NCBI RefSeq assembly: GCF_009602705.1
Contig: NZ_VSWH01000001.1
Coordinates: 3,100,001-3,164,000, forward strand
From: Chryseobacterium vaccae
GTDB taxonomy: Bacteria > Bacteroidota > Bacteroidia > Flavobacteriales > Weeksellaceae
Length of the DNA: 64,000 bases
Reading direction: 5' to 3'
Numbering within the stretch: position 1 is the first letter of the stretch; every line of letters begins with the position of its first letter. Positions 1-64,000 of the stretch are shown here, piece by piece. The translations under genes and the position numbers were made by a program. Below the pieces are notes generated by a model. The model was not told where the DNA came from and did no database searches. It saw nothing but the letters and a program-made list of their open reading frames with translations.

Positions 1-1
1 A

Positions 2-1210
2 TTTTTGTTCTGGATACTGCTGAGTGGCAGGACAAAAATTTACAATATCCCGAGAAACCTCACATACACCTTGTTTCTGGAACGTCTTCTGGTACACTTT
101 TTATTTTTTATACTGGGTGTTCTGCTGATTGGAAAAGTAAGTAAAAATGTATTTTTCACTTCGGATATTTACTGGCTTTCATTTTACCTTTTTTTCTGTA
201 TTTTCTTTACGAAGTCTATTATATTCTTTTCTATCAAATATTTTCGTTCTTTGGGGATCAACTACAGGAACGTTATGTTTTTGGGAGAAACAGATGCTAC
301 AGACATTTTAAAGAATATATTTCAAAACAGGAAAGATTACGGATATAAAATCTTTGAATATGAAAAATCCGATATCAATGACTTAGACCTAGTGAACTTT
401 TGGAAAAAAAATGGTATTCACACCCTGTTTTTATCAACAGAAAATAACTTCAGCGAACAAGAGGAAACACAGATCTTCCGGCTGGCAGAGGACAATAAAG
501 TACACGTATCCCTGATACCGAGTATTACCCAAAGTGATTTTTTCCTTTATGACTTAGGCTATATTCAGACGCAGCCTATTCTTAATCAGGCAAAATATCC
601 TTTAGACTATTATGCTAATTATCTGGTAAAAAGAACTTTTGACATGGCATTTTCCATTATCATATTGCTTTTTATCTGTTCATGGTTATTCCCGATTGTT
701 GCTCTTTTCATAAAAGCAACTTCAAAAGGGCCTGTTTTTTTTGTTCAGAAAAGATATGGTTTTCACGAAGAAGTATTTGATTGTCTTAAATTCAGAACAA
801 TGGTTGTAAACGATCAGTCTGCCATTAAAACTACAGAAGAAAATGATTCCAGAATCACCAGTATCGGAAAATTTCTGAGAAAGACCAGCCTTGACGAACT
901 TCCACAATTCATTAATGTATTGAAAGGAGACATGTCTGTTGTAGGGCCACGCCCTCATATGCTGGCTGTTGACAATTATTACAAACCTAAAATCGGGAGA
1001 TACAGTTTGAGAAGCATGGTAAGTCCGGGTATTACCGGTCTAGCTCAGGTAAGTGGTCTGCGGGGAGACTATGGAGATGTGGAAATAGAAATGAAAAAAA
1101 GAATTCTTGCCGATGCTTTTTATGTGCGAAACTGGAGCTTTGTTTTGGACCTGGTGATCATTTTCAAGACAGTTTTCCTGGTTATCGGCGGAGATAAAAA
1201 CGCGAAATAA
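2..1210 (+). CDS. Undecaprenyl-phosphate sugar phosphotransferase (WcaJ/PssY-like), 5' truncated
   Basis: Bacterial sugar transferase that would load the first sugar phosphate onto the undecaprenyl carrier for capsule or exopolysaccharide synthesis at the inner membrane. The frame is open to the window edge, so the true start lies upstream; 402 residues are visible. The first ~75 residues contain hydrophobic segments, followed by a nucleotide-binding-like middle part. Around residues 210-240 comes a membrane segment introduced by KRTFDMAFS, then the catalytic domain with KFRTM, SLDELPQ and VVGPRPH, which are hallmarks of the family. It is a long two-part form (N-terminal membrane and CoA-binding-like region plus C-terminal transferase). 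Exact sugar specificity cannot be read from the sequence. Confidence 0.88.
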   Translation, partial: FLFWILLSGRTKIYNIPRNLTYTLFLERLLVHFLFFILGVLLIGKVSKNVFFTSDIYWLSFYLFFCIFFTKSIIFFSIKYFRSLGINYRNVMFLGETDATDILKNIFQNRKDYGYKIFEYEKSDINDLDLVNFWKKNGIHTLFLSTENNFSEQEETQIFRLAEDNKVHVSLIPSITQSDFFLYDLGYIQTQPILNQAKYPLDYYANYLVKRTFDMAFSIIILLFICSWLFPIVALFIKATSKGPVFFVQKRYGFHEEVFDCLKFRTMVVNDQSAIKTTEENDSRITSIGKFLRKTSLDELPQFINVLKGDMSVVGPRPHMLAVDNYYKPKIGRYSLRSMVSPGITGLAQVSGLRGDYGDVEIEMKKRILADAFYVRNWSFVLDLVIIFKTVFLVIGGDKNAK

Positions 1211-1326
1211 GTTAAACATACTAAGGAACAGATTGAGAAAACCCAGTGGGTTCTGAGGTTCAATATCGTTCAGACCTTAAACTCATTCTTAACTTTAATT
1301 AAATAAAAAAAGTCTAATTTAGCAGC

Positions 1327-2079
1327 ATGTTAAAAAAGTTTTTCACAGCTGTAGGAGAATACATTATCCTGCTAGGTAAATCCTTACAGAAGCCTCAGAA
1401 AATGAGGGTTTTCTGGAAGCTGTTCATGAGAGAAATTAATGATCTCGGAGTCAATTCTTTTGGGCTTGTGATCTTCACTTCTATATTTGTGGGAGCAGTA
1501 GTTGCTATCCAGATGTTCAATAATTTTGATTCTTCTTCTTTCCCGATTCCGCCTTCCTTCGTGGGTTATGCTACGAAAGCAGTTTTGGTTCTGGAATTTT
1601 CGCCCACCATTATCAGTCTTATCCTGGCGGGTAAAGTAGGATCTTATATTGCATCCAGTATAGGAACCATGAGGGTTTCCGAGCAGATTGACGCATTGGA
1701 CATTATGGGGGTGAATTCGCCCAACTTTCTGATACTTCCAAAAATTTTCGCCTGCGTTATTTTCAACCCTATTCTTATTGCCATCAGTATCGTATTCGGT
1801 ATCGGTGGAGGCCATCTGGCAGGTATGCTTACCGGGAACTGGACTGAGAATGATTATATAGTAGGGATTCAGATGTATATGCCGAACTTATTCGTGTATT
1901 ATGCATTTATCAAAACTACTGTATTTGCTTTTATCATTGCTACGGTCCCTTCCTATTTCGGGTATAACGTAAAAGGAGGATCACTGGAAGTAGGTAGAGC
2001 AAGCACCCAGGCGGTGGTATGGACAATGGTATTTATTATCATTTCCGAATTAATTTTAACCCAATTAATATTAAGCTGA
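1327..2079 (+). CDS. MlaE-family ABC transporter permease
   Basis: Integral membrane permease of the MlaE/YrbE family, which moves phospholipids or related lipids between inner membrane and periplasm. The 250-residue length is normal and there are about five hydrophobic segments. The stretches LEFSPTIISLILAGKVGS and SEQIDALDIMGVN match the conserved MlaE core. Its TGA stop overlaps the ATG of the next gene by one base, so permease and ATPase are translationally coupled. No MCE-domain (MlaD) gene lies in the window, so the substrate-binding partner must be encoded elsewhere. Lipid transport is inferred from the family. Confidence 0.9.
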   Translation: MLKKFFTAVGEYIILLGKSLQKPQKMRVFWKLFMREINDLGVNSFGLVIFTSIFVGAVVAIQMFNNFDSSSFPIPPSFVGYATKAVLVLEFSPTIISLILAGKVGSYIASSIGTMRVSEQIDALDIMGVNSPNFLILPKIFACVIFNPILIAISIVFGIGGGHLAGMLTGNWTENDYIVGIQMYMPNLFVYYAFIKTTVFAFIIATVPSYFGYNVKGGSLEVGRASTQAVVWTMVFIIISELILTQLILS

Positions 2080-2894
2080 TGATTGAGGTAAAAGATCTTA
2101 AGAAGAGTTTTGGCGATGTTGAAGTACTTAAGGGAATTTCAACTTCTTTTGACAAAGGAAAGGTAAACCTGATCATCGGGCAGAGCGGCTCGGGAAAAAC
2201 TGTTTTCCTGAAAAGTTTACTGAATGTATATCAGCCCTCATCAGGAGAAATTCTTTTTGATGGTACGGATATCAATACGATGACCAGAGACCAGAAACAG
2301 CATCTGCGTTCGGAAATCGGGACCGTATTTCAGGGCAGTGCACTTTTCGACTCGCTAACGGTGGAAGAGAATATCATGTTTCCGCTGGATATGTTTACAA
2401 ACCTTACATTCCGGGAAAAAAAGAAAAGGGTTTTTGAAGTGATAGGCAGGGTACACCTTGATAAAGCGGGCAGAAAATTTCCGTCTGAGATTTCCGGGGG
2501 AATGCAGAAGCGTGTGGCCATTGCAAGAGCCATCGTGAACAACCCGAAATATCTGTTCTGTGATGAACCGAACTCGGGACTTGACCCTTACACCTCCAAT
2601 ATTATTGATGACCTTCTTCTCGAAATTACAAAGGAATACAACACCACAACCATCATCAATACCCACGATATGAATTCGGTAATGACAATTGGTGAAAAAA
2701 TTGTATACCTGAGACTGGGAATTAAAGAATGGGAAGGAAATAAGGATGTTCTTATCACCGCAGGCAATAAAAATCTTATTGACTTCGTTTATTCTTCAGA
2801 ACTGTTTAAAGAATTGAGAGAATATCTACTTGAAAATAATAAAACGATTGAAAATACAATCACAAAAATAGACGATAATGAAAAAGGTACTTAG
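2079..2894 (+). CDS. MlaF-type ABC transporter ATP-binding protein
   Basis: ATPase partner of the preceding MlaE-like permease. I start it at the ATG overlapping the permease stop (271 aa) because this gives the standard ABC N-terminus MIEVKDLKKSFG; a frame open 60 bases further upstream lies inside the permease gene. It shows Walker A GQSGSGKT (residues 34-41), signature SGGMQKRVAIARA, and Walker B with DEPNSGLDP, where Asn replaces the usual Thr. The C-terminus overlaps the next gene by 17 bases. Function as a lipid importer or exporter ATPase is inferred from family and partner. Confidence 0.92.
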   Translation: MIEVKDLKKSFGDVEVLKGISTSFDKGKVNLIIGQSGSGKTVFLKSLLNVYQPSSGEILFDGTDINTMTRDQKQHLRSEIGTVFQGSALFDSLTVEENIMFPLDMFTNLTFREKKKRVFEVIGRVHLDKAGRKFPSEISGGMQKRVAIARAIVNNPKYLFCDEPNSGLDPYTSNIIDDLLLEITKEYNTTTIINTHDMNSVMTIGEKIVYLRLGIKEWEGNKDVLITAGNKNLIDFVYSSELFKELREYLLENNKTIENTITKIDDNEKGT

Positions 2895-3489
2895 TATAGC
2901 ATTAATCGGGTTCTCTATGTTGGCTACTGCACAGATCTCACTGGCAGGTAAAGCCAACTTAATATTCCCGACAGGTTCTCCTTCATGGAAAAATATCAAG
3001 GGAACGGTAAATGATGCGATTGACGGAACAGGAAAAAACAATGCAGGTTTCAATGTAGGACTTTCATTAAAAGTAGGACTTCCAACTTCACTTTTTGTAA
3101 TGCCGGAACTATATTATACTCACTTCAAAAATGAATTTACTACCGAGAATACTACTTTCGATGTAAAAAGCAACCGTATTGATATGCCGGTTCTTGTAGG
3201 GTATAATGTATTAGGAAATATGCTGGGGGTTTTCGTAGGGCCAGTGGCAAGCTATAATTTGAGTACGGATAATACATACAATGATTTTAAAGAAAACGCC
3301 AAAAATAATTTTACAGTAGGTTACCAGTTCGGAGCCCAGCTGGAAATTAAAAAACTGATTGTGAATGCTAGATATGAAGGGGCTTTCAGTAAGGATGAGA
3401 GAAACTTCATCAATAAAGTTTCAGGATCAGAAATCAGATATGATAACAGGCCTAACCTATTTATGGTAGGTTTAGGATATAAGTTTTAA
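2878..3489 (+). CDS. Outer-membrane beta-barrel protein (porin-like)
   Basis: A 203-residue secreted protein. Residues 1-18 form a signal peptide ending ATAQ. The rest is rich in alternating polar and hydrophobic residues, with regularly spaced aromatic strands, and ends in F (GLGYKF), typical of a small eight-stranded barrel of the PorT/OmpX-like type. The start ATG lies inside the end of the MlaF-like gene (17-base overlap), so it is cotranscribed with the lipid transporter and may be an outer-membrane element of the same system. That link is inference from position only. Confidence 0.75.
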   Translation: MKKVLSIALIGFSMLATAQISLAGKANLIFPTGSPSWKNIKGTVNDAIDGTGKNNAGFNVGLSLKVGLPTSLFVMPELYYTHFKNEFTTENTTFDVKSNRIDMPVLVGYNVLGNMLGVFVGPVASYNLSTDNTYNDFKENAKNNFTVGYQFGAQLEIKKLIVNARYEGAFSKDERNFINKVSGSEIRYDNRPNLFMVGLGYKF

Positions 3490-3510
3490 ATCAATCGAAA
3501 TAACAACTAT

Positions 3511-3546
3511 AAAAAAGCCCTCTAAATCTTAGATTTGAGGGCTTTT
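3511..3546. terminator. Bidirectional terminator between convergent genes
   Basis: Hairpin of AAAAGCCCTC paired with GAGGGCTTTT, flanked by A and T runs usable on both strands. It ends the MlaE/MlaF/barrel operon. It also covers the last codons and stop of the convergent gene that ends at 3529. Confidence 0.8.
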
Positions 3547-3840
3547 ATTCTGTTCCTGAAGTTCTGCTTCGCGTTTGGCAATCTCAGCCGCCTGTTTTTC
3601 CAATTCTTCTTTATCCTTCTGCAGCTGTTTAAATTCCTTTTTTTTCTGCTCAGCTTTAAGAGCACTTCCTTTACTCATATAACCTACCATTCCTCCAATG
3701 ATCAGCCCGATTCCTACACCAGCCATCATTCCCATCATATGAGAGAGAGTAATTTTTTCAACGGTAAAATCCGTTGTAAGGTAAAAAAGCAGTGCTGAAA
3801 CCGCAAGCAGTATAAGCCCGGTAATTGATAAGCTCTTCAT
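3529..3840 (-). CDS. Small membrane protein with coiled-coil tail, unknown function
   Basis: A 103-residue protein I do not recognise. Residues 1-24 and about 33-54 are hydrophobic, the second Gly/Met-rich (MMGMMAGVGIGLIIGGMVGY). The final ~45 residues are strongly charged and heptad-like (EQKKKEFKQL, KEELEKQAAEIAKREAELQEQ), predicting a cytoplasmic coiled coil behind two membrane helices. It is monocistronic, and its last codons sit inside the terminator hairpin. No catalytic motif is visible. Confidence 0.7.
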   Translation of the reverse strand: MKSLSITGLILLAVSALLFYLTTDFTVEKITLSHMMGMMAGVGIGLIIGGMVGYMSKGSALKAEQKKKEFKQLQKDKEELEKQAAEIAKREAELQEQNKSPQI

Positions 3841-3865
3841 AATATCGTGTTTAGTGGTTGTAGTA

Positions 3866-3907
3866 AAAAAGCCTTACTAATTTACGAAAAAATAAAATAA
3901 GGCTTTA
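3866..3907 (-). terminator. Terminator after the M48 protease gene
   Basis: AAAGCCTTA pairs with TAAGGCTTT around a 21-base loop. On the minus strand the hairpin is followed by a run of six T, placed 20 bases after the protease stop codon. Confidence 0.65.
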
Positions 3908-3927
3908 TACAAGATTAAAAATTCAAA

Positions 3928-4734
3928 TTATATCTTTCCTCCGGCAGCTTTATAATATTCTAAAGCTTTCGGAAGGTTTTTATTGATATCGGATATTCTG
4001 GTTTCCGGATTCGGGTGGGTAGAAAGGAATTCCGGTTGTCTCGCTCCTGAAGAGGCTGCTTCCATTCTGTTCCAGAATGGTACTGCTTCTCTTGGGTCAT
4101 ATCCTGCCATAGACATCAGGTATAATCCCATCTGGTCTGCCTCAGATTCCTGGCTTCTTCCATATTTCAATAAGGCAACCTGTGATCCGATAGGATACGC
4201 CTTTTCAAAAATACTTGCCCACTGTGCATTGGAAATTGTACTTCCTAAAATAGCTCCTCCATACTGGGCCATCATCGCCTGAGAAATTCTTTCATTTCCG
4301 TGACCTGCCAACGCATGGGAAACCTCGTGTCCCATTACTACTGCAAGACCATTATCATTTTTTGTCACCGGCAGAATTCCTGTATATACGGCAACTTTCC
4401 CACCGGGCATACACCATGCATTCAGTTCATTACTCTGTAACAGATTGAATTCCCAGTTGTAATTCGCCAGATCTGCTGACCTTCCGATGTTCTGATAATA
4501 TTTTTCCGCAGCACTTTTTATCCTGCTTCCAACACTCACTACTCTTTTAGCATCTGCGGTACCGGTGATGATCTTAGATTTAGACAATGTCGTTTTATAT
4601 TCCTGTGCAGACATTGTTAATATTTCTGAATTATTGGCGATCTGTAACGAAGACCTTCCCGTAATCGGGTTGGTTGTACAAGCTGAAACTGTCAGAGCAA
4701 TAGCTCCTATTCCTAATAGTTGTGTTATTTTCAT
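3928..4734 (-). CDS. M48-family metalloprotease lipoprotein
   Basis: Zinc metallopeptidase of the M48 (LoiP/BepA/Oma1-like) group, likely an envelope quality-control protease. I start at the ATG giving MKITQLLGIG, because it yields a lipoprotein signal with lipobox Cys at residue 19; 32 extra residues upstream are open but not signal-like. The zinc motif HEVSH is at residues 136-140, and the third ligand Glu lies in QESEAD near residue 196. The 268-residue length is normal. It is divergent from the DUF4251 gene. The specific substrate is unknown. Confidence 0.9.
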   Translation of the reverse strand: MKITQLLGIGAIALTVSACTTNPITGRSSLQIANNSEILTMSAQEYKTTLSKSKIITGTADAKRVVSVGSRIKSAAEKYYQNIGRSADLANYNWEFNLLQSNELNAWCMPGGKVAVYTGILPVTKNDNGLAVVMGHEVSHALAGHGNERISQAMMAQYGGAILGSTISNAQWASIFEKAYPIGSQVALLKYGRSQESEADQMGLYLMSMAGYDPREAVPFWNRMEAASSGARQPEFLSTHPNPETRISDINKNLPKALEYYKAAGGKI

Positions 4735-4794
4735 TGTTCGAGTGGTTAATAATTCAACATTTACAATTTCTATTCCAAAATGGTGAAGAAGGAA

Positions 4795-4802
4795 TATATT
4801 TG
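4795..4802 (+). promoter_or_regulatory. Promoter -7 box for the DUF4251 gene
   Basis: TATATTTG is a perfect match to the Bacteroidetes -7 consensus TAnnTTTG. A TTC triplet (consensus TTG) stands 19 bases upstream at 4773-4775. The box lies about 40 bases before the chosen start, so transcription should begin near 4808. Confidence 0.5.
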
Positions 4803-4841
4803 CATACATTTTGCTATTTAAAATTAACAATAATTATGGTT

Positions 4842-5393
4842 ATGAAAAAGTATATTTCACTTATATTTATTTTTGGATTTCTATTTTTCTTTCAAAGCTG
4901 TTCTTCACAGGCTTCAGCAGATCCAAAAACAGTAGATGCTCTGGTAAATTCCCAGGATTTCACATTCCATGCACAGCGTGCCAACACCACCAGCTATGAT
5001 GTGATCAGGATTATGAATTCCATGCCGAATTCCACTGCATCAAGAATGCTTGACCTGAACGGAAATTATACCATCGAAATGCATCAGAATACCATGGAGG
5101 TTGTTCTGCCTTATTTTGGAAGAACATTTAACACCACCTTCGGAAACCGCGATGGCAGCAGCTACAGATTTAGTTCCAAGGATTTTACAGTGCAGAAATC
5201 TCAAAATAAAAAAGGCACCTGGACTCTAAAAATCAAACCCAACGATGTTCAAAACGTAGATGAAATGTATATAGAAGTTTTTAAAAACGGAAAGACCTTT
5301 GTATCCATCAGAGGGAATGACAGACAGCCGATCACCTATGACGGTTATATTTCAAAAAATGAAGAAAATAAAAAGGAGGAAACTAAGCCCTAA
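4842..5393 (+). CDS. DUF4251-domain lipoprotein
   Basis: A 183-residue Bacteroidetes protein of the DUF4251 family. The start MKKYISLIF gives a lipoprotein signal ending in FFQSC; an ATG two codons upstream (4836) is an equally possible start. The body contains the family pattern: FTFHAQRANTT, an inner segment on NGNYTIEM, a central FGR motif, and the late DGYIS. Expected location is a lipid-anchored periplasmic or outer-membrane face. No biochemical role is established for the family as far as I know. It converges on meaB and overlaps its end by 4 bases. Confidence 0.82.
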   Translation: MKKYISLIFIFGFLFFFQSCSSQASADPKTVDALVNSQDFTFHAQRANTTSYDVIRIMNSMPNSTASRMLDLNGNYTIEMHQNTMEVVLPYFGRTFNTTFGNRDGSSYRFSSKDFTVQKSQNKKGTWTLKIKPNDVQNVDEMYIEVFKNGKTFVSIRGNDRQPITYDGYISKNEENKKEETKP

Positions 5394-6376
5394 TCCTTTT
5401 TTGACAGAAACTTTTCAACAAATAACTTTGCTTCAGTACTTGGATTGGAAACCATTTCTGAAGCATTTTTTTTGTGCATAAGATAAGCTTCTTCTACAGA
5501 ATCACTTTTTTTCATCAGGGCAAGAATATATTCCTGAACCCAATATTCAAATCTTTTTTCTGCCTGCTGTACACGAACCTCTTCAAAGCGGCCAGCTTTC
5601 TTTTTAAGGCTGATGAATTCATCAATTTTACCATAAACCTCATCAAGCCCCTCATTATTTAAAGCTGAACCAAGCAATACAGGAATTTTCCAGTTTTTTT
5701 CTTTTGGTGGAATAAAATCTAAGGCACGTTTCAGCTCCAGTCTTGTATTTTTGGCTTTCTGTAAGTTGTCCTGATCTACTTTATTAATGAAAATAAGATC
5801 TACCATTTCCATGATGCCGCGTTTGATTCCCTGAAGCTCATCTCCGCCGCCAATAATTTTGAGAAATAAAAATACATCTGTAATATCAGCAACTAAAACT
5901 TCGGACTGCCCTACTCCTACAGTTTCTATCAGAATATAATCATAGCCTGCTGCTTCGCAGATCATCATTGTTTCAAATGTTGTATTCGCAACACCTCCTA
6001 AAAAACCGGAACTTGGGGAAGGCCGGATAAATGCATTTTCTTCTCTGGCCAGTTCTTCCATTCTGGTTTTATCCCCTAAAATACTTCCCTTATTAATAGA
6101 AGAGCTGGGATCTATGGCCAGAACTGCTACTTTTTTGCCATTGGCAATAGCAAGCCTTCCAAAACTCTCAATAAATGTAGATTTTCCGGCACCGGGAACT
6201 CCGGTTATTCCTACGCGGACAGATTTTCCGGTAAAAGGCATTATACTCTTTAAAAGTTCTTCTGCCTGGGTTCTGTGTTCTGCTTTTTTACTTTCAACTA
6301 ATGTAATCGCTTTTGCAATCAGGCGTTTATTTCCTGATCGTATTCCTTCTATTAGCTCTTCTGTAGAAAATTTCAT
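5390..6376 (-). CDS. meaB: MeaB, methylmalonyl-CoA mutase-associated GTPase
   Basis: G3E-family GTPase that protects and reloads the adenosylcobalamin cofactor of methylmalonyl-CoA mutase (MeaB/ArgK family). The start MKFSTEELIEGIRSG gives 328 residues, the usual length; 18 upstream codons are open but unlike the family. P-loop GVPGAGKST is at about residues 59-67, followed by DPSSS, ETVGVGQSE and the base-specificity motif NKVD. The cognate mutase is encoded at 13703-15823, about 7.3 kb away on the same strand, so the two are not in one operon here. Confidence 0.95.
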   Translation of the reverse strand: MKFSTEELIEGIRSGNKRLIAKAITLVESKKAEHRTQAEELLKSIMPFTGKSVRVGITGVPGAGKSTFIESFGRLAIANGKKVAVLAIDPSSSINKGSILGDKTRMEELAREENAFIRPSPSSGFLGGVANTTFETMMICEAAGYDYILIETVGVGQSEVLVADITDVFLFLKIIGGGDELQGIKRGIMEMVDLIFINKVDQDNLQKAKNTRLELKRALDFIPPKEKNWKIPVLLGSALNNEGLDEVYGKIDEFISLKKKAGRFEEVRVQQAEKRFEYWVQEYILALMKKSDSVEEAYLMHKKNASEMVSNPSTEAKLFVEKFLSKKD

Positions 6377-6510
6377 TGATCCAAAATTAATAATTAAAAC
6401 TGAATAGTCAATAATATAAAGGCATAACAAAAGAATCCTTTCTGTTATTAATTTTTATTTCTTCTAAATTAAAACTACTGTAAATCTACCCAACGGGAAA
6501 GGGAAATTCC

Positions 6511-6518
6511 TACATTTG
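6511..6518 (+). promoter_or_regulatory. Promoter -7 box for the cytochrome c pair
   Basis: TACATTTG is a perfect TAnnTTTG box, 22 bases before the first cytochrome start codon. I see no good TTG at the -33 position. Confidence 0.45.
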
Positions 6519-6540
6519 TTATTAATCAAATATAAGAAAC

Positions 6541-6831
6541 ATGAAAAAAATAGCCGCTGGCACATTACTTACCGGAATTTTATTAGCATCCTGTACACCA
6601 AAAGCTTCTACCGCATCTCCTGCGGGACCTGCTGTTTCTACGGCTGAACAGATGGCACAAGGGAAAGTAATTTTTGAAAATTCGTGCGGAAAATGTCATA
6701 AATTACCAGATCCTACGGCTCATACATCTGTACAATGGGTAGGCATCATGAACTCTATGGCACCGAAAGCTAAACTGAATGACGAGCAGCACCAGTGGGT
6801 TTATGATTATATTGTTTCTGTGAAAAAATAA
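6541..6831 (+). CDS. Monoheme cytochrome c lipoprotein, copy 1
   Basis: A 96-residue lipid-anchored c-type cytochrome. The signal peptide ends in LLASC (lipid Cys 18), followed by an Ala/Ser/Thr/Pro linker. The heme-binding motif CGKCH is at residues 49-53, and Met 73 in SMAPKAKL is the probable second axial ligand. Such proteins carry electrons in the periplasm. It lies 24 bases upstream of a close paralogue with the same layout, so the pair is probably cotranscribed. The redox partner is unknown. Confidence 0.88.
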   Translation: MKKIAAGTLLTGILLASCTPKASTASPAGPAVSTAEQMAQGKVIFENSCGKCHKLPDPTAHTSVQWVGIMNSMAPKAKLNDEQHQWVYDYIVSVKK

Positions 6832-6855
6832 GCATCATCAACAAAAATAAGGGAT

Positions 6856-7143
6856 ATGAAAAAATTAATTTTAAGTATGGCTGCCGGTTCTGCATTTCTT
6901 GTATCATGCGGACCTAAAAGCACGGCTGTAACAGGCCCGAAGTATACGGCATCTGAACAGCTTGTTCAGGGTAAAACGATTTTTGAAAATTCATGTGCCA
7001 AGTGTCACAAACTTCCTGATCCTGCCAAACATGATGATCAGGGCTGGATAAAAACGTTAAGCAGAATGGCTCCAAAGGCCAAATTAAATGACGAACAGCA
7101 CCAGATGGTTTATGATTATCTGATCTCTGTAAATAAAAAATAA
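6856..7143 (+). CDS. Monoheme cytochrome c lipoprotein, copy 2
   Basis: A 95-residue paralogue of the preceding gene. Lipobox Cys is 18, CAKCH is at residues 47-51, and the putative axial Met 71 is in RMAPKAKLNDEQHQ. From IFENSC to the C-terminus the two copies are nearly identical in pattern, while the signal peptide and linker differ, pointing to an old tandem duplication. The stop codon lies within the downstream bidirectional terminator. Confidence 0.88.
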   Translation: MKKLILSMAAGSAFLVSCGPKSTAVTGPKYTASEQLVQGKTIFENSCAKCHKLPDPAKHDDQGWIKTLSRMAPKAKLNDEQHQMVYDYLISVNKK

Positions 7144-7170
7144 GCTTTCTTTCGAAAGCTTATTTTATTT
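7135..7170. terminator. Bidirectional terminator
   Basis: TAAGCTTTC / GAAAGCTTA hairpin with an A run before and a T run after. It overlaps the stop codon of the second cytochrome and the stop codon of the convergent epimerase gene. Confidence 0.85.
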
Positions 7171-8166
7171 CAGTGCTATCCCTAAGCCCGGTTTTCCGGA
7201 GAGTATAATCGTTCCGTTTTCCACATGATTTCCGGAGGCATAATCATTGGAAATCAGACTGGCTCCGTCCAGGTCTGCAAAATCGGTGAGTCCTGCCAGA
7301 GCACAACCGGCAGAGATTCCAACGGTAGATTCTGTCATGCATCCTATCATTATTTTATACCCCAGTTCTTTTCCTTTTCTGATCATTTCCAGAGCCGGAG
7401 TAAGTCCTCCGCATTTCATCAGCTTAATATTGATGCTTTTATAATAGGGGATCAATTTTTCCAGAGAATCTATATTCCGGCAGTCTTCATCTGCCATCCA
7501 ATTGGCAAAACCCTCTTTTTTTAAAATGGCATACTGATCAACCGGTCGTGGCTGTTCTATATAGGTAAATTTCTGTATTTCTGAGTTTTCCTGAAGCCAG
7601 ATACAATCTTCTTCTGTAAAACTCGCATTGGAATCTAAGGCAATATTCCGGTTAAGCTCCAGCAGTTTTCTGATATGATCTTTATTTAATCCTTTGCATT
7701 TCACTTTAAATTTGTTCCAACTACTTTCTTCCATTTTCCGGATCTGATCTTCACTATTTCCTACTGAAATCGTAATAGAGCTTTCTGCAAGGTTTTCAGA
7801 CGGGAGCCTGTTCAATTCAATAAAACTTTTATTTTCAAGCTTTCCGAATAGATCCCAATAAGCACAGTCTAATGCTGACAACAGAAACAGATGCAGATTC
7901 ATTGCAGAAATAGTTCTGAAAAATTCTTCCGGATGAACAATTGACTGCCTTTCCAGCAAAGGCTGAATTTCTTTTAATTTTAAAACAAAATCCTGAAGGT
8001 TAATCTGATAATAATCTATGCCTACACATTCTCCATATCCTTTGAAATTCAGGCAGGATAATTCTATGAGCAAAGCTTCTCTTCGGTCATAGTTTCCGTA
8101 AGCGATGGAAAATGTTTCTTTCAGCAGAAGCTGTCTGATATCGAAATTGACTGTTATTTTCATCAT
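7165..8166 (-). CDS. Dipeptide epimerase (L-Ala-D/L-Glu epimerase-like, enolase superfamily)
   Basis: Member of the muconate-lactonizing subgroup of the enolase superfamily (333 aa; 332 from a second adjacent ATG at 8163). The barrel residues are present in order: KVKCKG (KxK general base), LDSNASF (metal Asp), YIEQP (metal Glu), ADED (metal Asp) and IKLMKCGG (second catalytic Lys). Near the end is the DLDG motif; a DxD there binds the substrate amino group in dipeptide epimerases, favouring this over o-succinylbenzoate synthase. The expected role is recycling of muropeptide-derived dipeptides. It follows the prfH/TPR genes on the same strand after 64 bases, so it may be the last gene of that transcript. 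Confidence 0.82.
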   Translation of the reverse strand: MMKITVNFDIRQLLLKETFSIAYGNYDRREALLIELSCLNFKGYGECVGIDYYQINLQDFVLKLKEIQPLLERQSIVHPEEFFRTISAMNLHLFLLSALDCAYWDLFGKLENKSFIELNRLPSENLAESSITISVGNSEDQIRKMEESSWNKFKVKCKGLNKDHIRKLLELNRNIALDSNASFTEEDCIWLQENSEIQKFTYIEQPRPVDQYAILKKEGFANWMADEDCRNIDSLEKLIPYYKSINIKLMKCGGLTPALEMIRKGKELGYKIMIGCMTESTVGISAGCALAGLTDFADLDGASLISNDYASGNHVENGTIILSGKPGLGIALK

Positions 8167-8230
8167 TTTAAGTTATGGCAGAAATAAGATTTTAGAGTGT
8201 TTCATCTATTAAAACTACAAAAAAGGAGAC

Positions 8231-8731
8231 TTATTTTTTCTTTTTTTTACTTTTTGGCATTTTACTTTTGATAAATTTTTCTTTCTCCTTCAGCTTATCT
8301 GTCATATTTTGGGAAAGACTGGTTTTCCTTGCTTCTTTAAGAGATTGTAGCGCTTTTTTAAAGTCTCCTTTTTTCTCAAACAAAAGCGATTGGGAACTGA
8401 AAAGGTCTGTCTTATCAATTCCTTTAAGTTTTAAAGCAAATTCTATTAATTTTTCTGCCTGATCATAGTCTTCATTATTCAAGAGACAGCTGATATAATA
8501 TTTGGGGATGTTGATATTGCCGATATTATTCTGTAAAGCTTCTTCAAAATAAGCTTTTGCCGTTTCATAATCTTTCAACACTTCAGAATATATTCTTCCC
8601 ATCAGACAAAGACTGTCGGCATCCTGCGGATCATAAGCCAGGGCATAGTTTAATGCTTCCAGACAGTCTGCGAGGTAGTAAGGATAGTTGTCTACCGCTT
8701 CAAAGTAGTATTTATTTTTAGTTAAGGTCAT
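8231..8731 (-). CDS. TPR-repeat protein with poly-Lys tail
   Basis: A 166-residue cytoplasmic helical-repeat protein. I see about three tetratricopeptide-like units (DADSLCLMGRIYSEVLKDYETAKAYFEEAL; YYISCLLNNEDYDQAEKLIEFAL; SLLFEKKGDFKKALQSLKEA). The C-terminus ends in SKKKKK. Its start lies 14 bases inside the end of prfH, indicating translational coupling. It probably acts as a protein-binding partner; the basic tail could touch RNA or ribosomes. Both are inference. No signal peptide. Confidence 0.72.
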   Translation of the reverse strand: MTLTKNKYYFEAVDNYPYYLADCLEALNYALAYDPQDADSLCLMGRIYSEVLKDYETAKAYFEEALQNNIGNINIPKYYISCLLNNEDYDQAEKLIEFALKLKGIDKTDLFSSQSLLFEKKGDFKKALQSLKEARKTSLSQNMTDKLKEKEKFIKSKMPKSKKKKK

Positions 8732-9416
8732 TGTTGTAGTTTTTAAGTTCTTTTTTCAGAACATTTCTTTGTTTTTTGAAAGACTTGTCCTCTTTGTTCT
8801 TTTTAAAATCAGTTCCGGTAAAGGTTCGTACCGGATTTCCTCTCTGTACCTGCAGATGGTTATTCCAGGTATCCTGCATCCGTTTTTCCAGCTGGCGGAT
8901 GTAAAGTCCTGCGACTCTCTCTTTCAGTCTTGACACAGCCAGCTTTTTATTCTCCAGCTGCGAGCGTGAGTCCTGTGCGAATACACTTTCTCCGGTAGGT
9001 GTATGAACGGCGCGGACCGCTGTGTTTACCTTGTTCACATTCTGGCCGCCGCTTCCCTGGCTTCTCGTGGTCTGGAACTGTATATCTTTTTCATTGAAAT
9101 TTATTTTTTCCAGTCCTTCCAGCTCAAAGATTCCGATAAACCAGTTGCTTCGTTTATGAAGTTTTCTGAACGTACTTTTACCGGTCCAGCATATACTTCC
9201 CAGCCAGCTTTTCAAGAATCCGGTAATGTCTTTTCCCTTTAAAAGGATGGTTACCGATTTCAGGGTAAGGTTTTCATCCCCACTCTCGCGGTGGATGATT
9301 TCATAATCTATTTTGTTGTCTTTAACCTCCTCAAGGAAGACCTTCAGAATTTTCGCAGTTACCCACTGGCATTCCAAAGGCCCTCTTCCTGAGGTGATCT
9401 GAATTAATTTTTCCAT
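8718..9416 (-). CDS. prfH: PrfH, release-factor homologue for damaged ribosomes
   Basis: Class I release factor-like protein of the PrfH type (232 aa), much shorter than RF1/RF2 because it lacks the N-terminal domain. GGQ, the peptidyl-tRNA hydrolysis motif, is at residues 123-125 in [10 protein letters not shown]. In the codon-recognition region it reads KSTF (80-83) where RF2 has KSPF. The start MEKLIQITSGRGP was chosen because 30 upstream open codons overlap the previous gene. PrfH is typically encoded beside rtcB, and E. coli PrfH-RtcB2 has been reported to release peptides from ribosomes cleaved at the decoding centre, after which RtcB reseals the RNA. Here a nucleotidyltransferase-like gene sits between the two. 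Confidence 0.92.
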   Translation of the reverse strand: MEKLIQITSGRGPLECQWVTAKILKVFLEEVKDNKIDYEIIHRESGDENLTLKSVTILLKGKDITGFLKSWLGSICWTGKSTFRKLHKRSNWFIGIFELEGLEKINFNEKDIQFQTTRSQGSGGQNVNKVNTAVRAVHTPTGESVFAQDSRSQLENKKLAVSRLKERVAGLYIRQLEKRMQDTWNNHLQVQRGNPVRTFTGTDFKKNKEDKSFKKQRNVLKKELKNYNNDLN

Positions 9417-9418
9417 TA

Positions 9419-9964
9419 TTACTTTGGTATTTTGCTTAATAAGGGATGACCAACCGGATCCGTTCCCTTTTGTAATAGTTCTTTTGCAGCCATTACTGCC
9501 CAGCATTTATCACTTGAATGAATGTTTCTGTAGAATGAAAGTAAAACATCAGGCTTCACAACCGCAAATCCATTGGTTTCTATGGTTTCAAGATCATTTC
9601 TTTCAAAAAAATCGATGGTGATCCTGTGAAATTGATCACTTTCCAATTCTACTGTTTTTTCATACCTCCGGAAATTTTCTTTACTCTGCAAATGATCGTA
9701 GCGGGTCCAGACTTTCTGAAAGCCGTTCTGCTGAAGGATCATTACTACTTCTGCTACATTTTCCTTTATTACAAAAACATCAATGTCTTTGTGGTCATGT
9801 GCATGTTTATATTCCGGATGTCCTGTTTCTGACATGAAATGCCATGCCCAGCCTCCTGATATAATAACTTTATTTTTTAATTTTTCTAAAATTTCAAGCC
9901 CCAGACGGATTCTGAATTCCGGCCAGACCTCTCCATACCTTTTTATGTTATGTGGTGCTCCCAT
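9419..9964 (-). CDS. Nucleotidyltransferase-fold protein in the rtcB-prfH cassette
   Basis: A 181-residue soluble protein with a pol-beta-type nucleotidyltransferase signature: SGG at residues 36-38, DID at 60-62 (metal pair) and a third Asp at 118 in RITIDFFE. The layout recalls small ANT/LinB-like transferases, but the loop between GG and DID is long and rich in His (EYKHAHDHKDID). A C-terminal helix follows (CWAVMAAKELL). The stop codon is 2 bases before the prfH start, so the two are tightly coupled. It could adenylylate or extend RNA ends, or modify a protein or small molecule. The substrate is unknown; catalytic competence is inferred from the retained acidic triad. Confidence 0.75.
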   Translation of the reverse strand: MGAPHNIKRYGEVWPEFRIRLGLEILEKLKNKVIISGGWAWHFMSETGHPEYKHAHDHKDIDVFVIKENVAEVVMILQQNGFQKVWTRYDHLQSKENFRRYEKTVELESDQFHRITIDFFERNDLETIETNGFAVVKPDVLLSFYRNIHSSDKCWAVMAAKELLQKGTDPVGHPLLSKIPK

Positions 9965-10035
9965 TTTTTTGTTTTTTGAGATTAAAATTGAAGGTTATAC
10001 AGTTCTGTTGATCTGTTATTTTCAGAACTTATATA

Positions 10036-10066
10036 AACCTTATAGGTTTTTGAAACCTATAAGGTT
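10036..10066. repeat. Perfect 14-bp inverted repeat between rtcB and the nucleotidyltransferase gene
   Basis: AACCTTATAGGTTT and its exact complement, separated by TTG, lie in the 165-base gap inside the rtcB-prfH cassette. No T run follows on either strand, so it does not look like a standard terminator. It resembles palindromic intergenic elements of Flavobacteria, or it may act as an RNA hairpin in the polycistronic transcript. Confidence 0.8.
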
Positions 10067-10129
10067 GTGGCTGCAAACTATCTTTCTGCAAAATTTTCTC
10101 AACTGATTACTGTAAACAATTAATCCAAT

Positions 10130-11521
10130 TTATTTATCCATTCTCACGATTCTCGGCTGGAATGTTCCCAGGATGTCTACCAGATCACTCTGTGCATTCA
10201 TCACGTCATGAATATCTTTGTAGGCCATTGGAGCTTCTTCCGTATTTCCGCCCATCAGAGTGACTTTCTTTAATTTCAGTTCTTTTTTGATGTCATTCTG
10301 CGTGAATAAACTTCTGCATTCTGCTCTTGAATGGGCTCTTCCAGCTCCATGTGAAGCTGAATTCAATGCCTCCGGGTTTCCTTTACCACGAACGATGAAT
10401 CCCTTAGCTGTCATAGATCCGGGAATCATTCCCAGCTCATTTTCACTGGCCGGAGTGGCTCCTTTTCTATGAACAATGACTTCTTTTCCGTTGTGAATCT
10501 CTTTCCATGCAAAATTGTGATGGTTTTCGATGCGGGCTTTTACTCTTCCTCCCACTGCTTTTACCAGTCTTCTGTGAATATCATCATGGCAGGCAGAGGC
10601 ATAGTCTCCGGCCAGATTCATTGCTGTCCAGTATTCCAGTCCCAGATGGGTGTTCAGGTCAAGCCAGGCAAACTGCTGGGCTTCTTTCGGAAGCGGGCAC
10701 TGCTCTACGGCTACTCTTGAATAGTATTGAGCAATTTCTGCTCCCAGTCCTCTTGATCCGCTGTGCGAAAGGATTCCCAGATATTTACCTTTGGGAAGGC
10801 CAATCTGTTCGTCTTCTTCTGTGATTTCCACTTCACCGAATTCTACGAAGTGATTTCCTCCGCCGGAAGATCCCATCTGTTTGATGGCTTTTCCTTTTAA
10901 TCTTCTCAGAATAGGGATCAGATCAAAAGTATCCCTCTCGAAAATTTCATGTTCTGCATGAGATTTGTGGGTCTCATACATACCAAATTTGGTATGTTCG
11001 GCCAGCGCTTTTTCATATTTTTCTCTGGCACCGTCAAGATATGAAACCGGGGTATCCAGAATACTCAGACACATTCTGCATCCTATATCCATACCTACTC
11101 CATAGGGGATCACCGCGTTTTCCACAGCCAATACACCTCCTATCGGAAGACCGTAACCGCTATGCGCATCAGGCATCAGCGCTCCCTGTACCGATACCGG
11201 CAGCTTTAAAGCCGTATACAGCTGATTTTTGGCTTCTTCAGAAATATTATTTCCAAAGATCTGAAAAGAGGCACGCTGAGTATTCAACATTCTTTTTTCA
11301 GTTTTCTTTGAAGACAGCAGGGATTCCGCGATCTGTCCGAAGGTTAAGTCTTTTTCATAATTCTCCGGATTGAGCAGAATTTCCTTTAAAAGAGATTTCA
11401 CATAATGAATATTTTTAGTAGCAAAATTTCTTTTCATTACCTCCAAAGCCACGTTGATACTTTGATTGTTCGGATAGCCCAGTTTTAATATATCTTTTCC
11501 TTTTAGTTTTAAATTTCCCAT
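10130..11521 (-). CDS. rtcB: RtcB RNA ligase
   Basis: GTP- and Mn-dependent ligase joining 2',3'-cyclic phosphate or 3'-phosphate RNA ends to 5'-OH ends. It is 463 residues long. Metal-site residues are visible: Asp 145 and Cys 148 (GMDIGCRM), His 224 (GGGNHFVEFGE), His 253 (SHSGSRGLG) and the ENHHNFAW motif at 332-339. The guanylylated His is 391 in SHGAGRAHSR. GMDIGCRM replaces the classical GFDINCGVR. The pairing with prfH suggests the ribosome-repair class of RtcB. It is the second gene of the cassette, 26 bases after the basic unknown gene. Confidence 0.95.
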   Translation of the reverse strand: MGNLKLKGKDILKLGYPNNQSINVALEVMKRNFATKNIHYVKSLLKEILLNPENYEKDLTFGQIAESLLSSKKTEKRMLNTQRASFQIFGNNISEEAKNQLYTALKLPVSVQGALMPDAHSGYGLPIGGVLAVENAVIPYGVGMDIGCRMCLSILDTPVSYLDGAREKYEKALAEHTKFGMYETHKSHAEHEIFERDTFDLIPILRRLKGKAIKQMGSSGGGNHFVEFGEVEITEEDEQIGLPKGKYLGILSHSGSRGLGAEIAQYYSRVAVEQCPLPKEAQQFAWLDLNTHLGLEYWTAMNLAGDYASACHDDIHRRLVKAVGGRVKARIENHHNFAWKEIHNGKEVIVHRKGATPASENELGMIPGSMTAKGFIVRGKGNPEALNSASHGAGRAHSRAECRSLFTQNDIKKELKLKKVTLMGGNTEEAPMAYKDIHDVMNAQSDLVDILGTFQPRIVRMDK

Positions 11522-11547
11522 TGTTTTTGTTTTAAATAATAGCGGAC

Positions 11548-12282
11548 TTAAATGTCCAGAAAGCTATCTGCAATTTCTGTTGCAGACATTGTGCAGGCAA
11601 CATATTTCCTGCGTTTGATAAGATCTGTTTTATACTTCATTTCCCAGCTGTAGGATCTGCCATAAATGGTTTTATGAATGATTCCTTTCACTGTATGTTG
11701 CCCTAAATACGACTCCAGTTCTGCACATTCTTTTTCAAGTTGTGCATCTATTGGCTTGTAGTGGGTAATCATATGAGGTCTTACTCTCAGGGTAAACCTC
11801 CAGGGTTCAATGAATTCGTAGTAAATCTGGTTTGATTTCCGGAAAGGACAGTATTCTTCTTTTTTCAGGAAATACTGCTTTTCTCTTGGGGTAAGCCCAA
11901 ATTTCGGACTGATCCAGGAATATGAAGATATACGGTTGAGTTTCTGCTCCCGTTCCACATATATTCTCCGCCCTGATTTTCTTTTCTTTTTCAAAAACTG
12001 GCGGCTTCCGGAATACATATAGGTATTTATTTTCTTCAGAATCCCTTCGAAGAATGCTCCGTCTTTGCTTCTCATCACATCATCCCTTACCACAAAGAAT
12101 CTTACAAATCCTAATTGGTAGGGTTCATCCAGAGGAATCATCGGCATATTTCTTCTTATCTCCCAGAGTTCATCACTACGTTTATATTTTTTTCTTATCT
12201 GTTTTTCTACATCTTTTTTAATTGTTCTTTTTCTGTTTCTTACGCTTCTTAGGCGGTGAAACAGAAGGTTATCATTTTCCAT
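11548..12282 (-). CDS. Basic protein of unknown function, first gene of the rtcB-prfH cassette
   Basis: A 244-residue protein I cannot place. It is markedly basic: the N-terminus carries RLRSVRNRKRTIKKDVEKQ followed by IRKKYKRS, and the middle KKKRKSGRRIYVERE. There are several aromatic patches (YYEFIEPWRF, YGRSYSWEMKYK). No signal peptide, membrane helix or Cys cluster is seen. The charge and position suggest an RNA- or ribosome-binding component, but this is inference. It is promoter-proximal in the cassette, 26 bases upstream of rtcB. Confidence 0.72.
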   Translation of the reverse strand: MENDNLLFHRLRSVRNRKRTIKKDVEKQIRKKYKRSDELWEIRRNMPMIPLDEPYQLGFVRFFVVRDDVMRSKDGAFFEGILKKINTYMYSGSRQFLKKKRKSGRRIYVEREQKLNRISSYSWISPKFGLTPREKQYFLKKEEYCPFRKSNQIYYEFIEPWRFTLRVRPHMITHYKPIDAQLEKECAELESYLGQHTVKGIIHKTIYGRSYSWEMKYKTDLIKRRKYVACTMSATEIADSFLDI

Positions 12283-12346
12283 TTAATAGAGAGATCAGAG
12301 GTGAAGTATCAAAACTTTATTTCTGATACATCACATGCATTCTTAA

Positions 12347-12366
12347 TCAACTAAAATTTCAGTTGA
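12347..12366. promoter_or_regulatory. Inverted repeat upstream of the rtcB-prfH cassette
   Basis: TCAACT and AGTTGA arms separated by 8 bases, 65 bases upstream of the first gene of the cassette. It could be an operator for induction of the cassette, or the base of an RNA hairpin. It is short enough to occur by chance. Confidence 0.3.
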
Positions 12367-12483
12367 CGGGTTTGACAATGACGGACTAATGATTCTGAAC
12401 ATGAAAAGTTCAGGCATTTTATCCTGTAATGACACTAAAAAAGATTCCGGGAAAACTTCTGAGTTTGAAATATTGCGCAATAA

Positions 12484-12514
12484 AAAACCCGAAATCTTGG
12501 CGACTTCGGGTTTT
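12484..12514 (-). terminator. Terminator of the small transcript
   Basis: AAAACCCGAA / TTCGGGTTTT hairpin with an 11-base loop. On the minus strand it is followed by six T in total. It can also stop plus-strand readthrough. Confidence 0.75.
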
Positions 12515-12536
12515 GATATTTCGTTATACTATTATT

Positions 12537-12614
12537 CTAAGAGTGTACCAAACCACGAAGCCTTTCCGCCATAAGCGGTAATCCAGCTGTAGAATTCTGA
12601 TTCGTTTTGAACAT
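12537..12614 (-). CDS. Small ORF of 25 aa inside the structured transcript
   Basis: ATG at 12612-12614 to TAG at 12537-12539, encoding MFKTNQNSTAGLPL then MAERLRGLVHS. It begins right after the 5' arm of the large stem, about 35 bases from the predicted transcript start. A second frame through the same stretch (SWITAYGGKASWFGTLLE) is also open but has no start codon. Coding status is uncertain. Confidence 0.3.
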   Translation of the reverse strand: MFKTNQNSTAGLPLMAERLRGLVHS

Positions 12615-12655
12615 TGCTTCGTTGTTTTTAATGGGTTAAACTTGATTTTCAGGTG

Positions 12656-12684
12656 CAAATATATAAATTTTTCTGATCTTTCAA
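12656..12684 (-). promoter_or_regulatory. Promoter of the small transcript (TTG-N18-TATATTTG)
   Basis: Both elements of the Bacteroidetes primary promoter are present on the minus strand: TTG (12682-12684) and TATATTTG (12656-12663), 18 bases apart. This is the most complete consensus promoter I found in the window. Predicted transcript start is near 12650. Confidence 0.65.
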
Positions 12685-12693
12685 ATATTTTTT

Positions 12694-13656
12694 TCACTTA
12701 AGGTGAATAATGCTGAGAAAAATGGCATCAATTACCTTTGTCATTCTATTGATATCAAGCGTTTCCAGGGTATCTGTAGTCTGGTGATAATTTTTGTTCC
12801 TGAAAAATGAGGTATCGGTGATCATGAGAGCGGGAAAATCAAATTTCCAATAGTTCAGATGATCAGAAAAATCTACTCCCTTTACAAATCCAGGAGCTGG
12901 AAAAGTTTCTGTTTTTATCTGGTTTGAATCTTTAAAATGATCTATAAAGTTTCTTACAAATGGCCCTGCCCCGCTGAACTTTTTAACAAGTGTAATGAAA
13001 TCTCCTTTATTTCCGTAAATCCATGAGAGCGCACCAACTGGGAAATCCTGAGATCCTTTTTCATCTTTAAAATAGCCGATCATTTCCACGCTTGCCATAC
13101 CATAAACATCAATTTTATTATCCTTCAGGTATTTTGCGTGAATATAGCTTCCCATATTTTCGGTTCTGAAATAAGGAGGTTCTTCCAGCGTATAGGTAAC
13201 CAGATCTATCCGGTAATCCAGCTTTTGTCCTTTAAGCATTCTGGAAAGTTCCAGAAGTGCAGTGACTCCCTGCTGATCTCCACAGACGTCATAATGGGCG
13301 CCTATGATGATTCTTTTGCTATTTTCTGTCCCAAAAGAACAGATTACATTTTTATAGACCTTTCCATCTACCTGATACTCCTGAAACACTGTACTGTCAC
13401 TGTAAGTTTCAAAAGTCTGATGGATATAATCAGCCACAGCATTCAGCTGATCAATATTTTTATGATTCCGGAATTCCTGGGTTTGGGTAAGTGCTGTTAA
13501 ATGTTTTTTAACCTGTTCTGTGTCTGCAGGAACCGGGGATTTTTTTACAGTTTTATCTTCTTTACCTGAGATAAACAATAAAATTCCTGCAAAAAATAAG
13601 CCTACGAAGAGAATCAGCTTTTTCTTCGCAGGCTTTATTATATTTTTAAAACCCAT
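12694..13656 (-). CDS. M28-family zinc peptidase, membrane-anchored or secreted
   Basis: A 320-residue aminopeptidase-type metallopeptidase (M28). Residues ~12-30 (KKLILFVGLFFAGILLF) form an uncleaved anchor or signal. The zinc-site features are present: IIIGAHYDVCGDQQGVTALLEL (His and bridging Asp), LEEPPYF (Glu pair), VEMIGYF and the late YHQTTDTL His. The expected action is removal of N-terminal residues from peptides in the periplasm. It lies 46 bases downstream of the methylmalonyl-CoA mutase gene on the same strand and may share its transcript, with no obvious functional link. Confidence 0.87.
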   Translation of the reverse strand: MGFKNIIKPAKKKLILFVGLFFAGILLFISGKEDKTVKKSPVPADTEQVKKHLTALTQTQEFRNHKNIDQLNAVADYIHQTFETYSDSTVFQEYQVDGKVYKNVICSFGTENSKRIIIGAHYDVCGDQQGVTALLELSRMLKGQKLDYRIDLVTYTLEEPPYFRTENMGSYIHAKYLKDNKIDVYGMASVEMIGYFKDEKGSQDFPVGALSWIYGNKGDFITLVKKFSGAGPFVRNFIDHFKDSNQIKTETFPAPGFVKGVDFSDHLNYWKFDFPALMITDTSFFRNKNYHQTTDTLETLDINRMTKVIDAIFLSIIHLK

Positions 13657-13702
13657 AAGGTGATGCTTTTAATTTCTTTACGGAAATTAAAGATTTTTCG
13701 GT

Positions 13703-15823
13703 TTAATTTTCCAAAAATCTCTCTAAGATTTCTACAGCACATTTAGGAAGATTGGTTCCGGGGCCGAAAATAAAGTCGGCTCCGTTCGCATAAAGGAATT
13801 CATAATCCTGCTGTGGAATTACACCTCCCACAACGATTGTGACATCGTCTGCACCTAGTTTTTTTAATTCTCCTACTACTTGGGGAACCAGCGTTTTGTG
13901 CCCTGCAGCCAATGAAGATACACCCAGGATGTGGATGTCATTTTCTACGGCTTGCTTTGCCACCTCTTCTGGGGTTTGGAAAAGTGGTGCCACATCTACG
14001 TCAAATCCCATATCTGCAAATGCTGTTGCCACAACTTTGGCGCCTCTGTCGTGACCATCTTGTCCCATTTTAGCCACCATAATTCTTGGGCGGCGTCCTT
14101 CTTCTTCTTCAAATTTTTGGGTAAGATGAAGGGCTTTTTCAAAGTATTCATTTTTTCCGGCATTCATGGCATAAACTCCAGAGATTGTTTTAATATTAGC
14201 TTTATATCTTCCAAAAGTTTCTTCCATGGCATCACTCATTTCGCCAAGGCTAACTCTTCTTCTTGCCGCTTCGATACACAATGCCAGAAGGTTTCCTTTT
14301 CCTGTTTTCGCGCTTTCGCGGATTTCGTTCAGGATCTGTTCTACAGCTTCAGCATTTCTTTCTGCTTTTATTTTTTCCAGTCTTTCGATCTGCTTCCTTC
14401 TTACTTCAGTATTATCAATGTCCAAAATTTCAATATCATCCTGTTTTAGGGCTGTTCTGAATGAGTTTACTCCGATGATGAATTCTTCACCACTGTCTAT
14501 TTTTGCCTGTTTTCTGGCCGCAGCTTCTTCAATTCTCATTTTTGGAATTCCGGCTTCGATGGCTTTGGTCATTCCGCCCTCCTGCTCTACCTCATCAATG
14601 TATTTCATGGCTTCTTCAATCATCTGCTGGGTAAGGTTTTCTACCAACCCGCTTCCGCCCATAGGGTCTACCACATCACAGATTCCGCTTTCCTGCTGAA
14701 GAATGATCTGGGTATTTCTGGCGATCTTTGCAGAATAATCTGTCGGAAGGGCAATAGCCTCATCCAGAGCATTCGTATGCAGAGATTGTGTTCCTCCCAA
14801 GGCAGAAGATAACGCTTCAATAGCTGTTCTCGTGATATTGTTAAAGGGTTCCTGTTCTGTAAGTGACCATCCTGAAGTCTGAGAATGGGTTCTTAATGCC
14901 AGTGACTTCGGGTTCTGCGGATTGAACTGCTTTAAAAGGGTGGCCCAGATATATCTTGCCGCACGCATCTTTGCAATTTCCATAAAGTGATTCATCCCAA
15001 TAGCCCAAAAGAATGAGAGTCTTGGTGCGAAATCGTCTACATTCATTCCTGCCTTGATTCCGGTTCTTACATATTCAAGACCATCTGCAAGGGTGTACGC
15101 CATTTCCAGCACCGGAGTAGCTCCCGCTTCCTGCATGTGGTATCCTGAAATGGAAATAGAGTTGAATTTCGGAATGTTCTGTGAAGTATATTCGAAAATA
15201 TCTGCAATAATTTTCATGGAAGGTGCAGGCGGATAGATATAGGTATTTCTTACCATGAATTCTTTCAGGATATCGTTCTGGATGGTTCCTGAAAGCAGCT
15301 CCTGCTTCACGCCCTGTTCTTCTGCCGCTACGATATAAAATGACAAAATAGGAAGTACGGCTCCGTTCATCGTCATAGATACAGAAATCTGATCCAGCGG
15401 AATTTCGTTGAACAGAATCTTCATATCTTCTACAGAATCGATGGCTACCCCTGCTTTTCCTACGTCTCCAACCACTCTTGAATGGTCAGAATCATATCCT
15501 CTGTGGGTGGCAAGGTCAAAAGCTACGGAAAGACCTTTTTGCCCTGCGGCAAGGTTTCTTCGGTAAAATGCGTTGGATTCTTCGGCAGTAGAGAATCCCG
15601 CATATTGTCTGATGGTCCAGGGTTTCTGTACATACATGGTGGAATACGGCCCTCTAAGGTAAGGTGCAATTCCCGGAGAGGTCTGCGTTAATGTTTTATT
15701 TTTAACATCTTCCTGGGTATAGGATGATTTTAATTCCAGCCCGTCTTTTTCAAAACTGTAGATTTCTCTTTCCTGAGGAGCTACATTAAAGTCAGGTTTT
15801 TTCACAGAAATTGTCTTTCGCAT
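13703..15823 (-). CDS. scpA: Methylmalonyl-CoA mutase, catalytic large subunit
   Basis: Adenosylcobalamin-dependent mutase interconverting (R)-methylmalonyl-CoA and succinyl-CoA. The 706 residues have the usual order: TIM-barrel substrate domain (with [21 protein letters not shown] near the start), linker, then a B12-binding domain from about residue 577 with DxHxxG as DGHDRG (589-594; His 591 is the cobalt ligand), SSL and GGVIP. The small non-catalytic subunit (MutA) is not adjacent and not in the window. Its chaperone GTPase MeaB is at 5390-6376. Confidence 0.96.
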
Positions 15824-15910
15824 TCCAATAATTTTTGTCTCTGTAAAGTTAATTTTTTTGGATGAAACATGAAACTTATGTTAACGCTCTGTTTTTCTGA
15901 TTTTTAACAT

Positions 15911-15938
15911 AAAAAAGACCGGACTAAATGCCCGGTCT
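15911..15938 (-). terminator. Terminator after the M12B-like protease gene
   Basis: AGACCGG / CCGGTCT stem with a 9-base loop, followed by six T on the minus strand, 22 bases after the protease stop codon. Confidence 0.8.
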
Positions 15939-15959
15939 GAGTATTGATATACGATCTGA

Positions 15960-18900
15960 TTATTTTTTGATCAGTTTCGTGTTGTATGTATTTTTATCGT
16001 CTTTGATTGTGATGACATACATTCCTTTGATGAGTGATGCTACATTGATTCTCTGACCATCTATAGCTCCTTCCTGAACTAATCTTCCGTCTGCACTATA
16101 GATCTTATAATCTGCTTTTCCTTTCAAGTTTTTAACTTCTACGAAAGTATCTGCAGGGTTAGGATAAATAGAGATTTCTGATGCTTTTGGATTGTTAGTC
16201 TCATCTACAGCTAATCCGCTGGTGATCTTAACCGGGAAGTCTCTGAATGATCCTCTGGAAAGCACTCCAGGTCCTGATGGAACAGAAGGGCTTCCACATG
16301 CGTTAGGAACCGCATTGAAGAAACTGCTGGCTACTCTCATTCTTAGAAGTTTATTTCCTGAGTAAGCATCTGCCGGTACAGTAAATGCAAATGATCCTAT
16401 ATGGTATCCGTTGTTGTTAGGAAGAGCACTTCTTGAAGCAATCATCTCTGAAGATTCAAAAACTCCGTTCCTGTTAAAGTCAATCCACACCTGGAATCTG
16501 TCATTATACTGAGGTCCTCTATTAGCATAATTTGCATAGGCTAAAGTATACTGTGTTCCTTTTATTAGGTTAATAACCTTACTTGGGTTTTCTGTATAAT
16601 CTACATAAGTTCTTGCAATACTAACAGGGTCATTCCCTTCTAAATGCTCCAGATTAGATAGATTTAACTGTAACAGAGCACTGTAATATGGGCTAAGTGC
16701 ATTGTTACCTCCGGTTGTAATCAGACAGTAATCTACTCCTGTTTTATATCCTTTTGTTTTAAAGGCATGGTTTGGAGAGAATGTTCCTGTCACACTGTTT
16801 ACAATAGCAGCTACCTGCGTCTCATAATTTGTTTCATCTTCAAGAGTATTTAATACTACAGAATTTGTCGGACTTGTTGCATTAGACCAAGCAGTAGTAC
16901 CTACTTTTCTATAGTTAATAGAATACGTTGCTCCCGGTACATTATTCCAGGAAACTCTGGCTGTTGTTTTGAAAATTTCTGTATCTATTGTAGAAACTCC
17001 TGTAGGTGCATTTGTAGTAGAAGTAGGTGCAGTACCAATAGTGACTGCTGGAGATACAGCATAGAATATATTGTTTATGGCAGATATTCTTAATTTAACA
17101 GCTCCGTTTATAGTACTTGGCATCTGTACTGCATAGCTTCCCGTATTTGGAGTAGAAGCTACTAGATCTGTCCATGTATTCCCATTATCGGTTGTATAAT
17201 CTATCTTTACATTAGCTACATTATAAGGAGCAGCATTTGTGTTGGCTACATCCCAATAGATTGTATTGGAAACATTATTATATAAAACAGAAGCAGAAGT
17301 AAGGCCATTGAATTTAAATGGTCCGTCGTTACCTACTGTAATGGTAACTTCGGCAGAAGAATGCATTGGTTTAATATTTCCATCTCTTACTGTTACAGCA
17401 TATTTAAGAGTTCTAGGAATATAGGAAACGGTTTCCCAATTTACCTTATCCGTCAATACTCCGTCCATTACGCTTGAAAGTCTAGGGAAGTATCTTCTTC
17501 CACTTGCTGTACCCGGAACAGATCTTGATATAGCTCCTATTGAGTTATATCCCCAACCACTGTCTCCTGATATAGAGTTGGTATCTCCTACACTGTCATT
17601 TTGCTCCCAGGTATAGTTTAACGGGTCTGTATCAACTGCTGAAGCCTCCACAAAGTAAGCCGTTCCTTTAGGGATGCTATATGGTGTAAGAGCAGCCAGT
17701 GCAGGTGGAGTATTTCCCTGAATATTTTCAACGGTACCACATGTCGTTTTACCTTCCAAGTTGGTCATGATCTGATCAATGGACTTGTAATGGAAATAGG
17801 CATCTGAATGAGGCTGAAGATTATCCTGTGTAATTCCTGCATATCCCATAATTGTCGTTCCTCCTCCTGGTTCAACATTGGCCCCTGAGCTTTCAGTACT
17901 GTTTGAGTAGGTATGGTTTCCTCCCAACTGATGCCCCATTTCATGAGCAACATAATCTATATCAAAATTATCTCCGCTTGGCGGGCCATCTGCCGGAGAA
18001 GTGTAAGCTGATCCTTTTCCTGTAGGAACAGCGGAAGTAGGGCTTACACACACACATCCGATACATCCGGCATTACCTCCACCTCCTGTGGCACCAAACA
18101 AATGTCCGATGTCATAGCCAGCATTGGTTACTTGTTGTGTTAAAGTATTCTGAAGTTCTATATTCCAGTTACCCATTTCATCAGCATCTGAATATGGATC
18201 ATTGGCTACATCATTAAAAATAAGCCCGGGAATATCAAGAACAAGCAGCTTAATACCAAAATCTTTTTCAAAAACCCCATTCACACGTCCCATTGTGTTA
18301 TTGATCTGAGTAATAGCTTGCGGAACTCCTCCAAAATGAGCCGTATATTCACTGGTAACTGAGATCGCCAGTCTATACGTTCTATATTTTGTGCTTGAAG
18401 GCCTGTTAGTAATACCTACATTAGAAAGATTTTTTTTTCCGTGTTGTTCTAATGCATTTATATCTAGTATATTCTTTTCACCGGTAGAACATTCAAATCC
18501 GTGTTCTCCTGCTGTTTTTTTTGTCTTATAAAAAACACCGTATGTCTGCTTATCTTTTGATATTGGTTCAATGAACTGAAAAACCCCATCTTTGATAATC
18601 ATAGACTGCATTTCTGTAGGTGCTGTAGTGAATCGTAAGTATTTAGATGGATCATCTACTCCTACTCCTACATATGAACCTAGCTGGTATCTGTCTGCCA
18701 TAGATTTCTCCATAACCGGATCACTATATACGGCAAATTTCTCCATCTTTCCTTCTGCTGTGGGTAAAGAAATAATAACCGGAGCAGCTCCTTTTCCTGT
18801 CTCTACAGCATCTTTCAGAATATTTCTAAGAGACTGTAAATCTACTCTGTACGAGTATTTAACATCTACCTCCTTTCTGATCTCAGAGGTCTTTTGCGAG

Positions 18901-18977
18901 GCGGGCGACCATCTCTGCGCATTAAAGCTGGCGACACCCGCAGCTAATGCACAAACTAGTAGAATTCTTTTTTTCAT
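15960..18977 (-). CDS. Secreted M12B-like metalloprotease with GEVED and T9SS sorting domain
   Basis: A 1005-residue T9SS cargo protease. Signal peptide is residues 1-20 (FNA|Q), followed by a propeptide-like region. The reprolysin-type zinc motif HEMGHQLGGNH is at 345-355 (Glu 346), with a Met-turn in IMGYAG about 25 residues later. Next come an Ig/Fn3-like region with FKTTARVSWNNVPGA and a GEVED-type domain (FQVWIDFNRNGVFESSEMI). The C-terminal ~75 residues are a type A sorting domain (ISIYPNPADTF, KGMYVITIKD, KLIKK). It should cross the outer membrane by the type IX system and act on extracellular proteins. Monocistronic, with its own terminator. Confidence 0.93.
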   Translation of the reverse strand: MKKRILLVCALAAGVASFNAQRWSPASQKTSEIRKEVDVKYSYRVDLQSLRNILKDAVETGKGAAPVIISLPTAEGKMEKFAVYSDPVMEKSMADRYQLGSYVGVGVDDPSKYLRFTTAPTEMQSMIIKDGVFQFIEPISKDKQTYGVFYKTKKTAGEHGFECSTGEKNILDINALEQHGKKNLSNVGITNRPSSTKYRTYRLAISVTSEYTAHFGGVPQAITQINNTMGRVNGVFEKDFGIKLLVLDIPGLIFNDVANDPYSDADEMGNWNIELQNTLTQQVTNAGYDIGHLFGATGGGGNAGCIGCVCVSPTSAVPTGKGSAYTSPADGPPSGDNFDIDYVAHEMGHQLGGNHTYSNSTESSGANVEPGGGTTIMGYAGITQDNLQPHSDAYFHYKSIDQIMTNLEGKTTCGTVENIQGNTPPALAALTPYSIPKGTAYFVEASAVDTDPLNYTWEQNDSVGDTNSISGDSGWGYNSIGAISRSVPGTASGRRYFPRLSSVMDGVLTDKVNWETVSYIPRTLKYAVTVRDGNIKPMHSSAEVTITVGNDGPFKFNGLTSASVLYNNVSNTIYWDVANTNAAPYNVANVKIDYTTDNGNTWTDLVASTPNTGSYAVQMPSTINGAVKLRISAINNIFYAVSPAVTIGTAPTSTTNAPTGVSTIDTEIFKTTARVSWNNVPGATYSINYRKVGTTAWSNATSPTNSVVLNTLEDETNYETQVAAIVNSVTGTFSPNHAFKTKGYKTGVDYCLITTGGNNALSPYYSALLQLNLSNLEHLEGNDPVSIARTYVDYTENPSKVINLIKGTQYTLAYANYANRGPQYNDRFQVWIDFNRNGVFESSEMIASRSALPNNNGYHIGSFAFTVPADAYSGNKLLRMRVASSFFNAVPNACGSPSVPSGPGVLSRGSFRDFPVKITSGLAVDETNNPKASEISIYPNPADTFVEVKNLKGKADYKIYSADGRLVQEGAIDGQRINVASLIKGMYVITIKDDKNTYNTKLIKK

Positions 18978-19022
18978 AACTTTTCTAACTGAATAGAATT
19001 AATAATTTTTAAATATCCAGAA

Positions 19023-19030
19023 CAAAATTA
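19023..19030 (-). promoter_or_regulatory. Promoter -7 box for the M12B-like protease
   Basis: TAATTTTG on the minus strand fits TAnnTTTG exactly, about 45 bases upstream of the start codon. A TTG lies 22 bases further upstream, slightly longer than the usual spacing. Confidence 0.5.
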
Positions 19031-19053
19031 GCGAATACCCTTAATATAGAATC

Positions 19054-19091
19054 AAAAAAAGTGGATAATTTCAATAAAATCATCCACTTTA
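19054..19091 (-). terminator. Terminator after the prolyl oligopeptidase gene
   Basis: AAAGTGGAT / ATCCACTTT stem, 9 bp, followed on the minus strand by a run of T. It begins about 23 bases after the stop codon. Confidence 0.75.
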
Positions 19092-19113
19092 ATTATTTTT
19101 ATACTATTTAACT

Positions 19114-21216
19114 CTATTTTTTAATTCCCATCTCAAATAAAGCAAAAGAAATAAGATCCGCATTTTCACCAATTACCTGTTCAGTTGATCTACCTGCTCC
19201 ATGGCCGGCATTTTTCTCAATTCTTAACAAAATAGGATTTTTACATCCCTGTTTTTCCTGAAGTTCAGCACCGAATTTGAAAGAGTGAGCCGGAACTACT
19301 CTATCATCATGATCACTGGTAATAATCATTGTTGATGGATAGCAGGTTCCTTTTTTCACATTGTGCACCGGAGAATAAGATTTAAGATATTCAAACATTT
19401 CCTTATTGTCTTCTGCAGTTCCGTAATCATATGACCAGCCTGCTCCTGCTGTGAATTTATTGTATCTCAGCATATCCAGAACACCTACCCCTGGGAAAGC
19501 TACTTTTGCCAGATCTGGACGCATGGTCATGGTTGCCCCTACCAAAAGTCCTCCATTTGATCTTCCGGAAAGTGCCATATATTCTTTTGAAGTATAGCCT
19601 TTGCTCTGAAGATATTCCCCTGCAGCAATAAAGTCTTCAAAAACATTTTTCTTCTGCATTTTTGTTCCTGCATCATGCCATTTTTTACCGTATTCACCAC
19701 CACCACGGATGTTTGGAACGGCATAAATACCTCCGTTTTCCATCCAGATAGCATTCACTACGGAGAAGGCAGGTTGTAAACTAATGTTGAATCCACCATA
19801 AGAATAAAGAATGGTTGGGTTTTTACCATCAAGCTTGGTTCCTTTTTTATAGTTGATCATCATCGGAACTTTTGTTCCGTCCTTTGAAGTATAGAAAACC
19901 TGTTCTGAAACGTAATTATCGGGATTAAACTTCACTTTAGGCTTTTGATATATTTCTGATTTTCCTGTATCAGCATTGAATTTATAGGTTGTTCCCGGTG
20001 TAATATAATTGCTGAAAGAGAAATAAAGTTCTTTTTCCGTTTCTTTACCTCCGAAACCTCCAACATTTCCTTTCCCCGGAAGGGTAATTTCTCTTACCAG
20101 TTTTCCGGTTTTGTCGAATTGTTTTACCTGATCAATAGCATCAATCATGTAGGTTGCAAAGAAATATCCTCCACCAGAAGAGATTCCTAATACATTTTCT
20201 GTCTGCGCAATGACATCTTTCCATGTTTCAGGCGCTGGATTTTTGATGCTTGTTTTTACCAATCTCATGTTTGGAGCATCTTTATCAGTGAAAATGAAAA
20301 GATCATCGCCTTGTGTATCTACAATATTGGCATTAATGTCAAATCCTTTTACGATCTGTACGAAATCACCGCCTTTTTTAAGGTCTTTAATATAAAGTTC
20401 GTTTCCGTTTGTTGCATTAGCCGCTGAAATAATCAGGTATCTCTGGTCTTCAGAAACTCCTGCTCCCAGGTATCTTCTTGGAGTTTTATCGCCACCGAAT
20501 ATCAACTTGTCCTCAGACTGTTTTGTTCCCAGTTTGTGAAAGAATACTTTATGTTTATCAGTCATTCCGGAAAGCACAGTTCCTTCTTTCGGCTTGTCAT
20601 AGCTAGAATAATAGAAGCCTTCATCGCCCTGCCATGAAATTCCGCTGAATTTTACGTCTACCAGGGTTTCATCAATCTGTTTTTTGGAAACGGCATCAAT
20701 GATGATGATCTTATTCCAGTCACTTCCGCCTTCAGAAATAGAATAGGCAGCAAGGTTTCCTTTTTTGTTGAATGACGGCTGTGAAAGTGATGTCGTTCCT
20801 TTATCAGAGAATTTATTAGGATCTAAAAATACTTCTGTTGTTTTGGTCTTATTATTTGTTCTATACAGGATAGACTGGGCCTGAAGGCCATCATTTTTAT
20901 AATAATAGGTATAATCACCTTCTTTGAAAGGCGCTGAAATCTTTTCGTAGTTCCAGATGTCTCTCAACTGGTCTTTGATCTTATTTCTGAAAGGAATCTT
21001 TGAAAGATAGCTCTCACTATAGGCAACTTCTTCATCCACCCATTTTTTGGTAGCATCCGAATCATTTTCCAGGTCTCTGAACGGATCAGAAACGGCATTG
21101 CCAAAATAGGTATCTGTCTGGCTTCCTTTTAATGCTTTAGGATAATTCATTTTTTGAGAATAAAAAGATGCTGAAAACAGAACTCCAGCAGTTAATAAGA
21201 TAGGTTTAAAATTCAT
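19114..21216 (-). CDS. Prolyl oligopeptidase (family S9), secreted
   Basis: Serine peptidase cutting after proline in short peptides. I start at MNFKPILLTAGVLF (700 aa), which gives a clean signal peptide ending FYSQ; a longer frame (18 codons) would begin upstream of the -7 box at 21232. The N-terminal two thirds is the beta-propeller gate domain. The C-terminal hydrolase holds Ser in GRSNGG, Asp in SDHDDRVVP and His in NAGHGAG, the expected triad order. It belongs to the periplasmic or secreted prolyl endopeptidase group known from Elizabethkingia and relatives. Its own promoter and terminator flank it. Confidence 0.94.
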   Translation of the reverse strand: MNFKPILLTAGVLFSASFYSQKMNYPKALKGSQTDTYFGNAVSDPFRDLENDSDATKKWVDEEVAYSESYLSKIPFRNKIKDQLRDIWNYEKISAPFKEGDYTYYYKNDGLQAQSILYRTNNKTKTTEVFLDPNKFSDKGTTSLSQPSFNKKGNLAAYSISEGGSDWNKIIIIDAVSKKQIDETLVDVKFSGISWQGDEGFYYSSYDKPKEGTVLSGMTDKHKVFFHKLGTKQSEDKLIFGGDKTPRRYLGAGVSEDQRYLIISAANATNGNELYIKDLKKGGDFVQIVKGFDINANIVDTQGDDLFIFTDKDAPNMRLVKTSIKNPAPETWKDVIAQTENVLGISSGGGYFFATYMIDAIDQVKQFDKTGKLVREITLPGKGNVGGFGGKETEKELYFSFSNYITPGTTYKFNADTGKSEIYQKPKVKFNPDNYVSEQVFYTSKDGTKVPMMINYKKGTKLDGKNPTILYSYGGFNISLQPAFSVVNAIWMENGGIYAVPNIRGGGEYGKKWHDAGTKMQKKNVFEDFIAAGEYLQSKGYTSKEYMALSGRSNGGLLVGATMTMRPDLAKVAFPGVGVLDMLRYNKFTAGAGWSYDYGTAEDNKEMFEYLKSYSPVHNVKKGTCYPSTMIITSDHDDRVVPAHSFKFGAELQEKQGCKNPILLRIEKNAGHGAGRSTEQVIGENADLISFALFEMGIKK

Positions 21217-21231
21217 GTCGAACGATTTTCT

Positions 21232-21239
21232 CAAAAATA
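21232..21239 (-). promoter_or_regulatory. Promoter -7 box for the prolyl oligopeptidase
   Basis: TATTTTTG on the minus strand, a perfect TAnnTTTG box, 15 bases before the start codon. It supports the shorter start at 21216. Confidence 0.5.
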
Positions 21240-21256
21240 CGTAAAGTATATGAAAT

Positions 21257-21284
21257 AAAAAAAGCCCCAAAAATCAGGACTTTT
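21257..21284 (-). terminator. Terminator after the 225-aa secreted protein gene
   Basis: On the minus strand AAAAGTCC pairs with GGGCTTTT using one G-U pair, followed by more T. It lies 20 bases after the stop codon. Confidence 0.65.
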
Positions 21285-21304
21285 AATCAATATTTTTATC
21301 ATGG

Positions 21305-21982
21305 TTAAGAACCGAAGCTCTCGAAATAAAAATCAGTAAGGGAAGTTACAATTTCATCAGGGCCTCCGTTCCAATAATAAATTTTCCCACCTTCTGTAAG
21401 CTGATATAAGCTGAACTGAAGTTCCGTTGTTACTTCTTTATCTGCATTTTTAAACTTCTGAACACTTTCTGCTAAATACTTCTTCAGTTCTTCCGCTTTA
21501 ATTTTCTTTGGATCTCCGGACGGACCCTCAGGCATTTTAGAAGGGACTTTAAAGCTAACTGAATAAGTAATCTCAGCTATTTTCTGATCTTCCACGTACT
21601 CATTCTGAACAATTTTCACTTCTTTAACGGTAACTTTACCATTTTTGAAATTATCCATCATAGCTGTAAAATAATCTTCCGCTTCTTTTCTGCTGGAATC
21701 TCCTGCTGATTTTGAAAACGCGGATAAAAAACCGTTTGTACTTGTTTTCAGTGTTTCAGCAGATACTGTTTTAAAATCTACCTGATAAGCATCCTGTCCT
21801 TCCACGGTTGGTTTCAGATATTCATTTAATTTACTGAGTACAGCAGGATCATTTTTAACGAAAGTCCCGAAATACATTTCAAAGACTTCTGCCGGTTTCT
21901 TTACCTCAGCCTGTGCCATCAGATTCTGCCCGATCATGGCCAGAACAAATAGCAAAACAATTTTTAAATTCTTCATATTCAT
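21305..21982 (-). CDS. Secreted protein of unknown function
   Basis: A 225-residue exported protein I do not recognise. Signal peptide is residues 1-24 (IVLLFVLAMIGQNLMAQ|A); an ATG two codons later is an alternative start. The mature part is mainly helical and Lys/Glu-rich (KKPAEVFEMYFGTFVKNDPAVL), with a C-terminal stretch of alternating residues (TELQFSLYQLTEGGKIYYWNGG). The size and two-part layout suggest a soluble periplasmic protein of NTF2- or DUF-type fold, but this is a guess. Monocistronic between two terminators. Confidence 0.7.
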   Translation of the reverse strand: MNMKNLKIVLLFVLAMIGQNLMAQAEVKKPAEVFEMYFGTFVKNDPAVLSKLNEYLKPTVEGQDAYQVDFKTVSAETLKTSTNGFLSAFSKSAGDSSRKEAEDYFTAMMDNFKNGKVTVKEVKIVQNEYVEDQKIAEITYSVSFKVPSKMPEGPSGDPKKIKAEELKKYLAESVQKFKNADKEVTTELQFSLYQLTEGGKIYYWNGGPDEIVTSLTDFYFESFGS

Positions 21983-22003
21983 TTAAGTGATTAAAGTTTT
22001 ATG

Positions 22004-22034
22004 CAAAAAAAAGCTCCTGATGAACAAGAGCTTT
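22004..22034 (-). terminator. Terminator after prfA
   Basis: AAAGCTC / GAGCTTT hairpin followed by a run of eight T on the minus strand, starting 13 bases after the prfA stop. Confidence 0.75.
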
Positions 22035-22046
22035 CTATATTGTTGT

Positions 22047-23132
22047 TTATAAATTTTCTTCCTCTCCTTTCATCTTCTCTGCATTTTCCGCCATGATCAC
22101 AGCATCAATCATTTCAGAAATATCGCCGTTCATATAGGCATCCAGATTATACATAGACTTGTTGATTCTGTGATCCGTTACCCTTCCCTGCGGATAGTTA
22201 TACGTTTTGATCTTTGCAGAACGGTCTCCTGTAGATACCATGGTTTTTCTCTGTGCCGCAATATCTCCCTGAACTTCCTGAAGTTTGATATCATATAGTT
22301 TTGCACGAAGCATTTCCATAGCCAATTCACGGTTAGCCAGCTGGGAACGTGCCTGCTGACAAACTACTACAAGCCCTGAAGGTTTGTGCGTCAGCTGTAC
22401 TTTGGTTTCAACCTTGTTTACGTTCTGTCCTCCTGCACCTCCTGAACGGGAAGTCTGCATTTCAATATCTGCAGGGTTAATTTCTACATCCACTTCTTCT
22501 GCTTCCGGAAGTACTGCAATGGTAATCGCCGAGGTATGTACTCTTCCCTGAGATTCTGTTTCAGGAACACGCTGTACACGGTGAACCCCTGATTCAAACT
22601 TCATGATTCCGTACACGCCCTCTCCTTCTACTTTCATGATCAGTTCTTTGTAGCCTTTTGCAGCTTCATTGGAATCTGTTACTTCATGTTTCCATCCTTT
22701 TGCTTTAAAGTACATGGTGTACATTCTGTAGATATCTTCTACGAAGATAGCCGCTTCATCACCACCGGTTCCGGCACGCAATTCTACGATCACGTTTTTG
22801 TCATCAGCAGGATCTTTCGGGATCAACAGAACTTTTAATTCTTCTTCCAGTCCCGGAATTTTTGCCTGTGCTTCCAGCTTTTCTTCTTTAGCAAGGTCTA
22901 CAAGATCTCTGTCTGATCCGTCAGCAATAATCTCTTCAGATTCCTCTATTGCATCCAAAGCACCTTTATACTGGTCGTATACTTTTACAATTTTTCCTAA
23001 ATCACTGTATTCTTTGTTCAAAGAAGAATATTTTTTCTGGTCAGAAATAATATCAGGCTGTATAATAAGGTCCGCAACCTCATTATATCTTTGTTTTATA
23101 GCTTCTAATTTTGGAATTAATGATTTAGACAT
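22047..23132 (-). CDS. prfA: Peptide chain release factor 1
   Basis: RF1, which reads UAA and UAG and triggers peptide release (361 aa, full length). GGQ occurs in [18 protein letters not shown]. The codon-recognition tripeptide (PxT class; PAT in E. coli) reads PET in [15 protein letters not shown]. The N-terminal PrmC-facing helical domain is complete, unlike in PrfH at 8718-9416. A TATCTTTG box lies 20 bases upstream of the start and a terminator follows, so the gene is monocistronic. Confidence 0.97.
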
Positions 23133-23151
23133 TGTAGGATTTTTGAGAGTG

Positions 23152-23159
23152 CAAAGATA
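23152..23159 (-). promoter_or_regulatory. Promoter -7 box for prfA
   Basis: TATCTTTG on the minus strand, a perfect TAnnTTTG box, with its 3' end 20 bases upstream of the prfA start codon. Confidence 0.5.
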
Positions 23160-23187
23160 AGAATTATTAATTCAAATTAAAAACCCT

Positions 23188-24486
23188 TTAGTTTTCTGAT
23201 TTAGAAAGTCTTCGGTCCAGCAAATACAAAACAATCCCAAACGCTATAATTCCCAACCCTATGAGGCTTTCTCTGGGATTATGAACCAATGTAAAATAAA
23301 GGATATAGAGGCTGAACAGGAGAAAAACTGTTGGAAAAATGTAAAAAAGATTAGATTTGAAAATTTTCCGCTGTTCTTTTTTAAGGAAAAAAACAGTAGA
23401 GATGGACAGGCTTGCAAATAACTGAAGAATAAAAGCGGTATAAACAAATATTTCTTTGAAACTGCCTGTGAGAATAATCACAGCTGCAATCCCTGCATGA
23501 GTAAAAATTGCCCGTACCGGAATTCCTTTTTTATTGCTGACGGCAAGTAACTTCCATAAATAATTTTCTTTAGCAAAAGCCTGTGTCAGTCTGGAACCTA
23601 CCCACAAATAACCGCTGATTGTAGCAATCAGCTGAAGGGCAATAAAAATATTGACCATTTTCCCAAAGCGGTCTCCAAGCATATTTCGGGCGGCTTCCCC
23701 CATCACATCTTCCTTTCCTGCCAATTGGCTTATTGGGGCATGTTTCAGCATAATAAAGTTAACAAGAAGGTAGCTTACCGTTACAAACAGGGTTCCCAGG
23801 ATCAGAGACTTAGGAAGATTCCTGTGAACATCTTTTATTTCTCCTGCGATATACGAGGCAGAATTCCATCCGGTGTAGGCATAAGTAACAAAAACCAAAG
23901 ATGTTGCAAAGGCAGGAAGCATGATTTCATTCTGCCAGCTGTCATCAAAATTCAAACTATTTCCGGCTGGGGAATCTGAAAGAAAAACGCCCAAACTTAT
24001 CAGAATAATTATAAAAGCAATCTTGATGAAGGTGAAAAAATTATGAAACCGGCTTGAGGTTTTCAAGCTGAATGACAGACTCAACCCTATCAGAAATATG
24101 ACTATGATCGCAAAATTATTTCCGAAGGCCTCATTAAATACCGAAAGATATTTTGACATGGCAAGTGCAGCCAGAGCAACAGGCGAAGAGAATCCGATAA
24201 TTAAAGAAATCCAGCTGACCAGATATCCGAATACCGGATGATACGTTTCCTTGAGATAAATATAATCTCCTCCGTTTCCCTTGAAATAAGATCCCAACTC
24301 AGCATAGCAGAACGCTCCGAACAATGCCAGCATTCCTCCGATAATCCATAGCAGGAAAATGCTGTATGTATTGGTAATATCGGATAACTGAAACCCTAAA
24401 GTAGTAAATATCCCCGTTCCGATCATATTGGAAACGACAATGGCAGCCGCTGTTTTCCAGCCTATCTTGTGTGAGTCCGTATTCAT
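23188..24486 (-). CDS. APC-family amino acid permease
   Basis: A 432-residue inner-membrane transporter with about twelve hydrophobic segments. The first helix carries the APC signature SNMIGTGIFTTLG (residues 19-31), where backbone gaps bind the amino acid. Other family marks are GGMLALFGAFCYAELGSYF and the helix 6 region TYAYTGWNSASYIAGE. It ends with a short basic cytoplasmic tail (LDRRLSKSEN). Substrate is not predictable; neutral or cationic amino acids are typical. It stands alone, between prfA and the amylase terminator. Confidence 0.9.
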   Translation of the reverse strand: MNTDSHKIGWKTAAAIVVSNMIGTGIFTTLGFQLSDITNTYSIFLLWIIGGMLALFGAFCYAELGSYFKGNGGDYIYLKETYHPVFGYLVSWISLIIGFSSPVALAALAMSKYLSVFNEAFGNNFAIIVIFLIGLSLSFSLKTSSRFHNFFTFIKIAFIIILISLGVFLSDSPAGNSLNFDDSWQNEIMLPAFATSLVFVTYAYTGWNSASYIAGEIKDVHRNLPKSLILGTLFVTVSYLLVNFIMLKHAPISQLAGKEDVMGEAARNMLGDRFGKMVNIFIALQLIATISGYLWVGSRLTQAFAKENYLWKLLAVSNKKGIPVRAIFTHAGIAAVIILTGSFKEIFVYTAFILQLFASLSISTVFFLKKEQRKIFKSNLFYIFPTVFLLFSLYILYFTLVHNPRESLIGLGIIAFGIVLYLLDRRLSKSEN

Positions 24487-24573
24487 TCCGTTAAAAATAT
24501 ATCTTCAAAAAATTCTCTTTTGGACCAAAGCTTTCTGGTATGTTTCATTATGTGAGTTCTGGCAAATAAATTT

Positions 24574-24612
24574 AAAAAAAGCAAATCTGCTGATCTGCAA
24601 ATTTGCTTTTTT
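24574..24612. terminator. Bidirectional terminator after the GH13 amylase gene
   Basis: AAAAAAGCAAAT and ATTTGCTTTTTT arms (12 bp) around a 14-base loop, 4 bases after the amylase stop codon. Confidence 0.85.
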
Positions 24613-24615
24613 ATT

Positions 24616-27453
24616 TTACTTTATAATCATTTTCTGAATAGCTGTTCCCGTTTCCGACTTCAGGTGAACCAGATAGGTTCCGACCGGATAGCCCGTTTTC
24701 AATTCATAAGTTCCGTTTTCATTATTCAATTTAAAGGAGCCCATTTTTTTACCGCTCATATCGTAGATGATGATTTCCCCGTTTTTCACTTTATGATAAA
24801 TGAATTTTGCCATACCGTTTTTCACCGGGTTATCTGCAATTTGAAGAGATAGTTTATGGGCTGCATTCTCATCAACCACAGAAAGAGATCCGGAATAATT
24901 TCCGAAAATCCTGAATTCTCCCGGCTGCAGCGTAATCGGGGCTGTTGTGGAAGCAATATTGGAAATTGTATTATCCATCAGGTTCTGCCACTGCCCTGTG
25001 TAAGGGAAATAAGGCACTACATTTTGAGCTGACGTAGCAAAATTGGCCAGAACTACTACATTTTTCATTCCGCTAATGGAGTTATCATAAACATAAATTC
25101 TTGTAATCAGTCCATTAGGATCATTCGTAAGATTATTTGACTCTATAGTGTATGTCTTTGATTTGAAAACCTGATGAGTATTTCTGATACCGATTATTTT
25201 AGCCCAGGTATCATACACCGATTTTCTGTTGGTATTGGTATCATATCCTAACGTAAAGGCAATCGGTTTTTCATCTGTTCTGCAACCGCTGTTGATGCTT
25301 CCGTCTGTACATCTGTTGATGCTGAACTCATATCCAAGTTCACCAAACTGCCAGATCATTTTCGGGCCGGGAATGGTAAAGAATGTGGCACCGAACGTTT
25401 TCATCCTGTCAAGGGCTGTGTTCAGGTTTTTAACATCATAAGTTCCTTCAACAGCACCATACGTCAGATTTTTAAACATCAGACGTTCTTCATCATGACT
25501 TTCTCCGTATCCTACAGCATGCATATCTGTAAACCCATGAAGCGTATGATTCATTCTGTCATAATTGCTGTTTTCTTTATAGCCCATTGTATTCTGATTG
25601 TAAGCGTCAGTCTGTTTATTCCAAAGTAATACTCCTTTCCCTTCAGAGGTTCTGTAGTTCGCCCATTGCTGTTCTTCGGCATCCGTGCCCAGGTGTTCAA
25701 AGATCATATAAGAATTCGGATCTGCAGCCCACTGTCTGTCTGCATAGTATTTCATAATGTCTACCCGGTCCTGCTGATAGGAATTGGTACAGTTTTCATC
25801 ATTTTCAGAGCAGCTTTGGGTAAAACCTTTCGTTAAATCCCAACGGAAACCGTCAATTTTATATTCTGACAACCATTGCTGCAGACATCTTTCAACATAA
25901 TACTTCGTTGACGAACTTGTATGGTTGAAATCATTAAATACATTGTAAGAATGTTTAGGAACCTGATTGAAATAAGGATTATTGGCTGCAATATCGCCGT
26001 AACCGTCTCCATCAGGATCAATATTCCAAAGTCTGGCTAAAGGAGAACGTCCTGTTGCGTGATTAAAAGCAATATCTAAAATCACTGCAATTCCGTTCTG
26101 ATGGCACAGATCAACAAACTCTTTGAACTTTTCAGGAGTTCCATATGCTTTGTCTAATGCATAATGAAAGGAGGTGTTGTAACCCCATGAAAGATTTCCT
26201 TCAAACTCCATAATAGGAAGTAATTCAATGGCATTGATATTCAATCCTTTTAAATATGAAATCTTACTGATCAGCGACTGCCAGTTTTTTTCCTGGGTAA
26301 AATCTCTGAGTAACAATTCATACACCACCAGGTTTTCCTTGGCTGGCCTCTGGAAGTTGGTTACCTGCCAGTTATAAGGCGCCTGTCCTGTTTTAAAGAT
26401 AGAAACTTCAAAATCCTGTCCTGCAGGAAACTGAGGAAGCCCCGGATAAGTGGCACTGGAGATCCACTGGTCATCATAGGAAGACAAGATCTGCGGAGAA
26501 AAAGGCTCTGCCACTTTTTTCAGATCATTGGTTCTATATTGGAAGGTATACAGCTGTTGAGGCGTCAGGCCGGTAATTTCAATCCAATAAAGATCTGGAT
26601 TTGTGGTATCCCGTTTCATTAAATAAGAATCATTCACCGCCCAGTTATTAAAGCTTCCGATTACGTGTACGAAGTTCTTATAAGGCGCATAAAGAGCAAG
26701 ACCTATTTTAGTCTGATCCGTCGGATGATAATTAATTCCCTGTCTGATCCAGCCTGGAATGGCCTCCGAAACCACATTTCTCGGAACCTGAAGTGTAAAA
26801 TTTACTTTTTTTGAATTTGAGGAAGCATCTGATGCTGTCAGTTCCATTTGGGCATCCTGAGTTACAGTATAGGTGTAAGTGTAAGACTGCGAAGGGGCTG
26901 TAACCGAATTCACTACTGCTCCGTTGGCTTTTAACTGAAATGTTGCATTGACATTGGTTGTCGCAGTAATATTGATGGTATTTCCCGCCGGAACCGAAGT
27001 AAGACTGTTGGGTGCAGGATTTGTCAGGTTGATATTTAAAACCCCGACATTAACGAAAATATCCGGTGACGTCTGATGGGATCCTGTTTTATCTTTTAAT
27101 AAAAATCCAAATCTTCCGATTCCCGTTCTTCCATAAAAAGCAGTAGGGGTAAAAGTTAAAGAATAAGAATCTGATGCGGCATTGTAATTCAGTTTATTTG
27201 ATTCGTTGGAGCTATTCCAGCTGCCATTGGTAGGGCAATCCTGGCTGTTCTGATAGTTTGTATCAAAAGACCATGTCCATATATATATTTCGTGGTTGGA
27301 AACTCCCCAGCCAGACTCATCGATCTGATCCCCGGGAACCGTTAACGTAACGGCATCCGTCTCATTAAACGGGTTTGGAGTGATTGTATAGTTAATCTGT
27401 CCAAAGACTACTCCCACAATAAACAGAAAAACAATGGAATATAACTTTTTCAT
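24616..27453 (-). CDS. Secreted GH13 alpha-amylase-family enzyme with T9SS sorting domain
   Basis: A 945-residue extracellular or surface glycoside hydrolase. Signal peptide is 1-18 (VVFG|Q). Two Ig-like modules are followed by a CBM48-like domain with IGSFNNW (265-271) and then the GH13 barrel. Catalytic regions: I, DIAFNH (460-465); II, GFRWD (535-539, nucleophile Asp 539); III, FEH (585-587, acid Glu 586); IV, SHDE (652-655), where most family members have NHD. A DPDGDGYGD loop at 479-487 looks like a calcium site. The C-terminus is a T9SS domain ending AIQKMIIK. It likely degrades starch, glycogen or pullulan. No SusCD pair is nearby, so it is not in a polysaccharide utilisation locus. 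Confidence 0.92.
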   Translation of the reverse strand: MKKLYSIVFLFIVGVVFGQINYTITPNPFNETDAVTLTVPGDQIDESGWGVSNHEIYIWTWSFDTNYQNSQDCPTNGSWNSSNESNKLNYNAASDSYSLTFTPTAFYGRTGIGRFGFLLKDKTGSHQTSPDIFVNVGVLNINLTNPAPNSLTSVPAGNTINITATTNVNATFQLKANGAVVNSVTAPSQSYTYTYTVTQDAQMELTASDASSNSKKVNFTLQVPRNVVSEAIPGWIRQGINYHPTDQTKIGLALYAPYKNFVHVIGSFNNWAVNDSYLMKRDTTNPDLYWIEITGLTPQQLYTFQYRTNDLKKVAEPFSPQILSSYDDQWISSATYPGLPQFPAGQDFEVSIFKTGQAPYNWQVTNFQRPAKENLVVYELLLRDFTQEKNWQSLISKISYLKGLNINAIELLPIMEFEGNLSWGYNTSFHYALDKAYGTPEKFKEFVDLCHQNGIAVILDIAFNHATGRSPLARLWNIDPDGDGYGDIAANNPYFNQVPKHSYNVFNDFNHTSSSTKYYVERCLQQWLSEYKIDGFRWDLTKGFTQSCSENDENCTNSYQQDRVDIMKYYADRQWAADPNSYMIFEHLGTDAEEQQWANYRTSEGKGVLLWNKQTDAYNQNTMGYKENSNYDRMNHTLHGFTDMHAVGYGESHDEERLMFKNLTYGAVEGTYDVKNLNTALDRMKTFGATFFTIPGPKMIWQFGELGYEFSINRCTDGSINSGCRTDEKPIAFTLGYDTNTNRKSVYDTWAKIIGIRNTHQVFKSKTYTIESNNLTNDPNGLITRIYVYDNSISGMKNVVVLANFATSAQNVVPYFPYTGQWQNLMDNTISNIASTTAPITLQPGEFRIFGNYSGSLSVVDENAAHKLSLQIADNPVKNGMAKFIYHKVKNGEIIIYDMSGKKMGSFKLNNENGTYELKTGYPVGTYLVHLKSETGTAIQKMIIK

Positions 27454-27554
27454 ATCTTATTTTTTATCGAATATAGGATAATTTTTTTTTCGTTATACCA
27501 TTTTCTATGGAAGCAATTTTAAAATATTTCAGTTTCCAGGGAAAAGAATCAGCC

Positions 27555-27590
27555 AGAAAAAGGCCCATGAAAATATTCATAAGCCTTTCC
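27555..27590 (-). terminator. Terminator after the FISUMP protein gene
   Basis: AAAGGC..ATGAA pairs with TTCAT..GCCTTT across a two-base internal mismatch, followed by T-rich sequence on the minus strand. The remainder of the 245-base gap 27454-27698 shows nothing else I can support. Confidence 0.55.
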
Positions 27591-27698
27591 AATAAAAGTA
27601 ATTGTAATGAACTATTTTTTTATTTATTTCTAAATATAAACTGAATTTTAAATGGAGGTCGACAAAAGCTTTTATTGATCAATCAAACGATATGGATA

Positions 27699-28757
27699 TT
27701 AATTTTTAATCACTTTTTTAGAAAAACGTTGTCCATTCTTCAATTTCAATTCTACCATATAATTTCCATTGGGAAGCCCACTCATGTTGATCTGATTGTC
27801 TGAAAACTGTATATTTATTTTCTGGCCTGCCATATTGAACAGATTTACACTGTCAATCAGGGAATCTGCTTTAATATAAAGGATATTCTTTGTAGGATTG
27901 GGATAAATTCCGATGGTATTTGTTCTGATCGTTTCAGATATTCCCAAAACGGGGCCTGATTTGATACATCTTACTGCTGCCCCCTGTCCCCTTGGGGCCC
28001 CTGCCGAAGGATTGGCATTTATTGTTCCTACATAGAGATATTTTGCTCCGAGGGTGGAAGTATCTGAACTCCAGAAATAGCCACGCTGTCCTACAAATGT
28101 AAAACCTCCGTTTCCTGAACTTCTGTAGCCCGATGCCGGTAGTTTCAGATGGCTACTATAGGCTGTTGCCGGGTTATTGATATTTTCTGCCCCAACAATC
28201 ATTTCCCACTCTGTCTGTGTAGGCATCTGCCATCCGGATCCTACGGCTTTGCAAGGATCTATTCCTCTGCCCGGTGTTACATTTCCCAGATCAGAAGCTG
28301 TCCATTGGTCTCCCCCCTGAAATTCGGCCCACCATGCAGGATCTCCGGCTACATAAGAGCTATTCCCGGCCAGTCCTGATGGAAAATTTTCATCCGGAGC
28401 AGCTGTAATTACTGAATTTCTCAGCTGATGCCCGTCATCCCATCTTCCCCATTGGAAAAGATCGCCGTATGAAGCTGCATCCGCTTTATCTGTTGCCACC
28501 TGAGAACTTCCAAGGTTTTGCTGTAACCATATTTTCCCATCACCTCCTCTTACGGTGGTATAGGTAACAGACTGCCCCAGATACGTGAAAGTCACACAGC
28601 CTGTATCTCCCGGAGTATTTCCAGGATCTGTATTATTGCAGTTCTTTGATGTAAGTGATGTTTGCTGTCCATACACAAAGCTTCCGGCAGCTATTAAAGC
28701 CACTAAGCCCAGCCCTATTTTATGCATTACCAAATGTAAATGTTGAATCATCTTCAT
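27699..28757 (-). CDS. FISUMP-domain protein with T9SS sorting domain
   Basis: A 352-residue exported protein. The first ~30 residues are a signal peptide ending FVYGQ; a start at the inner ATG (28727, MHKIGLGLV) would give a more standard length. The middle is a FISUMP (Fibrobacter succinogenes major paralogous) domain: GKIWLQQNLG, SYGDLFQWGRW, GSGWQMPTQTEWE, SGYRSSGNGGF, YFWSSDTS and the final AAVRCIK. The C-terminus is a T9SS type A sorting domain (IGIYPNPTKNILYI, GLPNGNYMVELK). It is a predicted cell-surface protein; the domain's role is not established. It is divergent from an AraC regulator with a 117-base shared upstream region. Confidence 0.86.
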   Translation of the reverse strand: MKMIQHLHLVMHKIGLGLVALIAAGSFVYGQQTSLTSKNCNNTDPGNTPGDTGCVTFTYLGQSVTYTTVRGGDGKIWLQQNLGSSQVATDKADAASYGDLFQWGRWDDGHQLRNSVITAAPDENFPSGLAGNSSYVAGDPAWWAEFQGGDQWTASDLGNVTPGRGIDPCKAVGSGWQMPTQTEWEMIVGAENINNPATAYSSHLKLPASGYRSSGNGGFTFVGQRGYFWSSDTSTLGAKYLYVGTINANPSAGAPRGQGAAVRCIKSGPVLGISETIRTNTIGIYPNPTKNILYIKADSLIDSVNLFNMAGQKINIQFSDNQINMSGLPNGNYMVELKLKNGQRFSKKVIKN

Positions 28758-28874
28758 TATTATTTTTAATTATTCTAAATTTAATTTAATTTTGCGCAAA
28801 AGTAATTTACCTGATTAATCCGGAGTTATCATTTCCGAACTTTTTGTTATCGTGTAAAGCTTTTATTATTGAAA

Positions 28875-29765
28875 ATGTACCCTACCCGTAATATGAGAGA
28901 AGAGTCTGGCAACGGATTAGTTTTCAGTTCAGGAGATATAAAAATCATCATGCATGAAGATCTCCGCTCTGAAGCGTTCCTAAGATCTGATATGACTGAA
29001 AGCAGAAGAAGCTTTAGTCTTGTTTTTATGCTCAGCCCTGCTATTCATCTTGAAACCTCAGACTGTGCTGCAAAGTTTATATTCAGAAAAAACCAATACA
29101 TCCTTCATTATTCATCTCATGAAAATACAGCTGAACTCTGGACAGCGCATCAGGAAGGATTAAAATTCGTTCAGATCCAGATCAATTATCAATATATATT
29201 CAACCTGATAGAACCGGACTCCAGCAAAGAAAATGCGTCTATCCTGGAAAATATGATCCGTAATCATTATATTTTTCTTCATAAGGAAACGCCTCCGGAA
29301 ATGACGGTAGAAATGCACATGATTCTGAAAGAAATTATCTCTTATTCTAAAAAGGGAGTAATGCAGAAGTTATTTGTTGAAGCCAAAGTCATTAAGCTCC
29401 TGATGCTTGTATTTGAACAATTCAATGAAAAAGATGCGGCTCACATCAATTCTCCTGTTTCTTCCAGGGTTAGGAAATTCATCGATGAAAATTATCATCA
29501 AAACATCCGTGCTGAAGAGCTGGGAAAGTTGATGGGAATCAGCCAGAACAGAATACGGAAGACGTTTAAAGCACAGTATCATATAACAGCTGCCCATTAT
29601 ATCCTGGAACTCAGAATGCTAAAAGCAAGGAAAATGATTATTGATGAAAACATCATGATCAAAGAAATCGCGATTGAGTGCGGATATGAATATGTACAGA
29701 ATTTCACCCGTGCCTTCAAAAAGAAATTTGGGGTTTCTCCTGAAAATATGAGAAACGGGAGATGA
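28875..29765 (+). CDS. AraC-family transcriptional regulator
   Basis: A 296-residue DNA-binding regulator; an in-frame TTG lies two codons upstream. The N-terminal ~190 residues form a sensor domain without obvious ligand residues. The C-terminal ~100 residues hold the double helix-turn-helix: IRAEELGKLMGISQNRIRKTFK and MIKEIAIECGYEYVQNFTRAFKKKFGVSPENMR, a close match to the AraC/XylS consensus. It is divergently placed to the FISUMP surface protein gene, a classic arrangement for local control of that gene and autoregulation (inference). Confidence 0.92.
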   Translation: MYPTRNMREESGNGLVFSSGDIKIIMHEDLRSEAFLRSDMTESRRSFSLVFMLSPAIHLETSDCAAKFIFRKNQYILHYSSHENTAELWTAHQEGLKFVQIQINYQYIFNLIEPDSSKENASILENMIRNHYIFLHKETPPEMTVEMHMILKEIISYSKKGVMQKLFVEAKVIKLLMLVFEQFNEKDAAHINSPVSSRVRKFIDENYHQNIRAEELGKLMGISQNRIRKTFKAQYHITAAHYILELRMLKARKMIIDENIMIKEIAIECGYEYVQNFTRAFKKKFGVSPENMRNGR

Positions 29766-29908
29766 AAAAGAAAAATATGATGATTATCGTTTTTGGGTTA
29801 ATGCAGAATTTTCATTCTTATACCGCTAATTTTAGAAGCCAATTTCAATTTTTAGCGGATGATTCCAGTCTTGAATTTTGTATACTTTTTTTTCAAGAAA
29901 AAGTATAA
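29762..29908 (+). CDS. Possible small ORF overlapping the AraC stop codon
   Basis: A 48-codon frame whose ATG overlaps the AraC stop as ATGA. It encodes a Lys-started, partly hydrophobic peptide (MKKKNMMIIVFGLMQNFHSY...). The last codons coincide with a 10-bp inverted repeat (TATACTTTTT / AAAAAGTATA, 29881-29907). The overlap would allow translational coupling, but coding is unproven. The rest of the 340-base gap up to 30105 holds only a terminator at 30011-30040. Confidence 0.25.
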   Translation: MKKKNMMIIVFGLMQNFHSYTANFRSQFQFLADDSSLEFCILFFQEKV

Positions 29909-30010
29909 TGAGAAAAAATAATTCTCAGCTTTCTGCTAACTCTGTTTTTTTGTCTATCCTAAAGTTTTGCATCTAGTCTGTATTACCTTAATAAATTTAC
30001 GCTCTTCCAA

Positions 30011-30040
30011 TAAAAAAACCGCTTAATTTCTTAAGCGGTT
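30011..30040 (-). terminator. Terminator after the small His-tailed membrane protein gene
   Basis: Perfect 10-bp stem AACCGCTTAA / TTAAGCGGTT with a 4-base loop. On the minus strand it continues into further T residues. It lies 65 bases after the stop codon. Confidence 0.85.
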
Positions 30041-30105
30041 TATATATGTTGTTTTGCTTTGATATTACTTTTTCAGAATTCAGGTGAAAAAGCAATGACA
30101 ATCAA

Positions 30106-30390
30106 TTAATGATGATGTCCATGATCGTGGATGAAAGGTCCGTTCCCTTTAGGCTGGCTGAAGATTACCTCTACACCTTCCTGCTCATTAAGTTCTTTTC
30201 TTCTGATATCTTCAGGATCAAAAGGTTTTACTTTTCCGAAATATTCTTTCAGACCTTCAGTTAACCACATTGGGATAACCAATCCGAAGAACATGAAGAT
30301 ACACCAGAATCCTACTAAGAACATAATTATAAAGAATACAGTCCAAAGGAACTGGTAGAACGGCCAAAATGCTGATAAAATCGTTATCAT
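30106..30390 (-). CDS. Small membrane protein with His-rich tail
   Basis: A 94-residue protein I do not recognise. Residues ~4-45 form two hydrophobic, aromatic-rich segments (FWPFYQFLWTVFFIIMFLVGFWCIFMFFGLVIP). The remaining part is polar and ends HDHGHHH, a potential metal-binding tail. It lies 94 bases downstream of the class I fumarase gene on the same strand and shares its terminator, so it may be cotranscribed. Confidence 0.68.
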   Translation of the reverse strand: MITILSAFWPFYQFLWTVFFIIMFLVGFWCIFMFFGLVIPMWLTEGLKEYFGKVKPFDPEDIRRKELNEQEGVEVIFSQPKGNGPFIHDHGHHH

Positions 30391-30484
30391 TTCTCTTAAA
30401 GATTTTAGGCAAAAATAGGACTTTTTATTTTTTTACACAAAAGATACAAGCCCTATTTTATAATTTATTTTGATTTTAAACTAA

Positions 30485-32092
30485 TTAGTGAGCAAGATCT
30501 GCAAAGAAATCATTGCCTTTATCATCTGTAATGATGAATGCAGGGAAGTCTTTTACCTCGATCTTTCTTACTGCTTCCATTCCTAATTCCGGGAAATCTA
30601 CCACATCTACGGATACAATATTGTCTTTGGCAAGAATTGCAGCCGGGCCTCCGATAGATCCCAGATAGAAACCGCCGTATTTACCACACGCGTTGGTTAC
30701 ATCTTTACTTCTGTTTCCTTTGGCCAGCATGATCATACTTCCTCCGTGGCTTTGGAATTCATCCACATAAACATCCATTCTTCCGGCGGTAGTAGGTCCG
30801 AAACTTCCAGAAGCCATTCCCTCCGGAGTTTTAGCCGGTCCGGCATAATAGATCGGATGGTTTTTGAAGTATTCAGGCATTGGTTTTCCGCTGTCGATGA
30901 TTTCTTTGATTTTTGCGTGGGCAATATCTCTGGCAACGATCAGGGTTCCGTTTAATTTTAATCTTGTTTTGATCGGATATTTTGAAAGCTCGGCCAGAAT
31001 TTCAGGCATCGGCTTATTCAGGTTTATTTCAACCGCTTCTTCTAAATGCGGCGGAGTGTCAGGCAGGAATCTTTTCGGCTCTGTTTCTAACTGCTCCAGG
31101 AAGATCCCGTCTTTGGTGATCTTTCCTTTGATGTTACGGTCTGCAGAACAGGAAACTCCCATTCCAACAGGACATGAAGCTGCGTGGCGCGGAAGTCTGA
31201 TTACTCTTACGTCATGGGTAAGATATTTTCCTCCAAACTGAGCTCCGATAGCACTTTCCTGGCAGATTTTCTGAACTTTTGCTTCCCATTCCAAGTCTCT
31301 GAACGCTTGTCCTGCTTCATTTCCTTCGGTAGGAAGATTATCATAGTATTTGGCTGATGCTTTTTTTACGGCCGCAAGGTTCGCTTCTGCTGAAGTTCCT
31401 CCGATAACCAGCGCAAGATGATAGGGCGGGCATGCCGCTGTTCCAAGATCTGAAATTCTTTCTTTAACGAATTCTTCAAGAGATTTTTCGTTCAGAAGGG
31501 ATTTTGTCTTTTGGTATAAGAAGGTTTTGTTGGCTGAACCTCCTCCTTTCGTTAAAAATAAGAATTCGTAATAGTTTCCTTTCTTAGCATAGATGTCGAT
31601 CTGTGCCGGAAGGTTTGAGCCTGAGTTTTTCTCGTCAAACATTGTTAAAGGAACGACCTGGGAATATCTCAGGTTTCTTTTCTGATAGGTATTAAAGATC
31701 CCTTTGCTTAAATATTCACCGTCTTCAACTCCGGTGTAAACATCTTCTCCTTTTTTCCCCATCACAATGGCTGTTCCGGTATCCTGACATGAAGGAAGAG
31801 CACCTTCAACGGCTACTGCTGCATTCTGTAACAGGTTGTAGGCAACGAATCTGTCATTATCTGTAGCTTCAGGATCGTCAATGATTCTTCTAAGACTTTC
31901 AAGGTGTGAAGAACGAAGCATGAACGATACATCTGCCATTGCTTCTTCTGCAAGAAGTTCTAGTCCTTTCGGATCAATGGTTAAGATTTCTCTGTTTCCT
32001 AACTGTTCCACTTTCACATAATCTGATGTAAGTTTCTTGTACACCGTATCATCTTTCTGAATCGGATACGGATCCTGATATCTAAATTCCAT
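30485..32092 (-). CDS. fumA: Class I fumarate hydratase (iron-sulfur)
   Basis: Oxygen-sensitive 4Fe-4S fumarase of the TCA cycle, FumA/FumB single-chain type (535 aa). The three cluster cysteines align with a constant offset to E. coli FumA: Cys 102 ([10 protein letters not shown]), Cys 221 ([10 protein letters not shown]) and Cys 315 (MGVSCSAD). GGGSANKTF and GSIGGPAA belong to the alpha and beta parts fused in one chain. It is divergent from a class II fumarase with a 221-base region between them. Two unrelated enzymes for one reaction suggest oxygen- or iron-dependent use of each (established in E. coli, inferred here). Confidence 0.95.
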
Positions 32093-32205
32093 ATTTACTT
32101 TTTTCGAAAAATTTAAGTCGTGTAAAATTACGCAATGATATTTTCCTTGTCTTCAAACCATGAGTAAAATCAGTCATTTAAATCAATATTTATAATGATT
32201 ATAAA

Positions 32206-32236
32206 TTGTGAGGTTCTGAGTTAATAAGTAACTTTA
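32206..32236 (+). promoter_or_regulatory. Probable promoter of the class II fumarase
   Basis: TTG (32206-32208) is followed after 20 bases by TAACTTTA (32229-32236), one base off TAnnTTTG. The box lies 77 bases upstream of the fumC start. Confidence 0.4.
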
Positions 32237-32313
32237 TAGGAATTAAATAATCAGGCCGCAAAACTCTTTTAAATGTGGCAGAAAACCAAACAGATTATAA
32301 AATTTCAATCACA

Positions 32314-33708
32314 ATGAATTACAGAATAGAAAAAGACACTATGGGCGAGGTTCAGGTACCTGCTGACAAATTCTGGGGTGCACAGACTGAGCGTTCAAGA
32401 AACAATTTCAAAATCGGACCGGAAGGTTCGATGCCTCACGAAATCATTGATGCTTTTGCTTATCTGAAGAAGGCTGCAGCTTATACCAATGCGGAATTAG
32501 GTGTACTTTCAACAGAGAAAAGAGATATGATTGCTAAAGTATGTGATGAGATTCTGGAAGGGAAGCTTAACGATCAGTTTCCTCTGGTGATCTGGCAGAC
32601 GGGCTCCGGAACACAGTCGAACATGAATGTCAATGAAGTCATTTCAAACCGTGCTCATGTGAACAACGGCGGAACTTTGGGAGATCAATCGGAAGTTCAT
32701 CCGAATGATGATGTGAATAAATCACAGTCTTCTAACGACACGTATCCAACAGCCATGCACATTGCGGCTTATAAAAAAGTAGTGGAGACAACCATTCCTG
32801 CGGTTGAAAAACTTAAAAATACCATTTCTGCCAAAGCGGAAGCTTACAAAGATATTGTAAAGATCGGAAGAACCCACCTGATGGATGCCACTCCGCTTAC
32901 TTTAGGACAAGAGTTTTCAGGATATGCTGCCCAACTGGAATTTGGTTTAAGGGCTTTAAAAAATACGTTACCTCATCTTTCGGAACTTGCATTAGGCGGA
33001 ACTGCTGTTGGTACGGGTCTGAACACCCCTAAAGGTTATGATGTAAAAGTAGCCGAATATATCGCCCGATTCACGAATCATCCTTTTGTAACCGCTGAAA
33101 ATAAATTTGAGGCACTGGCAGCCCATGATGCGATTGTAGAGTCTCACGGTGCATTGAAGCAGCTTGCCGTTTCTCTATTCAAAATTGCTCAGGATATCAG
33201 GCTTCTTGCTTCAGGTCCGCGTTCAGGAATTGGGGAAATTCTCATTCCGGAAAATGAACCTGGTTCATCTATTATGCCAGGAAAGGTAAATCCTACCCAG
33301 AATGAAGCGATGACGATGGTTTGCGCCCAGGTTTTAGGAAATGATACAACGATTTCTTTTGCAGGAACCCAGGGGAATTATGAACTGAATGTTTTTAAAC
33401 CGGTAATGGCTTATAATTTCCTTCAGTCTGCACAGCTGATTGCCGATGCCTGCATCTCATTCAACGATCACTGTGCTGTTGGCATTGAGCCCAACCGTGA
33501 AAGAATTAAAGAGCTTGTAGACAAATCCTTAATGCTGGTAACCGCGCTGAATACACATATCGGGTATGAAAATGCAGCAAAAATTGCTAAAACAGCCCAT
33601 AAAAACGGTACTACCCTGAAGGAAGAAGCCATCAACCTCGGACTTTTAACGGCTGAACAGTTTGATGAATGGGTAAAGCCTGAAGATATGGTTGGCAGCC
33701 TGAAATAA
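32314..33708 (+). CDS. fumC: Class II fumarate hydratase
   Basis: Iron-independent, oxygen-stable fumarase of the aspartase/fumarase superfamily (464 aa). The ATG giving [16 protein letters not shown] was chosen; a GTG 13 codons upstream is a weaker option. Active-site elements: GSGTQSNMN (97-105), SSNDTYPTA (139-147), [10 protein letters not shown] and the mobile loop [11 protein letters not shown] (317-327) with the catalytic Ser. A strong terminator follows at 33736. Confidence 0.97.
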
Positions 33709-33735
33709 TACATTAACTAACAACTCTATACCATA

Positions 33736-33764
33736 GAAAAACCTCAGAATTTCTGAGGTTTTTC
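33736..33764. terminator. Bidirectional terminator after fumC
   Basis: Nearly perfect 13-14-bp stem (GAAAAACCTCAGA / TCTGAGGTTTTTC) with a very short loop. It serves fumC on the plus strand and possibly the convergent sigma-operon on the minus strand. Confidence 0.8.
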
Positions 33765-33941
33765 TATTAAAATACTTGGTGAATAAAAAGCCGGAAGTTG
33801 GAAGTTATTATTTAACCGATAATTCTATATCAAAATAATTTTTAATGGCTCTACAATTCAATAAAGCCGGATTGTCTTTTTAAGGCTGCATTGACTTCCC
33901 TCCCCCTGCTTTCTTTCTGTTTATATGAATGGTTACGTTTT

Positions 33942-34982
33942 TTACCACCAAAGTCCTACTCCGAAAACCAGGGCTTTATCATTTTCAAAGCGGTTGTCTT
34001 TAAAGAAATTTCCAAAGTCTTTTTTCACGAAAATACTGAAGTCATTGTAGGAAACTGTGAACTGTCCGCCATAGATGAAAGGATTAACCTGATAATTTTC
34101 TCTTTCGCGCTGGCTGATCCCGTCTCCTTTGATGATGTTGTTGGTAGACATTTTCACTCCGCCATATACATTTGCCCCTATTTTTAATCCTTTGTGATAA
34201 TCCCTGTACTGCACGTCCATCCCTGCATTTTTCAGCTTAGAGAAGTTATATTGTATTCCCAACGGCATCACGATGTATCCTGTTCTCAGTTTACTTTTGT
34301 CTAAACCTTTATCATAATTTGCCAGATAAACATCCGCATTTCCGTCTTTCGTAAAAAACATATTATTATCAATATTCAGTGTTCTCCAGGAAAATCCAAT
34401 CCCCGAAATCAATCCCCATGCGCTGGTTCTGCTGAACTGGTAATTGAATTTAAGTCCAAATTCAAAGTTTCCGGCATAGCCTAAGTTTTTATCAAGACTA
34501 TTATCCGCCTTATTGTTCGTAAGATTCATGATTCCGTATGAAATATATCCCCCGACATCTTTTGTAGGACGAAATTTCTTCAGAAGCTTTTCTTTTAATT
34601 CTTCTTTTGAAGTCACATCAGAATTCAGCAGGGAATATTTTACCTGTTTCTGGATAACCGTATCCAGATCAAAACCAAGGTCTTCGATTCTTTGATCTAT
34701 TTTTTCTGAATAACGATCTGCAATAGCTGCTTTCTGTTTATCAAATTCAGACCTTTCAAGGTTTTTATTCTGAATTTCAAGCAGTTCTGCTTCCATATTC
34801 TTTTTTTCTTCCTGGATGATCGCATCTATTTTTCTGGCGTATTCATCTACTTTTTCCTTTACGATAGGACTTACTTCATTGTCTTCTTTTGACGGGAGGT
34901 TAAAGGTCAATGTCTTTTTTTGTGCATACACCGAGCCGGATAACAGGCACAGGAATCCCATCAGGATAAATTTCTTGATCAT
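33942..34982 (-). CDS. Outer-membrane beta-barrel protein in an ECF sigma operon
   Basis: A 346-residue exported protein. Signal peptide is 1-20 (SGSVYAQ). Residues ~30-120 are charged and coiled-coil-like (DAIIQEEKKNMEAELLEIQ). From ~145 onward it is a repetitive aromatic beta-barrel sequence (YSRTSAWGLISGIGFSW, MPLGIQYNF, YGGQFTVSY) ending in GVGLWW, with a terminal aromatic residue as expected for an outer-membrane barrel. Last gene of a three-gene operon with an ECF sigma factor and a single-span membrane protein, 29 bases after the latter. It is probably a target or sensor of that sigma factor (inference). Confidence 0.75.
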   Translation of the reverse strand: MIKKFILMGFLCLLSGSVYAQKKTLTFNLPSKEDNEVSPIVKEKVDEYARKIDAIIQEEKKNMEAELLEIQNKNLERSEFDKQKAAIADRYSEKIDQRIEDLGFDLDTVIQKQVKYSLLNSDVTSKEELKEKLLKKFRPTKDVGGYISYGIMNLTNNKADNSLDKNLGYAGNFEFGLKFNYQFSRTSAWGLISGIGFSWRTLNIDNNMFFTKDGNADVYLANYDKGLDKSKLRTGYIVMPLGIQYNFSKLKNAGMDVQYRDYHKGLKIGANVYGGVKMSTNNIIKGDGISQRERENYQVNPFIYGGQFTVSYNDFSIFVKKDFGNFFKDNRFENDKALVFGVGLWW

Positions 34983-35011
34983 ATTATTAATTTTTTATTG
35001 TTAAAAAAGGG

Positions 35012-35629
35012 TTATTTTCCGTTCAGATCTATTGAAGCAACGTTGCTTTCCTTGGTTTTCTGAATGATATCTTTATGCTCCACGGAAAAGAGCAGTGTAG
35101 AAGGATCCACATATCTTTTCTTTTTTCCCCGAACCTTTGAAGAATCTTCTGTTTTTGCTATAATTTTCTCTACAGGAATTTGCGGAACAGACGGAATAAT
35201 CAAGGGGGCTTTTTCTTTTACAGAAAGCTTTTGTGCTTCTTCTGCCATTGCTTTTGAAGCAGGAATTTCTTTAATAATTTCAACAGATCTGTTATTTTCC
35301 TGAATGATATTTTGTTTTTGATCTGCCAAAGCAGGTTCTATGTCTTTATTTAGATTTACAGGGGTTTCTTTCCCTGATGTTTTCGGCTTTATCTCAACCA
35401 TATTACTATTTACAGGGGGTTCTTTTTCGGTGTTAAAAAAGAGAACGAATCCTAAACCGAAAGCAAGAATCACACAGGCTGCTGCCAGAATCCAGTTCAT
35501 CTTAAACTTTGAAGGGGCTGCTGCCGTCTGCATTTCAATCTCCGCCCAAAGATCTCTTGAAGGGGCAATCTCTCTTTCCTCGATCTGCTTTTTGATGCGT
35601 TGGTCTAAATTATCTCTGAGTGTGTTCAT
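35012..35629 (-). CDS. Putative anti-sigma factor, single-pass membrane protein
   Basis: A 205-residue protein. The N-terminal ~40 cytoplasmic residues include REIAPSRDLWAEIE, a short helical region like those that bind sigma factors in Bacteroidetes. A membrane helix is at about 45-66 (NWILAAACVILAFGLGFVLFF), followed by a long low-complexity Pro/Lys/Glu-rich periplasmic part. The start lies 20 bases inside the end of the sigma factor gene, the usual sign of a sigma/anti-sigma pair. It lacks a recognisable zinc (ZAS) motif, so the assignment rests on position and topology. Confidence 0.65.
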   Translation of the reverse strand: MNTLRDNLDQRIKKQIEEREIAPSRDLWAEIEMQTAAAPSKFKMNWILAAACVILAFGLGFVLFFNTEKEPPVNSNMVEIKPKTSGKETPVNLNKDIEPALADQKQNIIQENNRSVEIIKEIPASKAMAEEAQKLSVKEKAPLIIPSVPQIPVEKIIAKTEDSSKVRGKKKRYVDPSTLLFSVEHKDIIQKTKESNVASIDLNGK

Positions 35630-36176
35630 TTTTCATTGTTTTTTGTTGTTGAAGATAAAGTGCTCTTAACTTCTCTTTGGCGCGAAACAACTGGGTTTTG
35701 CTTACTGAAACAGAAATCTTCAGCGTCTCGGAAATTTCCTGATGTGAAAATCCTTCCAGAACATATAAGTTAAAAACCATTCTGTAGGCATCCGGAAGCT
35801 GGTCTAAAAGGTCCTGGGCATTGAAATCGAAGACTGGATCTTCGTTGTGGGTTTCAACCAGAACTGCAGGGTTTACATCATCAATATAAAAAACCGTTTT
35901 GTGGCTTTTGATAAAATTGAGGCATTCATTCACCACAATTCTTCTCGCCCAGCCCTCAAGATTTCCATCTCCCCGAAAAGTTTCAATATGCTTAAAGATT
36001 TTGCAGAAAGCTTTGATTACACAATCTTCTGCCTGATACAAATCACTGACATAGCTTTTGGCCGTACTCAGAAATTTCTTTACGTTCTGCTCATAAAAAA
36101 CTTTCTGAGCAGCCGGGTCCTGTCTTTTCAGGCGGCTTAGCAAATCTTCTTTTTTATTTCCGAACAAAAGCTTCAT
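35610..36176 (-). CDS. ECF-type RNA polymerase sigma factor
   Basis: A 188-residue sigma-70 family protein. Region 2 is recognisable at about 25-95 (SYVSDLYQAEDCVIKAFCKIFKHIETFRGDGNLEGWARRIVVNECL) and region 4 at about 125-175 (YRMVFNLYVLEGFSHQEISETLKISVSVSKTQLFRAKEKLR). It is the first gene of a three-gene operon with the membrane protein and outer-membrane barrel, so it probably responds to an envelope signal. Upstream, 36263-36290 is the terminator of the preceding gene. Confidence 0.92.
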   Translation of the reverse strand: MKLLFGNKKEDLLSRLKRQDPAAQKVFYEQNVKKFLSTAKSYVSDLYQAEDCVIKAFCKIFKHIETFRGDGNLEGWARRIVVNECLNFIKSHKTVFYIDDVNPAVLVETHNEDPVFDFNAQDLLDQLPDAYRMVFNLYVLEGFSHQEISETLKISVSVSKTQLFRAKEKLRALYLQQQKTMKNEHTQR

Positions 36177-36262
36177 GATTAATCTGTTTCTATTATAAAG
36201 ACAACGAAAGTTTAAAAAGGTTACACAAAAAAAAATTTTTTTTGAAAAAAGGTAAAAGGGTA

Positions 36263-36290
36263 ATAAAAAAGACAGAAATAACTTCTGCCT
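36263..36290 (-). terminator. Terminator after the Dyp peroxidase gene
   Basis: On the minus strand AGGCAGAA pairs with TTCTGTCT (one G-U), followed by six T, 10 bases after the stop codon. Confidence 0.7.
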
Positions 36291-36299
36291 GTATTCTGA

Positions 36300-37235
36300 T
36301 TATCCTGAAAAATCATCCAGCATATTTCTGGTAGGAACAAAGAAAAGGGTTCCTGTAACTGCTGTACTGAAATCCAGTATCCTGTCATAGTTCCCCGGAG
36401 GATCTCCAATGAACATATTGGTCAACATTCTTTTGGTAGTACTGAATGTACTTGCATAGGAAATAAAATAAGTTCCGAATTCATTGGAAGAAGGGCTTCC
36501 AAATGGCATATTATCTCTTACAATCTTCAGTTCTTCTCCATTTTCACCTTCAATATTAGCCAGAGCAATATGTGAATTGGAAGGTTTTACATCATCGGAC
36601 ATTTCAATATCGTTTTCTTTGGATCTTCCGATCACTTTTTCCTGCTCCTGTGTGGAAAGGCTTTTCCAGGCATCCATATTGTGAATGTATTTCTGAACAA
36701 AAAGATAGCTTCCGCCTTTATACTGAAGATCTTCATCTCCTACTTTGGCAAAAAAGTCCCTGTCATCACCATGCGGATTTTCCGTACCATCTACAAACCC
36801 CAGAATAGAGCGGGCGTCCCAATATTTAAACCCGTGAATTTCCAGAATGCTTTCCGCAACGGAACTGAGAAGTTTTGAGATCTCAATCGCCATATCAAAG
36901 ATCAGGCTTTTATTATCTGCCCTCAAATGAAAATGAAGATCCCCCGGCGTGGAAACCGCGGTATGCTTTATTCCTTTTATTTCTTCAAAAACAGCCAGTT
37001 CTTTAGGAAGCGGTGTAGGAAGTTCCAGCTTTTTCCAGGCTTCAGCACCTATTCCCATGACACAGCTTACTCTGCTGTCCGGAAACCTGTTGAAACCAGA
37101 ATTATTAAGATTGAGAACCAAAGCACAGAGCTGTTGAAAAACATCTTTCAGCTGCAGGCTGTCGTGAAGTTTCCAGACCATAAAAATGGTATTACTGTTA
37201 GGGTAATCCGTAACATTTTGCGATTCTATTCCCAT
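36300..37235 (-). CDS. Dyp-type heme peroxidase
   Basis: Dye-decolorizing peroxidase (311 aa), which oxidises various substrates with hydrogen peroxide. The distal GxxDG motif is GFVDG at 146-150 (catalytic Asp 149). The proximal heme ligand is His 222 in SNSHIALAN, and the distal Arg is 240 in IVRDNMPFG. No Tat or Sec signal is present, so the protein is probably cytoplasmic (A or B type). The C-terminus lacks an evident encapsulin-targeting extension, and no encapsulin gene is nearby. Monocistronic. The physiological substrate is unknown. Confidence 0.93.
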   Translation of the reverse strand: MGIESQNVTDYPNSNTIFMVWKLHDSLQLKDVFQQLCALVLNLNNSGFNRFPDSRVSCVMGIGAEAWKKLELPTPLPKELAVFEEIKGIKHTAVSTPGDLHFHLRADNKSLIFDMAIEISKLLSSVAESILEIHGFKYWDARSILGFVDGTENPHGDDRDFFAKVGDEDLQYKGGSYLFVQKYIHNMDAWKSLSTQEQEKVIGRSKENDIEMSDDVKPSNSHIALANIEGENGEELKIVRDNMPFGSPSSNEFGTYFISYASTFSTTKRMLTNMFIGDPPGNYDRILDFSTAVTGTLFFVPTRNMLDDFSG

Positions 37236-37286
37236 GTTTTCCTTTATATTTTTTTAAGCTTGACTTAAATTTAAGAAAATTATCAA

Positions 37287-37532
37287 AACTTAAGTGCACT
37301 TCTATTCATAAAGTATTCAACTTAAAACGCCCACAGCATTAAATCTTTTGTGCCCCTAGTAGTTGGAATAATTCTTTGCCACGGATGCAAGAATTTATCA
37401 GTGTATCCGTGGCAATAAAACTTTTGTACCTGTTGTGGTTAAAAAAGGGTTCCCACAGATCTCACAAATTTCACAGATCTTTATGGATATTTTTATATTC
37501 TTGCGGATCAGGCAGATTACTCAGATTTTAAT
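37287..37532 (+). repeat. Interspersed non-coding repeat, copy A
   Basis: Most of the 315-base gap between the Dyp peroxidase and ABC genes. It contains three modules also found, rearranged and on the opposite strand, at 48305-48544: (a) 37287-37314 around AACTTAAGTGCACTTCTAT; (b) 37411-37457 around CTGTTGTGGTTAAAAAA; (c) 37490-37532 around CGGATCAGGCAGATTAC. An inverted repeat GCCACGGAT / ATCCGTGGC lies at 37378-37413. Such CACAGAT/CCGTGGC-rich intergenic repeats seem common in Flavobacteria. No coding capacity. Confidence 0.7.
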
Positions 37533-37550
37533 AAACTTGATGAATACAAT

Positions 37551-38282
37551 TTAAACAGGTTCCTGGGCTGCTGCTGGAGATGAAACCTGGTCTGCAAAGT
37601 ATTGTTCCAGGTCTTTCAGGGTTTCCGGATTGGTTCTAATGTCTTTTACAAGCTGGCCTTTATTCACCACCACAATTCTATTGCAAACTTCAGTCGTATG
37701 GGAAAGATCGTGGCTGGATATCAGGAAAGTAACCCCGTCCTGCTTTGATAATTCTTTGATCAGATTTTTAAGTTTGATCTGGGTAGACGGATCCAGGTTG
37801 GCAAATGGCTCATCCAGAATGATGATTTCAGGATTTCCGATGATAGCGCCTACAATTCCTACTTTTTTCTGGTTTCCTTTAGACAGGTCCCGCACATATT
37901 TTCCAGACTTTAAAATTTCGCCATTGAAAAGGTCATGAAATTGTTTCAGAAACTCGTCTACCGTTGCTTTATTCTGCCCTCTTAATTCACCGATAAAGTA
38001 AAAATATTCTTCAGGGGTAAGGTACCCGATTAAAAATGTATCGTCTACAAATGCTGAAACCTTGCTTTTCCATGCTTCAGATTCATTCACTTTAATCCCG
38101 TCAATACTTACAAAGCCTGTTGATGCCTGAATAAGATCAAGCATAAGGCTGAAAAGGGTTGTTTTTCCGGCTCCGTTGTTTCCTACAAGGCCGAAAGTTT
38201 CTCCATTAGGAATTTCCAGATTCTCTATGTTAAGAACAGTTGCTGTTCCGTATGTTTTGGATAAATTATTTATAGTAATCAT
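37551..38282 (-). CDS. ABC transporter ATP-binding protein, partner of the DUF5687 permease
   Basis: A 243-residue ATPase of the ABC-2 exporter type. Walker A is GNNGAGKTT (~residues 35-43), the signature is LSKGNQKKVGI, and Walker B runs into ILDEPFANLD with the switch His in SSHDLSH. It lies 4 bases downstream of the DUF5687 membrane gene and shares its transcript. It probably powers export of, or resistance to, an unknown substrate. Confidence 0.93.
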   Translation of the reverse strand: MITINNLSKTYGTATVLNIENLEIPNGETFGLVGNNGAGKTTLFSLMLDLIQASTGFVSIDGIKVNESEAWKSKVSAFVDDTFLIGYLTPEEYFYFIGELRGQNKATVDEFLKQFHDLFNGEILKSGKYVRDLSKGNQKKVGIVGAIIGNPEIIILDEPFANLDPSTQIKLKNLIKELSKQDGVTFLISSHDLSHTTEVCNRIVVVNKGQLVKDIRTNPETLKDLEQYFADQVSSPAAAQEPV

Positions 38283-38286
38283 TGTA

Positions 38287-39753
38287 TTAACCTTTATTTT
38301 TGAATGCGTCTATTGTACTGTATTTTTCTCTTTTATAATGCTTTACGATAATATCGAAGATCTTTTCTCTGATCAGAAAGCCAATCAATCCCAAAACCGC
38401 AATACTTATTACGGCTCCTGTCATCCCAAAAATGTATTTTGACAATGCGAAAACCGCCATAGGAAGAAGCATCTTAGGAATCAGAAGAAGTAAAGCCTTA
38501 ATGTTAAAGCTATTTTTCTGTCCAAATCTCTTTTCTTTTGAGTTAAGGTCGATCTGGGTTTTGTTAAATGCACCCGACCAAAGCGTAAACTGGGAATTAA
38601 CCCCGATATTATAAATCCCTGCTGCTAAAAAAGTCACATAAATTTCCCAGCCGAAATATACATAAGCCAGAGCAAGAATCACTGAAGCTGCAGTCACAAT
38701 ATTCATCAGCCACCATTTTGCTTTTAAATATTCTTTGTAAGGAACATTCAGGGTCATCATCAGCGGATAATAAGAGCTGTCAAAAGCAGGAACACGCTGT
38801 CCGAAAAGAAACTGAAATCCTCCTGTTACAAACAGTCCCATAAACATCATCATCGCTGGGGTTTTATACAATGGTGATGAAAACATAAGCATTCCGTAGA
38901 AAAGAAAGAGAAAACTGCCCAGAAGGATTCCTTTGGTCACTTTATTCCTTTTCAGCATTTTAATATCATTATTGATGAAGGTTCCTATCACCCCATACTT
39001 ATTGAGGAAAGCGATATTTTCTGTTCTTCCGACTTCTTTTTTAGCCTCAAGCCCCTGATCCAGATAAAATACTTTACGCACATGGTTGAAACTTATTTTC
39101 CATAAAGCAGAAAACAGGATTACCGCAATGACCAAAAAGTAAGGTTTATCGTAAAAACTGTAGAAGAACTTTTCAGAATAGGAAAGCACCGGAATAATAT
39201 TGTAATAAGCCATCCCTCCCACTGCCAGAAAGATACATCCTATAATAATGGCAATGGTTTCTTTATCATTGAAAAGGATATTGATAAAGTTGTTCAGATA
39301 AAACAACAGAGATATCCCGATAAACCAGGTTAAAATACCAACAAAGCTGTATCCGTTAAACAAAGCAATCCCGCAAAATGTAACAAAAAACAAAGAATTT
39401 AACCAGCTGAATGCTGAAAGAAACGTTTTCGTCAGCATATAATTGACGAGGGTATTCTTAGGAATATTGAGGGTAAGGAACGGCTTGATGTTCTGGGTAG
39501 GCATTTCCTGCCATATGTACTTCATGATCAGGTCTACCGCCCATGCTGCTATCAGAAACCGGGAAACCACTTTCAAAGGATCCTGATGTATTTCTTCCTG
39601 TATATAGAAGAAAGCAATAAAAGCACCGCCTGCCAGACAGGCCATAAAATAAGCAATCCCGATAAACCGCAGGATCTTCATTGCAAGATTCACTCCTACA
39701 GAAGTACCACGGAAAAAGCTTTTAATCTCCAGCTTGAGGAATTTTAGAAACAT
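38287..39753 (-). CDS. DUF5687-family membrane protein (ABC-2-type permease)
   Basis: A 488-residue polytopic inner-membrane protein with about ten or more hydrophobic segments. It begins MFLKFLKLEIKSFFRG, a basic amphipathic start typical of ABC-2 permeases of this family. The middle has an interruption of cytoplasmic charged sequence (KVFYLDQGLEAKKEVGRTENIAFL). It precedes its ATPase by 4 bases. Substrate unknown; family assignment is from memory of flavobacterial DUF5687 proteins. Confidence 0.78.
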   Translation of the reverse strand: MFLKFLKLEIKSFFRGTSVGVNLAMKILRFIGIAYFMACLAGGAFIAFFYIQEEIHQDPLKVVSRFLIAAWAVDLIMKYIWQEMPTQNIKPFLTLNIPKNTLVNYMLTKTFLSAFSWLNSLFFVTFCGIALFNGYSFVGILTWFIGISLLFYLNNFINILFNDKETIAIIIGCIFLAVGGMAYYNIIPVLSYSEKFFYSFYDKPYFLVIAVILFSALWKISFNHVRKVFYLDQGLEAKKEVGRTENIAFLNKYGVIGTFINNDIKMLKRNKVTKGILLGSFLFLFYGMLMFSSPLYKTPAMMMFMGLFVTGGFQFLFGQRVPAFDSSYYPLMMTLNVPYKEYLKAKWWLMNIVTAASVILALAYVYFGWEIYVTFLAAGIYNIGVNSQFTLWSGAFNKTQIDLNSKEKRFGQKNSFNIKALLLLIPKMLLPMAVFALSKYIFGMTGAVISIAVLGLIGFLIREKIFDIIVKHYKREKYSTIDAFKNKG

Positions 39754-39806
39754 ATCTTAGTTTTTATACATTAGTAAAGATAATGTAAGATATGTTACAG
39801 AATTTT

Positions 39807-41456
39807 TCAGCCAATCAATTCTTTTGCCTGTGCCAATGCAGCATCCGTAATCTTACTTCCGGAAAGCAGCTGTGCAATTTCGTTCAGTTTTTCTTCATCG
39901 CTTAAAGGAACAATGGTAGATTGGGTTTTCCCGGCAATGTCCTGTTTCAGAACTTTATAGTTATTGTTTCCTTTGGCAGCAACCTGAGCCAGGTGGGAGA
40001 TAACGATAAGCTGCATATCTCCTGACATATCGCGCATCAGGTTTCCAATCTCTTCGGCCACTTTTCCGGAAACCCCGGTATCAATTTCATCAAGAATAAG
40101 GGTAGGAAGTTCATCACTTTCCGCAATGATTTTTTTGACAGCCAGCATCACTCTTGATCTTTCTCCTCCTGAAATAGCGGTCTGGATTGGTTTTAAAGGG
40201 AATCCTGAATTGGCCTGGAACAATAACTGAATGCCTTCTTTTCCAAACAGGTTAAATTCCGGTACATCTTTCAGATCAATATCTACTCTGGCTTTTTCAA
40301 GACCTAATTTTTTAAGAAGCCCTTCTGCTTTTGAGATAAAGACAGGAACGGATTTCTTTCTGTTTTTAGACAGCTTTTCAGCCAGAGACTGAAGTGTTTT
40401 TTCTTTTTTGGAAATATTCTCTTCTATTTCTTCAATGGCTGCTTCCAGTTCTGAAGCGCCTTTCTGCTCTCCCGCCAGCTGGTCTCTCAGTTCAATCAGC
40501 TCATTAAGATCTGAAACGTTATGCTTAAGCAGTAAGGCGTTGATTTTATTATTAAGTTCAGTTAGAAAGGCCAGATTTTCAGGATTAATTTCTATTCTTT
40601 CCGCTTCATGTTCAAGCTCGGAGATGATATCCTTCAGTTCTACGAAGGAAGTTTCCAGCCTTTCATTTAATTCTGAAAAGCTTCCTGAAACTTCAGCAAT
40701 CCTGGACAGCTTATTTTTAGCTTCATTAAAGAAGGAAAGAATTCCCACTTCTTCCTGATGGAATCTGGAAAGAATCTGCCCGATATTTTCAGAGATCATT
40801 CCTGCATTTTCCTGAATAGAAAGCTGGTTCTGCATATCTTCATAATCTACATCATCCAGCTTCAGTTCTTCCAGTTCATTGAGCAGAAATGTTTTATAAT
40901 CACTTTCCTTTCTGTTTTCCAGAAGCAGAGTCTGGAGTTTTTTTAACTGAGTTTTAAGGCTCAGGAAATCTGAAAATACATTCTGATATTCTTCAATTAA
41001 CGTTTTATTTTCAGAAAGTCCGTCGATAATCTTAAACTGGTATTCAGGAGTGAATAAGTTGGAGGTTTCAAACTGAGAATGAATATCAATCAGCTGCGAA
41101 GACAATTCTTTAAGGATATCAAGAGTAACCGGAACATCATTGATGAAGGCTCTTGATTTTCCTGAAGGAAGTATTTCCCGTCTGATAATTGTCTGATGTT
41201 CATAATCCAGGTCATTTTCTATGAAGAATTTTTTGAACTGATTATTTAAAGCGAATTCAGTTTCCACAATACTTTTTTCTTCCGTGCTGGCAATAGACTT
41301 CACATCTGCTCTTTCACCAAGAATAAGTCTAAGAGCTCCTAAGATAATAGATTTTCCTGCTCCGGTTTCTCCGGTGATTACCTGAAGACCGTTATGCAAT
41401 GATACATCAAGGGTATCAATCAGAGCAAAATTTTTAATGTAAATTCTTGAAAGCAT
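39807..41456 (-). CDS. recN: DNA repair protein RecN
   Basis: SMC-like ATPase in recombinational double-strand break repair (549 aa). Walker A GETGAGKSI is near residues 32-40 in the N-terminal head. Two long coiled-coil arms fill the middle. The C-terminal head holds the signature SGGERSRVMLA, Walker B TLILDEIDTGVSG and the switch His in VISHLAQVA. Length and order of parts are normal. It is the 3' end of the bamD-rpoZ-coaBC-porD cluster, separated from porD here by an SMI1/KNR4 gene. Confidence 0.96.
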   Translation of the reverse strand: MLSRIYIKNFALIDTLDVSLHNGLQVITGETGAGKSIILGALRLILGERADVKSIASTEEKSIVETEFALNNQFKKFFIENDLDYEHQTIIRREILPSGKSRAFINDVPVTLDILKELSSQLIDIHSQFETSNLFTPEYQFKIIDGLSENKTLIEEYQNVFSDFLSLKTQLKKLQTLLLENRKESDYKTFLLNELEELKLDDVDYEDMQNQLSIQENAGMISENIGQILSRFHQEEVGILSFFNEAKNKLSRIAEVSGSFSELNERLETSFVELKDIISELEHEAERIEINPENLAFLTELNNKINALLLKHNVSDLNELIELRDQLAGEQKGASELEAAIEEIEENISKKEKTLQSLAEKLSKNRKKSVPVFISKAEGLLKKLGLEKARVDIDLKDVPEFNLFGKEGIQLLFQANSGFPLKPIQTAISGGERSRVMLAVKKIIAESDELPTLILDEIDTGVSGKVAEEIGNLMRDMSGDMQLIVISHLAQVAAKGNNNYKVLKQDIAGKTQSTIVPLSDEEKLNEIAQLLSGSKITDAALAQAKELIG

Positions 41457-41551
41457 GGATAATCCGCGTTTTTATCAGAGGTTAATATGAATTGTAAAAA
41501 TAAGTTTTTTTAGCGAAAGCAGAAACGGCAGACATCGATTAAATATGAGAC

Positions 41552-42070
41552 TTATACTTTTGAAATTTCAGTCAGCAGTTCATAGAAATCTTGGTACTGA
41601 TATTCGAATGTTTCAGCATCTTCGTGATCCCAGCGAACTACAGCGTTATGATGGTGCGTATCAAAACACAATAATCCCCAGTCACTGTATAGGGCAAACG
41701 GAATATATCCTTTATCAAAAAGAAATTCTCTGGGGTAGGTATCTAACATCATTTCACGAAGAGAGGCTCTCCATACATTAATTGGATGTGGGCAAAAAGA
41801 AATCTCTGAGATCTGAAGCTCGTAAAAATGTTTATGTTTCAGGAACTTTTTAAAATCTTCGGGGAAAACAAATCCGGTTTCTGCTTCAAGTTCCTGAAGT
41901 TCAGTATCGGTTACCGTACTTTTAACGGGAAGCCAGAATTTCCATTCCTCATCTGGCTGATCCGGGGCAAGCATGGCTTCTTCAATATCGCAGGGAAGCT
42001 GATTGGCTTCATTTTCTACCCAGGAATTAAGGGTTCTGTCAACAATTTCTTCAATCGTTTCTTTTATCAT
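41552..42070 (-). CDS. SMI1/KNR4 (SUKH) superfamily protein
   Basis: A 172-residue soluble protein with the SUKH-fold core: a helix with TDTELQELEAETGFVFPEDFKKFLKHKH (residues ~55-80), then strands including WRASLREMMLDTY, GYIPFALYSDWGLLCFDTHH and NAVVRWDHEDAETFEYQYQDFYELL. In bacteria these proteins are often immunity proteins against nuclease or deaminase toxins, or housekeeping SMI1-like proteins. No toxin gene is adjacent. It starts 3 bases after the porD stop, so it is embedded in that operon between porD and recN. Confidence 0.78.
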   Translation of the reverse strand: MIKETIEEIVDRTLNSWVENEANQLPCDIEEAMLAPDQPDEEWKFWLPVKSTVTDTELQELEAETGFVFPEDFKKFLKHKHFYELQISEISFCPHPINVWRASLREMMLDTYPREFLFDKGYIPFALYSDWGLLCFDTHHHNAVVRWDHEDAETFEYQYQDFYELLTEISKV

Positions 42071-42073
42071 ACC

Positions 42074-42979
42074 TTAATTCTTCCATTTGCTCCATTTATT
42101 CTCCGTGTATTTTGGAGAAAGAGTCATCATCAGCTGCTTAAGATCATTCATCACAATTCCACCATTGTTTCCGGAATTGAAAATATTGAAGATCTCATCA
42201 CTTTTATTGTCTATGAACAAATTGAAAAAATAGGCCTGCTGGAAAGAGTTTTCATACATTTTCAGCTGCATAAGCGCATCAAAGATTACTTTTTTCGCTG
42301 TGGTCTGATCCTGATTGAACAGATTATCTAACCCGGCACGGTGATAGCTGTACATCGCAGAACGCAGCTGACTCCAGTTTGGATTGATAATTTCGTTGAT
42401 CAGAATGGTACGGCTTCTCGGTTCATTGATGGTATTCCAGCCTTCATAATTCCTGTTCTGGGAATTCTGAGCGATCTGCTGTGCTTTAGAGAACCATGGT
42501 GAACCGCCCATAGACTGAAAGCTGTCGGCATCATACCCTAAGATCAGGTATACATAAAAGCTAACCACATCAATCAGGTTTTTTCCTGAAAACTGTCTTT
42601 CGTTAAAAACAAGATTCTCATTTTCAACATATTCAAAAGCAAATCTCTGATCCTGAAGATTAACGAGTGGTGACTCATATGAAGTATTGTAAACCGGACG
42701 TACCGCCTGAATGACAATGCTGCCTTTATATCTGTTTCCGTCCTTCTCAGCAATAACGATGGCAAAGTTGCACTTTACTTTTTCAAAGTTCTGAAGCTTT
42801 TTACCGGTCCAGCTTGTATTATTAACGAAATCCCTGAGACTTTTCTCCAGAGCTTTATAGGCCTGCTGGTTACTTCCTCCCAGCTGCTGGGAGTTAACCT
42901 GCACATTGGCAAGCAATTCCTGGGAAAAACTAAGTTGATATATAAAAAGCAGGAAAAATAAGCTTATGATTTTTTTCAT
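42074..42979 (-). CDS. porD: PorD-like (DUF4835) protein linked to type IX secretion
   Basis: A 301-residue periplasmic protein with a signal peptide (LLFIYQLSFSQ). Conserved features of DUF4835/PorD: NVQVNSQQLGG at the mature N-terminus, SLRDFVNNTSWTG, FAIVIAEKDGNRYKGSIVIQAVRPVYNTSYESPL and the later YLILGYDADSF. PorD is reported as required for a functional T9SS in Porphyromonas; the exact molecular role is unclear to me. Position next to coaBC is typical for Bacteroidetes. Three T9SS cargo proteins are encoded in this window. Confidence 0.85.
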   Translation of the reverse strand: MKKIISLFFLLFIYQLSFSQELLANVQVNSQQLGGSNQQAYKALEKSLRDFVNNTSWTGKKLQNFEKVKCNFAIVIAEKDGNRYKGSIVIQAVRPVYNTSYESPLVNLQDQRFAFEYVENENLVFNERQFSGKNLIDVVSFYVYLILGYDADSFQSMGGSPWFSKAQQIAQNSQNRNYEGWNTINEPRSRTILINEIINPNWSQLRSAMYSYHRAGLDNLFNQDQTTAKKVIFDALMQLKMYENSFQQAYFFNLFIDNKSDEIFNIFNSGNNGGIVMNDLKQLMMTLSPKYTENKWSKWKN

Positions 42980-43015
42980 TATCTATTAAAAATTGAGAAC
43001 GGAAATTTATTAAAA

Positions 43016-44221
43016 TTATTTTAAAAGTTGAGCCTCAACGAAATCCAGAATATCTCCGGCAACTTCCTCTTTTGATTTAAGGTTAAATTCTTTCTTTTCC
43101 GTTTTGGTAAATATTTTAATTTTATTGGTATCGTTTTTAAAGCCTGCTCCTTCGTCACGCAAAGAGTTCAGCACGATCATATCCAGGTTTTTCTTTTCCA
43201 GCTTTCCTTTGGCGTTTTCTTCTTCATTCTGGGTTTCCAGGGCAAAGCCTACTAAAAACTGGTGGGTCTTTTTCTCACCCATTGTTTTAAGAATATCGGG
43301 ATTTTTAACCAGTTCAATCGTCAGGTTCTCATCATTCTTTTTAATTTTCTCTTTAGCAATTTCTTTCGGGGCATAATCTGCAACAGCAGCGCTGGCAATC
43401 CCAATATCTACACCTTCATAAAATTCAAAAACTTTGGTCAGCATTTCTTTTGCCGAGGTTACTCTATGTAAATCAATGGCTGCATCATGGGTAACCAGTG
43501 AGCTTGGTCCTGAGATCAGAATGACCTTTGCTCCCCGTTTTGAGGCTTCTTCTGCTAAGGAAAAGCCCATTTTCCCGGACGAATGATTTCCGATGAATCT
43601 CACCGGATCAATGGCTTCATAGGTTGGCCCTGCGGTAATAAGCACTGTTTTTCCTTCAAGGCTTTTGGTTTTCCCCGAAGAAGCAAAAAAATTTTCAACG
43701 GTATTTCCAATAGTTTCCGGCTCTGCCATTCTTCCCTGTCCTACCAATCCGCTGGCCAGTTCCCCGCTTTCCGCAGGAATAATTTTATGACCATAGCTTT
43801 CTGCCAACTCAAGATTTTTTATAGTGGAAGGATGTGCATACATATCAAGATCCATAGCCGGAGCAATGAATACCGGGCATTTCGCAGACATGTAAGTCGC
43901 AATAACCAGATTATCACACATTCCGTGGATCATTTTTGAGAGGGTATTGGCGGTACACGGCGCCACGATCATCACATCCGCCCATAAAGCGAGCTCCACA
44001 TGGCTGTTCCAGTTTCCGTTATCACCGTAAAAATCGGAATAAACAGGTTTTTTGGAAAGGGTGGAAAGGCTCAGCTTGGTTACAAAATGCTCTGCATCGG
44101 GAGTCATGACCACCTGAACTTCAGCCCCTTTTTTTATAAAGTCCCTGATCAGGAAATGGATTTTATAGGCCGCAATTCCTCCAGAAACAGCGATAAGTAT
44201 CTTTTTACCGGAAATACTCAT
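43016..44221 (-). CDS. coaBC: Bifunctional phosphopantothenoylcysteine decarboxylase / phosphopantothenate-cysteine ligase
   Basis: Two consecutive steps of coenzyme A synthesis in one 401-residue chain. The N-terminal FMN-binding CoaC part has catalytic His 74 (SHVELALWADV) and the substrate clamp PAMDLDMY (121-128), where E. coli has PAMNQQMW. The C-terminal CoaB ligase starts near 190 with TAGPTYEAIDPVRFIGNHSSGKMG and carries KNPDIL and VGFALET. It lies between rpoZ and porD in an order conserved in this group. Confidence 0.96.
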   Translation of the reverse strand: MSISGKKILIAVSGGIAAYKIHFLIRDFIKKGAEVQVVMTPDAEHFVTKLSLSTLSKKPVYSDFYGDNGNWNSHVELALWADVMIVAPCTANTLSKMIHGMCDNLVIATYMSAKCPVFIAPAMDLDMYAHPSTIKNLELAESYGHKIIPAESGELASGLVGQGRMAEPETIGNTVENFFASSGKTKSLEGKTVLITAGPTYEAIDPVRFIGNHSSGKMGFSLAEEASKRGAKVILISGPSSLVTHDAAIDLHRVTSAKEMLTKVFEFYEGVDIGIASAAVADYAPKEIAKEKIKKNDENLTIELVKNPDILKTMGEKKTHQFLVGFALETQNEEENAKGKLEKKNLDMIVLNSLRDEGAGFKNDTNKIKIFTKTEKKEFNLKSKEEVAGDILDFVEAQLLK

Positions 44222-44288
44222 TTAGTTTTAATTTTTTGAATCACTAAATTACTTATTTTTTCGCACAAAGACGGTTTATCCAACGACA

Positions 44289-44323
44289 AAGGTCATAAAA
44301 GAACTGAATTCCCTTATGACCTT
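44289..44323. repeat. Inverted repeat between rpoZ and coaBC (weak terminator or processing hairpin)
   Basis: AAGGTCATAA and TTATGACCTT arms (10 bp) with a 15-base loop in the 124-base gap downstream of rpoZ. Only a short T run follows on the minus strand, so termination may be partial, allowing some readthrough into coaBC. Confidence 0.55.
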
Positions 44324-44345
44324 CATATATAAAAAACACAAATGA

Positions 44346-44669
44346 CTATTTTCTGTCTTCTGTCTTTCTGAAATAGATATCTTCGTTTAACCACTCTTCA
44401 ATAGCAATTGAAGTCGGCTTTGGAAGTTTTTCGTAATGCTTGGAGATCTCAATCTGCTCTCTGTTTTCGAAAACTTCTTCCAATGTGGAATTGTGAACAG
44501 CAAACTCATCAAGTTTATTGTGAAGTTCCGTACGGATCTCCGCATTGATCTGCTCTGCTCTCTTTCCCATGATAACAATAGCTTCATAGATTGAACCTAC
44601 TTTATCTTCAATCTTATCTTTATCGTAAGTAATAGTATTTACTTCTGCTTTTGTATCTTTTACACTCAT
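44346..44669 (-). CDS. rpoZ: DNA-directed RNA polymerase omega subunit-like protein
   Basis: A 107-residue Bacteroidetes-type omega subunit. The core DKDKIEDKVGSIYEAIVIMGKRAEQINAEIR corresponds to the omega helix that clasps beta-prime. It is longer than E. coli omega, with a C-terminal extension (RTELHNKLDEFAVHN...). It follows bamD after 41 bases but also has its own TAAATTTG box upstream. Confidence 0.88.
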   Translation of the reverse strand: MSVKDTKAEVNTITYDKDKIEDKVGSIYEAIVIMGKRAEQINAEIRTELHNKLDEFAVHNSTLEEVFENREQIEISKHYEKLPKPTSIAIEEWLNEDIYFRKTEDRK

Positions 44670-44698
44670 TTTGAGAAAATTATTTTATTTTAAGATGG

Positions 44699-44706
44699 CA
44701 AATTTA
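44699..44706 (-). promoter_or_regulatory. Promoter -7 box for rpoZ
   Basis: TAAATTTG on the minus strand, a perfect TAnnTTTG box, 30 bases before the rpoZ start and just upstream of the bamD stop codon. Confidence 0.4.
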
Positions 44707-44710
44707 CGAA

Positions 44711-45706
44711 TTATCTTTGAATTTTGAAAGTCGCTGCCGGCGGAGGGGTCTGAAGTGCCGCACTGTCCCTCTGGATCTGCATTGCTTTCTTTTCATTGCT
44801 GATCTGATCTTTGATCTGCTGGTCGGTTTTATTCTTTGCAGCCAGCTTTTCAGCTTCTCTTTTCTGTTTTTCTGTCATTGCTGCAATTCTCGCTTCAGTC
44901 TGTTTTTTAACAACAACGAAATTCTGTTTTTCTTTTTCCAGCTTTCCTCTCAGGTCTACTGCTGTTTTGGAATATTCTGTATTAGGAAGTTCTTTTTCTA
45001 CCATTTTAGTGTAAGAAAGGGCACTTTCAATACGTTCATCCTTAAGGTCATAAATAGATTTTGTTGCCAGTTCATAACGGGACTTCATGATATAATCATA
45101 AATCTTCGGACGAAGTTTTGTACTTGGGAAATCTTCCAGAACATTATCCAAAGCTACGTTAGCCGCTTTATAGTCACCCATTTTGAAATACTGTCTTGCA
45201 TTTTCATAGGCTTTGAACTCTAATTTATAAGACAGTTCATCAATAAGCTGGCCTATATTTTTAGATCTTTCTGAGTTAGGATAATTATTCAGGAAATCCT
45301 GTAATTCATTGATTGCTGTTTCGGTAGTAGACTGATCCAGGTTATAATCCATAGAACCTTCATAGTAACATAAAGCAGACATATAGGAAGCTTCTTCCGC
45401 TCTCGGATCTTTAGAAAAGTTTACAGCAAAGTTCTTAAACTGATGTCCTGCCAGTTTGTAGTTCTCATCGTAATAGTTGGCATAAGCGGTATTGAAACCT
45501 ACATTAGGAAAATCATCCGTTCCTGCCACAAGGTTGGTAAGTCTGTCGTAAAGGGCTAATGCATTCTTCCACTTCTTTTTAGCAAAGTTTTCATTAGCTG
45601 CTTTTAAGATAAAATTCTTGTCAGCACTTCTCATGGCTCTTTCCTGCTGGCTTACGCATGATGAAACCACTGCTACTGCAAAAAGGCCTAAAATATATTT
45701 TTTCAT
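44711..45706 (-). CDS. bamD: BamD outer-membrane assembly lipoprotein
   Basis: Essential lipoprotein of the Bam complex, which inserts beta-barrel proteins into the outer membrane. It is 331 aa, longer than E. coli BamD. The lipobox ends at Cys 17 (VVSSC). TPR-like helical repeats follow (ANENFAKKKWKNALALYDRLT; NYYDENYKLAGHQFKNFAVNF; GDYKAANVALDNVLEDFP). A charged C-terminal extension (KQTEARIAAMTEKQKREAEKLAAK) ends with AALQTPPPAATFKIQR. Promoter box at 45755. Confidence 0.93.
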   Translation of the reverse strand: MKKYILGLFAVAVVSSCVSQQERAMRSADKNFILKAANENFAKKKWKNALALYDRLTNLVAGTDDFPNVGFNTAYANYYDENYKLAGHQFKNFAVNFSKDPRAEEASYMSALCYYEGSMDYNLDQSTTETAINELQDFLNNYPNSERSKNIGQLIDELSYKLEFKAYENARQYFKMGDYKAANVALDNVLEDFPSTKLRPKIYDYIMKSRYELATKSIYDLKDERIESALSYTKMVEKELPNTEYSKTAVDLRGKLEKEKQNFVVVKKQTEARIAAMTEKQKREAEKLAAKNKTDQQIKDQISNEKKAMQIQRDSAALQTPPPAATFKIQR

Positions 45707-45754
45707 ATAAAAAATTCAACAGTTTTCGGATTACACAGCCGATTTACTAATTTG

Positions 45755-45762
45755 CAAAAATA
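45755..45762 (-). promoter_or_regulatory. Promoter -7 box for the bamD cluster
   Basis: TATTTTTG on the minus strand, a perfect TAnnTTTG box, 48 bases before the bamD start. Confidence 0.5.
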
Positions 45763-45809
45763 TAACTTTTTTGCCAATAGATTTTTTTTTATGAATATTT
45801 AACGTAATT

Positions 45810-46439
45810 TTAGTCTGCAGCGTATCCTAAAATTGCAAAAACACTGAGTAAAAGATTCATTCTTACTTTTTTCTCTGCTTCTTTGGCATAGGCTTCTTCG
45901 TTTTTGCTGGGCACATAAAGTTCATAGAAGTTTTTGTTGCGGATAACAAATAATGTGGAGCCGATAATCATCGTAAGAATGTCTTCGGGCTTTGGGGTAA
46001 ATGTAAAAACTCCTGAAGCAACTCCTTTCTTGATCACCTCATCCAGTTTTTTTACAAAAAGCTGATAGAAGTCCAGTAATTCGTCTTTCAAATTATCGGT
46101 ATGCCTTAGCTCCTGGGTTACAAAACCATGGAAATAGTTGTATTTGAACAGTTGGGAAACAATATACTTGATCATCTCACGCATCTGCATCTCAGGTTTT
46201 CCTTCTTTGATGGTATCTGCAAATTCAGAAAAATTTTCTCTGGTTTTCAATACTCTGTACTGATAGAGATAAGACATCATTTTTTCTTTGGAACCGAAAT
46301 AATAGGAAATCATCGCTACATTGATGTTTGCCTTGGAACAGATGTCTCTTACAGAAGTTCCCTCGTATCCTTTTTTTGCGATCAGTTCCTCGGCAATGTC
46401 AAGTATGTGGATCTGTTTTTCTGTAAATTTTTTTCTCAT
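45810..46439 (-). CDS. TetR/AcrR-family transcriptional regulator
   Basis: A 209-residue repressor-type regulator. The N-terminal HTH is clear: ILDIAEELIAKKGYEGTSVRDICSKANINVAMISYYFGSKEKMMSYLY (residues ~12-60). The C-terminal part is the helical ligand and dimer domain with no identifiable ligand. A palindrome TAAACG-TT-CGTTTA lies 45 bases upstream and is a likely autoregulatory operator. It is divergent from the TatD-like/tcdA/rnpA operon, which may also be controlled. Confidence 0.93.
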   Translation of the reverse strand: MRKKFTEKQIHILDIAEELIAKKGYEGTSVRDICSKANINVAMISYYFGSKEKMMSYLYQYRVLKTRENFSEFADTIKEGKPEMQMREMIKYIVSQLFKYNYFHGFVTQELRHTDNLKDELLDFYQLFVKKLDEVIKKGVASGVFTFTPKPEDILTMIIGSTLFVIRNKNFYELYVPSKNEEAYAKEAEKKVRMNLLLSVFAILGYAAD

Positions 46440-46483
46440 TGAGATGCACTTTGAGTAAAGTTAAGAAATTTTTAACAGATTTA

Positions 46484-46497
46484 TAAACGTTCGTTTA
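46484..46497. promoter_or_regulatory. Palindromic operator candidate for the TetR regulator
   Basis: TAAACG and CGTTTA arms separated by TT, midway in the 99-base divergent region. Size and symmetry fit TetR-family operators. Confidence 0.45.
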
Positions 46498-46538
46498 ATA
46501 ATTTTAAATTAATTTTCTGGATAATTGTATTTTTGGGA

Positions 46539-47165
46539 ATGGATTTTTTTGATTTTCATCACCATAAGAAAAATATTACGTACGGGATCTATAATCTGGA
46601 CCTTGGTATAACTCCCAGGAGTCATCTTTATTCAGCAGGGATTCACCCTAAGGATATTGATGCGGATTTTATGGAAGATCAATTCAGATGGCTGGCATCC
46701 TCGATTTCTGAAAACTGTTTTGCCATAGGAGAATGTGGACTGGATTCTATCGTTCCGGTTCCTCAAAAAATTCAGGAGAAAGTATTTCTAAGGCAGATTT
46801 ATTTATCCAATGAGGTCAAAAAACCGCTTATTATTCATTGTGTAAGAAAATTTTACGAGGTGATTTCTTTAAAAAAAAAGGCTGAGCAGGCGATGATCAT
46901 TCATGGTTTTAATAAAAAGAGAGCAATTGCGGAAGATCTGCTGGCCAGGAATTTTTATCTGAGTTTTGGAAAAGCTGTTTTGTATCAATTATCTTTGCAG
47001 GATATTTTAAAGGCAGTTCCTTTAAATCAACTCTTTTTAGAGACTGACAATGATGATTTTAGTATTGAAGAACTGTATCATAAGGTCTCTGAAATAAAGG
47101 GAATTTCACTGGAAACGCTGAATGAACAAATTTTAGAAAATTTATACACAATAAAAAATGGATAA
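46539..47165 (+). CDS. TatD-family metal-dependent hydrolase
   Basis: A 208-residue member of the TatD/amidohydrolase group, shorter than E. coli TatD (~260). Metal ligands appear in order: FHHH (residues ~6-8; HxH motif), GECGLD (Glu), IIHCVR (His), IIHGF (His) and LETDND (Asp). TatD proteins are 3'-5' DNA or RNA exonucleases or D-aminoacyl hydrolases. I chose ATG 46539; an in-frame TTG lies two codons upstream. It overlaps tcdA by 8 bases, so the operon is tatD-like, tcdA, rnpA. Confidence 0.85.
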   Translation: MDFFDFHHHKKNITYGIYNLDLGITPRSHLYSAGIHPKDIDADFMEDQFRWLASSISENCFAIGECGLDSIVPVPQKIQEKVFLRQIYLSNEVKKPLIIHCVRKFYEVISLKKKAEQAMIIHGFNKKRAIAEDLLARNFYLSFGKAVLYQLSLQDILKAVPLNQLFLETDNDDFSIEELYHKVSEIKGISLETLNEQILENLYTIKNG

Positions 47166-47883
47166 ATACTGGCTGGAAAGAACGGAGCTTCTGATCAAAG
47201 AAGCAGGATTGGAAAAACTGAATAAAGCCAATGTTCTGGTTGTAGGATTGGGAGGTGTAGGATCTTTTGCTGCAGAATTTCTGGTGAGAGCCGGAATCGG
47301 AAATATGACAGCCGTAGACGGCGATACCGTAGATATTACCAATATCAACAGACAGCTTCCTGCTCTTCATTCTACGGTAGGAATGCATAAAGTAGATGTG
47401 GTTGCTGAGAGACTGCTGGACATCAATCCTCAGCTTAACCTGATCAAGATTAACGAATTTCTTAATCCTGAAAGAATGGATGAAGTGCTGGATTCGGGCA
47501 AGTTTGATTATGTTCTTGACTGTATTGACAGTGTTACGCCCAAATTATGTCTGATTAAAGCCGCCAGAAAAAGAAAGATCAAGCTCGTCAGTTCTATGGG
47601 AGCCGGTGGAAAAATTGACCCGAGTAAAGTAATGGTAAGGGATATCAGCAAAACGCAGAACTGTTATCTTGCCAGACAGATAAGAAAGAGACTGAAAAAA
47701 GAGAAAATCAATAAAGGGTTCAGATGCGTCTTCTCTAATGAACTTCAACAGGAGGAAAGCCTGAAAATGACGGACGGAAGCAATTTTAAAAGATCTTTTT
47801 ATGGTACCATCAGCTTTATTCCGGCTATCTTTGGTTTATATGCAGCCGCCGAGGTCATCAACTATTTAGTGAAACAAGATTAA
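47158..47883 (+). CDS. tcdA: tRNA threonylcarbamoyladenosine dehydratase
   Basis: E1-like (ThiF/MoeB fold) ATP-dependent enzyme that cyclises t6A to ct6A at position 37 of ANN-decoding tRNAs. It is 241 aa. Nucleotide-binding GLGGVGSFAAE is at ~30-40, followed by DGDTVDITNINRQ and YVLDCIDSVTPK. The later KTQNC and FRCVFSNE agree with the TcdA/CsdL subgroup rather than MoeB (no CxxC zinc pairs). Its TAA stop overlaps the rnpA ATG by one base. Confidence 0.9.
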   Translation: MDKYWLERTELLIKEAGLEKLNKANVLVVGLGGVGSFAAEFLVRAGIGNMTAVDGDTVDITNINRQLPALHSTVGMHKVDVVAERLLDINPQLNLIKINEFLNPERMDEVLDSGKFDYVLDCIDSVTPKLCLIKAARKRKIKLVSSMGAGGKIDPSKVMVRDISKTQNCYLARQIRKRLKKEKINKGFRCVFSNELQQEESLKMTDGSNFKRSFYGTISFIPAIFGLYAAAEVINYLVKQD

Positions 47884-48257
47884 TGCAGCAATTTAACTAT
47901 CCCAAAACAGAAAAGCTCAAAAAGAATACTGAGATTTCTTTACTTTTTGACAAAGGTAAATGGAGAAGCTGCGGCCCACTCAGAATCATCATTCTGAAAG
48001 ATAAACCCGGACAGCCGGTGGAAAGTACGCGAGTAGGTGTTTCTGTTTCTAAAAGGTATTTTAAAAAAGCAGTGCATCGAAATCGTATAAAGCGCCTTTT
48101 AAGAGAATGTTATCGTCTGAATAAGGATTTATTCAAAAGTTCTTTCGGCGAAAAAACAATTGCCATGTTGTTTTGGGCTTCTTCGGAAATGCCTCCGAAA
48201 TTTCAGGATGTTCAGGCGGAATTTATCAAACTGTGTCAGATGCAGAAGAAGTCTTAA
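47883..48257 (+). CDS. rnpA: Ribonuclease P protein component
   Basis: Protein subunit of RNase P, which matures the 5' ends of tRNAs (124 aa). The signature RVGVSVSKRYFKKAVHRNRIKRLLRECYR is present with the RNR motif, preceded by the aromatic substrate-binding start FNYPKTEKLKKNTEISLLF. Here it is third in an operon with a TatD-like gene and tcdA, not beside rpmH as in many bacteria. Confidence 0.96.
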   Translation: MQQFNYPKTEKLKKNTEISLLFDKGKWRSCGPLRIIILKDKPGQPVESTRVGVSVSKRYFKKAVHRNRIKRLLRECYRLNKDLFKSSFGEKTIAMLFWASSEMPPKFQDVQAEFIKLCQMQKKS

Positions 48258-48304
48258 TTGGCTGTGAAATACTGAAAGGCTAAACACAAAAGATCCGTGG
48301 CATT

Positions 48305-48544
48305 TGTGGGAAATTATTTTTTAACCACAACAGACACAAAAGTTTTTACACTTTAGTTATATATAAGTTTAATGCTTTTTTGTGTAGAAGTTCACAAAAG
48401 TTTTTAAAAACTACGATTTTTATTATTCATTAGATTAAAAATCTGCGTAATCTGCCTGATCCGAGAGAATATAAAAACAATTGCCACCGATGCACAAATG
48501 AAAATCTAATACTTTAACTTTACTCATAGAAGCACATTTAAGTT
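48305..48544 (-). repeat. Interspersed non-coding repeat, copy B (inverted relative to copy A)
   Basis: Part of the 453-base gap after rnpA. On the minus strand it carries modules (a) 48511-48544, (c) 48437-48478 and (b) 48305-48346, matching copy A at 37287-37532 but in order a-c-b instead of a-b-c. A short imperfect hairpin (AAAGCTTC / GAAGCCTTT, about 48569-48593) follows. The rest of the gap to 48710 shows nothing I can support. The rnpA terminator is not obvious. Confidence 0.65.
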
Positions 48545-48710
48545 AAAAAAATCTGTGTGAGAATAAAAAAGCTTCGGGGATAAAGAAGCCTTTCTGCATG
48601 ATCATAAGCCAGCCATTCCAATGTTTATTTCTTTACAATAAAAACAGATTAGTACAATTTATGCTCCGGTTTTTGTAACTTTAGGGAAAACAATAAATCT
48701 GAAAATTAAT

Positions 48711-49310
48711 ATGTTAGACAACATTCCCTATTTTTCTTATGTTCTCAGTGCGTTTATCGGCATTGGTCTTGCAGCGGCAACAGGTTTCAGAGTATTTCTC
48801 CCGATGTTTGCCGTAAGTCTTGCCTCATACCTTCACTGGATTCCCATGAATGAGAGTTTTGAGTGGCTTTCCGGTCTTCCTGCCCTAATTACAACCGGCA
48901 TTGCTACCATTGCTGAGATTTTAACTTATTATATTCCGTTTGTAGATCATTTGCTAGATACCATATCAGTTCCGATGGCTACGGTAGCCGGATCGATATT
49001 ATTTGCCAGCCAGTTTGCAGATTTGGGGACATTTCAGCAGTGGGCGCTTGCATTAATTGCAGGAGGTGGGACAGCAGCAACCATCAGTTCGGGCTTTGCC
49101 GGAATCCGGGCAGCTTCTACAGCGACAACGGGCGGACTGGGAAATTCTGTTGTGGGAACTACTGAAACGGCAGGGGCAGGTATTATGTCTGTATTGGCCA
49201 TGGCCGCTCCTTTTGTTGCCGCAGTTTGTGCTGTAATTCTTATTATTCTGGTTGTTGTTTATGGCCGAAAAGCATGGCGGAAACTACGGAAAACGAGTAT
49301 AGAACCTTAG
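48711..49310 (+). CDS. DUF4126 membrane protein
   Basis: A 199-residue inner-membrane protein of the DUF4126 family, with about five hydrophobic helices rich in Gly and Ala (IGIGLAAATGFRVFLPMF; AGSILFASQFADLG; SSGFAGIRAASTATTGGLGN). It ends with a short basic cytoplasmic tail (YGRKAWRKLRKTSIEP). Function unknown. Convergent with the next gene, overlapping by 4 bases at the stops. Confidence 0.8.
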   Translation: MLDNIPYFSYVLSAFIGIGLAAATGFRVFLPMFAVSLASYLHWIPMNESFEWLSGLPALITTGIATIAEILTYYIPFVDHLLDTISVPMATVAGSILFASQFADLGTFQQWALALIAGGGTAATISSGFAGIRAASTATTGGLGNSVVGTTETAGAGIMSVLAMAAPFVAAVCAVILIILVVVYGRKAWRKLRKTSIEP

Positions 49311-50416
49311 CTAGAGCATTTCAGGTCTGATGAAGGATCATCTTTGGTAATTAACAGCCTGATTCTTTCTGCATCTTCCGATAACTTCAGTTGGCAATAG
49401 TAGGTAAACAACTTGCTTAAAAGCCTATTGTTATGATCGGGAATCAGTTTTTCATACTTTTTCAGAGCATTGAGGGCTTCTTTTTTTCTGTTGAGCATAA
49501 GAAGATATGCTGCAGATCTTAGAAATAATACTGTTTTTTCCGAAGGAGCTAAAAATGTATCTCCGTTATCATTTTTAGCGGTTTCAAAGATCTTTGCCGG
49601 GTCTGTATTGTCAAAGTCTCTTCCTATTTTATTAATTTCTGACAGAGCCTTTTCATTCTGATTTGTCATGATGAATATCTGAATTTTCAGATTCTTATAG
49701 GCTATAGCATCGAAATCGGATACATTTTTGTTTTTCTCTGCTGTACGAATGATATTCAGAGCTTCGGGGTATTTTTTCAATGAGAATAAAACCTGAGCTT
49801 TATTAAAAAGAGCCAATGAGTTATCCGGATCTGAAGCCAACACTTTGCTGTAAATATTTAAAGCGTCCAAGGTTTTTCCTTCCGAGGTCAGGTCAGCCGC
49901 CCGGTTCAGCATTTCATCATGATTTTCCTGAATGGTCTTTTTCCCGGTGAGATATTCTGTAATCAACGGAATAAACTCTTTTGTCATTTCCTGATAATAC
50001 GTGAGGTATTCTGCATCACTTGGGGAACGAGGCTTTCCACCTGATAGAAATTTATCAAAAAACTGAGCTGTTATTTCAACATCAAAGTTTCCTTTATTAT
50101 AAACCGCTACGACGGAAATGGAAAAGTTACAGTATTTATCTTTTGTTTTATTAATCTTATCAAAAAATGCAGAACCTTTTATTTCTTTAAAAGAATTAAA
50201 AGATGATCCTGTTGATTCCCACCCTCGGCTTAACAGGGACTTTGCCTGTGGCATTTCATTTAATCTGGTGATTACAGCTTCCTTACTCAAATGTTTTACG
50301 GGAAGTATTGTTGTATATTTAAGCGTGCTGACAGGGAATTCTTCATCAAGCCTGACCTGGGCAGACGAAAAGGAGATAAAACTCAGCAGAAAAATACACA
50401 CCAAGCGTATGCTCAT
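49307..50416 (-). CDS. Secreted TPR-repeat protein
   Basis: A 369-residue exported protein. Signal peptide is 1-19 (FLLSFISFSSAQ). The first ~130 residues form an unrecognised domain (KYTTILPVKHLSKEAVITRLNEM ... FFDKINKTKDKYCNFSISVVAVY). Tetratricopeptide repeats follow from about 165: AADLTSEGKTLDALNIYSKVL, ALFNKAQVLFSLKKYPEALNII and SAAYLLMLNRKKEALNALKKYE. It directly follows the 716-aa acidic protein gene (no gap) and belongs to the lptE-region operon. Confidence 0.75.
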   Translation of the reverse strand: MSIRLVCIFLLSFISFSSAQVRLDEEFPVSTLKYTTILPVKHLSKEAVITRLNEMPQAKSLLSRGWESTGSSFNSFKEIKGSAFFDKINKTKDKYCNFSISVVAVYNKGNFDVEITAQFFDKFLSGGKPRSPSDAEYLTYYQEMTKEFIPLITEYLTGKKTIQENHDEMLNRAADLTSEGKTLDALNIYSKVLASDPDNSLALFNKAQVLFSLKKYPEALNIIRTAEKNKNVSDFDAIAYKNLKIQIFIMTNQNEKALSEINKIGRDFDNTDPAKIFETAKNDNGDTFLAPSEKTVLFLRSAAYLLMLNRKKEALNALKKYEKLIPDHNNRLLSKLFTYYCQLKLSEDAERIRLLITKDDPSSDLKCSS

Positions 50417-52567
50417 CTATTTACCGCTTTTACTGTCGTTAACTTCCTTGATTTTAGCATCAAAGTATTCTGCTTTTTCAGGATGCTTTTTCTTTAAAAT
50501 TCCAAATGCTTTAATGGCTTTGCTGTACAGTTTCTGTTCAAAGTAAAGATTGGCCAGTGTTTCTGTCATCAGATGGGAAATATCATCATTTCTTTCTTTG
50601 ACAACATAAGAGCTTTCTTCTTTCAGCTGACTGATTCTTGGATTATTTTCGATGAATGTTTCGATTGCTTTTTCTTTGATCACCGTTTTTTCCTTTTCAA
50701 CGTCTTCAGTTCTGTCGATTTTCAGCCAGCTCTGCCATGTATTGATAAAACCGGGAACATTACTGTCAAGAACTGCCTGGGCAGGCTGTTCCGGTTCTAT
50801 ATTTTGTGCCGTTTCTACTTTTTCAGTTTCATTTTTAGCTTCACCACCAGACCAGCTTGAAATATCTGAGCCGAAGAACGAAACGCTCATTACCGGAGCT
50901 TCTTCCTCCTGCGAAGTTGTTTCATTGCTTTCTTCTTCATTTTCCGCTGTTTCTAAAGCCTCTTCTGTATCTTCCTGAACAGTTTCTGTCTCTGTAACTG
51001 AGCTTTCAGCTACGATTTCTTCCTGTTCTTCTTTAACGGCCTGAACAGGTTCCGGCGGCGTTATATCCTCAGTTTTAACTTCTGGAGAAGCGGCTTCTTT
51101 GGAAATCAGAGAATCAGGAACATGAGTATTTACACTCATAGGTTTCCACGCTGTATTGACTTCATGCGTTGTTTCAGGTTCTTTTGTTTCTTCCTCGGGA
51201 ATCTCTTCTGATTGTTCAGGTTCCTGGTTTTCAGCAATATTTTCTGCAGCGGTTTCTTCTTTTAATTTAGGTTCATCACTTCCTGTTGACCAGAAATGGA
51301 AATTCTGGGTTTCAGCAAAACTAATCTCATGATCTTCCGCTTCGGGTTCTTCTACTATATTTTCTGCTGCAGGTTTCGTTTCCTTCATCTTCTTTTCAAC
51401 CTCCTCAATCAGACGTCTCATTTCTTCCTCGTGCTTATTGATTGATGGCTTAACAACAGCTTCTGCAGTCAGCATTTCTTCTGTATTCGCAGCCTGAATC
51501 TTCACATCAGACATGAAGGACTCTGTCCCATGGAAACTTATTTCAGCATCATCCGCCTGCTCTGTTTCAGATGGAGCTTCTTCTGCAATATTATTTTCTT
51601 TCTGACCAGCTTCCGGAGATAAACGTTCTACCTCATGGAAACTGATATCATTGTCTTCAGTGATTTCTTCTACTTCTTCTTCCGAAGACTGTTCTTCACT
51701 GATGATTTCCTCAGGTGTAAATTCTGCACTCGCTTCTGCTTCTTCAACTGCTTCTTCCTGTTCTTCAGAAATTGTTTCTTTTGCCTCTGAGTTAACTTCG
51801 TCATCAACAATTTCTTCCAAACGCTCAATTTCATGAAAGCTCTGATGATCTTTCTGGGCAATCTCTTCTTGTTCTGTTGGATCTGAAAGCTGGTCTTCGT
51901 TCACAATTTCTTCAGGGGTAAACTCAGTATCTGCATCCGGAGTTATACCGGCGTCTGACTTTTCGTTTTCCTGCTGAACTGTTTCCTGAATAAGGCTTAC
52001 AGGCTTGGAAACAAATTCCGTCTTCTGGGTTACCAGCGTTCCGGATTCCAGGGTGGATTCAAGATCTATCGTTTCTGCATGCTCTTCATTCAGGAAGTTT
52101 TCTTCACCTTCAAACAGAATTCTGTTTCTTTCTCCGTTCACATAGATATGTGTAACTTCCTGGGGAATGTTCAGCATACAGGCAGCTATTTCGTCCTGCT
52201 TTTCTTCCGTTTTTGCAACAGTCTCCTCTCTTTTAATAGGAAAAGCTTTGTCTTTATACCCGAAGCGTGCAGGTTTTGCAGCCGGTTTTACAGCCTGCTT
52301 CTCTTCAGCCGTTTCAACGGGTCTGGATTCCGGACGGATTTTACCATTGATGAGCTGATAAAGGATTTTTTTATCTGTGGTATACGCAGCAGTTGTGGAG
52401 AGCTCTTTCTGATAATTTTCCTGATCATAAAGGTGAACTCCATATAAATGTAGTGCCCTGATGTTTTGAACATATGGAAAGGCATGAATTTCTTCTTTCA
52501 AAAGATTTAGATCTTCTGACTGAATATTTTTCGGATTCTTTAATAATTCTAAAACTCTGGGATTCAT
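50417..52567 (-). CDS. Long acidic repeat protein of unknown function
   Basis: A 716-residue protein with two ordered ends and a long acidic, probably disordered middle. N-terminal ~80 residues are helical (DLNLLKEEIHAFPYVQNIRALHLYG). The C-terminal ~70 residues are TPR-like (ETLANLYFEQKLYSKAIKAFGILKKKHPEKAEY). The Glu-rich middle repeats short motifs: EFTPEEI at 215 and 282; SFHExERL at 243 and 309; degenerate versions SFHGTESF 344, SFAETQNFHFWS 416 and SFFGSDISSWSGG 563. The evenly spread motifs could dock several partner molecules. No signal peptide. It lies 1 base downstream of lptE in the same operon. Function unknown. Confidence 0.75.
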   Translation of the reverse strand: MNPRVLELLKNPKNIQSEDLNLLKEEIHAFPYVQNIRALHLYGVHLYDQENYQKELSTTAAYTTDKKILYQLINGKIRPESRPVETAEEKQAVKPAAKPARFGYKDKAFPIKREETVAKTEEKQDEIAACMLNIPQEVTHIYVNGERNRILFEGEENFLNEEHAETIDLESTLESGTLVTQKTEFVSKPVSLIQETVQQENEKSDAGITPDADTEFTPEEIVNEDQLSDPTEQEEIAQKDHQSFHEIERLEEIVDDEVNSEAKETISEEQEEAVEEAEASAEFTPEEIISEEQSSEEEVEEITEDNDISFHEVERLSPEAGQKENNIAEEAPSETEQADDAEISFHGTESFMSDVKIQAANTEEMLTAEAVVKPSINKHEEEMRRLIEEVEKKMKETKPAAENIVEEPEAEDHEISFAETQNFHFWSTGSDEPKLKEETAAENIAENQEPEQSEEIPEEETKEPETTHEVNTAWKPMSVNTHVPDSLISKEAASPEVKTEDITPPEPVQAVKEEQEEIVAESSVTETETVQEDTEEALETAENEEESNETTSQEEEAPVMSVSFFGSDISSWSGGEAKNETEKVETAQNIEPEQPAQAVLDSNVPGFINTWQSWLKIDRTEDVEKEKTVIKEKAIETFIENNPRISQLKEESSYVVKERNDDISHLMTETLANLYFEQKLYSKAIKAFGILKKKHPEKAEYFDAKIKEVNDSKSGK

Positions 52568-52568
52568 C

Positions 52569-53099
52569 TTACCAATTCGCTACAATATCGTTAAATATCT
52601 TGTTAATAATTCTGTCTGTCACTATCTTTACCTGAGAGGCTTCAATCTCGCTCTGGGTCAGGTTACTGTTAAATACGGCTTCGTCTGTATAGGCTCTGTC
52701 AAAGCTTAGCTCCGAATGCAATTTATTTTCATAATGTACTTTTACGGTAATCGTCAGTTTACTCTGTGCCTGCTGAACGACACCTCCCGAAGGATTTTGC
52801 TGTGTATTTGAGCTGATTGTAGTAGGCGAGAAACCATAATCTGAAATTTCACCTTCTACCAGAATATCCGGATTTGATTTGGTTCCTTTTAATGTAGTCC
52901 TCTGCAGAAACCTGTTCTGGATATCTGTAGAAAACTGCTGGGAAAGGGTTGGGTTCACCAGTGATGCATTGTTTGGAAATTCACTGATCTGAATTGTTTT
53001 TTCGTCTGTCAGGGAAGATAAAGATCCTCCTGTAAACGAATAACACTGCTGAAACAGCGAAAGAATGACAAATCCAAATATTATTTTTAATTTACTCAT
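52569..53099 (-). CDS. lptE: LptE-family LPS assembly lipoprotein
   Basis: Outer-membrane lipoprotein that plugs LptD and helps place LPS on the cell surface (176 aa). The lipobox ends at Cys 19 (LSLFQQC). Family-typical elements follow: TIQISEFPNNASLVNPTLSQQFSTDIQNRFLQRT and the conserved DILVEGEISDY, then paired beta strands. It is in an operon with a sigma-54 activator and a membrane protein upstream, with a 4-base overlap to the latter, an order I associate with Flavobacteriia. Confidence 0.88.
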   Translation of the reverse strand: MSKLKIIFGFVILSLFQQCYSFTGGSLSSLTDEKTIQISEFPNNASLVNPTLSQQFSTDIQNRFLQRTTLKGTKSNPDILVEGEISDYGFSPTTISSNTQQNPSGGVVQQAQSKLTITVKVHYENKLHSELSFDRAYTDEAVFNSNLTQSEIEASQVKIVTDRIINKIFNDIVANW

Positions 53100-53797
53100 A
53101 CTGTTTTTTGATTTGAGCTTCCTAGAATATTTTTAAAGGAAGCATATTTAATACAGATCCCAAGAGGTATTGTAAATAAAAGACCAATTCCGCATACAAT
53201 AGCTCCTAACTGAGAAATAATTCCTACCACAATAGTGAACAGGAAAATCATAAAGAAGTTTCTTCTGGCCAATTTCCAGGAAATTGAAAAAGCTTCTCTT
53301 ACACTGCTGATTCTATACAGCGAAATTAAAGGCTGTACAAAATACATCGATATTGATACTACAAAAAGCAGAACAATAACGAGCAGAAACCAGATTCCCA
53401 TTCCTCCTGCAAATAAAGCCACACCGGTATCAGATAGCTGCCCATCAGACGCAGAAGCTGCAAACAGAATAGGAAGCAGCGATAACTGAATCGGAATCAT
53501 AATGATAAATAATATGACAAAAAGAAGGAGGAACAGTTTCAGATAGGTCACAAAATCTGTAAAGTCAAAAATATCTCCTGCCTGTACTTTCTGCCCTTCA
53601 TCTACTTTTCTGCATATTTTATAAAAATTTCCTAACGCCATCACTCCTAAAAAAGGGATAAGGCTAATAAAAAAAAGGAGTAAGGTTGCTACTATAAATC
53701 CGCCAATATCTTTTTTAAAAAGATCTACACCTTCAGATATGAATTTTCCTATATTCATCTCATATCCATTGGTGGCCGTTACATCAAAATTCTTCAT
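53096..53797 (-). CDS. Polytopic membrane protein, unknown function
   Basis: A 233-residue inner-membrane protein. After a soluble start (MNIGKFISEGVDLFKKDIGGF) there are about five or six hydrophobic segments (FIVATLLLFFISLIPFLGVMALG; YLKLFLLLFVILFIIMIP; GIWFLLVIVLLFVVSISMYF; FFMIFLFTIVVGIISQLGAIVCGIGLLFTIPLG). The pattern resembles the loosely defined DUF975/YciC-like family. It lies between the sigma-54 activator and lptE, overlapping lptE by 4 bases. Confidence 0.7.
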   Translation of the reverse strand: MKNFDVTATNGYEMNIGKFISEGVDLFKKDIGGFIVATLLLFFISLIPFLGVMALGNFYKICRKVDEGQKVQAGDIFDFTDFVTYLKLFLLLFVILFIIMIPIQLSLLPILFAASASDGQLSDTGVALFAGGMGIWFLLVIVLLFVVSISMYFVQPLISLYRISSVREAFSISWKLARRNFFMIFLFTIVVGIISQLGAIVCGIGLLFTIPLGICIKYASFKNILGSSNQKTV

Positions 53798-53813
53798 TTT
53801 TCTTGTTTTTATT

Positions 53814-55100
53814 TTAGTCTTCCAGGTTATATTGTTTTATTTTTCTGTATAATGTTCTTTGTGAAATCCCCAGTTCATCTGCAGCTCTGTTCCTGCGCCC
53901 TTTATGCTTCTCCAATGCTTTGATAATCAAATCTTTTTCATTATTCTGAAGGGACAGGGATTCTGGTCTGTTTTCTTCTACTTCAATATCCTCAATATCT
54001 TCATAGCTGTCTTCAGGAGCTGAAATAATAGACGGAGTCTGCACCACCGGGGTTTTATCCTCAAAATACAGTAGGGAATTATTATTTACAGGAGCCTGCT
54101 GAGTTTCCGCGGCATAAATTCTATTGATCAGGTTTTTCTCCTGATTGCTCAGATCACCTGCACCTCTGTTCTTGATGAGTTCCGAAGTTAAGGATTTTAA
54201 ATCATTAATATCATTCCTCATATCGAAGAGAATTTTATACATAATTTCTCGCTCGCTTCCGAAATCGTTCTGCTTTTGGGCGGTCTGGTTATTCACAACC
54301 ATCGGAAGGTGGGTTTCCATCGGAATATATTCAGCCAGTTTTTCTACCGTGACATTTCTGTTTCTTTCCACTACAGTCATCTGTTCTACCAGATTTCTCA
54401 ATTGGCGGACATTTCCGGGAAAGGAATAATTATCGATATAATGAACTGCTGCAGGATCTAACTCCAATTCCGGCATTCTGTATTTTTCTGCAAAATCAAT
54501 GGCAAATTTCCTGAACAGCAGATGAATATCTCCTTTTCTTTCTCTTAAAGGAGGCATGTCGATCTGTACGGTATTTAAACGGTAAAACAAGTCTTCACGG
54601 AATCTCCCGTCCTGGATGGCCTTCATCATATTGACATTGGTAGCAGCCACTATTCTTACGTTGGTTTTTTGTACCTGTGACGAACCTACTTTCATAAATT
54701 CACCGCTTTCAAGCACCCTTAAAAGACGGACCTGTGTCTGCAGGGGAAGCTCTCCTACCTCATCCAGAAAGATGGTACCGCCGTCTGCCACTTCAAAATA
54801 TCCTTTTCTGGTAGCCGTGGCTCCGGTAAATGCTCCTTTTTCGTGTCCGAATAATTCGGAATCTATGGTTCCCTCTGGAATGGCACCACAGTTAACCACA
54901 ATGTAGGGCTGGTGTTTTCTTTTTGATTCTGAATGAATGATTTTAGGAATAAACTCTTTTCCTACCCCGCTTTCCCCGATCACCAGCACGGAAATATCCG
55001 TAGGGGCTACCTGGATTGCTTTTTCCAAAGCCCTGTTCAATGCAGGATAGTTTCCTATAATTCCAAAGCGGTTTTTTATATTTTGTAACTCGTTGCTCAT
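53814..55100 (-). CDS. Sigma-54-dependent transcriptional activator (Fis-type HTH)
   Basis: A 428-residue bacterial enhancer-binding protein. The AAA+ domain starts almost at the N-terminus with Walker A GESGVGKE (42-49), the sigma-54 contact loop GAFTGA (89-94) and Walker B IFLDEVGEL (110-117). A long linker (~260-375) is unusual and partly acidic. The C-terminus is a Fis-like HTH (IIKALEKHKGRRNRAADELGISQRTLYRKI). No receiver or GAF sensor domain precedes the ATPase, so activity must be controlled by level or by partners. It is first in the operon with the membrane protein and lptE. Confidence 0.94.
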   Translation of the reverse strand: MSNELQNIKNRFGIIGNYPALNRALEKAIQVAPTDISVLVIGESGVGKEFIPKIIHSESKRKHQPYIVVNCGAIPEGTIDSELFGHEKGAFTGATATRKGYFEVADGGTIFLDEVGELPLQTQVRLLRVLESGEFMKVGSSQVQKTNVRIVAATNVNMMKAIQDGRFREDLFYRLNTVQIDMPPLRERKGDIHLLFRKFAIDFAEKYRMPELELDPAAVHYIDNYSFPGNVRQLRNLVEQMTVVERNRNVTVEKLAEYIPMETHLPMVVNNQTAQKQNDFGSEREIMYKILFDMRNDINDLKSLTSELIKNRGAGDLSNQEKNLINRIYAAETQQAPVNNNSLLYFEDKTPVVQTPSIISAPEDSYEDIEDIEVEENRPESLSLQNNEKDLIIKALEKHKGRRNRAADELGISQRTLYRKIKQYNLED

Positions 55101-55133
55101 AAGTAAATGTTTGATTATTGATTTAATTCGGGC

Positions 55134-55931
55134 TTACAACGCTTCAATCTGCGTTCTGTAAACTTTGTTGAAATGATGGGTATAGGGATCTTTCATGATC
55201 TTCCCTTCATCATACGTTTTTAATGCTAACGTCTTTAAATCCAGATAATCTTTGTTTCTAATCTTAGAAACTTTACTTTTAAAGTATATATTCTCAGCAA
55301 AGTCGTATGCTTTGCTTTGTTTTTCGAAGTTTTTTAAAGCCAGATCATATTGTCCCAGCTGAAAATAGGTAACTCCCAACTGGTAATGGTCATACAGGCC
55401 TTTGAAATAGTTTTTGGAAGCCAGAAGTTTTTCAATGATATCGACAGCTTTTCCTTTCTGACCTAAAGCACTGTAAGACAATGCTCTTACAATATCTAAA
55501 TGATAGTCGCCGTTTTGTGATCGTCCCAGATCTTCAGGGTAATATTTTTTCAGTTCTTCAAGATCCTGAATGGCGCCGTTATAATCCCTCAGAAACTCAA
55601 ACCTGCACCATCCTCTGTATCCAAGATGTCTTTTCGGGTCTAAAGCAACGGCTTTATTAATGAGTATCCTCCAGGTGATAAAATCCCCGTTTTTAAGATA
55701 GGGAACGGATTTCTCCATATAGGCATGAGAAAAATCCGGACATAACTCAATGGCTTTATCAAACCCTTCCTGGGATGCACTGGAACCTTGTCTGTCGGAA
55801 GCCCAGTTGTATAACTCACAAGCTTTTTTGCAATCCTCTCCCTCTACTGCATTACAGTTAACCTGTGCAATAGTATTGGTGTAAACGATAAGTAACAAAA
55901 AGCTAAGGTAATACCTCTGAAACTTTTCCAT
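55134..55931 (-). CDS. Secreted TPR-repeat protein
   Basis: A 265-residue exported protein. The ATG giving MEKFQRYYLSFLLLIVYTNTIAQ provides a signal peptide; two extra codons upstream would need TTG. TPR-like units follow: QEGFDKAIELCPDFSHAYMEKSVPYLKNGDF, YNGAIQDLEELKKYYPED, LSYSALGQKGKAVDIIEKL and LGVTYFQLGQYDLALKNFEKQ. Two Cys pairs near the mature start (VNCNAVEGEDCKKACELY) may form disulfides. It overlaps the upstream TonB-C-like lipoprotein gene by 29 bases, so the two are coupled. Confidence 0.75.
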   Translation of the reverse strand: MEKFQRYYLSFLLLIVYTNTIAQVNCNAVEGEDCKKACELYNWASDRQGSSASQEGFDKAIELCPDFSHAYMEKSVPYLKNGDFITWRILINKAVALDPKRHLGYRGWCRFEFLRDYNGAIQDLEELKKYYPEDLGRSQNGDYHLDIVRALSYSALGQKGKAVDIIEKLLASKNYFKGLYDHYQLGVTYFQLGQYDLALKNFEKQSKAYDFAENIYFKSKVSKIRNKDYLDLKTLALKTYDEGKIMKDPYTHHFNKVYRTQIEAL

Positions 55932-56421
55932 TTTCAATTTTATAGGTTAAATACTGGTAGTAATCTACTTTAAAACCTTCTATTTCTTTAGGCTGCCATC
56001 CGTCCAGCGATCTGGTGAACTGCAGCAGTTTTTTTTCCAGTTCCGGATCAAAATCAGAGTTTTCCAGATCCGAATTCATATGCTGTACTCTGAACAGTCC
56101 TGTTTTTCCTTCACAATTTACTAAAAATCTGACCGTAATATAGCCGTTGGTCTTCTTTTCAGAATGAATATTTTGTCTATTCAGTTTTTCAATAATGGCA
56201 ATCTTCTCTCCCTTATAATCAAATTCTTTAGCTCCGTGATAATACTGAAAGCTGAAGGGTCTGTCTTTTCCTTTTCCGCATTTTTTCAGATCCGTATCAT
56301 CCAGATTCTTATCAAATTCAATATCTCCAACAGTATTAGGATATTGTCCCGCTGCTTTTTCTGTCTGACACGACATCAGAATGAAAGAAAATAGGGCAAA
56401 GAAAGAGACTGCTTTGATCAA
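55903..56421 (-). CDS. TonB-C-like lipoprotein
   Basis: A 172-residue lipoprotein starting at TTG; no in-frame ATG exists before the signal sequence, and TTG gives MIKAVSFFALFSFILMSC with a correct lipobox. The later part resembles the TonB C-terminal fold: YITVRFLVNCEGKTG and the GWQPKEIEGFKVDYY element near the end, the same W-x-P-x(4)-G pattern as in four paralogues at 57981-60035. It lies 9 bases downstream of miaB. Not coupled to ExbBD by any visible anchor. Confidence 0.65.
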   Translation of the reverse strand: MIKAVSFFALFSFILMSCQTEKAAGQYPNTVGDIEFDKNLDDTDLKKCGKGKDRPFSFQYYHGAKEFDYKGEKIAIIEKLNRQNIHSEKKTNGYITVRFLVNCEGKTGLFRVQHMNSDLENSDFDPELEKKLLQFTRSLDGWQPKEIEGFKVDYYQYLTYKIENGKVSEVLP

Positions 56422-56430
56422 AATCTGAAA

Positions 56431-57867
56431 TTATTCCCCTATTCTCCCTAAAAGTGTGCCCTGTGTATTGTCATAAACAAAAACATCCACAATGTCGCCA
56501 ATTTTCTGCCCTTCCTGTTTATCGAATACACAGACTGCATTCTGTGAGTTTCTTCCTTTCCACTGATCTTTGTTCTTTTTGGAAATTCCTTCGATCAGAA
56601 TCTGGTGTGTTCTTCCCACGTAGGATTTCATACGATTTCTGGAAAGTTCACCCTGAAGCGCAATCACCTCAGCCAGACGTCTCTGCTTCACATCTGCAGG
56701 AATATTGTCTTCCATTTTTTTGTGTGCAGGTGTTCCGGGTCTTTCTGAATAAGCAAACATATAACCATAGTCATATTCCACTTCCTTCATCAGGCTTAGG
56801 GTATCCTGGTGATCTTCTTCGGATTCATTGCAGAATCCAACGATCATATCCTGGGAAAATGCAATGTCCGGAACAATTTCTTTGGCCTGCTTAATCAGAT
56901 CCAGATATTCTTCACGGGTATGCTGTCTGTTCATGGCCTGAAGCATGTTATTACTTCCACTCTGTACCGGAAGGTGAACATATCGGCATATATTTTCATG
57001 CTTTGCAATCATTCTGAACACGTCAAGGCTCATATCCTGAGGATTGGAAGTAGAGAATCGTATTCTCATTTCAGGAACCGCTTTAGCTACTAAATCAAGC
57101 AGTTGCGCAAAGTTGACGGCTGTTGCCTTCTGCATTTCCGAAGCTTTGGCAAAATCTTTTTTAGGACCGCCTCCATACCATAAATAAGAGTCTACATTCT
57201 GCCCTAAAAGGGTAATTTCTTTATATCCGTTTTCTGCGAGATTTTTACATTCTTCAATGATAGAATGCGGATCTCGGCTTCTTTCTCGTCCCCTGGTAAA
57301 CGGAACCACGCAGAAGGTACACATGTTATCGCAGCCTCTGGTAATGGTTACAAATGCAGCCACACCGTTTCCGCCTAAACGAACCGGATTAATATCTGCA
57401 TAGGTTTCTTCTTTGGAAAGGATTACATTGATGGCGTCTCTCCCGTCTTCTGTTTCCTGTAAAAGGTTAGGAAGATCTCTGTAAGCATCTGGTCCCACAA
57501 CAAGGTCAACCAGCTGTTCTTCTTCCAGAAATTTAGTCTTCAGCCTTTCAGCCATGCAACCCAAAACACCGACGGTCATATTCGGTTTTTCTTTCTTCAG
57601 GTTTTTGAACTGGGAAAGACGCATTCTTACAGTCTGTTCCGCTTTTTCACGGATAGAGCATGTATTCAGAAGGATAAGATCTGCTTCTTCTACTTTCAGA
57701 GTGGTATTGTATCCCTGTTCGTTTAGAATAGAAGCCACGATTTCAGAGTCAGAGAAGTTCATCTGGCAGCCATAGCTTTCTAAAAACAGTTTTTTAGAAT
57801 TTTCCGGTCTTTCAGCAATAGCAAAAGCTTCTCCCTGCTTTGTTTCGTCTATATATTTTTCCTGCAC
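56431..57867 (-). CDS. miaB: MiaB, tRNA-i6A37 methylthiotransferase
   Basis: Radical-SAM enzyme adding a methylthio group to i6A37 of tRNAs (478 aa). I choose the GTG start (MQEKYIDETKQGEAF), because the next upstream ATG at 57957 lies above the TATCTTTG promoter box at 57947. The N-terminal UPF0004 cluster cysteines are 34 (GCQMNFSDSE), 70 (NTCSIREKA) and 104 (GCMAER). The radical-SAM CxxxCxxC is at 179-186 (CDNMCTFC). The C-terminal TRAM domain includes QILIEGISKK and GDIVDVFVYDNT. Confidence 0.94.
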   Translation of the reverse strand: MQEKYIDETKQGEAFAIAERPENSKKLFLESYGCQMNFSDSEIVASILNEQGYNTTLKVEEADLILLNTCSIREKAEQTVRMRLSQFKNLKKEKPNMTVGVLGCMAERLKTKFLEEEQLVDLVVGPDAYRDLPNLLQETEDGRDAINVILSKEETYADINPVRLGGNGVAAFVTITRGCDNMCTFCVVPFTRGRERSRDPHSIIEECKNLAENGYKEITLLGQNVDSYLWYGGGPKKDFAKASEMQKATAVNFAQLLDLVAKAVPEMRIRFSTSNPQDMSLDVFRMIAKHENICRYVHLPVQSGSNNMLQAMNRQHTREEYLDLIKQAKEIVPDIAFSQDMIVGFCNESEEDHQDTLSLMKEVEYDYGYMFAYSERPGTPAHKKMEDNIPADVKQRRLAEVIALQGELSRNRMKSYVGRTHQILIEGISKKNKDQWKGRNSQNAVCVFDKQEGQKIGDIVDVFVYDNTQGTLLGRIGE

Positions 57868-57946
57868 GGTAATCAAATTAAAGGTTTGGGACTTAAAATT
57901 CAGTGTCTTTTCACATTCAATTTTAAATCCAAAACAGATTAGTCTG

Positions 57947-57954
57947 CAAAGATA
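57947..57954 (-). promoter_or_regulatory. Promoter -7 box for miaB
   Basis: TATCTTTG on the minus strand, a perfect TAnnTTTG box, 79 bases before the GTG start. Confidence 0.5.
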
Positions 57955-57980
57955 CAAAATATTGTGACAGAATGGCAGGG

Positions 57981-58718
57981 CTATCTTTCATTGAATGTAA
58001 TTGAAAATTTTACAGGAAAGGCTATCCTTTGTTTGATTGGAATATTAGAATATAAAGCCGGCTTCCAGACCTTTTTTAGTCTTGAAAGCGTTCTCATAAA
58101 ATTTATATTAAAATTTTTATCATCTATTGAGGGATAAATTCTCGGATTAATAATATGCCCCTCTTCGTTTACATAAAATTCTAAATTAACCTCACCATTA
58201 ATATGATAATCCATAAAAAGCGTCTGAAAATTATCATGAAAGTCCTTGTTAAATTTCTTTAAGCCACCGGGATACTGTGAAGACATCACAAAAGCATCTG
58301 CATTATATCCAGTTTTATAATTACTCATCAAATCTTTAGGGTAAAAGATAAATTCTGTAACTGCTCCAAGGGTATTTCCTTTAACTTCAGCAGGCTTCCA
58401 CCCTTTGAGATTTTTCAGAACTTCCATGGAAAGGTCATATGCACATTTATTTTTTGCAATATTCAAGGTATCACTATCTTTTACCAATTTAACACTGCCC
58501 AAAGCGGTAACAATAATCCTTGGCTGATAAATTTCTTTTCCATCACATTCTTTCCTGTTATTTATGATGAGATATTCGTGTGCATCTTTATAAAAGGTTA
58601 CTAAACCTCCCTCATAAAAATCCTGTCCTTTGGGATAGCTTTCCAAGACATTCATTTGGGCATAAAAAGTCTGGCCCATTGCTGATATAAAAAACAACAT
58701 TAGAAAGTATTTTTTCAT
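57981..58718 (-). CDS. Secreted protein with two TonB-C-like repeats
   Basis: A 245-residue exported protein. The ATG giving MKKYFLMLFFISAMGQTFYAQ provides a signal peptide (a TTG sits one codon upstream). Two copies of the TonB C-terminal-like element are visible: GWKPAEVKGNTLGAVTEFIFY in the first half and KVWKPALYSNIPIKQRIAFPVKF at the end. No transmembrane anchor remains after signal cleavage, so it should be a soluble periplasmic protein rather than an energy transducer. First or last of a four-gene family cluster. Confidence 0.7.
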   Translation of the reverse strand: MKKYFLMLFFISAMGQTFYAQMNVLESYPKGQDFYEGGLVTFYKDAHEYLIINNRKECDGKEIYQPRIIVTALGSVKLVKDSDTLNIAKNKCAYDLSMEVLKNLKGWKPAEVKGNTLGAVTEFIFYPKDLMSNYKTGYNADAFVMSSQYPGGLKKFNKDFHDNFQTLFMDYHINGEVNLEFYVNEEGHIINPRIYPSIDDKNFNINFMRTLSRLKKVWKPALYSNIPIKQRIAFPVKFSITFNER

Positions 58719-58758
58719 CAAATTAATTTTAATCTGGTTTTGTGTTTTTGTTTATTTT

Positions 58759-59139
58759 TCAAAATTCTCTTGGAGGATGAAATGTGAGCGGTAATCTGAA
58801 AAAAGACTCTATAAGCTCGCCCTCTTTCTTAGCCGGGGTCCATTTTTTCTTTCTCATTCTTTTTATTCCGTCAAGAATTCTTTGGTCAAACTCTGCATTT
58901 CCTGAAGATTCCTCCAGTGTTACATTTTCCATTTTCCCTTCTTTGCTGACGGTAAAAGTTACTACCAATTTAAATGGCTCTTTCCAGACAAAATCACTGA
59001 GGTCAATCTGTTTTGCGACTTCAGTCCTGAAAACCCCAAGTCCTCCAGGCTTTTTAATTGAATCTGATATTTTTTCCTGAGCTTTTATATTTAAAGAAAA
59101 AACAGTTAAGAAGAAGATTAATATTCTAACCGATCTCAT
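58759..59139 (-). CDS. Secreted single TonB-C-domain protein
   Basis: A 126-residue exported protein. Signal peptide is 1-20 (FLTVFSLNIKAQ). A TonB C-terminal domain follows: LVVTFTVSKEGKMENVTLEESSGNAEFDQRILDGIKRMRKKKWTPAKKEGELIESFFRLPLTF. This is the clearest TonB-C match of the cluster, including the K-x-W-x-P-A-x(4)-G signature. It overlaps the next upstream gene by 14 bases. Confidence 0.75.
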   Translation of the reverse strand: MRSVRILIFFLTVFSLNIKAQEKISDSIKKPGGLGVFRTEVAKQIDLSDFVWKEPFKLVVTFTVSKEGKMENVTLEESSGNAEFDQRILDGIKRMRKKKWTPAKKEGELIESFFRLPLTFHPPREF

Positions 59140-59536
59140 AAGTTCCTGTAGTAAAATTAACCTTAAAAATATACTTTGATTCTACAGCTACTCCGTCTTT
59201 CATCGCCGGTTTCCATTTTCCTTTTACTTTTTTTAAGGCGTATTTCACGTCATCAATAAACATTTCACCGTTTTTGATCTTGGGAAGAACATCCAGGCGG
59301 TCCATTTTACCGGTTTTATCAATATTAATCACAAAAGTTACGGTTCCGTTGATGGCATAGCTTTCAGCATCCACATAAGCGTGAAGCATATTCACAAACT
59401 GTTTTCTGAAGGCTTCATCGCCTCTTGGAAATTCGGCTCTTTGTGTGTATCTCGGGATTTCGCACTGCATTGTGTTTTGAGAGAATCCTTTAATTCCAAT
59501 GAATAATAAGGGTAATAATAAAAGGTATTTTTTCAT
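59126..59536 (-). CDS. Secreted TonB-C-like protein
   Basis: A 136-residue exported protein. Signal peptide is 1-19 (LFIGIKGFSQ). The mature part has TVTFVINIDKTGKMDRLDVLPK and the signature VKGKWKPAMKDGVAVESKYIFKVNF. Same fold as its neighbours but with a Cys-containing start (MQCEIPRYTQRAEFPRGDEAFRKQFV). Overlaps the downstream TonB-C gene by 14 bases. Confidence 0.7.
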   Translation of the reverse strand: MKKYLLLLPLLFIGIKGFSQNTMQCEIPRYTQRAEFPRGDEAFRKQFVNMLHAYVDAESYAINGTVTFVINIDKTGKMDRLDVLPKIKNGEMFIDDVKYALKKVKGKWKPAMKDGVAVESKYIFKVNFTTGTYEIG

Positions 59537-59549
59537 TTGTAAATGGCTA

Positions 59550-60035
59550 TTACAAGTCTGTTCCTATGGAAGAGAAACTCATTTTAAGCTTAATCTGTGA
59601 AGTCACAGGCTGTCCGTTGCATGATGCAGGTACCCAATTCTTTTTGATTCTTCTTACCACATATTTCATATCATCAAAAAAGTAGGTACTGTTGGCTACT
59701 TTGGGTGAACCTTCAATCTGGGTTACTTTTCCGGTCTGGTCTACCGTCATGGTAAAAGTAAAATCACCGTTCAGAACGTAGAAATCAGAATTAAGATAAT
59801 CATACATATATTTTCTCAGGGTATCTTTGTAAACAACTACGCCTCCTTCAAATGCTGCAGGCTTGAAATCATTACAGTTTTTGACAGCCACCTGTAAAAG
59901 CGGTTCTTTGATGTCTATTTTTAACAGATTTTTATTATTCTCGGTAATAAAATTATCGTCCCTTTCTTCAACATCCTGCTGTGCCCAAGTCAGATTGGAG
60001 GCAAGAAGTGCTATAAATAACATTAAAGCTTTCAT
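59550..60035 (-). CDS. Secreted TonB-C-like protein
   Basis: A 161-residue exported protein. Signal peptide is 1-19 (LASNLTWAQ). The layout matches the 136-aa neighbour: a Cys near the start (NCNDFKPAAFEGGVVVYKDTLRKYMYDYLNSDFYVLNGDF), then FTFTMTVDQTGKVTQIEGSP and the signature IKKNWVPASCNGQPVTSQIKLKMSF. It lies 13 bases upstream of that neighbour and heads the cluster. Confidence 0.7.
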   Translation of the reverse strand: MKALMLFIALLASNLTWAQQDVEERDDNFITENNKNLLKIDIKEPLLQVAVKNCNDFKPAAFEGGVVVYKDTLRKYMYDYLNSDFYVLNGDFTFTMTVDQTGKVTQIEGSPKVANSTYFFDDMKYVVRRIKKNWVPASCNGQPVTSQIKLKMSFSSIGTDL

Positions 60036-60095
60036 ATATGATAAATTATTAAAATTACTTTAACAAAGGTAAATATTTAATGCCTTTTTAAAAAA

Positions 60096-60126
60096 GAAAA
60101 ACTTCACACAAATGCGTGAAGTTTTC
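60096..60126 (-). terminator. Terminator after the pyruvate oxidase gene
   Basis: AAAACTTCAC / GTGAAGTTTT stem with an 8-base loop and a T-rich run on the minus strand, 20 bases after the stop codon. Confidence 0.8.
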
Positions 60127-60146
60127 TATTGTATTGTTTCAATGTG

Positions 60147-61880
60147 CTATAGTAGTCCTTTAATATGTTTATAATTAGATTTAACGGTATCCAGAACTTC
60201 TTCCATTTTTCCGCCCAGCATGAGCTGCGCCATGGATTTTGTCATTCCCAGCACCTGATCCAGCTCAATTTTCGGTGGAAGTGCCAAGGCATTCGGATTG
60301 GTGAATATATTGAGAAGATAAGGTCCCTGATGATCCAAGCATCCCCGGATTGCTCCTTCTACATCTTCAGGTCTATGGACATTCTTTCCCGGATATCCCA
60401 TTGCCTGGGCGACCATCGCGAAGTCCGGATTAATCATATCTGTTTCGTTATCCGGCATTCCACCTACTTCCATTTCCAGCTTTACCATTCCTAGGGCTCT
60501 GTTATTGAAAACAATGAGCTTTACCGGAAGTTTATACTGAAAAATAGTGGCCATGTCTCCCAAAAGCATAGACAACCCTCCATCACCGCACATTGCAATA
60601 ACCTGCCGGTCAGGATGGGCCAATGACGCTCCTATAGCCATAGGCATTGCATTGGCCATTGACCCGTGATTGAAGGATCCCAGCATTTTCCGTTCTCCGG
60701 TTCCTGTAATGAATCTTGCTCCCCAGACACAGCACATTCCTGTATCTACTGTAAAAATAGCATTTCTGTCTGCTAAACGGTCTAAAGTATGAGCTACATA
60801 TTCTGGCTGAATAGCGTTTTCTTTACCAAAATCCCTTACATAAGAAAGCTGGTTTTCTTTTACTTTTTCATAGAATGCAAGCTGCTCATTAAGAAAATCC
60901 GCATTGGTTTTTTCCTGAAGCAGTGGCAGCAGGGCCTTAATAGTTTCTTTTACATCTCCGGCCAGTCCCAATTCCAACTTTGCCCTGCGGCCAAGTCTTT
61001 CGGGACTTTCATCAATCTGAACAATCTTATTTTTAACAGGCATGAATTTCTGATAAGGGAAGTCTGTTCCCAGAAGGATCACCAGATCTGCTTCGTGCAT
61101 GGCATGATAGGCTGAAGGAAATCCCAGCAGCCCCGTCAATCCTACTTCATTGGGATTATTGGGCTGAATCTCCATTTTTCCGCGGAAAGAATATCCAACG
61201 GGTGCTTTCAATAGTTTTGAGAGTTCAATAACTTCAGCATTCGCCTTTCCAGCTCCAACCCCACCATACAGTGTTACTTTTTTACTTTGATTGATAAGAT
61301 CTGCAAGCTGTTTCAGCTCATCATTTGAAGGCCGAATGATAGGATGAGTTCTGAATATCTGAGTCGATGTAGTTCCCTCTTCTGCATCCAGTTCAGAAAC
61401 ATCTCCCGGAAGGCCGATTACAGCTACTCCTTTTTTTGAAATAGCATGCTGAATAGCGGTCTGCATAATTCTCTGCACCTGTTCCGGTCTGGTAATCATT
61501 TGATTGTAATGACTGCAATCATCAAATAGCTTTATGGTATTGGTTTCCTGGAAATAGTCCATTCCCATTTCATCACTCGGGATTGTGGATGCAATCACCA
61601 GCATCGGAACATGGGAACGGTGTGCGTCGTAAGCTCCATTGATCAGGTGAACATGCCCCGGTCCGCAGCTCCCCGCACATACTGCAAAACCATCAAGTTC
61701 GGCTTCCGCAGCAGCAGCATAAGCTCCTACTTCTTCATGTCTTACGTGAATCCATTGTATACTGCTTTTTTTGACGGCTATATTAAGATGGTTGAGGCTA
61801 TCACCTGTAACGGCGTAAATTCTTTTCACATTGGCACTTTCGAGCATTTCTACAATCTGCTCAGCTACGTTTTTAGCCAT
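60147..61880 (-). CDS. poxB: ThDP-dependent pyruvate dehydrogenase (quinone)/pyruvate oxidase
   Basis: A 577-residue ThDP/FAD enzyme of the PoxB type, oxidising pyruvate to acetate and CO2 with electrons to quinone. Catalytic Glu lies in HVRHEEVGAYAAAAEA (residue 49 or 50). The middle FAD-like domain includes YGGVGAGKANAEV and LGTDFPYQKFMP. The ThDP motif GDGGLSMLLGD...NNRALGMVKLE is complete. The C-terminus is a short helix (MLGGKMEEVLDTVKSNYKHIKGLL), which in E. coli mediates membrane binding on activation. The promoter box TAAATTTG and a terminator make it monocistronic. Confidence 0.9.
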   Translation of the reverse strand: MAKNVAEQIVEMLESANVKRIYAVTGDSLNHLNIAVKKSSIQWIHVRHEEVGAYAAAAEAELDGFAVCAGSCGPGHVHLINGAYDAHRSHVPMLVIASTIPSDEMGMDYFQETNTIKLFDDCSHYNQMITRPEQVQRIMQTAIQHAISKKGVAVIGLPGDVSELDAEEGTTSTQIFRTHPIIRPSNDELKQLADLINQSKKVTLYGGVGAGKANAEVIELSKLLKAPVGYSFRGKMEIQPNNPNEVGLTGLLGFPSAYHAMHEADLVILLGTDFPYQKFMPVKNKIVQIDESPERLGRRAKLELGLAGDVKETIKALLPLLQEKTNADFLNEQLAFYEKVKENQLSYVRDFGKENAIQPEYVAHTLDRLADRNAIFTVDTGMCCVWGARFITGTGERKMLGSFNHGSMANAMPMAIGASLAHPDRQVIAMCGDGGLSMLLGDMATIFQYKLPVKLIVFNNRALGMVKLEMEVGGMPDNETDMINPDFAMVAQAMGYPGKNVHRPEDVEGAIRGCLDHQGPYLLNIFTNPNALALPPKIELDQVLGMTKSMAQLMLGGKMEEVLDTVKSNYKHIKGLL

Positions 61881-61924
61881 AATTCAATATTTTTTTGGTG
61901 GTTGTTTTATTCTGCTATCTCTAT

Positions 61925-61932
61925 CAAATTTA
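61925..61932 (-). promoter_or_regulatory. Promoter -7 box for the pyruvate oxidase
   Basis: TAAATTTG on the minus strand, a perfect TAnnTTTG box, 44 bases before the start codon. Confidence 0.5.
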
Positions 61933-61999
61933 GGTAATAAATTCTAAACTGGTCACTATCTGATATTAACATTCAGATAAAGAAATCAGGTTTATTCAC

Positions 62000-62028
62000 A
62001 AAAAAACTCCGCAAATTACTGCGGAGTC
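62000..62028 (-). terminator. Terminator after lysA
   Basis: ACTCCGC / GCGGAGT stem with an 8-base loop, continuing into seven T on the minus strand, 22 bases after the lysA stop. Confidence 0.85.
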
Positions 62029-62050
62029 TGATATATACCTTTTATCAATC

Positions 62051-63250
62051 TTAGATTACTTCGATCTGGTTTCTCAGCAGATCTTCAAATTCGTCTCTTT
62101 TACGAATCAGATGGGCTTTTCCATCTAAAAACAGAACCTCAGCAGGCTTTAATCTTGAGTTAAAGTTCGAACTCATTTCAAAACCATACGCTCCGGCGTT
62201 ATGGAAGACAAGGATATCTCCCTCTCTTACTTCATTCAATTTTCTGTCCCATGCGAAAGTATCGGTTTCACAGATATTTCCTACTACTGTATAGATTCTT
62301 TCGGCGCCTTTAGGGTTGGAAAGGTTTTCAATCATATGGTAAGAATCATAGAACATTGGACGGATCAGATGGTTAAATCCTGAATTCACTCCTACAAACA
62401 CAGTTGCCGTGGTTTGCTTAATCACATTGGCTTTTACCAGCAGATAGCCACTTTTTCCAACTAAGAATTTTCCTGGTTCAAACCATAATTCAAATTTTCT
62501 TCCTGTTGATTTCGCGAACTCTGAAAGTACTTTTTCCACTTTTTTACCCAGCGTTTTTACATCTGTTTCCTCTTCACTGTCCTGATAAGGAATTTTAAAT
62601 CCGCTTCCCATGTCCAGGTATTTAAGATTCGGGAAGTGTTCAGATAGCTCAAGCATGATATCCAGAGCCTGAAGGAAAACATCAGGGTCTTTAATTTCAC
62701 TTCCGGTGTGCATATGAAGCCCTTCCACATTAAGATTGGTACTTTTCATCACTCTTTCGATGTGACGGACCTGATGAATAGAAATACCGAATTTGCTGTC
62801 GATATGCCCTGTTGAAATTTTATAATTTCCGCCTGCAAAAATATGTGGGTTGATTCTTACAAGAATCGGATACGTGTTTCCGTATTTATTTCCGAATTGC
62901 TCCAGAATAGAGATATTGTCAATATTGATATGTACACCATGCTGCATTGCTTCTTCAATTTCTGCAAGATCTACACAGTTGGGTGTAAAAAGTATTTTTT
63001 CTTTAGGAAATCCTGCCTTCAATCCAAGCTTTACTTCATTTATTGATACACAATCTAAAGAGGCGCCAAGGTTCTTGACATACTTCAGAATATTAATGTT
63101 CGTCAGCGCTTTAGCAGCATAAAAGAACTTTGTGTGTTTTAAAAAAGATGATGTAAGTTTTTCGTATTGAGTTTTAATAGATTCAGCATCGTAAACGTAC
63201 ACCGGTGTGCCATGTTCTCTGGCAATCTGTAGCAAATCTTTTGAATTCAT
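62051..63250 (-). CDS. lysA: Diaminopimelate decarboxylase
   Basis: PLP enzyme making L-lysine from meso-diaminopimelate (399 aa). The Schiff-base Lys is 47 in FYAAKALTN. Other marks: HTGSEIKDPDVF, MGSGFKIPY, WFEPGKFLVG (PLP phosphate and substrate carboxylate), the dimer-partner Cys in NICETDTFAWDR, and AGAYGFEMSSNFN with the substrate-binding Tyr. A terminator hairpin ends only 17 bases upstream of the ATG, and a Lys-rich short ORF precedes that, suggesting attenuation. Confidence 0.96.
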   Translation of the reverse strand: MNSKDLLQIAREHGTPVYVYDAESIKTQYEKLTSSFLKHTKFFYAAKALTNINILKYVKNLGASLDCVSINEVKLGLKAGFPKEKILFTPNCVDLAEIEEAMQHGVHINIDNISILEQFGNKYGNTYPILVRINPHIFAGGNYKISTGHIDSKFGISIHQVRHIERVMKSTNLNVEGLHMHTGSEIKDPDVFLQALDIMLELSEHFPNLKYLDMGSGFKIPYQDSEEETDVKTLGKKVEKVLSEFAKSTGRKFELWFEPGKFLVGKSGYLLVKANVIKQTTATVFVGVNSGFNHLIRPMFYDSYHMIENLSNPKGAERIYTVVGNICETDTFAWDRKLNEVREGDILVFHNAGAYGFEMSSNFNSRLKPAEVLFLDGKAHLIRKRDEFEDLLRNQIEVI

Positions 63251-63266
63251 AATTTCATTTTAACAT

Positions 63267-63299
63267 AAAAAAAGGCAGATTCTTCGAAAAGAGTCTGCC
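63267..63299 (-). terminator. Terminator hairpin just upstream of lysA (possible attenuator)
   Basis: GGCAGATTCTT / AAGAGTCTGCC arms (11 bp with one G-U) around a CGAA-type loop. On the minus strand it is followed directly by seven T and then the lysA start 17 bases on. It could end the upstream transcript or attenuate lysA. Confidence 0.75.
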
Positions 63300-63332
63300 G
63301 CATTGATTATTTTTTTATGCAAGACAACCCTT

Positions 63333-63404
63333 TTAAATATTCCAAACCTTAGAGAACTTTACAGCTCCCTTTTTTCCAGTTTTTATTTGTTTAAAATTTT
63401 GCAT
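63333..63404 (-). CDS. Candidate Lys-rich leader peptide of lysA
   Basis: A 23-codon ORF with six Lys (MQNFKQIKTGKKGAVKFSK then VWNI), ending 34 bases before the terminator hairpin that precedes lysA. A TATTTTTG box at 63424-63431 would place the transcript start about 13 bases before its ATG. High Lys content in front of a lysine-biosynthesis gene fits a translational attenuator. AT-rich DNA favours Lys codons by chance, so this is tentative. Confidence 0.4.
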   Translation of the reverse strand: MQNFKQIKTGKKGAVKFSKVWNI

Positions 63405-63423
63405 TGCTTCCTTTTATTTTTTG

Positions 63424-63431
63424 CAAAAATA
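63424..63431 (-). promoter_or_regulatory. Promoter -7 box upstream of the lysA leader
   Basis: TATTTTTG on the minus strand, a perfect TAnnTTTG box. It lies 174 bases before lysA and 20 bases before the leader ORF. No clear TTG stands at -33. Confidence 0.45.
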
Positions 63432-63512
63432 CTATTTATTTTTTTATTTCTTGAAAATTGATTTGAAGAGCCTTTTCTTCCGATGAAAATTGCCTCTATT
63501 TAAATTTCTCTA

Positions 63513-64000
63513 TTATTTCGGCAAAGGTAAGGTCTCAAAATCGCCGCGAAGGAGCGCCAGCTGTAATTCATTATTTAAATCTGCTGAAGAAAGAGGAAGG
63601 TCTATTTTCAGTTTGGCAAGCTTGCTGAGGGTTTGTATCTGCGTGAACAGCTCATAAAAACCATAAGATATAACTTTTCCGTTATCAATGATTAAAAATA
63701 ATTTTTCGCCCAGTTTTCGGCCGGTACCCAGCCAGAGTTCGTTTCTTTTTCTGAAATCTATTTTCTTTTTGAAAGCATTGATATCATTGAATTCCTCATG
63801 AGAGCTGATAAATTGTACTGCTTTTGTGCCCTGGGTGAACGACCTGAATTTCACGATTGGCTTTTCTGTTTTATTCAGTTTATTCTTCTCAACAATGTAT
63901 TTGTTATTTCTGAAGTAAAGTCCGAAAGGCAGACTTTCTCTTTTCTTGATATTTTTAGAGTTAAGAATCAGCCTGGCAATAATATCTGTGCCTGTAAGCT
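63513..64000 (-). CDS. C-terminal part of an unrecognised protein, truncated by the window edge
   Basis: An open frame of 161 residues running off the right edge, so the true start lies outside the window; a GTG at 63854 is in frame but probably internal. The visible part is basic and soluble: RESLPFGLYFRNNKYIVEKNKL, a middle FRKRNELWLGTGRKLGEKLFLIIDNGKVISYGFYELF, and a Leu-rich end SKLAKLKIDLPLSSADLNNELQLALLRGDF. It loosely recalls the C-terminal region of flavobacterial DnaQ-type exonuclease/UvrC-like proteins, but I am not sure. No known motif is complete here. Confidence 0.6.
   Translation of the reverse strand, partial: LTGTDIIARLILNSKNIKKRESLPFGLYFRNNKYIVEKNKLNKTEKPIVKFRSFTQGTKAVQFISSHEEFNDINAFKKKIDFRKRNELWLGTGRKLGEKLFLIIDNGKVISYGFYELFTQIQTLSKLAKLKIDLPLSSADLNNELQLALLRGDFETLPLPK

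Follow-up and report, generated by a model that had tools for sequence, protein, structure and literature searches.

The question raised by this locus of Chryseobacterium vaccae is which of the genes surrounding a predicted RtcB-PrfH pair belong with it, and what turns such a set of genes on. PrfH/RtcB repair has been described for both E. coli (PMC9223846) and P. aeruginosa (PMC12057347). The window, i.e., the whole stretch of DNA that was analyzed, comprises 64,000 nt (GCF_009602705.1, NZ_VSWH01000001.1, positions 3,100,001-3,164,000 of the forward strand), and all coordinates below are positions within it.

Gene content and the nucleotidyltransferase

ORF and profile checks confirm that the five minus-strand genes of the original prediction, with the products named there, are real and lie in the order BAS-rtcB-NT-prfH-TPR (8231-12282). 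BAS (11548-12282) codes for a basic protein of 244 aa and is followed by the gene for an RtcB-family RNA ligase (10130-11521; PF01139, 271 bits), by NT (9419-9964), coding for a minimal Pol-beta-fold nucleotidyltransferase of 181 aa with an acidic triad (D60/D62/D118), by prfH (8718-9416), coding for the release factor PrfH (RFH) with a lysine-rich C-terminal tail, and by the gene for a TPR protein (8231-8731), which overlaps prfH by 14 nt. The spacings of 26, 2 and -14 bases given originally are correct, but the fourth junction, a gap of 165 bp between rtcB and NT, had been left out. This gap contains a 31-bp palindromic repeat (10036-10066), exact matches of which were found in 20 of 312 loci, three of them in the same place.

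Alignment to PDB 1uc2 shows that RtcB keeps the active-site motifs DIGC, GGNHF, HSGSRG, HHN and HGAGR. PrfH scores 207 bits against TIGR03072 (cut-off 166.65) and matches the PrfH of PDB 9mor with an E value of 1.5e-100, with GGQ present in the alignment; its start at 9416 fits the family, while the mechanical ORF opens at 9506. Among 148 genomes of the family (Weeksellaceae), rtcB lies within ~2.1 kb of 60 of the 61 true prfH genes, the exception being G125. Judged by its gene content, the locus is probably an RtcB-PrfH ribosome-repair operon, with a predicted function in release and re-ligation of cleaved ribosomes.

A scan of the collection for close relatives of NT found 149 NT loci, 80 of which were kept for examination, and in every one of these 80 NT is flanked by rtcB and prfH. 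The NT fold resembles ANT(2''), LnuA and MenT (MenT1 and MenT3 being among the matches), with 14-18% identity to ANT(2'')/LnuA. Unlike ANT(2'')-Ia, LnuA and MenT1/MenT3, NT was confined, across the loci examined, to the RtcB-PrfH cassette. Could NT nevertheless be an antibiotic-modifying enzyme of the ANT(2'')/Lnu type, so that the cassette would protect broadly against agents that target the ribosome, with NT inactivating a drug and RtcB-PrfH repairing cleavage? We consider this rather unlikely, because none of the ANT(2'')/Lnu family HMMs scored above cut-off on NT (PF10706 fell just under, at 20.8 vs 21, and the Lnu models far under, with LnuC at 21.1 vs 300), because MenT toxins score nearly as high as ANT(2'')/LnuA, and because retention in the cassette at every examined locus, albeit in a scan of close relatives, is not what one expects of a drug gene.

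The conserved leader upstream of the cassette

The original extent of 8231-12282 holds for the genes, but the unit starts further upstream, with a conserved leader (12480-12690, minus strand; 174.5 bits, next best in the window 23.3) that belongs to the cassette. By DNA similarity, strong matches to the leader are present in 47 of the 148 family genomes, and all 47 lie upstream of (BAS-)rtcB on the same strand, at a distance of at most 0.44 kb (0.68 kb in G108). These genomes comprise 46 of the 60 with RtcB-PrfH and one with RtcB alone. In 14 of the 60 cassettes the leader escaped detection by DNA similarity; R1, a covariance model of the leader trained on Weeksellaceae only, recovered it at all of the ~8 loci that were rerun (G093 left out). 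Applied order-wide (Flavobacteriales), R1 gave 24 mid-scoring matches (44.6-64 bits), of which 23 precede rtcB. Its sequence context places the leader directly before the operon that it would control, as expected of a ribosome-mediated attenuator. This leader was not found in print. A putative promoter of the Bacteroidetes type (12656-12685, minus strand) consists of TTTG (12685-12682), 18 nt and TATATTTG (12663-12656). The strict pattern was seen in 28 of 80 loci, the 450-nt stretch searched falling short of the leader in some of them; in A5, the TG closing the promoter box and the CA that follows show little or no variation.

Within the leader lies a 25-codon ORF (12537-12614, minus strand; MFKTNQNSTAGLPLMAERLRGLVHS, stop TAG), whose MF start, length and stop are intact in 103 of 103 distinct leader copies, and short ORFs are present in distant leaders too. 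The synonymous share of changes is 50% in frame, compared with 18% and 20% for the two alternative frames, from pairwise counts that are not independent. The excess stems from codons 12-25; no clear excess is seen among the first ten (32% vs 21% and 31%). We predict that this ORF is translated; the last 14 residues of the peptide are conserved more strongly than we can account for by stalling. Variation among the early codons speaks against a single amino acid as the signal. Along the RNA, the Flavobacteriales leaders carry CGAAG ahead of the start codon, CUUCG within the ORF and CCGAAG in the terminator arm. In three g30/g32 copies the RNA motif slides by one nt relative to the codons, with the peptide altered and GCUUCGG retained, L178 and L179 have a 19-codon ORF without CUUCG, and L295 is without both motifs.

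Segment 1 (ACGAAGC, 12616-12622), immediately 5' of the start codon, and segment 3 (12513-12502) are alternative partners of segment 2 (GGCTTCGTGGTTT, 12550-12562), which covers codons 18-22 of the ORF. Segment 3 also belongs to the leader terminator (12482-12514), together with segment 4 (12496-12484) and a U run, and a further hairpin lies within the ORF (12564-12580), all on the minus strand. Helix 1:2 is paired in 92.6% of cells, the terminator stem in 96.9%, the ORF hairpin in 95.8% (with 4 of its 6 pairs changed on both sides), and 2:3 in 96.9% vs 20-65% in slid controls, with hardly any covariation (seen in 1 of 12 pairs). In 99 of 103 copies the terminator's 5' arm finds its best duplex partner in segment 2. 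The RNAalifold consensus of the 103 copies contains the hairpin and the terminator and lacks 1:2. MFE folding of the leader yields the terminator as well (z -3.0); the terminator-pattern scanner did not list it, probably because A:T pairs lengthen its stem into the U run.

Predicted folding depends on how much of the RNA has been made and on where the ribosome stands. In RNA ending right after segment 3, this segment pairs with the ORF in 103 of 103 copies if the ribosome occupies codons 1-6, and in 2-6 of 103 if it occupies codons 16-24; among 34 distant leaders, the pairing is seen in 32 for codons 1-6 and in 2-5 for codons 18-24. The pairing also forms in this partial RNA without a ribosome (98 of 103; distant leaders 31 of 34), so untranslated RNA might read through too. 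If the ribosome is placed at the start codon of a complete leader, 2:3 prevails in 28 of 103 copies as 190-nt RNA, in 64 of 103 with the RNA truncated at the U run, and in 5 of 34 distant leaders. At equilibrium the terminator beats 2:3 in most complete leaders, which means that the switch has to depend on cotranscriptional folding, and the equilibrium calculations support it only partly. What the leader is predicted to encode is a terminator and a competing antiterminator with one arm inside the ORF, as in an attenuator, the equilibrium preference being partial. Together with the gene identities, the association of the module and the conserved leader and ORF, these competing pairings make it likely, in our judgment, that the locus is an operon that responds to ribosome damage through a sensor of its own: by ribosome-mediated attenuation, the repair cassette would be turned on when ribosomes stall early on the leader.

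An independent gene, bounded by a promoter and a terminator of its own, for a trans-acting small RNA or a microprotein that does not attenuate the cassette would also account for the promoter-like and terminator-like ends of the element and for the amino acid-level conservation of the C-terminal half of the peptide. A palindrome 3' of the terminator (CAACTGAAATTTTAGTTG, 12348-12365), read from the sequence as a possible operator, could in that case mark a second promoter or operator; such a palindrome occurs within 260 nt 3' of the leader in 57 of 75 loci (chance in the window 0.00). We regard such a gene as unlikely: the element stands solely before (BAS-)rtcB in its strong matches and before rtcB in nearly all mid-scoring ones, the complementarity of segment 2 to the terminator's own 5' arm would be needless for a small RNA, and the leader of armZ-prfH in P. 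aeruginosa has been proposed to attenuate (PMC12057347, PMC3516279).

Proposed mechanism and leaders in other bacteria

For the attenuation that we favor, RNA polymerase would start at the leader promoter, and a healthy ribosome would read the 25-codon ORF to its end and mask segment 2, so that the 3:4 terminator forms and keeps the cassette off. If instead a ribosome stalls after initiation within about the first 14 codons, its decoding centre being cut or a drug blocking it, segment 2 would stay free and 1:2 would be hindered; segment 2 would then pair with segment 3, no terminator would form, and the cassette would be transcribed. PrfH would hydrolyze the stuck peptidyl-tRNA, upon which the ribosome comes apart, and RtcB would seal the 2',3'-cyclic-phosphate/5'-OH break in the 16S rRNA. 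NT would most likely add nucleotides to damaged RNA 3' ends. Alternatively, as the similar fold might suggest, it could be a tRNA-end transferase of the MenT type, capping the CCA ends of tRNAs and so pausing translation while repair proceeds; but a fold alone shows no function, an antitoxin-like partner was not recognized (no dedicated search being made), and we find this role quite improbable.

The closest described parallel is the armZ (PA5471)-PA5470/prfH operon of P. aeruginosa, which likewise combines an RtcB-like gene and prfH in one operon behind a short leader ORF, has predicted terminators and is induced by impaired ribosomes (PMC12057347, PMC3516279). It differs in belonging to another phylum, in its leader peptide PA5471.1 of 13 residues vs 25-29 here, and in that its RtcB-like protein is described as a MexZ anti-repressor; according to the review PMC12057347, the attenuation model still needs confirmation. 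Work on the induction of RtcB-PrfH repair was found in the literature for P. aeruginosa only. The attenuators of Flavobacterium psychrophilum described in PMC9723704 share transcription attenuation by a translated leader, but precede amino acid biosynthesis operons rather than a repair cassette. Tentatively, and with somewhat less than even confidence, we read these cases jointly: RtcB-PrfH operons in distant phyla would be switched by leader ORFs, the inducer would be the damaged ribosome itself, the Flavobacteriales element would be ancient, and the cassette would be a modular kit that includes an RNA 3'-end-restoring NT. A ribosome cut at the decoding centre could initiate on the leader yet not elongate, and this failure would expose the antiterminator, so that each injured ribosome would report its own injury. 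If the reading of the leader is true, the stalled ribosome as inducer becomes a general and directly testable rule across phyla, and the leader a native stress-responsive switch for identifying the physiological attacker.

Accessory genes and known RFH-RtcB systems

In the 148 family genomes BAS adjoins rtcB in 14 of 14 copies, and among the 60 RtcB-PrfH cassettes NT is present in 11, BAS in 14 and both in 5. NT and BAS are optional and mutually independent members of the cassette. The TPR gene, omitted from the originally proposed check of co-occurrence, is a regular member, following prfH in 76 of the 80 NT loci (median overlap 14). The order of the genes is kept across families at ~60% identity with differing neighbours, and the association of rtcB, NT and prfH is far above chance. 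These data support the proposal of a single functional unit built on RtcB-PrfH; a location of NT and BAS mostly away from rtcB-prfH, which would have contradicted it, is not what we see, because neither turned up apart from rtcB in any sample examined. A loose neighbourhood of genes co-located by descent and lacking a joint function would fit the absence of NT and of BAS from most family cassettes, but in view of the conserved order, and of the linkage of NT and BAS to rtcB throughout these samples, we consider it very improbable.

BAS has no match in Pfam, NCBIfam or PADLOC. Its profile matches a Flavobacteriaceae protein that precedes rtcB (hhalign, 96%), and the A3 profile recovers this protein genome-wide over the first 85 residues. 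By these profiles, BAS is a family tied to rtcB that links Weeksellaceae and Flavobacteriaceae, and it may possibly serve as an rRNA-binding adaptor. BAS and the TPR protein, like a zinc-ribbon protein of other cassettes, would probably bring the enzymes to the 30S subunit. The substrates of the dedicated NT and of the BAS family are now open to assay.

That the NT and the extra genes extend a two-protein system is not new, as this composition was in print in 2019. Burroughs and Aravind (PMC6514570) describe, in the surroundings of RFH-RtcB, a TPR gene, an NTase of the Pol-beta superfamily that is not specifically related to RlaP, and genes for a zinc-ribbon protein and a charged orphan, and propose scaffold, end-repair and rRNA-binding roles for the accreted genes. 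The TPR protein and the Pol-beta NTase beside RFH-RtcB are shared here, and BAS is likely their charged helical orphan (item 4), whose description it fits. We found no mention of a leader in their account of these systems; new here are the counts, the family link of BAS, the fold of NT and the attenuator. In E. coli, the RtcB2-PrfH system (Maviza 2022, PMC9223846) shares the pair of RtcB-family ligase and PrfH and is described as two genes only, with no NT, BAS or TPR in that description. It protects against 16S cleavage by colicin E3, and E3-cut ribosomes are repaired, but it left cells unprotected from colicins E5 and D (section 2.4 of PMC9223846). The E. coli pair thus lends no support to the suggested defence against anticodon nucleases by the Flavobacteriales cassette.

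A zinc-ribbon protein with a charged C-terminal helix is absent from the 64-kb window; this item is optional in the systems of PMC6514570, so its absence leaves the membership of the locus among accreted RFH-RtcB systems unharmed. Elsewhere its gene lies between NT and prfH (11 of the 80 NT loci) or between rtcB and prfH (four g42 genomes, G066 and G189).

Composition of the RtcB-PrfH cassette

All five minus-strand genes of the original prediction were recovered at their positions, namely a basic protein (BAS, 11548-12282), RtcB (10130-11521; PF01139, 271 bits), a Pol-beta-fold nucleotidyltransferase (NT, 9419-9964), the RFH release factor PrfH (8718-9416; TIGR03072, 207 vs 166.65) and a TPR protein (8231-8731). 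RtcB keeps its active-site motifs and PrfH its GGQ relative to solved relatives, the closest solved structure to PrfH being PDB 9mor (E 1.5e-100). The spacings of 26, 2 and -14 nt quoted originally are correct, but the 165-nt gap between rtcB and NT had been left out, the series from BAS to TPR being 26, 165, 2 and -14 nt. This gap carries a 31-bp palindromic repeat (10036-10066), by its sequence a candidate mobile or REP-like element, which is found in 20 of 312 loci, other Chryseobacterium loci among them, partly upstream of rtcB. The 5.1-Mb host genome (G000) has a second, distant RtcB (32%; G000:C1:1819382-1820455), and genomes of group g40 have an RtcB paralogue (~50%) away from prfH.

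NT was present in 27 of the 59 genomes searched (its own genome among them), that is, in 27 of 36 genomes of its own genus and in none of the 23 others, with rtcB upstream and prfH downstream at all 27 loci. An NT profile scan of the species collection gave 149 relatives; in the best 80 of these, a set that leaves aside more distant NT relatives, the same-strand order rtcB-NT-prfH was kept throughout (80/80), TPR came next in 76, BAS lay <=300 bp from rtcB in 49, and 11 had a zinc-ribbon gene (ZNR) between NT and prfH. Five of the 80 are from Tenacibaculum or another Flavobacteriaceae, with NT identities of 65-67%. A true prfH occurs in 61 of 148 family genomes, with rtcB adjoining in 60. The proposal of a single module would be refuted if NT and BAS were mostly away from rtcB-prfH; this was tested and not seen, since NT (11 of the 148 family genomes), BAS (14) and both together (5) were always beside rtcB. 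The same counts show that the genes do not travel as one set, and NT and BAS are therefore optional, independent parts of the cassette.

Other arrangements were also observed. In one genome (G127, locus L178), a hexapeptide acetyltransferase lies within an RtcB-BAS-ZNR-PrfH cassette and a phosphoesterase-like protein, read from sequence without a family search, lies downstream of prfH (extra proteins at 3594-4304 and 1456-2304). Between rtcB and NT, Tenacibaculum has another protein that is rich in cysteine and resembles a zinc ribbon, 151-190 aa long and with weak Pfam matches only (L152 5434-5889; L154 5369-5941; L188 4992-5564). In two genomes rtcB appears to be in two pieces (G151:C2:341390-342779; L179 2428-3825 of G074), with prfH and the upstream leader still there.

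BAS had no family match in Pfam, NCBIfam or PADLOC, and no fold was assigned from its weak predicted model (pLDDT 54). In Tenacibaculum, the gene for a basic protein of 231 aa extends 16 nt past the rtcB start. The profile of this protein (A3) could be aligned to that of BAS (hhalign, 96%), and a genome search with A3 only recovers Chryseobacterium BAS at the cassette position (E 1.8e-5, first 85 residues). A3 gave 18 matches in 17 of 395 genomes, of which 17 adjoin rtcB and the last is an additional copy on the 5' side of one of these. Because of this profile alignment and the A3 matches beside rtcB, BAS probably forms a single divergent family whose link to rtcB holds in more than one bacterial family. 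One Tenacibaculum locus (L154) has two BAS-like genes before rtcB (1729-2403 and 3158-3853).

The cassette composition is of an already described kind. Burroughs & Aravind 2019 (PMC6514570) describe, in the surroundings of RFH-RtcB, a TPR gene, a Pol-beta NTase that possibly rebuilds trimmed RNAs, a charged orphan and a zinc-ribbon protein whose helix is charged; according to Maviza 2022 (PMC9223846), E. coli RtcB2-PrfH protects against colicin E3 and not against colicins E5 and D, which cut tRNA. The kinds of gene originally put forward as extending a two-protein system are thus already in PMC6514570, BAS likely being its charged orphan, and that paper lists more besides. The original finding is real, described in kind already, and right in part in its interpretation.

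A conserved leader upstream of the cassette

Upstream of BAS lies a leader conserved across loci (12480-12690), consisting of a promoter-like TTTG-N18-TATATTTG, assigned by the Bacteroidetes promoter consensus, a short ORF and a terminator. It is present in 75 of the best 80 of 149 NT loci (identity 76-96%), with no DNA-level match in the five Flavobacteriaceae NT loci. The 148 family genomes contain 47 strong matches (E <=1.6e-14), all upstream of (BAS-)rtcB on the same strand; 46 are in RtcB-PrfH genomes and one genome (G108) has rtcB without prfH (G108:C12:90795-93051). Cassette-less family genomes have short matches of ~40 bits only, except G064 with a partial match of 66 bits (G064:C2:304131-304233). 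Between the terminator and BAS is the palindrome CAACTGAAATTTTAGTTG (12348-12365), a type found in 57 of the 75 leader-bearing loci and, from its sequence, a possible operator or second control site.

The 133 leader loci reduce to 103 distinct copies, all with an ORF of exactly 25 codons, an MF start and a stop at the end, preceded by an A-run of variable length. Among the single-base codon differences that separate similar copies, which comprise 82 distinct ORFs and 66 peptides, 2154 of 4348 were synonymous in frame; the two other frames gave 796 of 4495 and 954 of 4759, the counts being pairwise among related copies and hence not independent events. The source of the excess is codons 12-25 (65% in frame vs 20% and 11%), with no clear excess in the first ten codons (32% vs 21% and 31%); for codons 12-25 (12537-12581), 4481 synonymous vs 2382 nonsynonymous differences point to conservation at the amino-acid level. 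Because the 25-codon ORF is conserved and the synonymous excess is in frame, this is most likely a translated ORF, with its second half under selection.

RNA pairing and ribosome position

Segment 1 (ACGAAGC), which directly precedes the start codon, is paired with segment 2 (codons 18-20) in 92.6% of cells. For a hairpin within the ORF the figure is 95.8% (two-sided changes in 4/6 pairs), and for the terminator (3:4) it is 96.9%, compared with 36-58% in slid controls for the whole structure. The consensus of RNAalifold itself contains the hairpin and the terminator and lacks 1:2. Segment 2 is complementary to segment 3, the terminator 5' arm, over 12 pairs (antiterminator 2:3), which are formed in 96.9% of cells against 20-65% in slid controls. 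Covariation within 2:3 is slight (1/12 pairs). The segment-2 window is the best duplex-energy partner of this arm in 99 of 103 leaders (~129 windows scanned). In three distant loci (L180, L181, L186), GCUUCGG is shifted one base relative to the codons and the peptide is altered accordingly; because the motif shifts while the peptide changes, the RNA motif itself seems to be selected.

For folding, a ribosome footprint was imposed on RNA ending just after segment 3 or on the complete leader. In the shorter RNA, segment 3 pairs with the ORF in 103/103 copies with the ribosome at codons 1-6, in 99-102 at codons 8-12, 93 at codon 14 and 2-6 at codons 16-24, and in 98 with no ribosome. At equilibrium the complete ribosome-free leader terminates (P 0.97). 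When the ribosome sits on the start codon, 2:3 prevails in 28/103 (190-nt RNA), or in 64/103 (62 in another run of the test) if the leader is cut at the U run; the equilibrium switch effect is partial and varies with the cut point. With the ribosome at the ORF end, the terminator alone remains. These footprint results suggest that ribosomes reaching the ORF end would enforce termination and early stalls would permit readthrough, as perhaps would absence of leader translation.

Taken as a whole, leader-ORF attenuation of a ribosome-repair cassette is likely the best explanation, held with slightly reduced confidence because only the ORF's second half carries the coding signal and 1:2 is missing from the RNAalifold consensus. 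If true, the cassette with this leader would be a self-sensing ribosome-repair operon.

Precedent and distribution across the order

The same logic is proposed for P. aeruginosa. According to PMC3516279 and PMC12057347, the RtcB-like armZ shares an operon with prfH (PA5470), its expression is induced by drugs that target the ribosome, and a 13-residue leader peptide (PA5471.1) lies ~250 bp upstream; attenuation there is proposed and stated to need confirmation. The present leader ORF is longer and belongs to another phylum. No earlier report of this leader was found among openly licensed PMC papers, a search that does not extend to the 64 structured leaders of F. psychrophilum in Table S7 of PMC9723704. 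The leader is apparently an undescribed, conserved leader-ORF attenuator, as judged from sequence.

A covariance model from 42 family leader copies (R1) was applied to 23 cassette loci outside the seed, 20 of which extend upstream (L154 and L188, both included, are one contig). All 20 match on the cassette strand, one of them (L151) without ORF motif or ORF and 1.7 kb from rtcB. In an order-wide search of 391 genomes, R1 matched in 92 at E <=1e-3. Matches >100 bits occur in the own family only, and 23 of the 24 at 44.6-64 bits lie directly before (BAS-)rtcB, the exception (L290, G159:C23:91711-91837; 51 bits) being in a genome of the genus Chryseobacterium that has none of the cassette genes close by. 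Among 14 inspected of 31 weaker matches, 12 have no cassette nearby, L295 lies before rtcB-prfH and L301 is 1.7 kb from rtcB.

Distant leaders mostly have an ORF of 26-29 codons, with CGAAG ahead of the start and CUUCG close to the end, e.g. MFVLTSTSQSFTPNGFGAALLRGLFQS. L178 and L179 have a 19-codon ORF without CUUCG, L212 a 25-codon ORF, L286 and L288 a GTG start, and L295 neither motif. When 34 distant leaders were folded, 2:3 won in 5 complete leaders with the ribosome at the start codon. Segment 3 paired with the ORF in 31 with no ribosome, 32 at codons 1-6, 23-32 at codons 8-14, 27 at codon 16 and 2-5 at codons 18-24.
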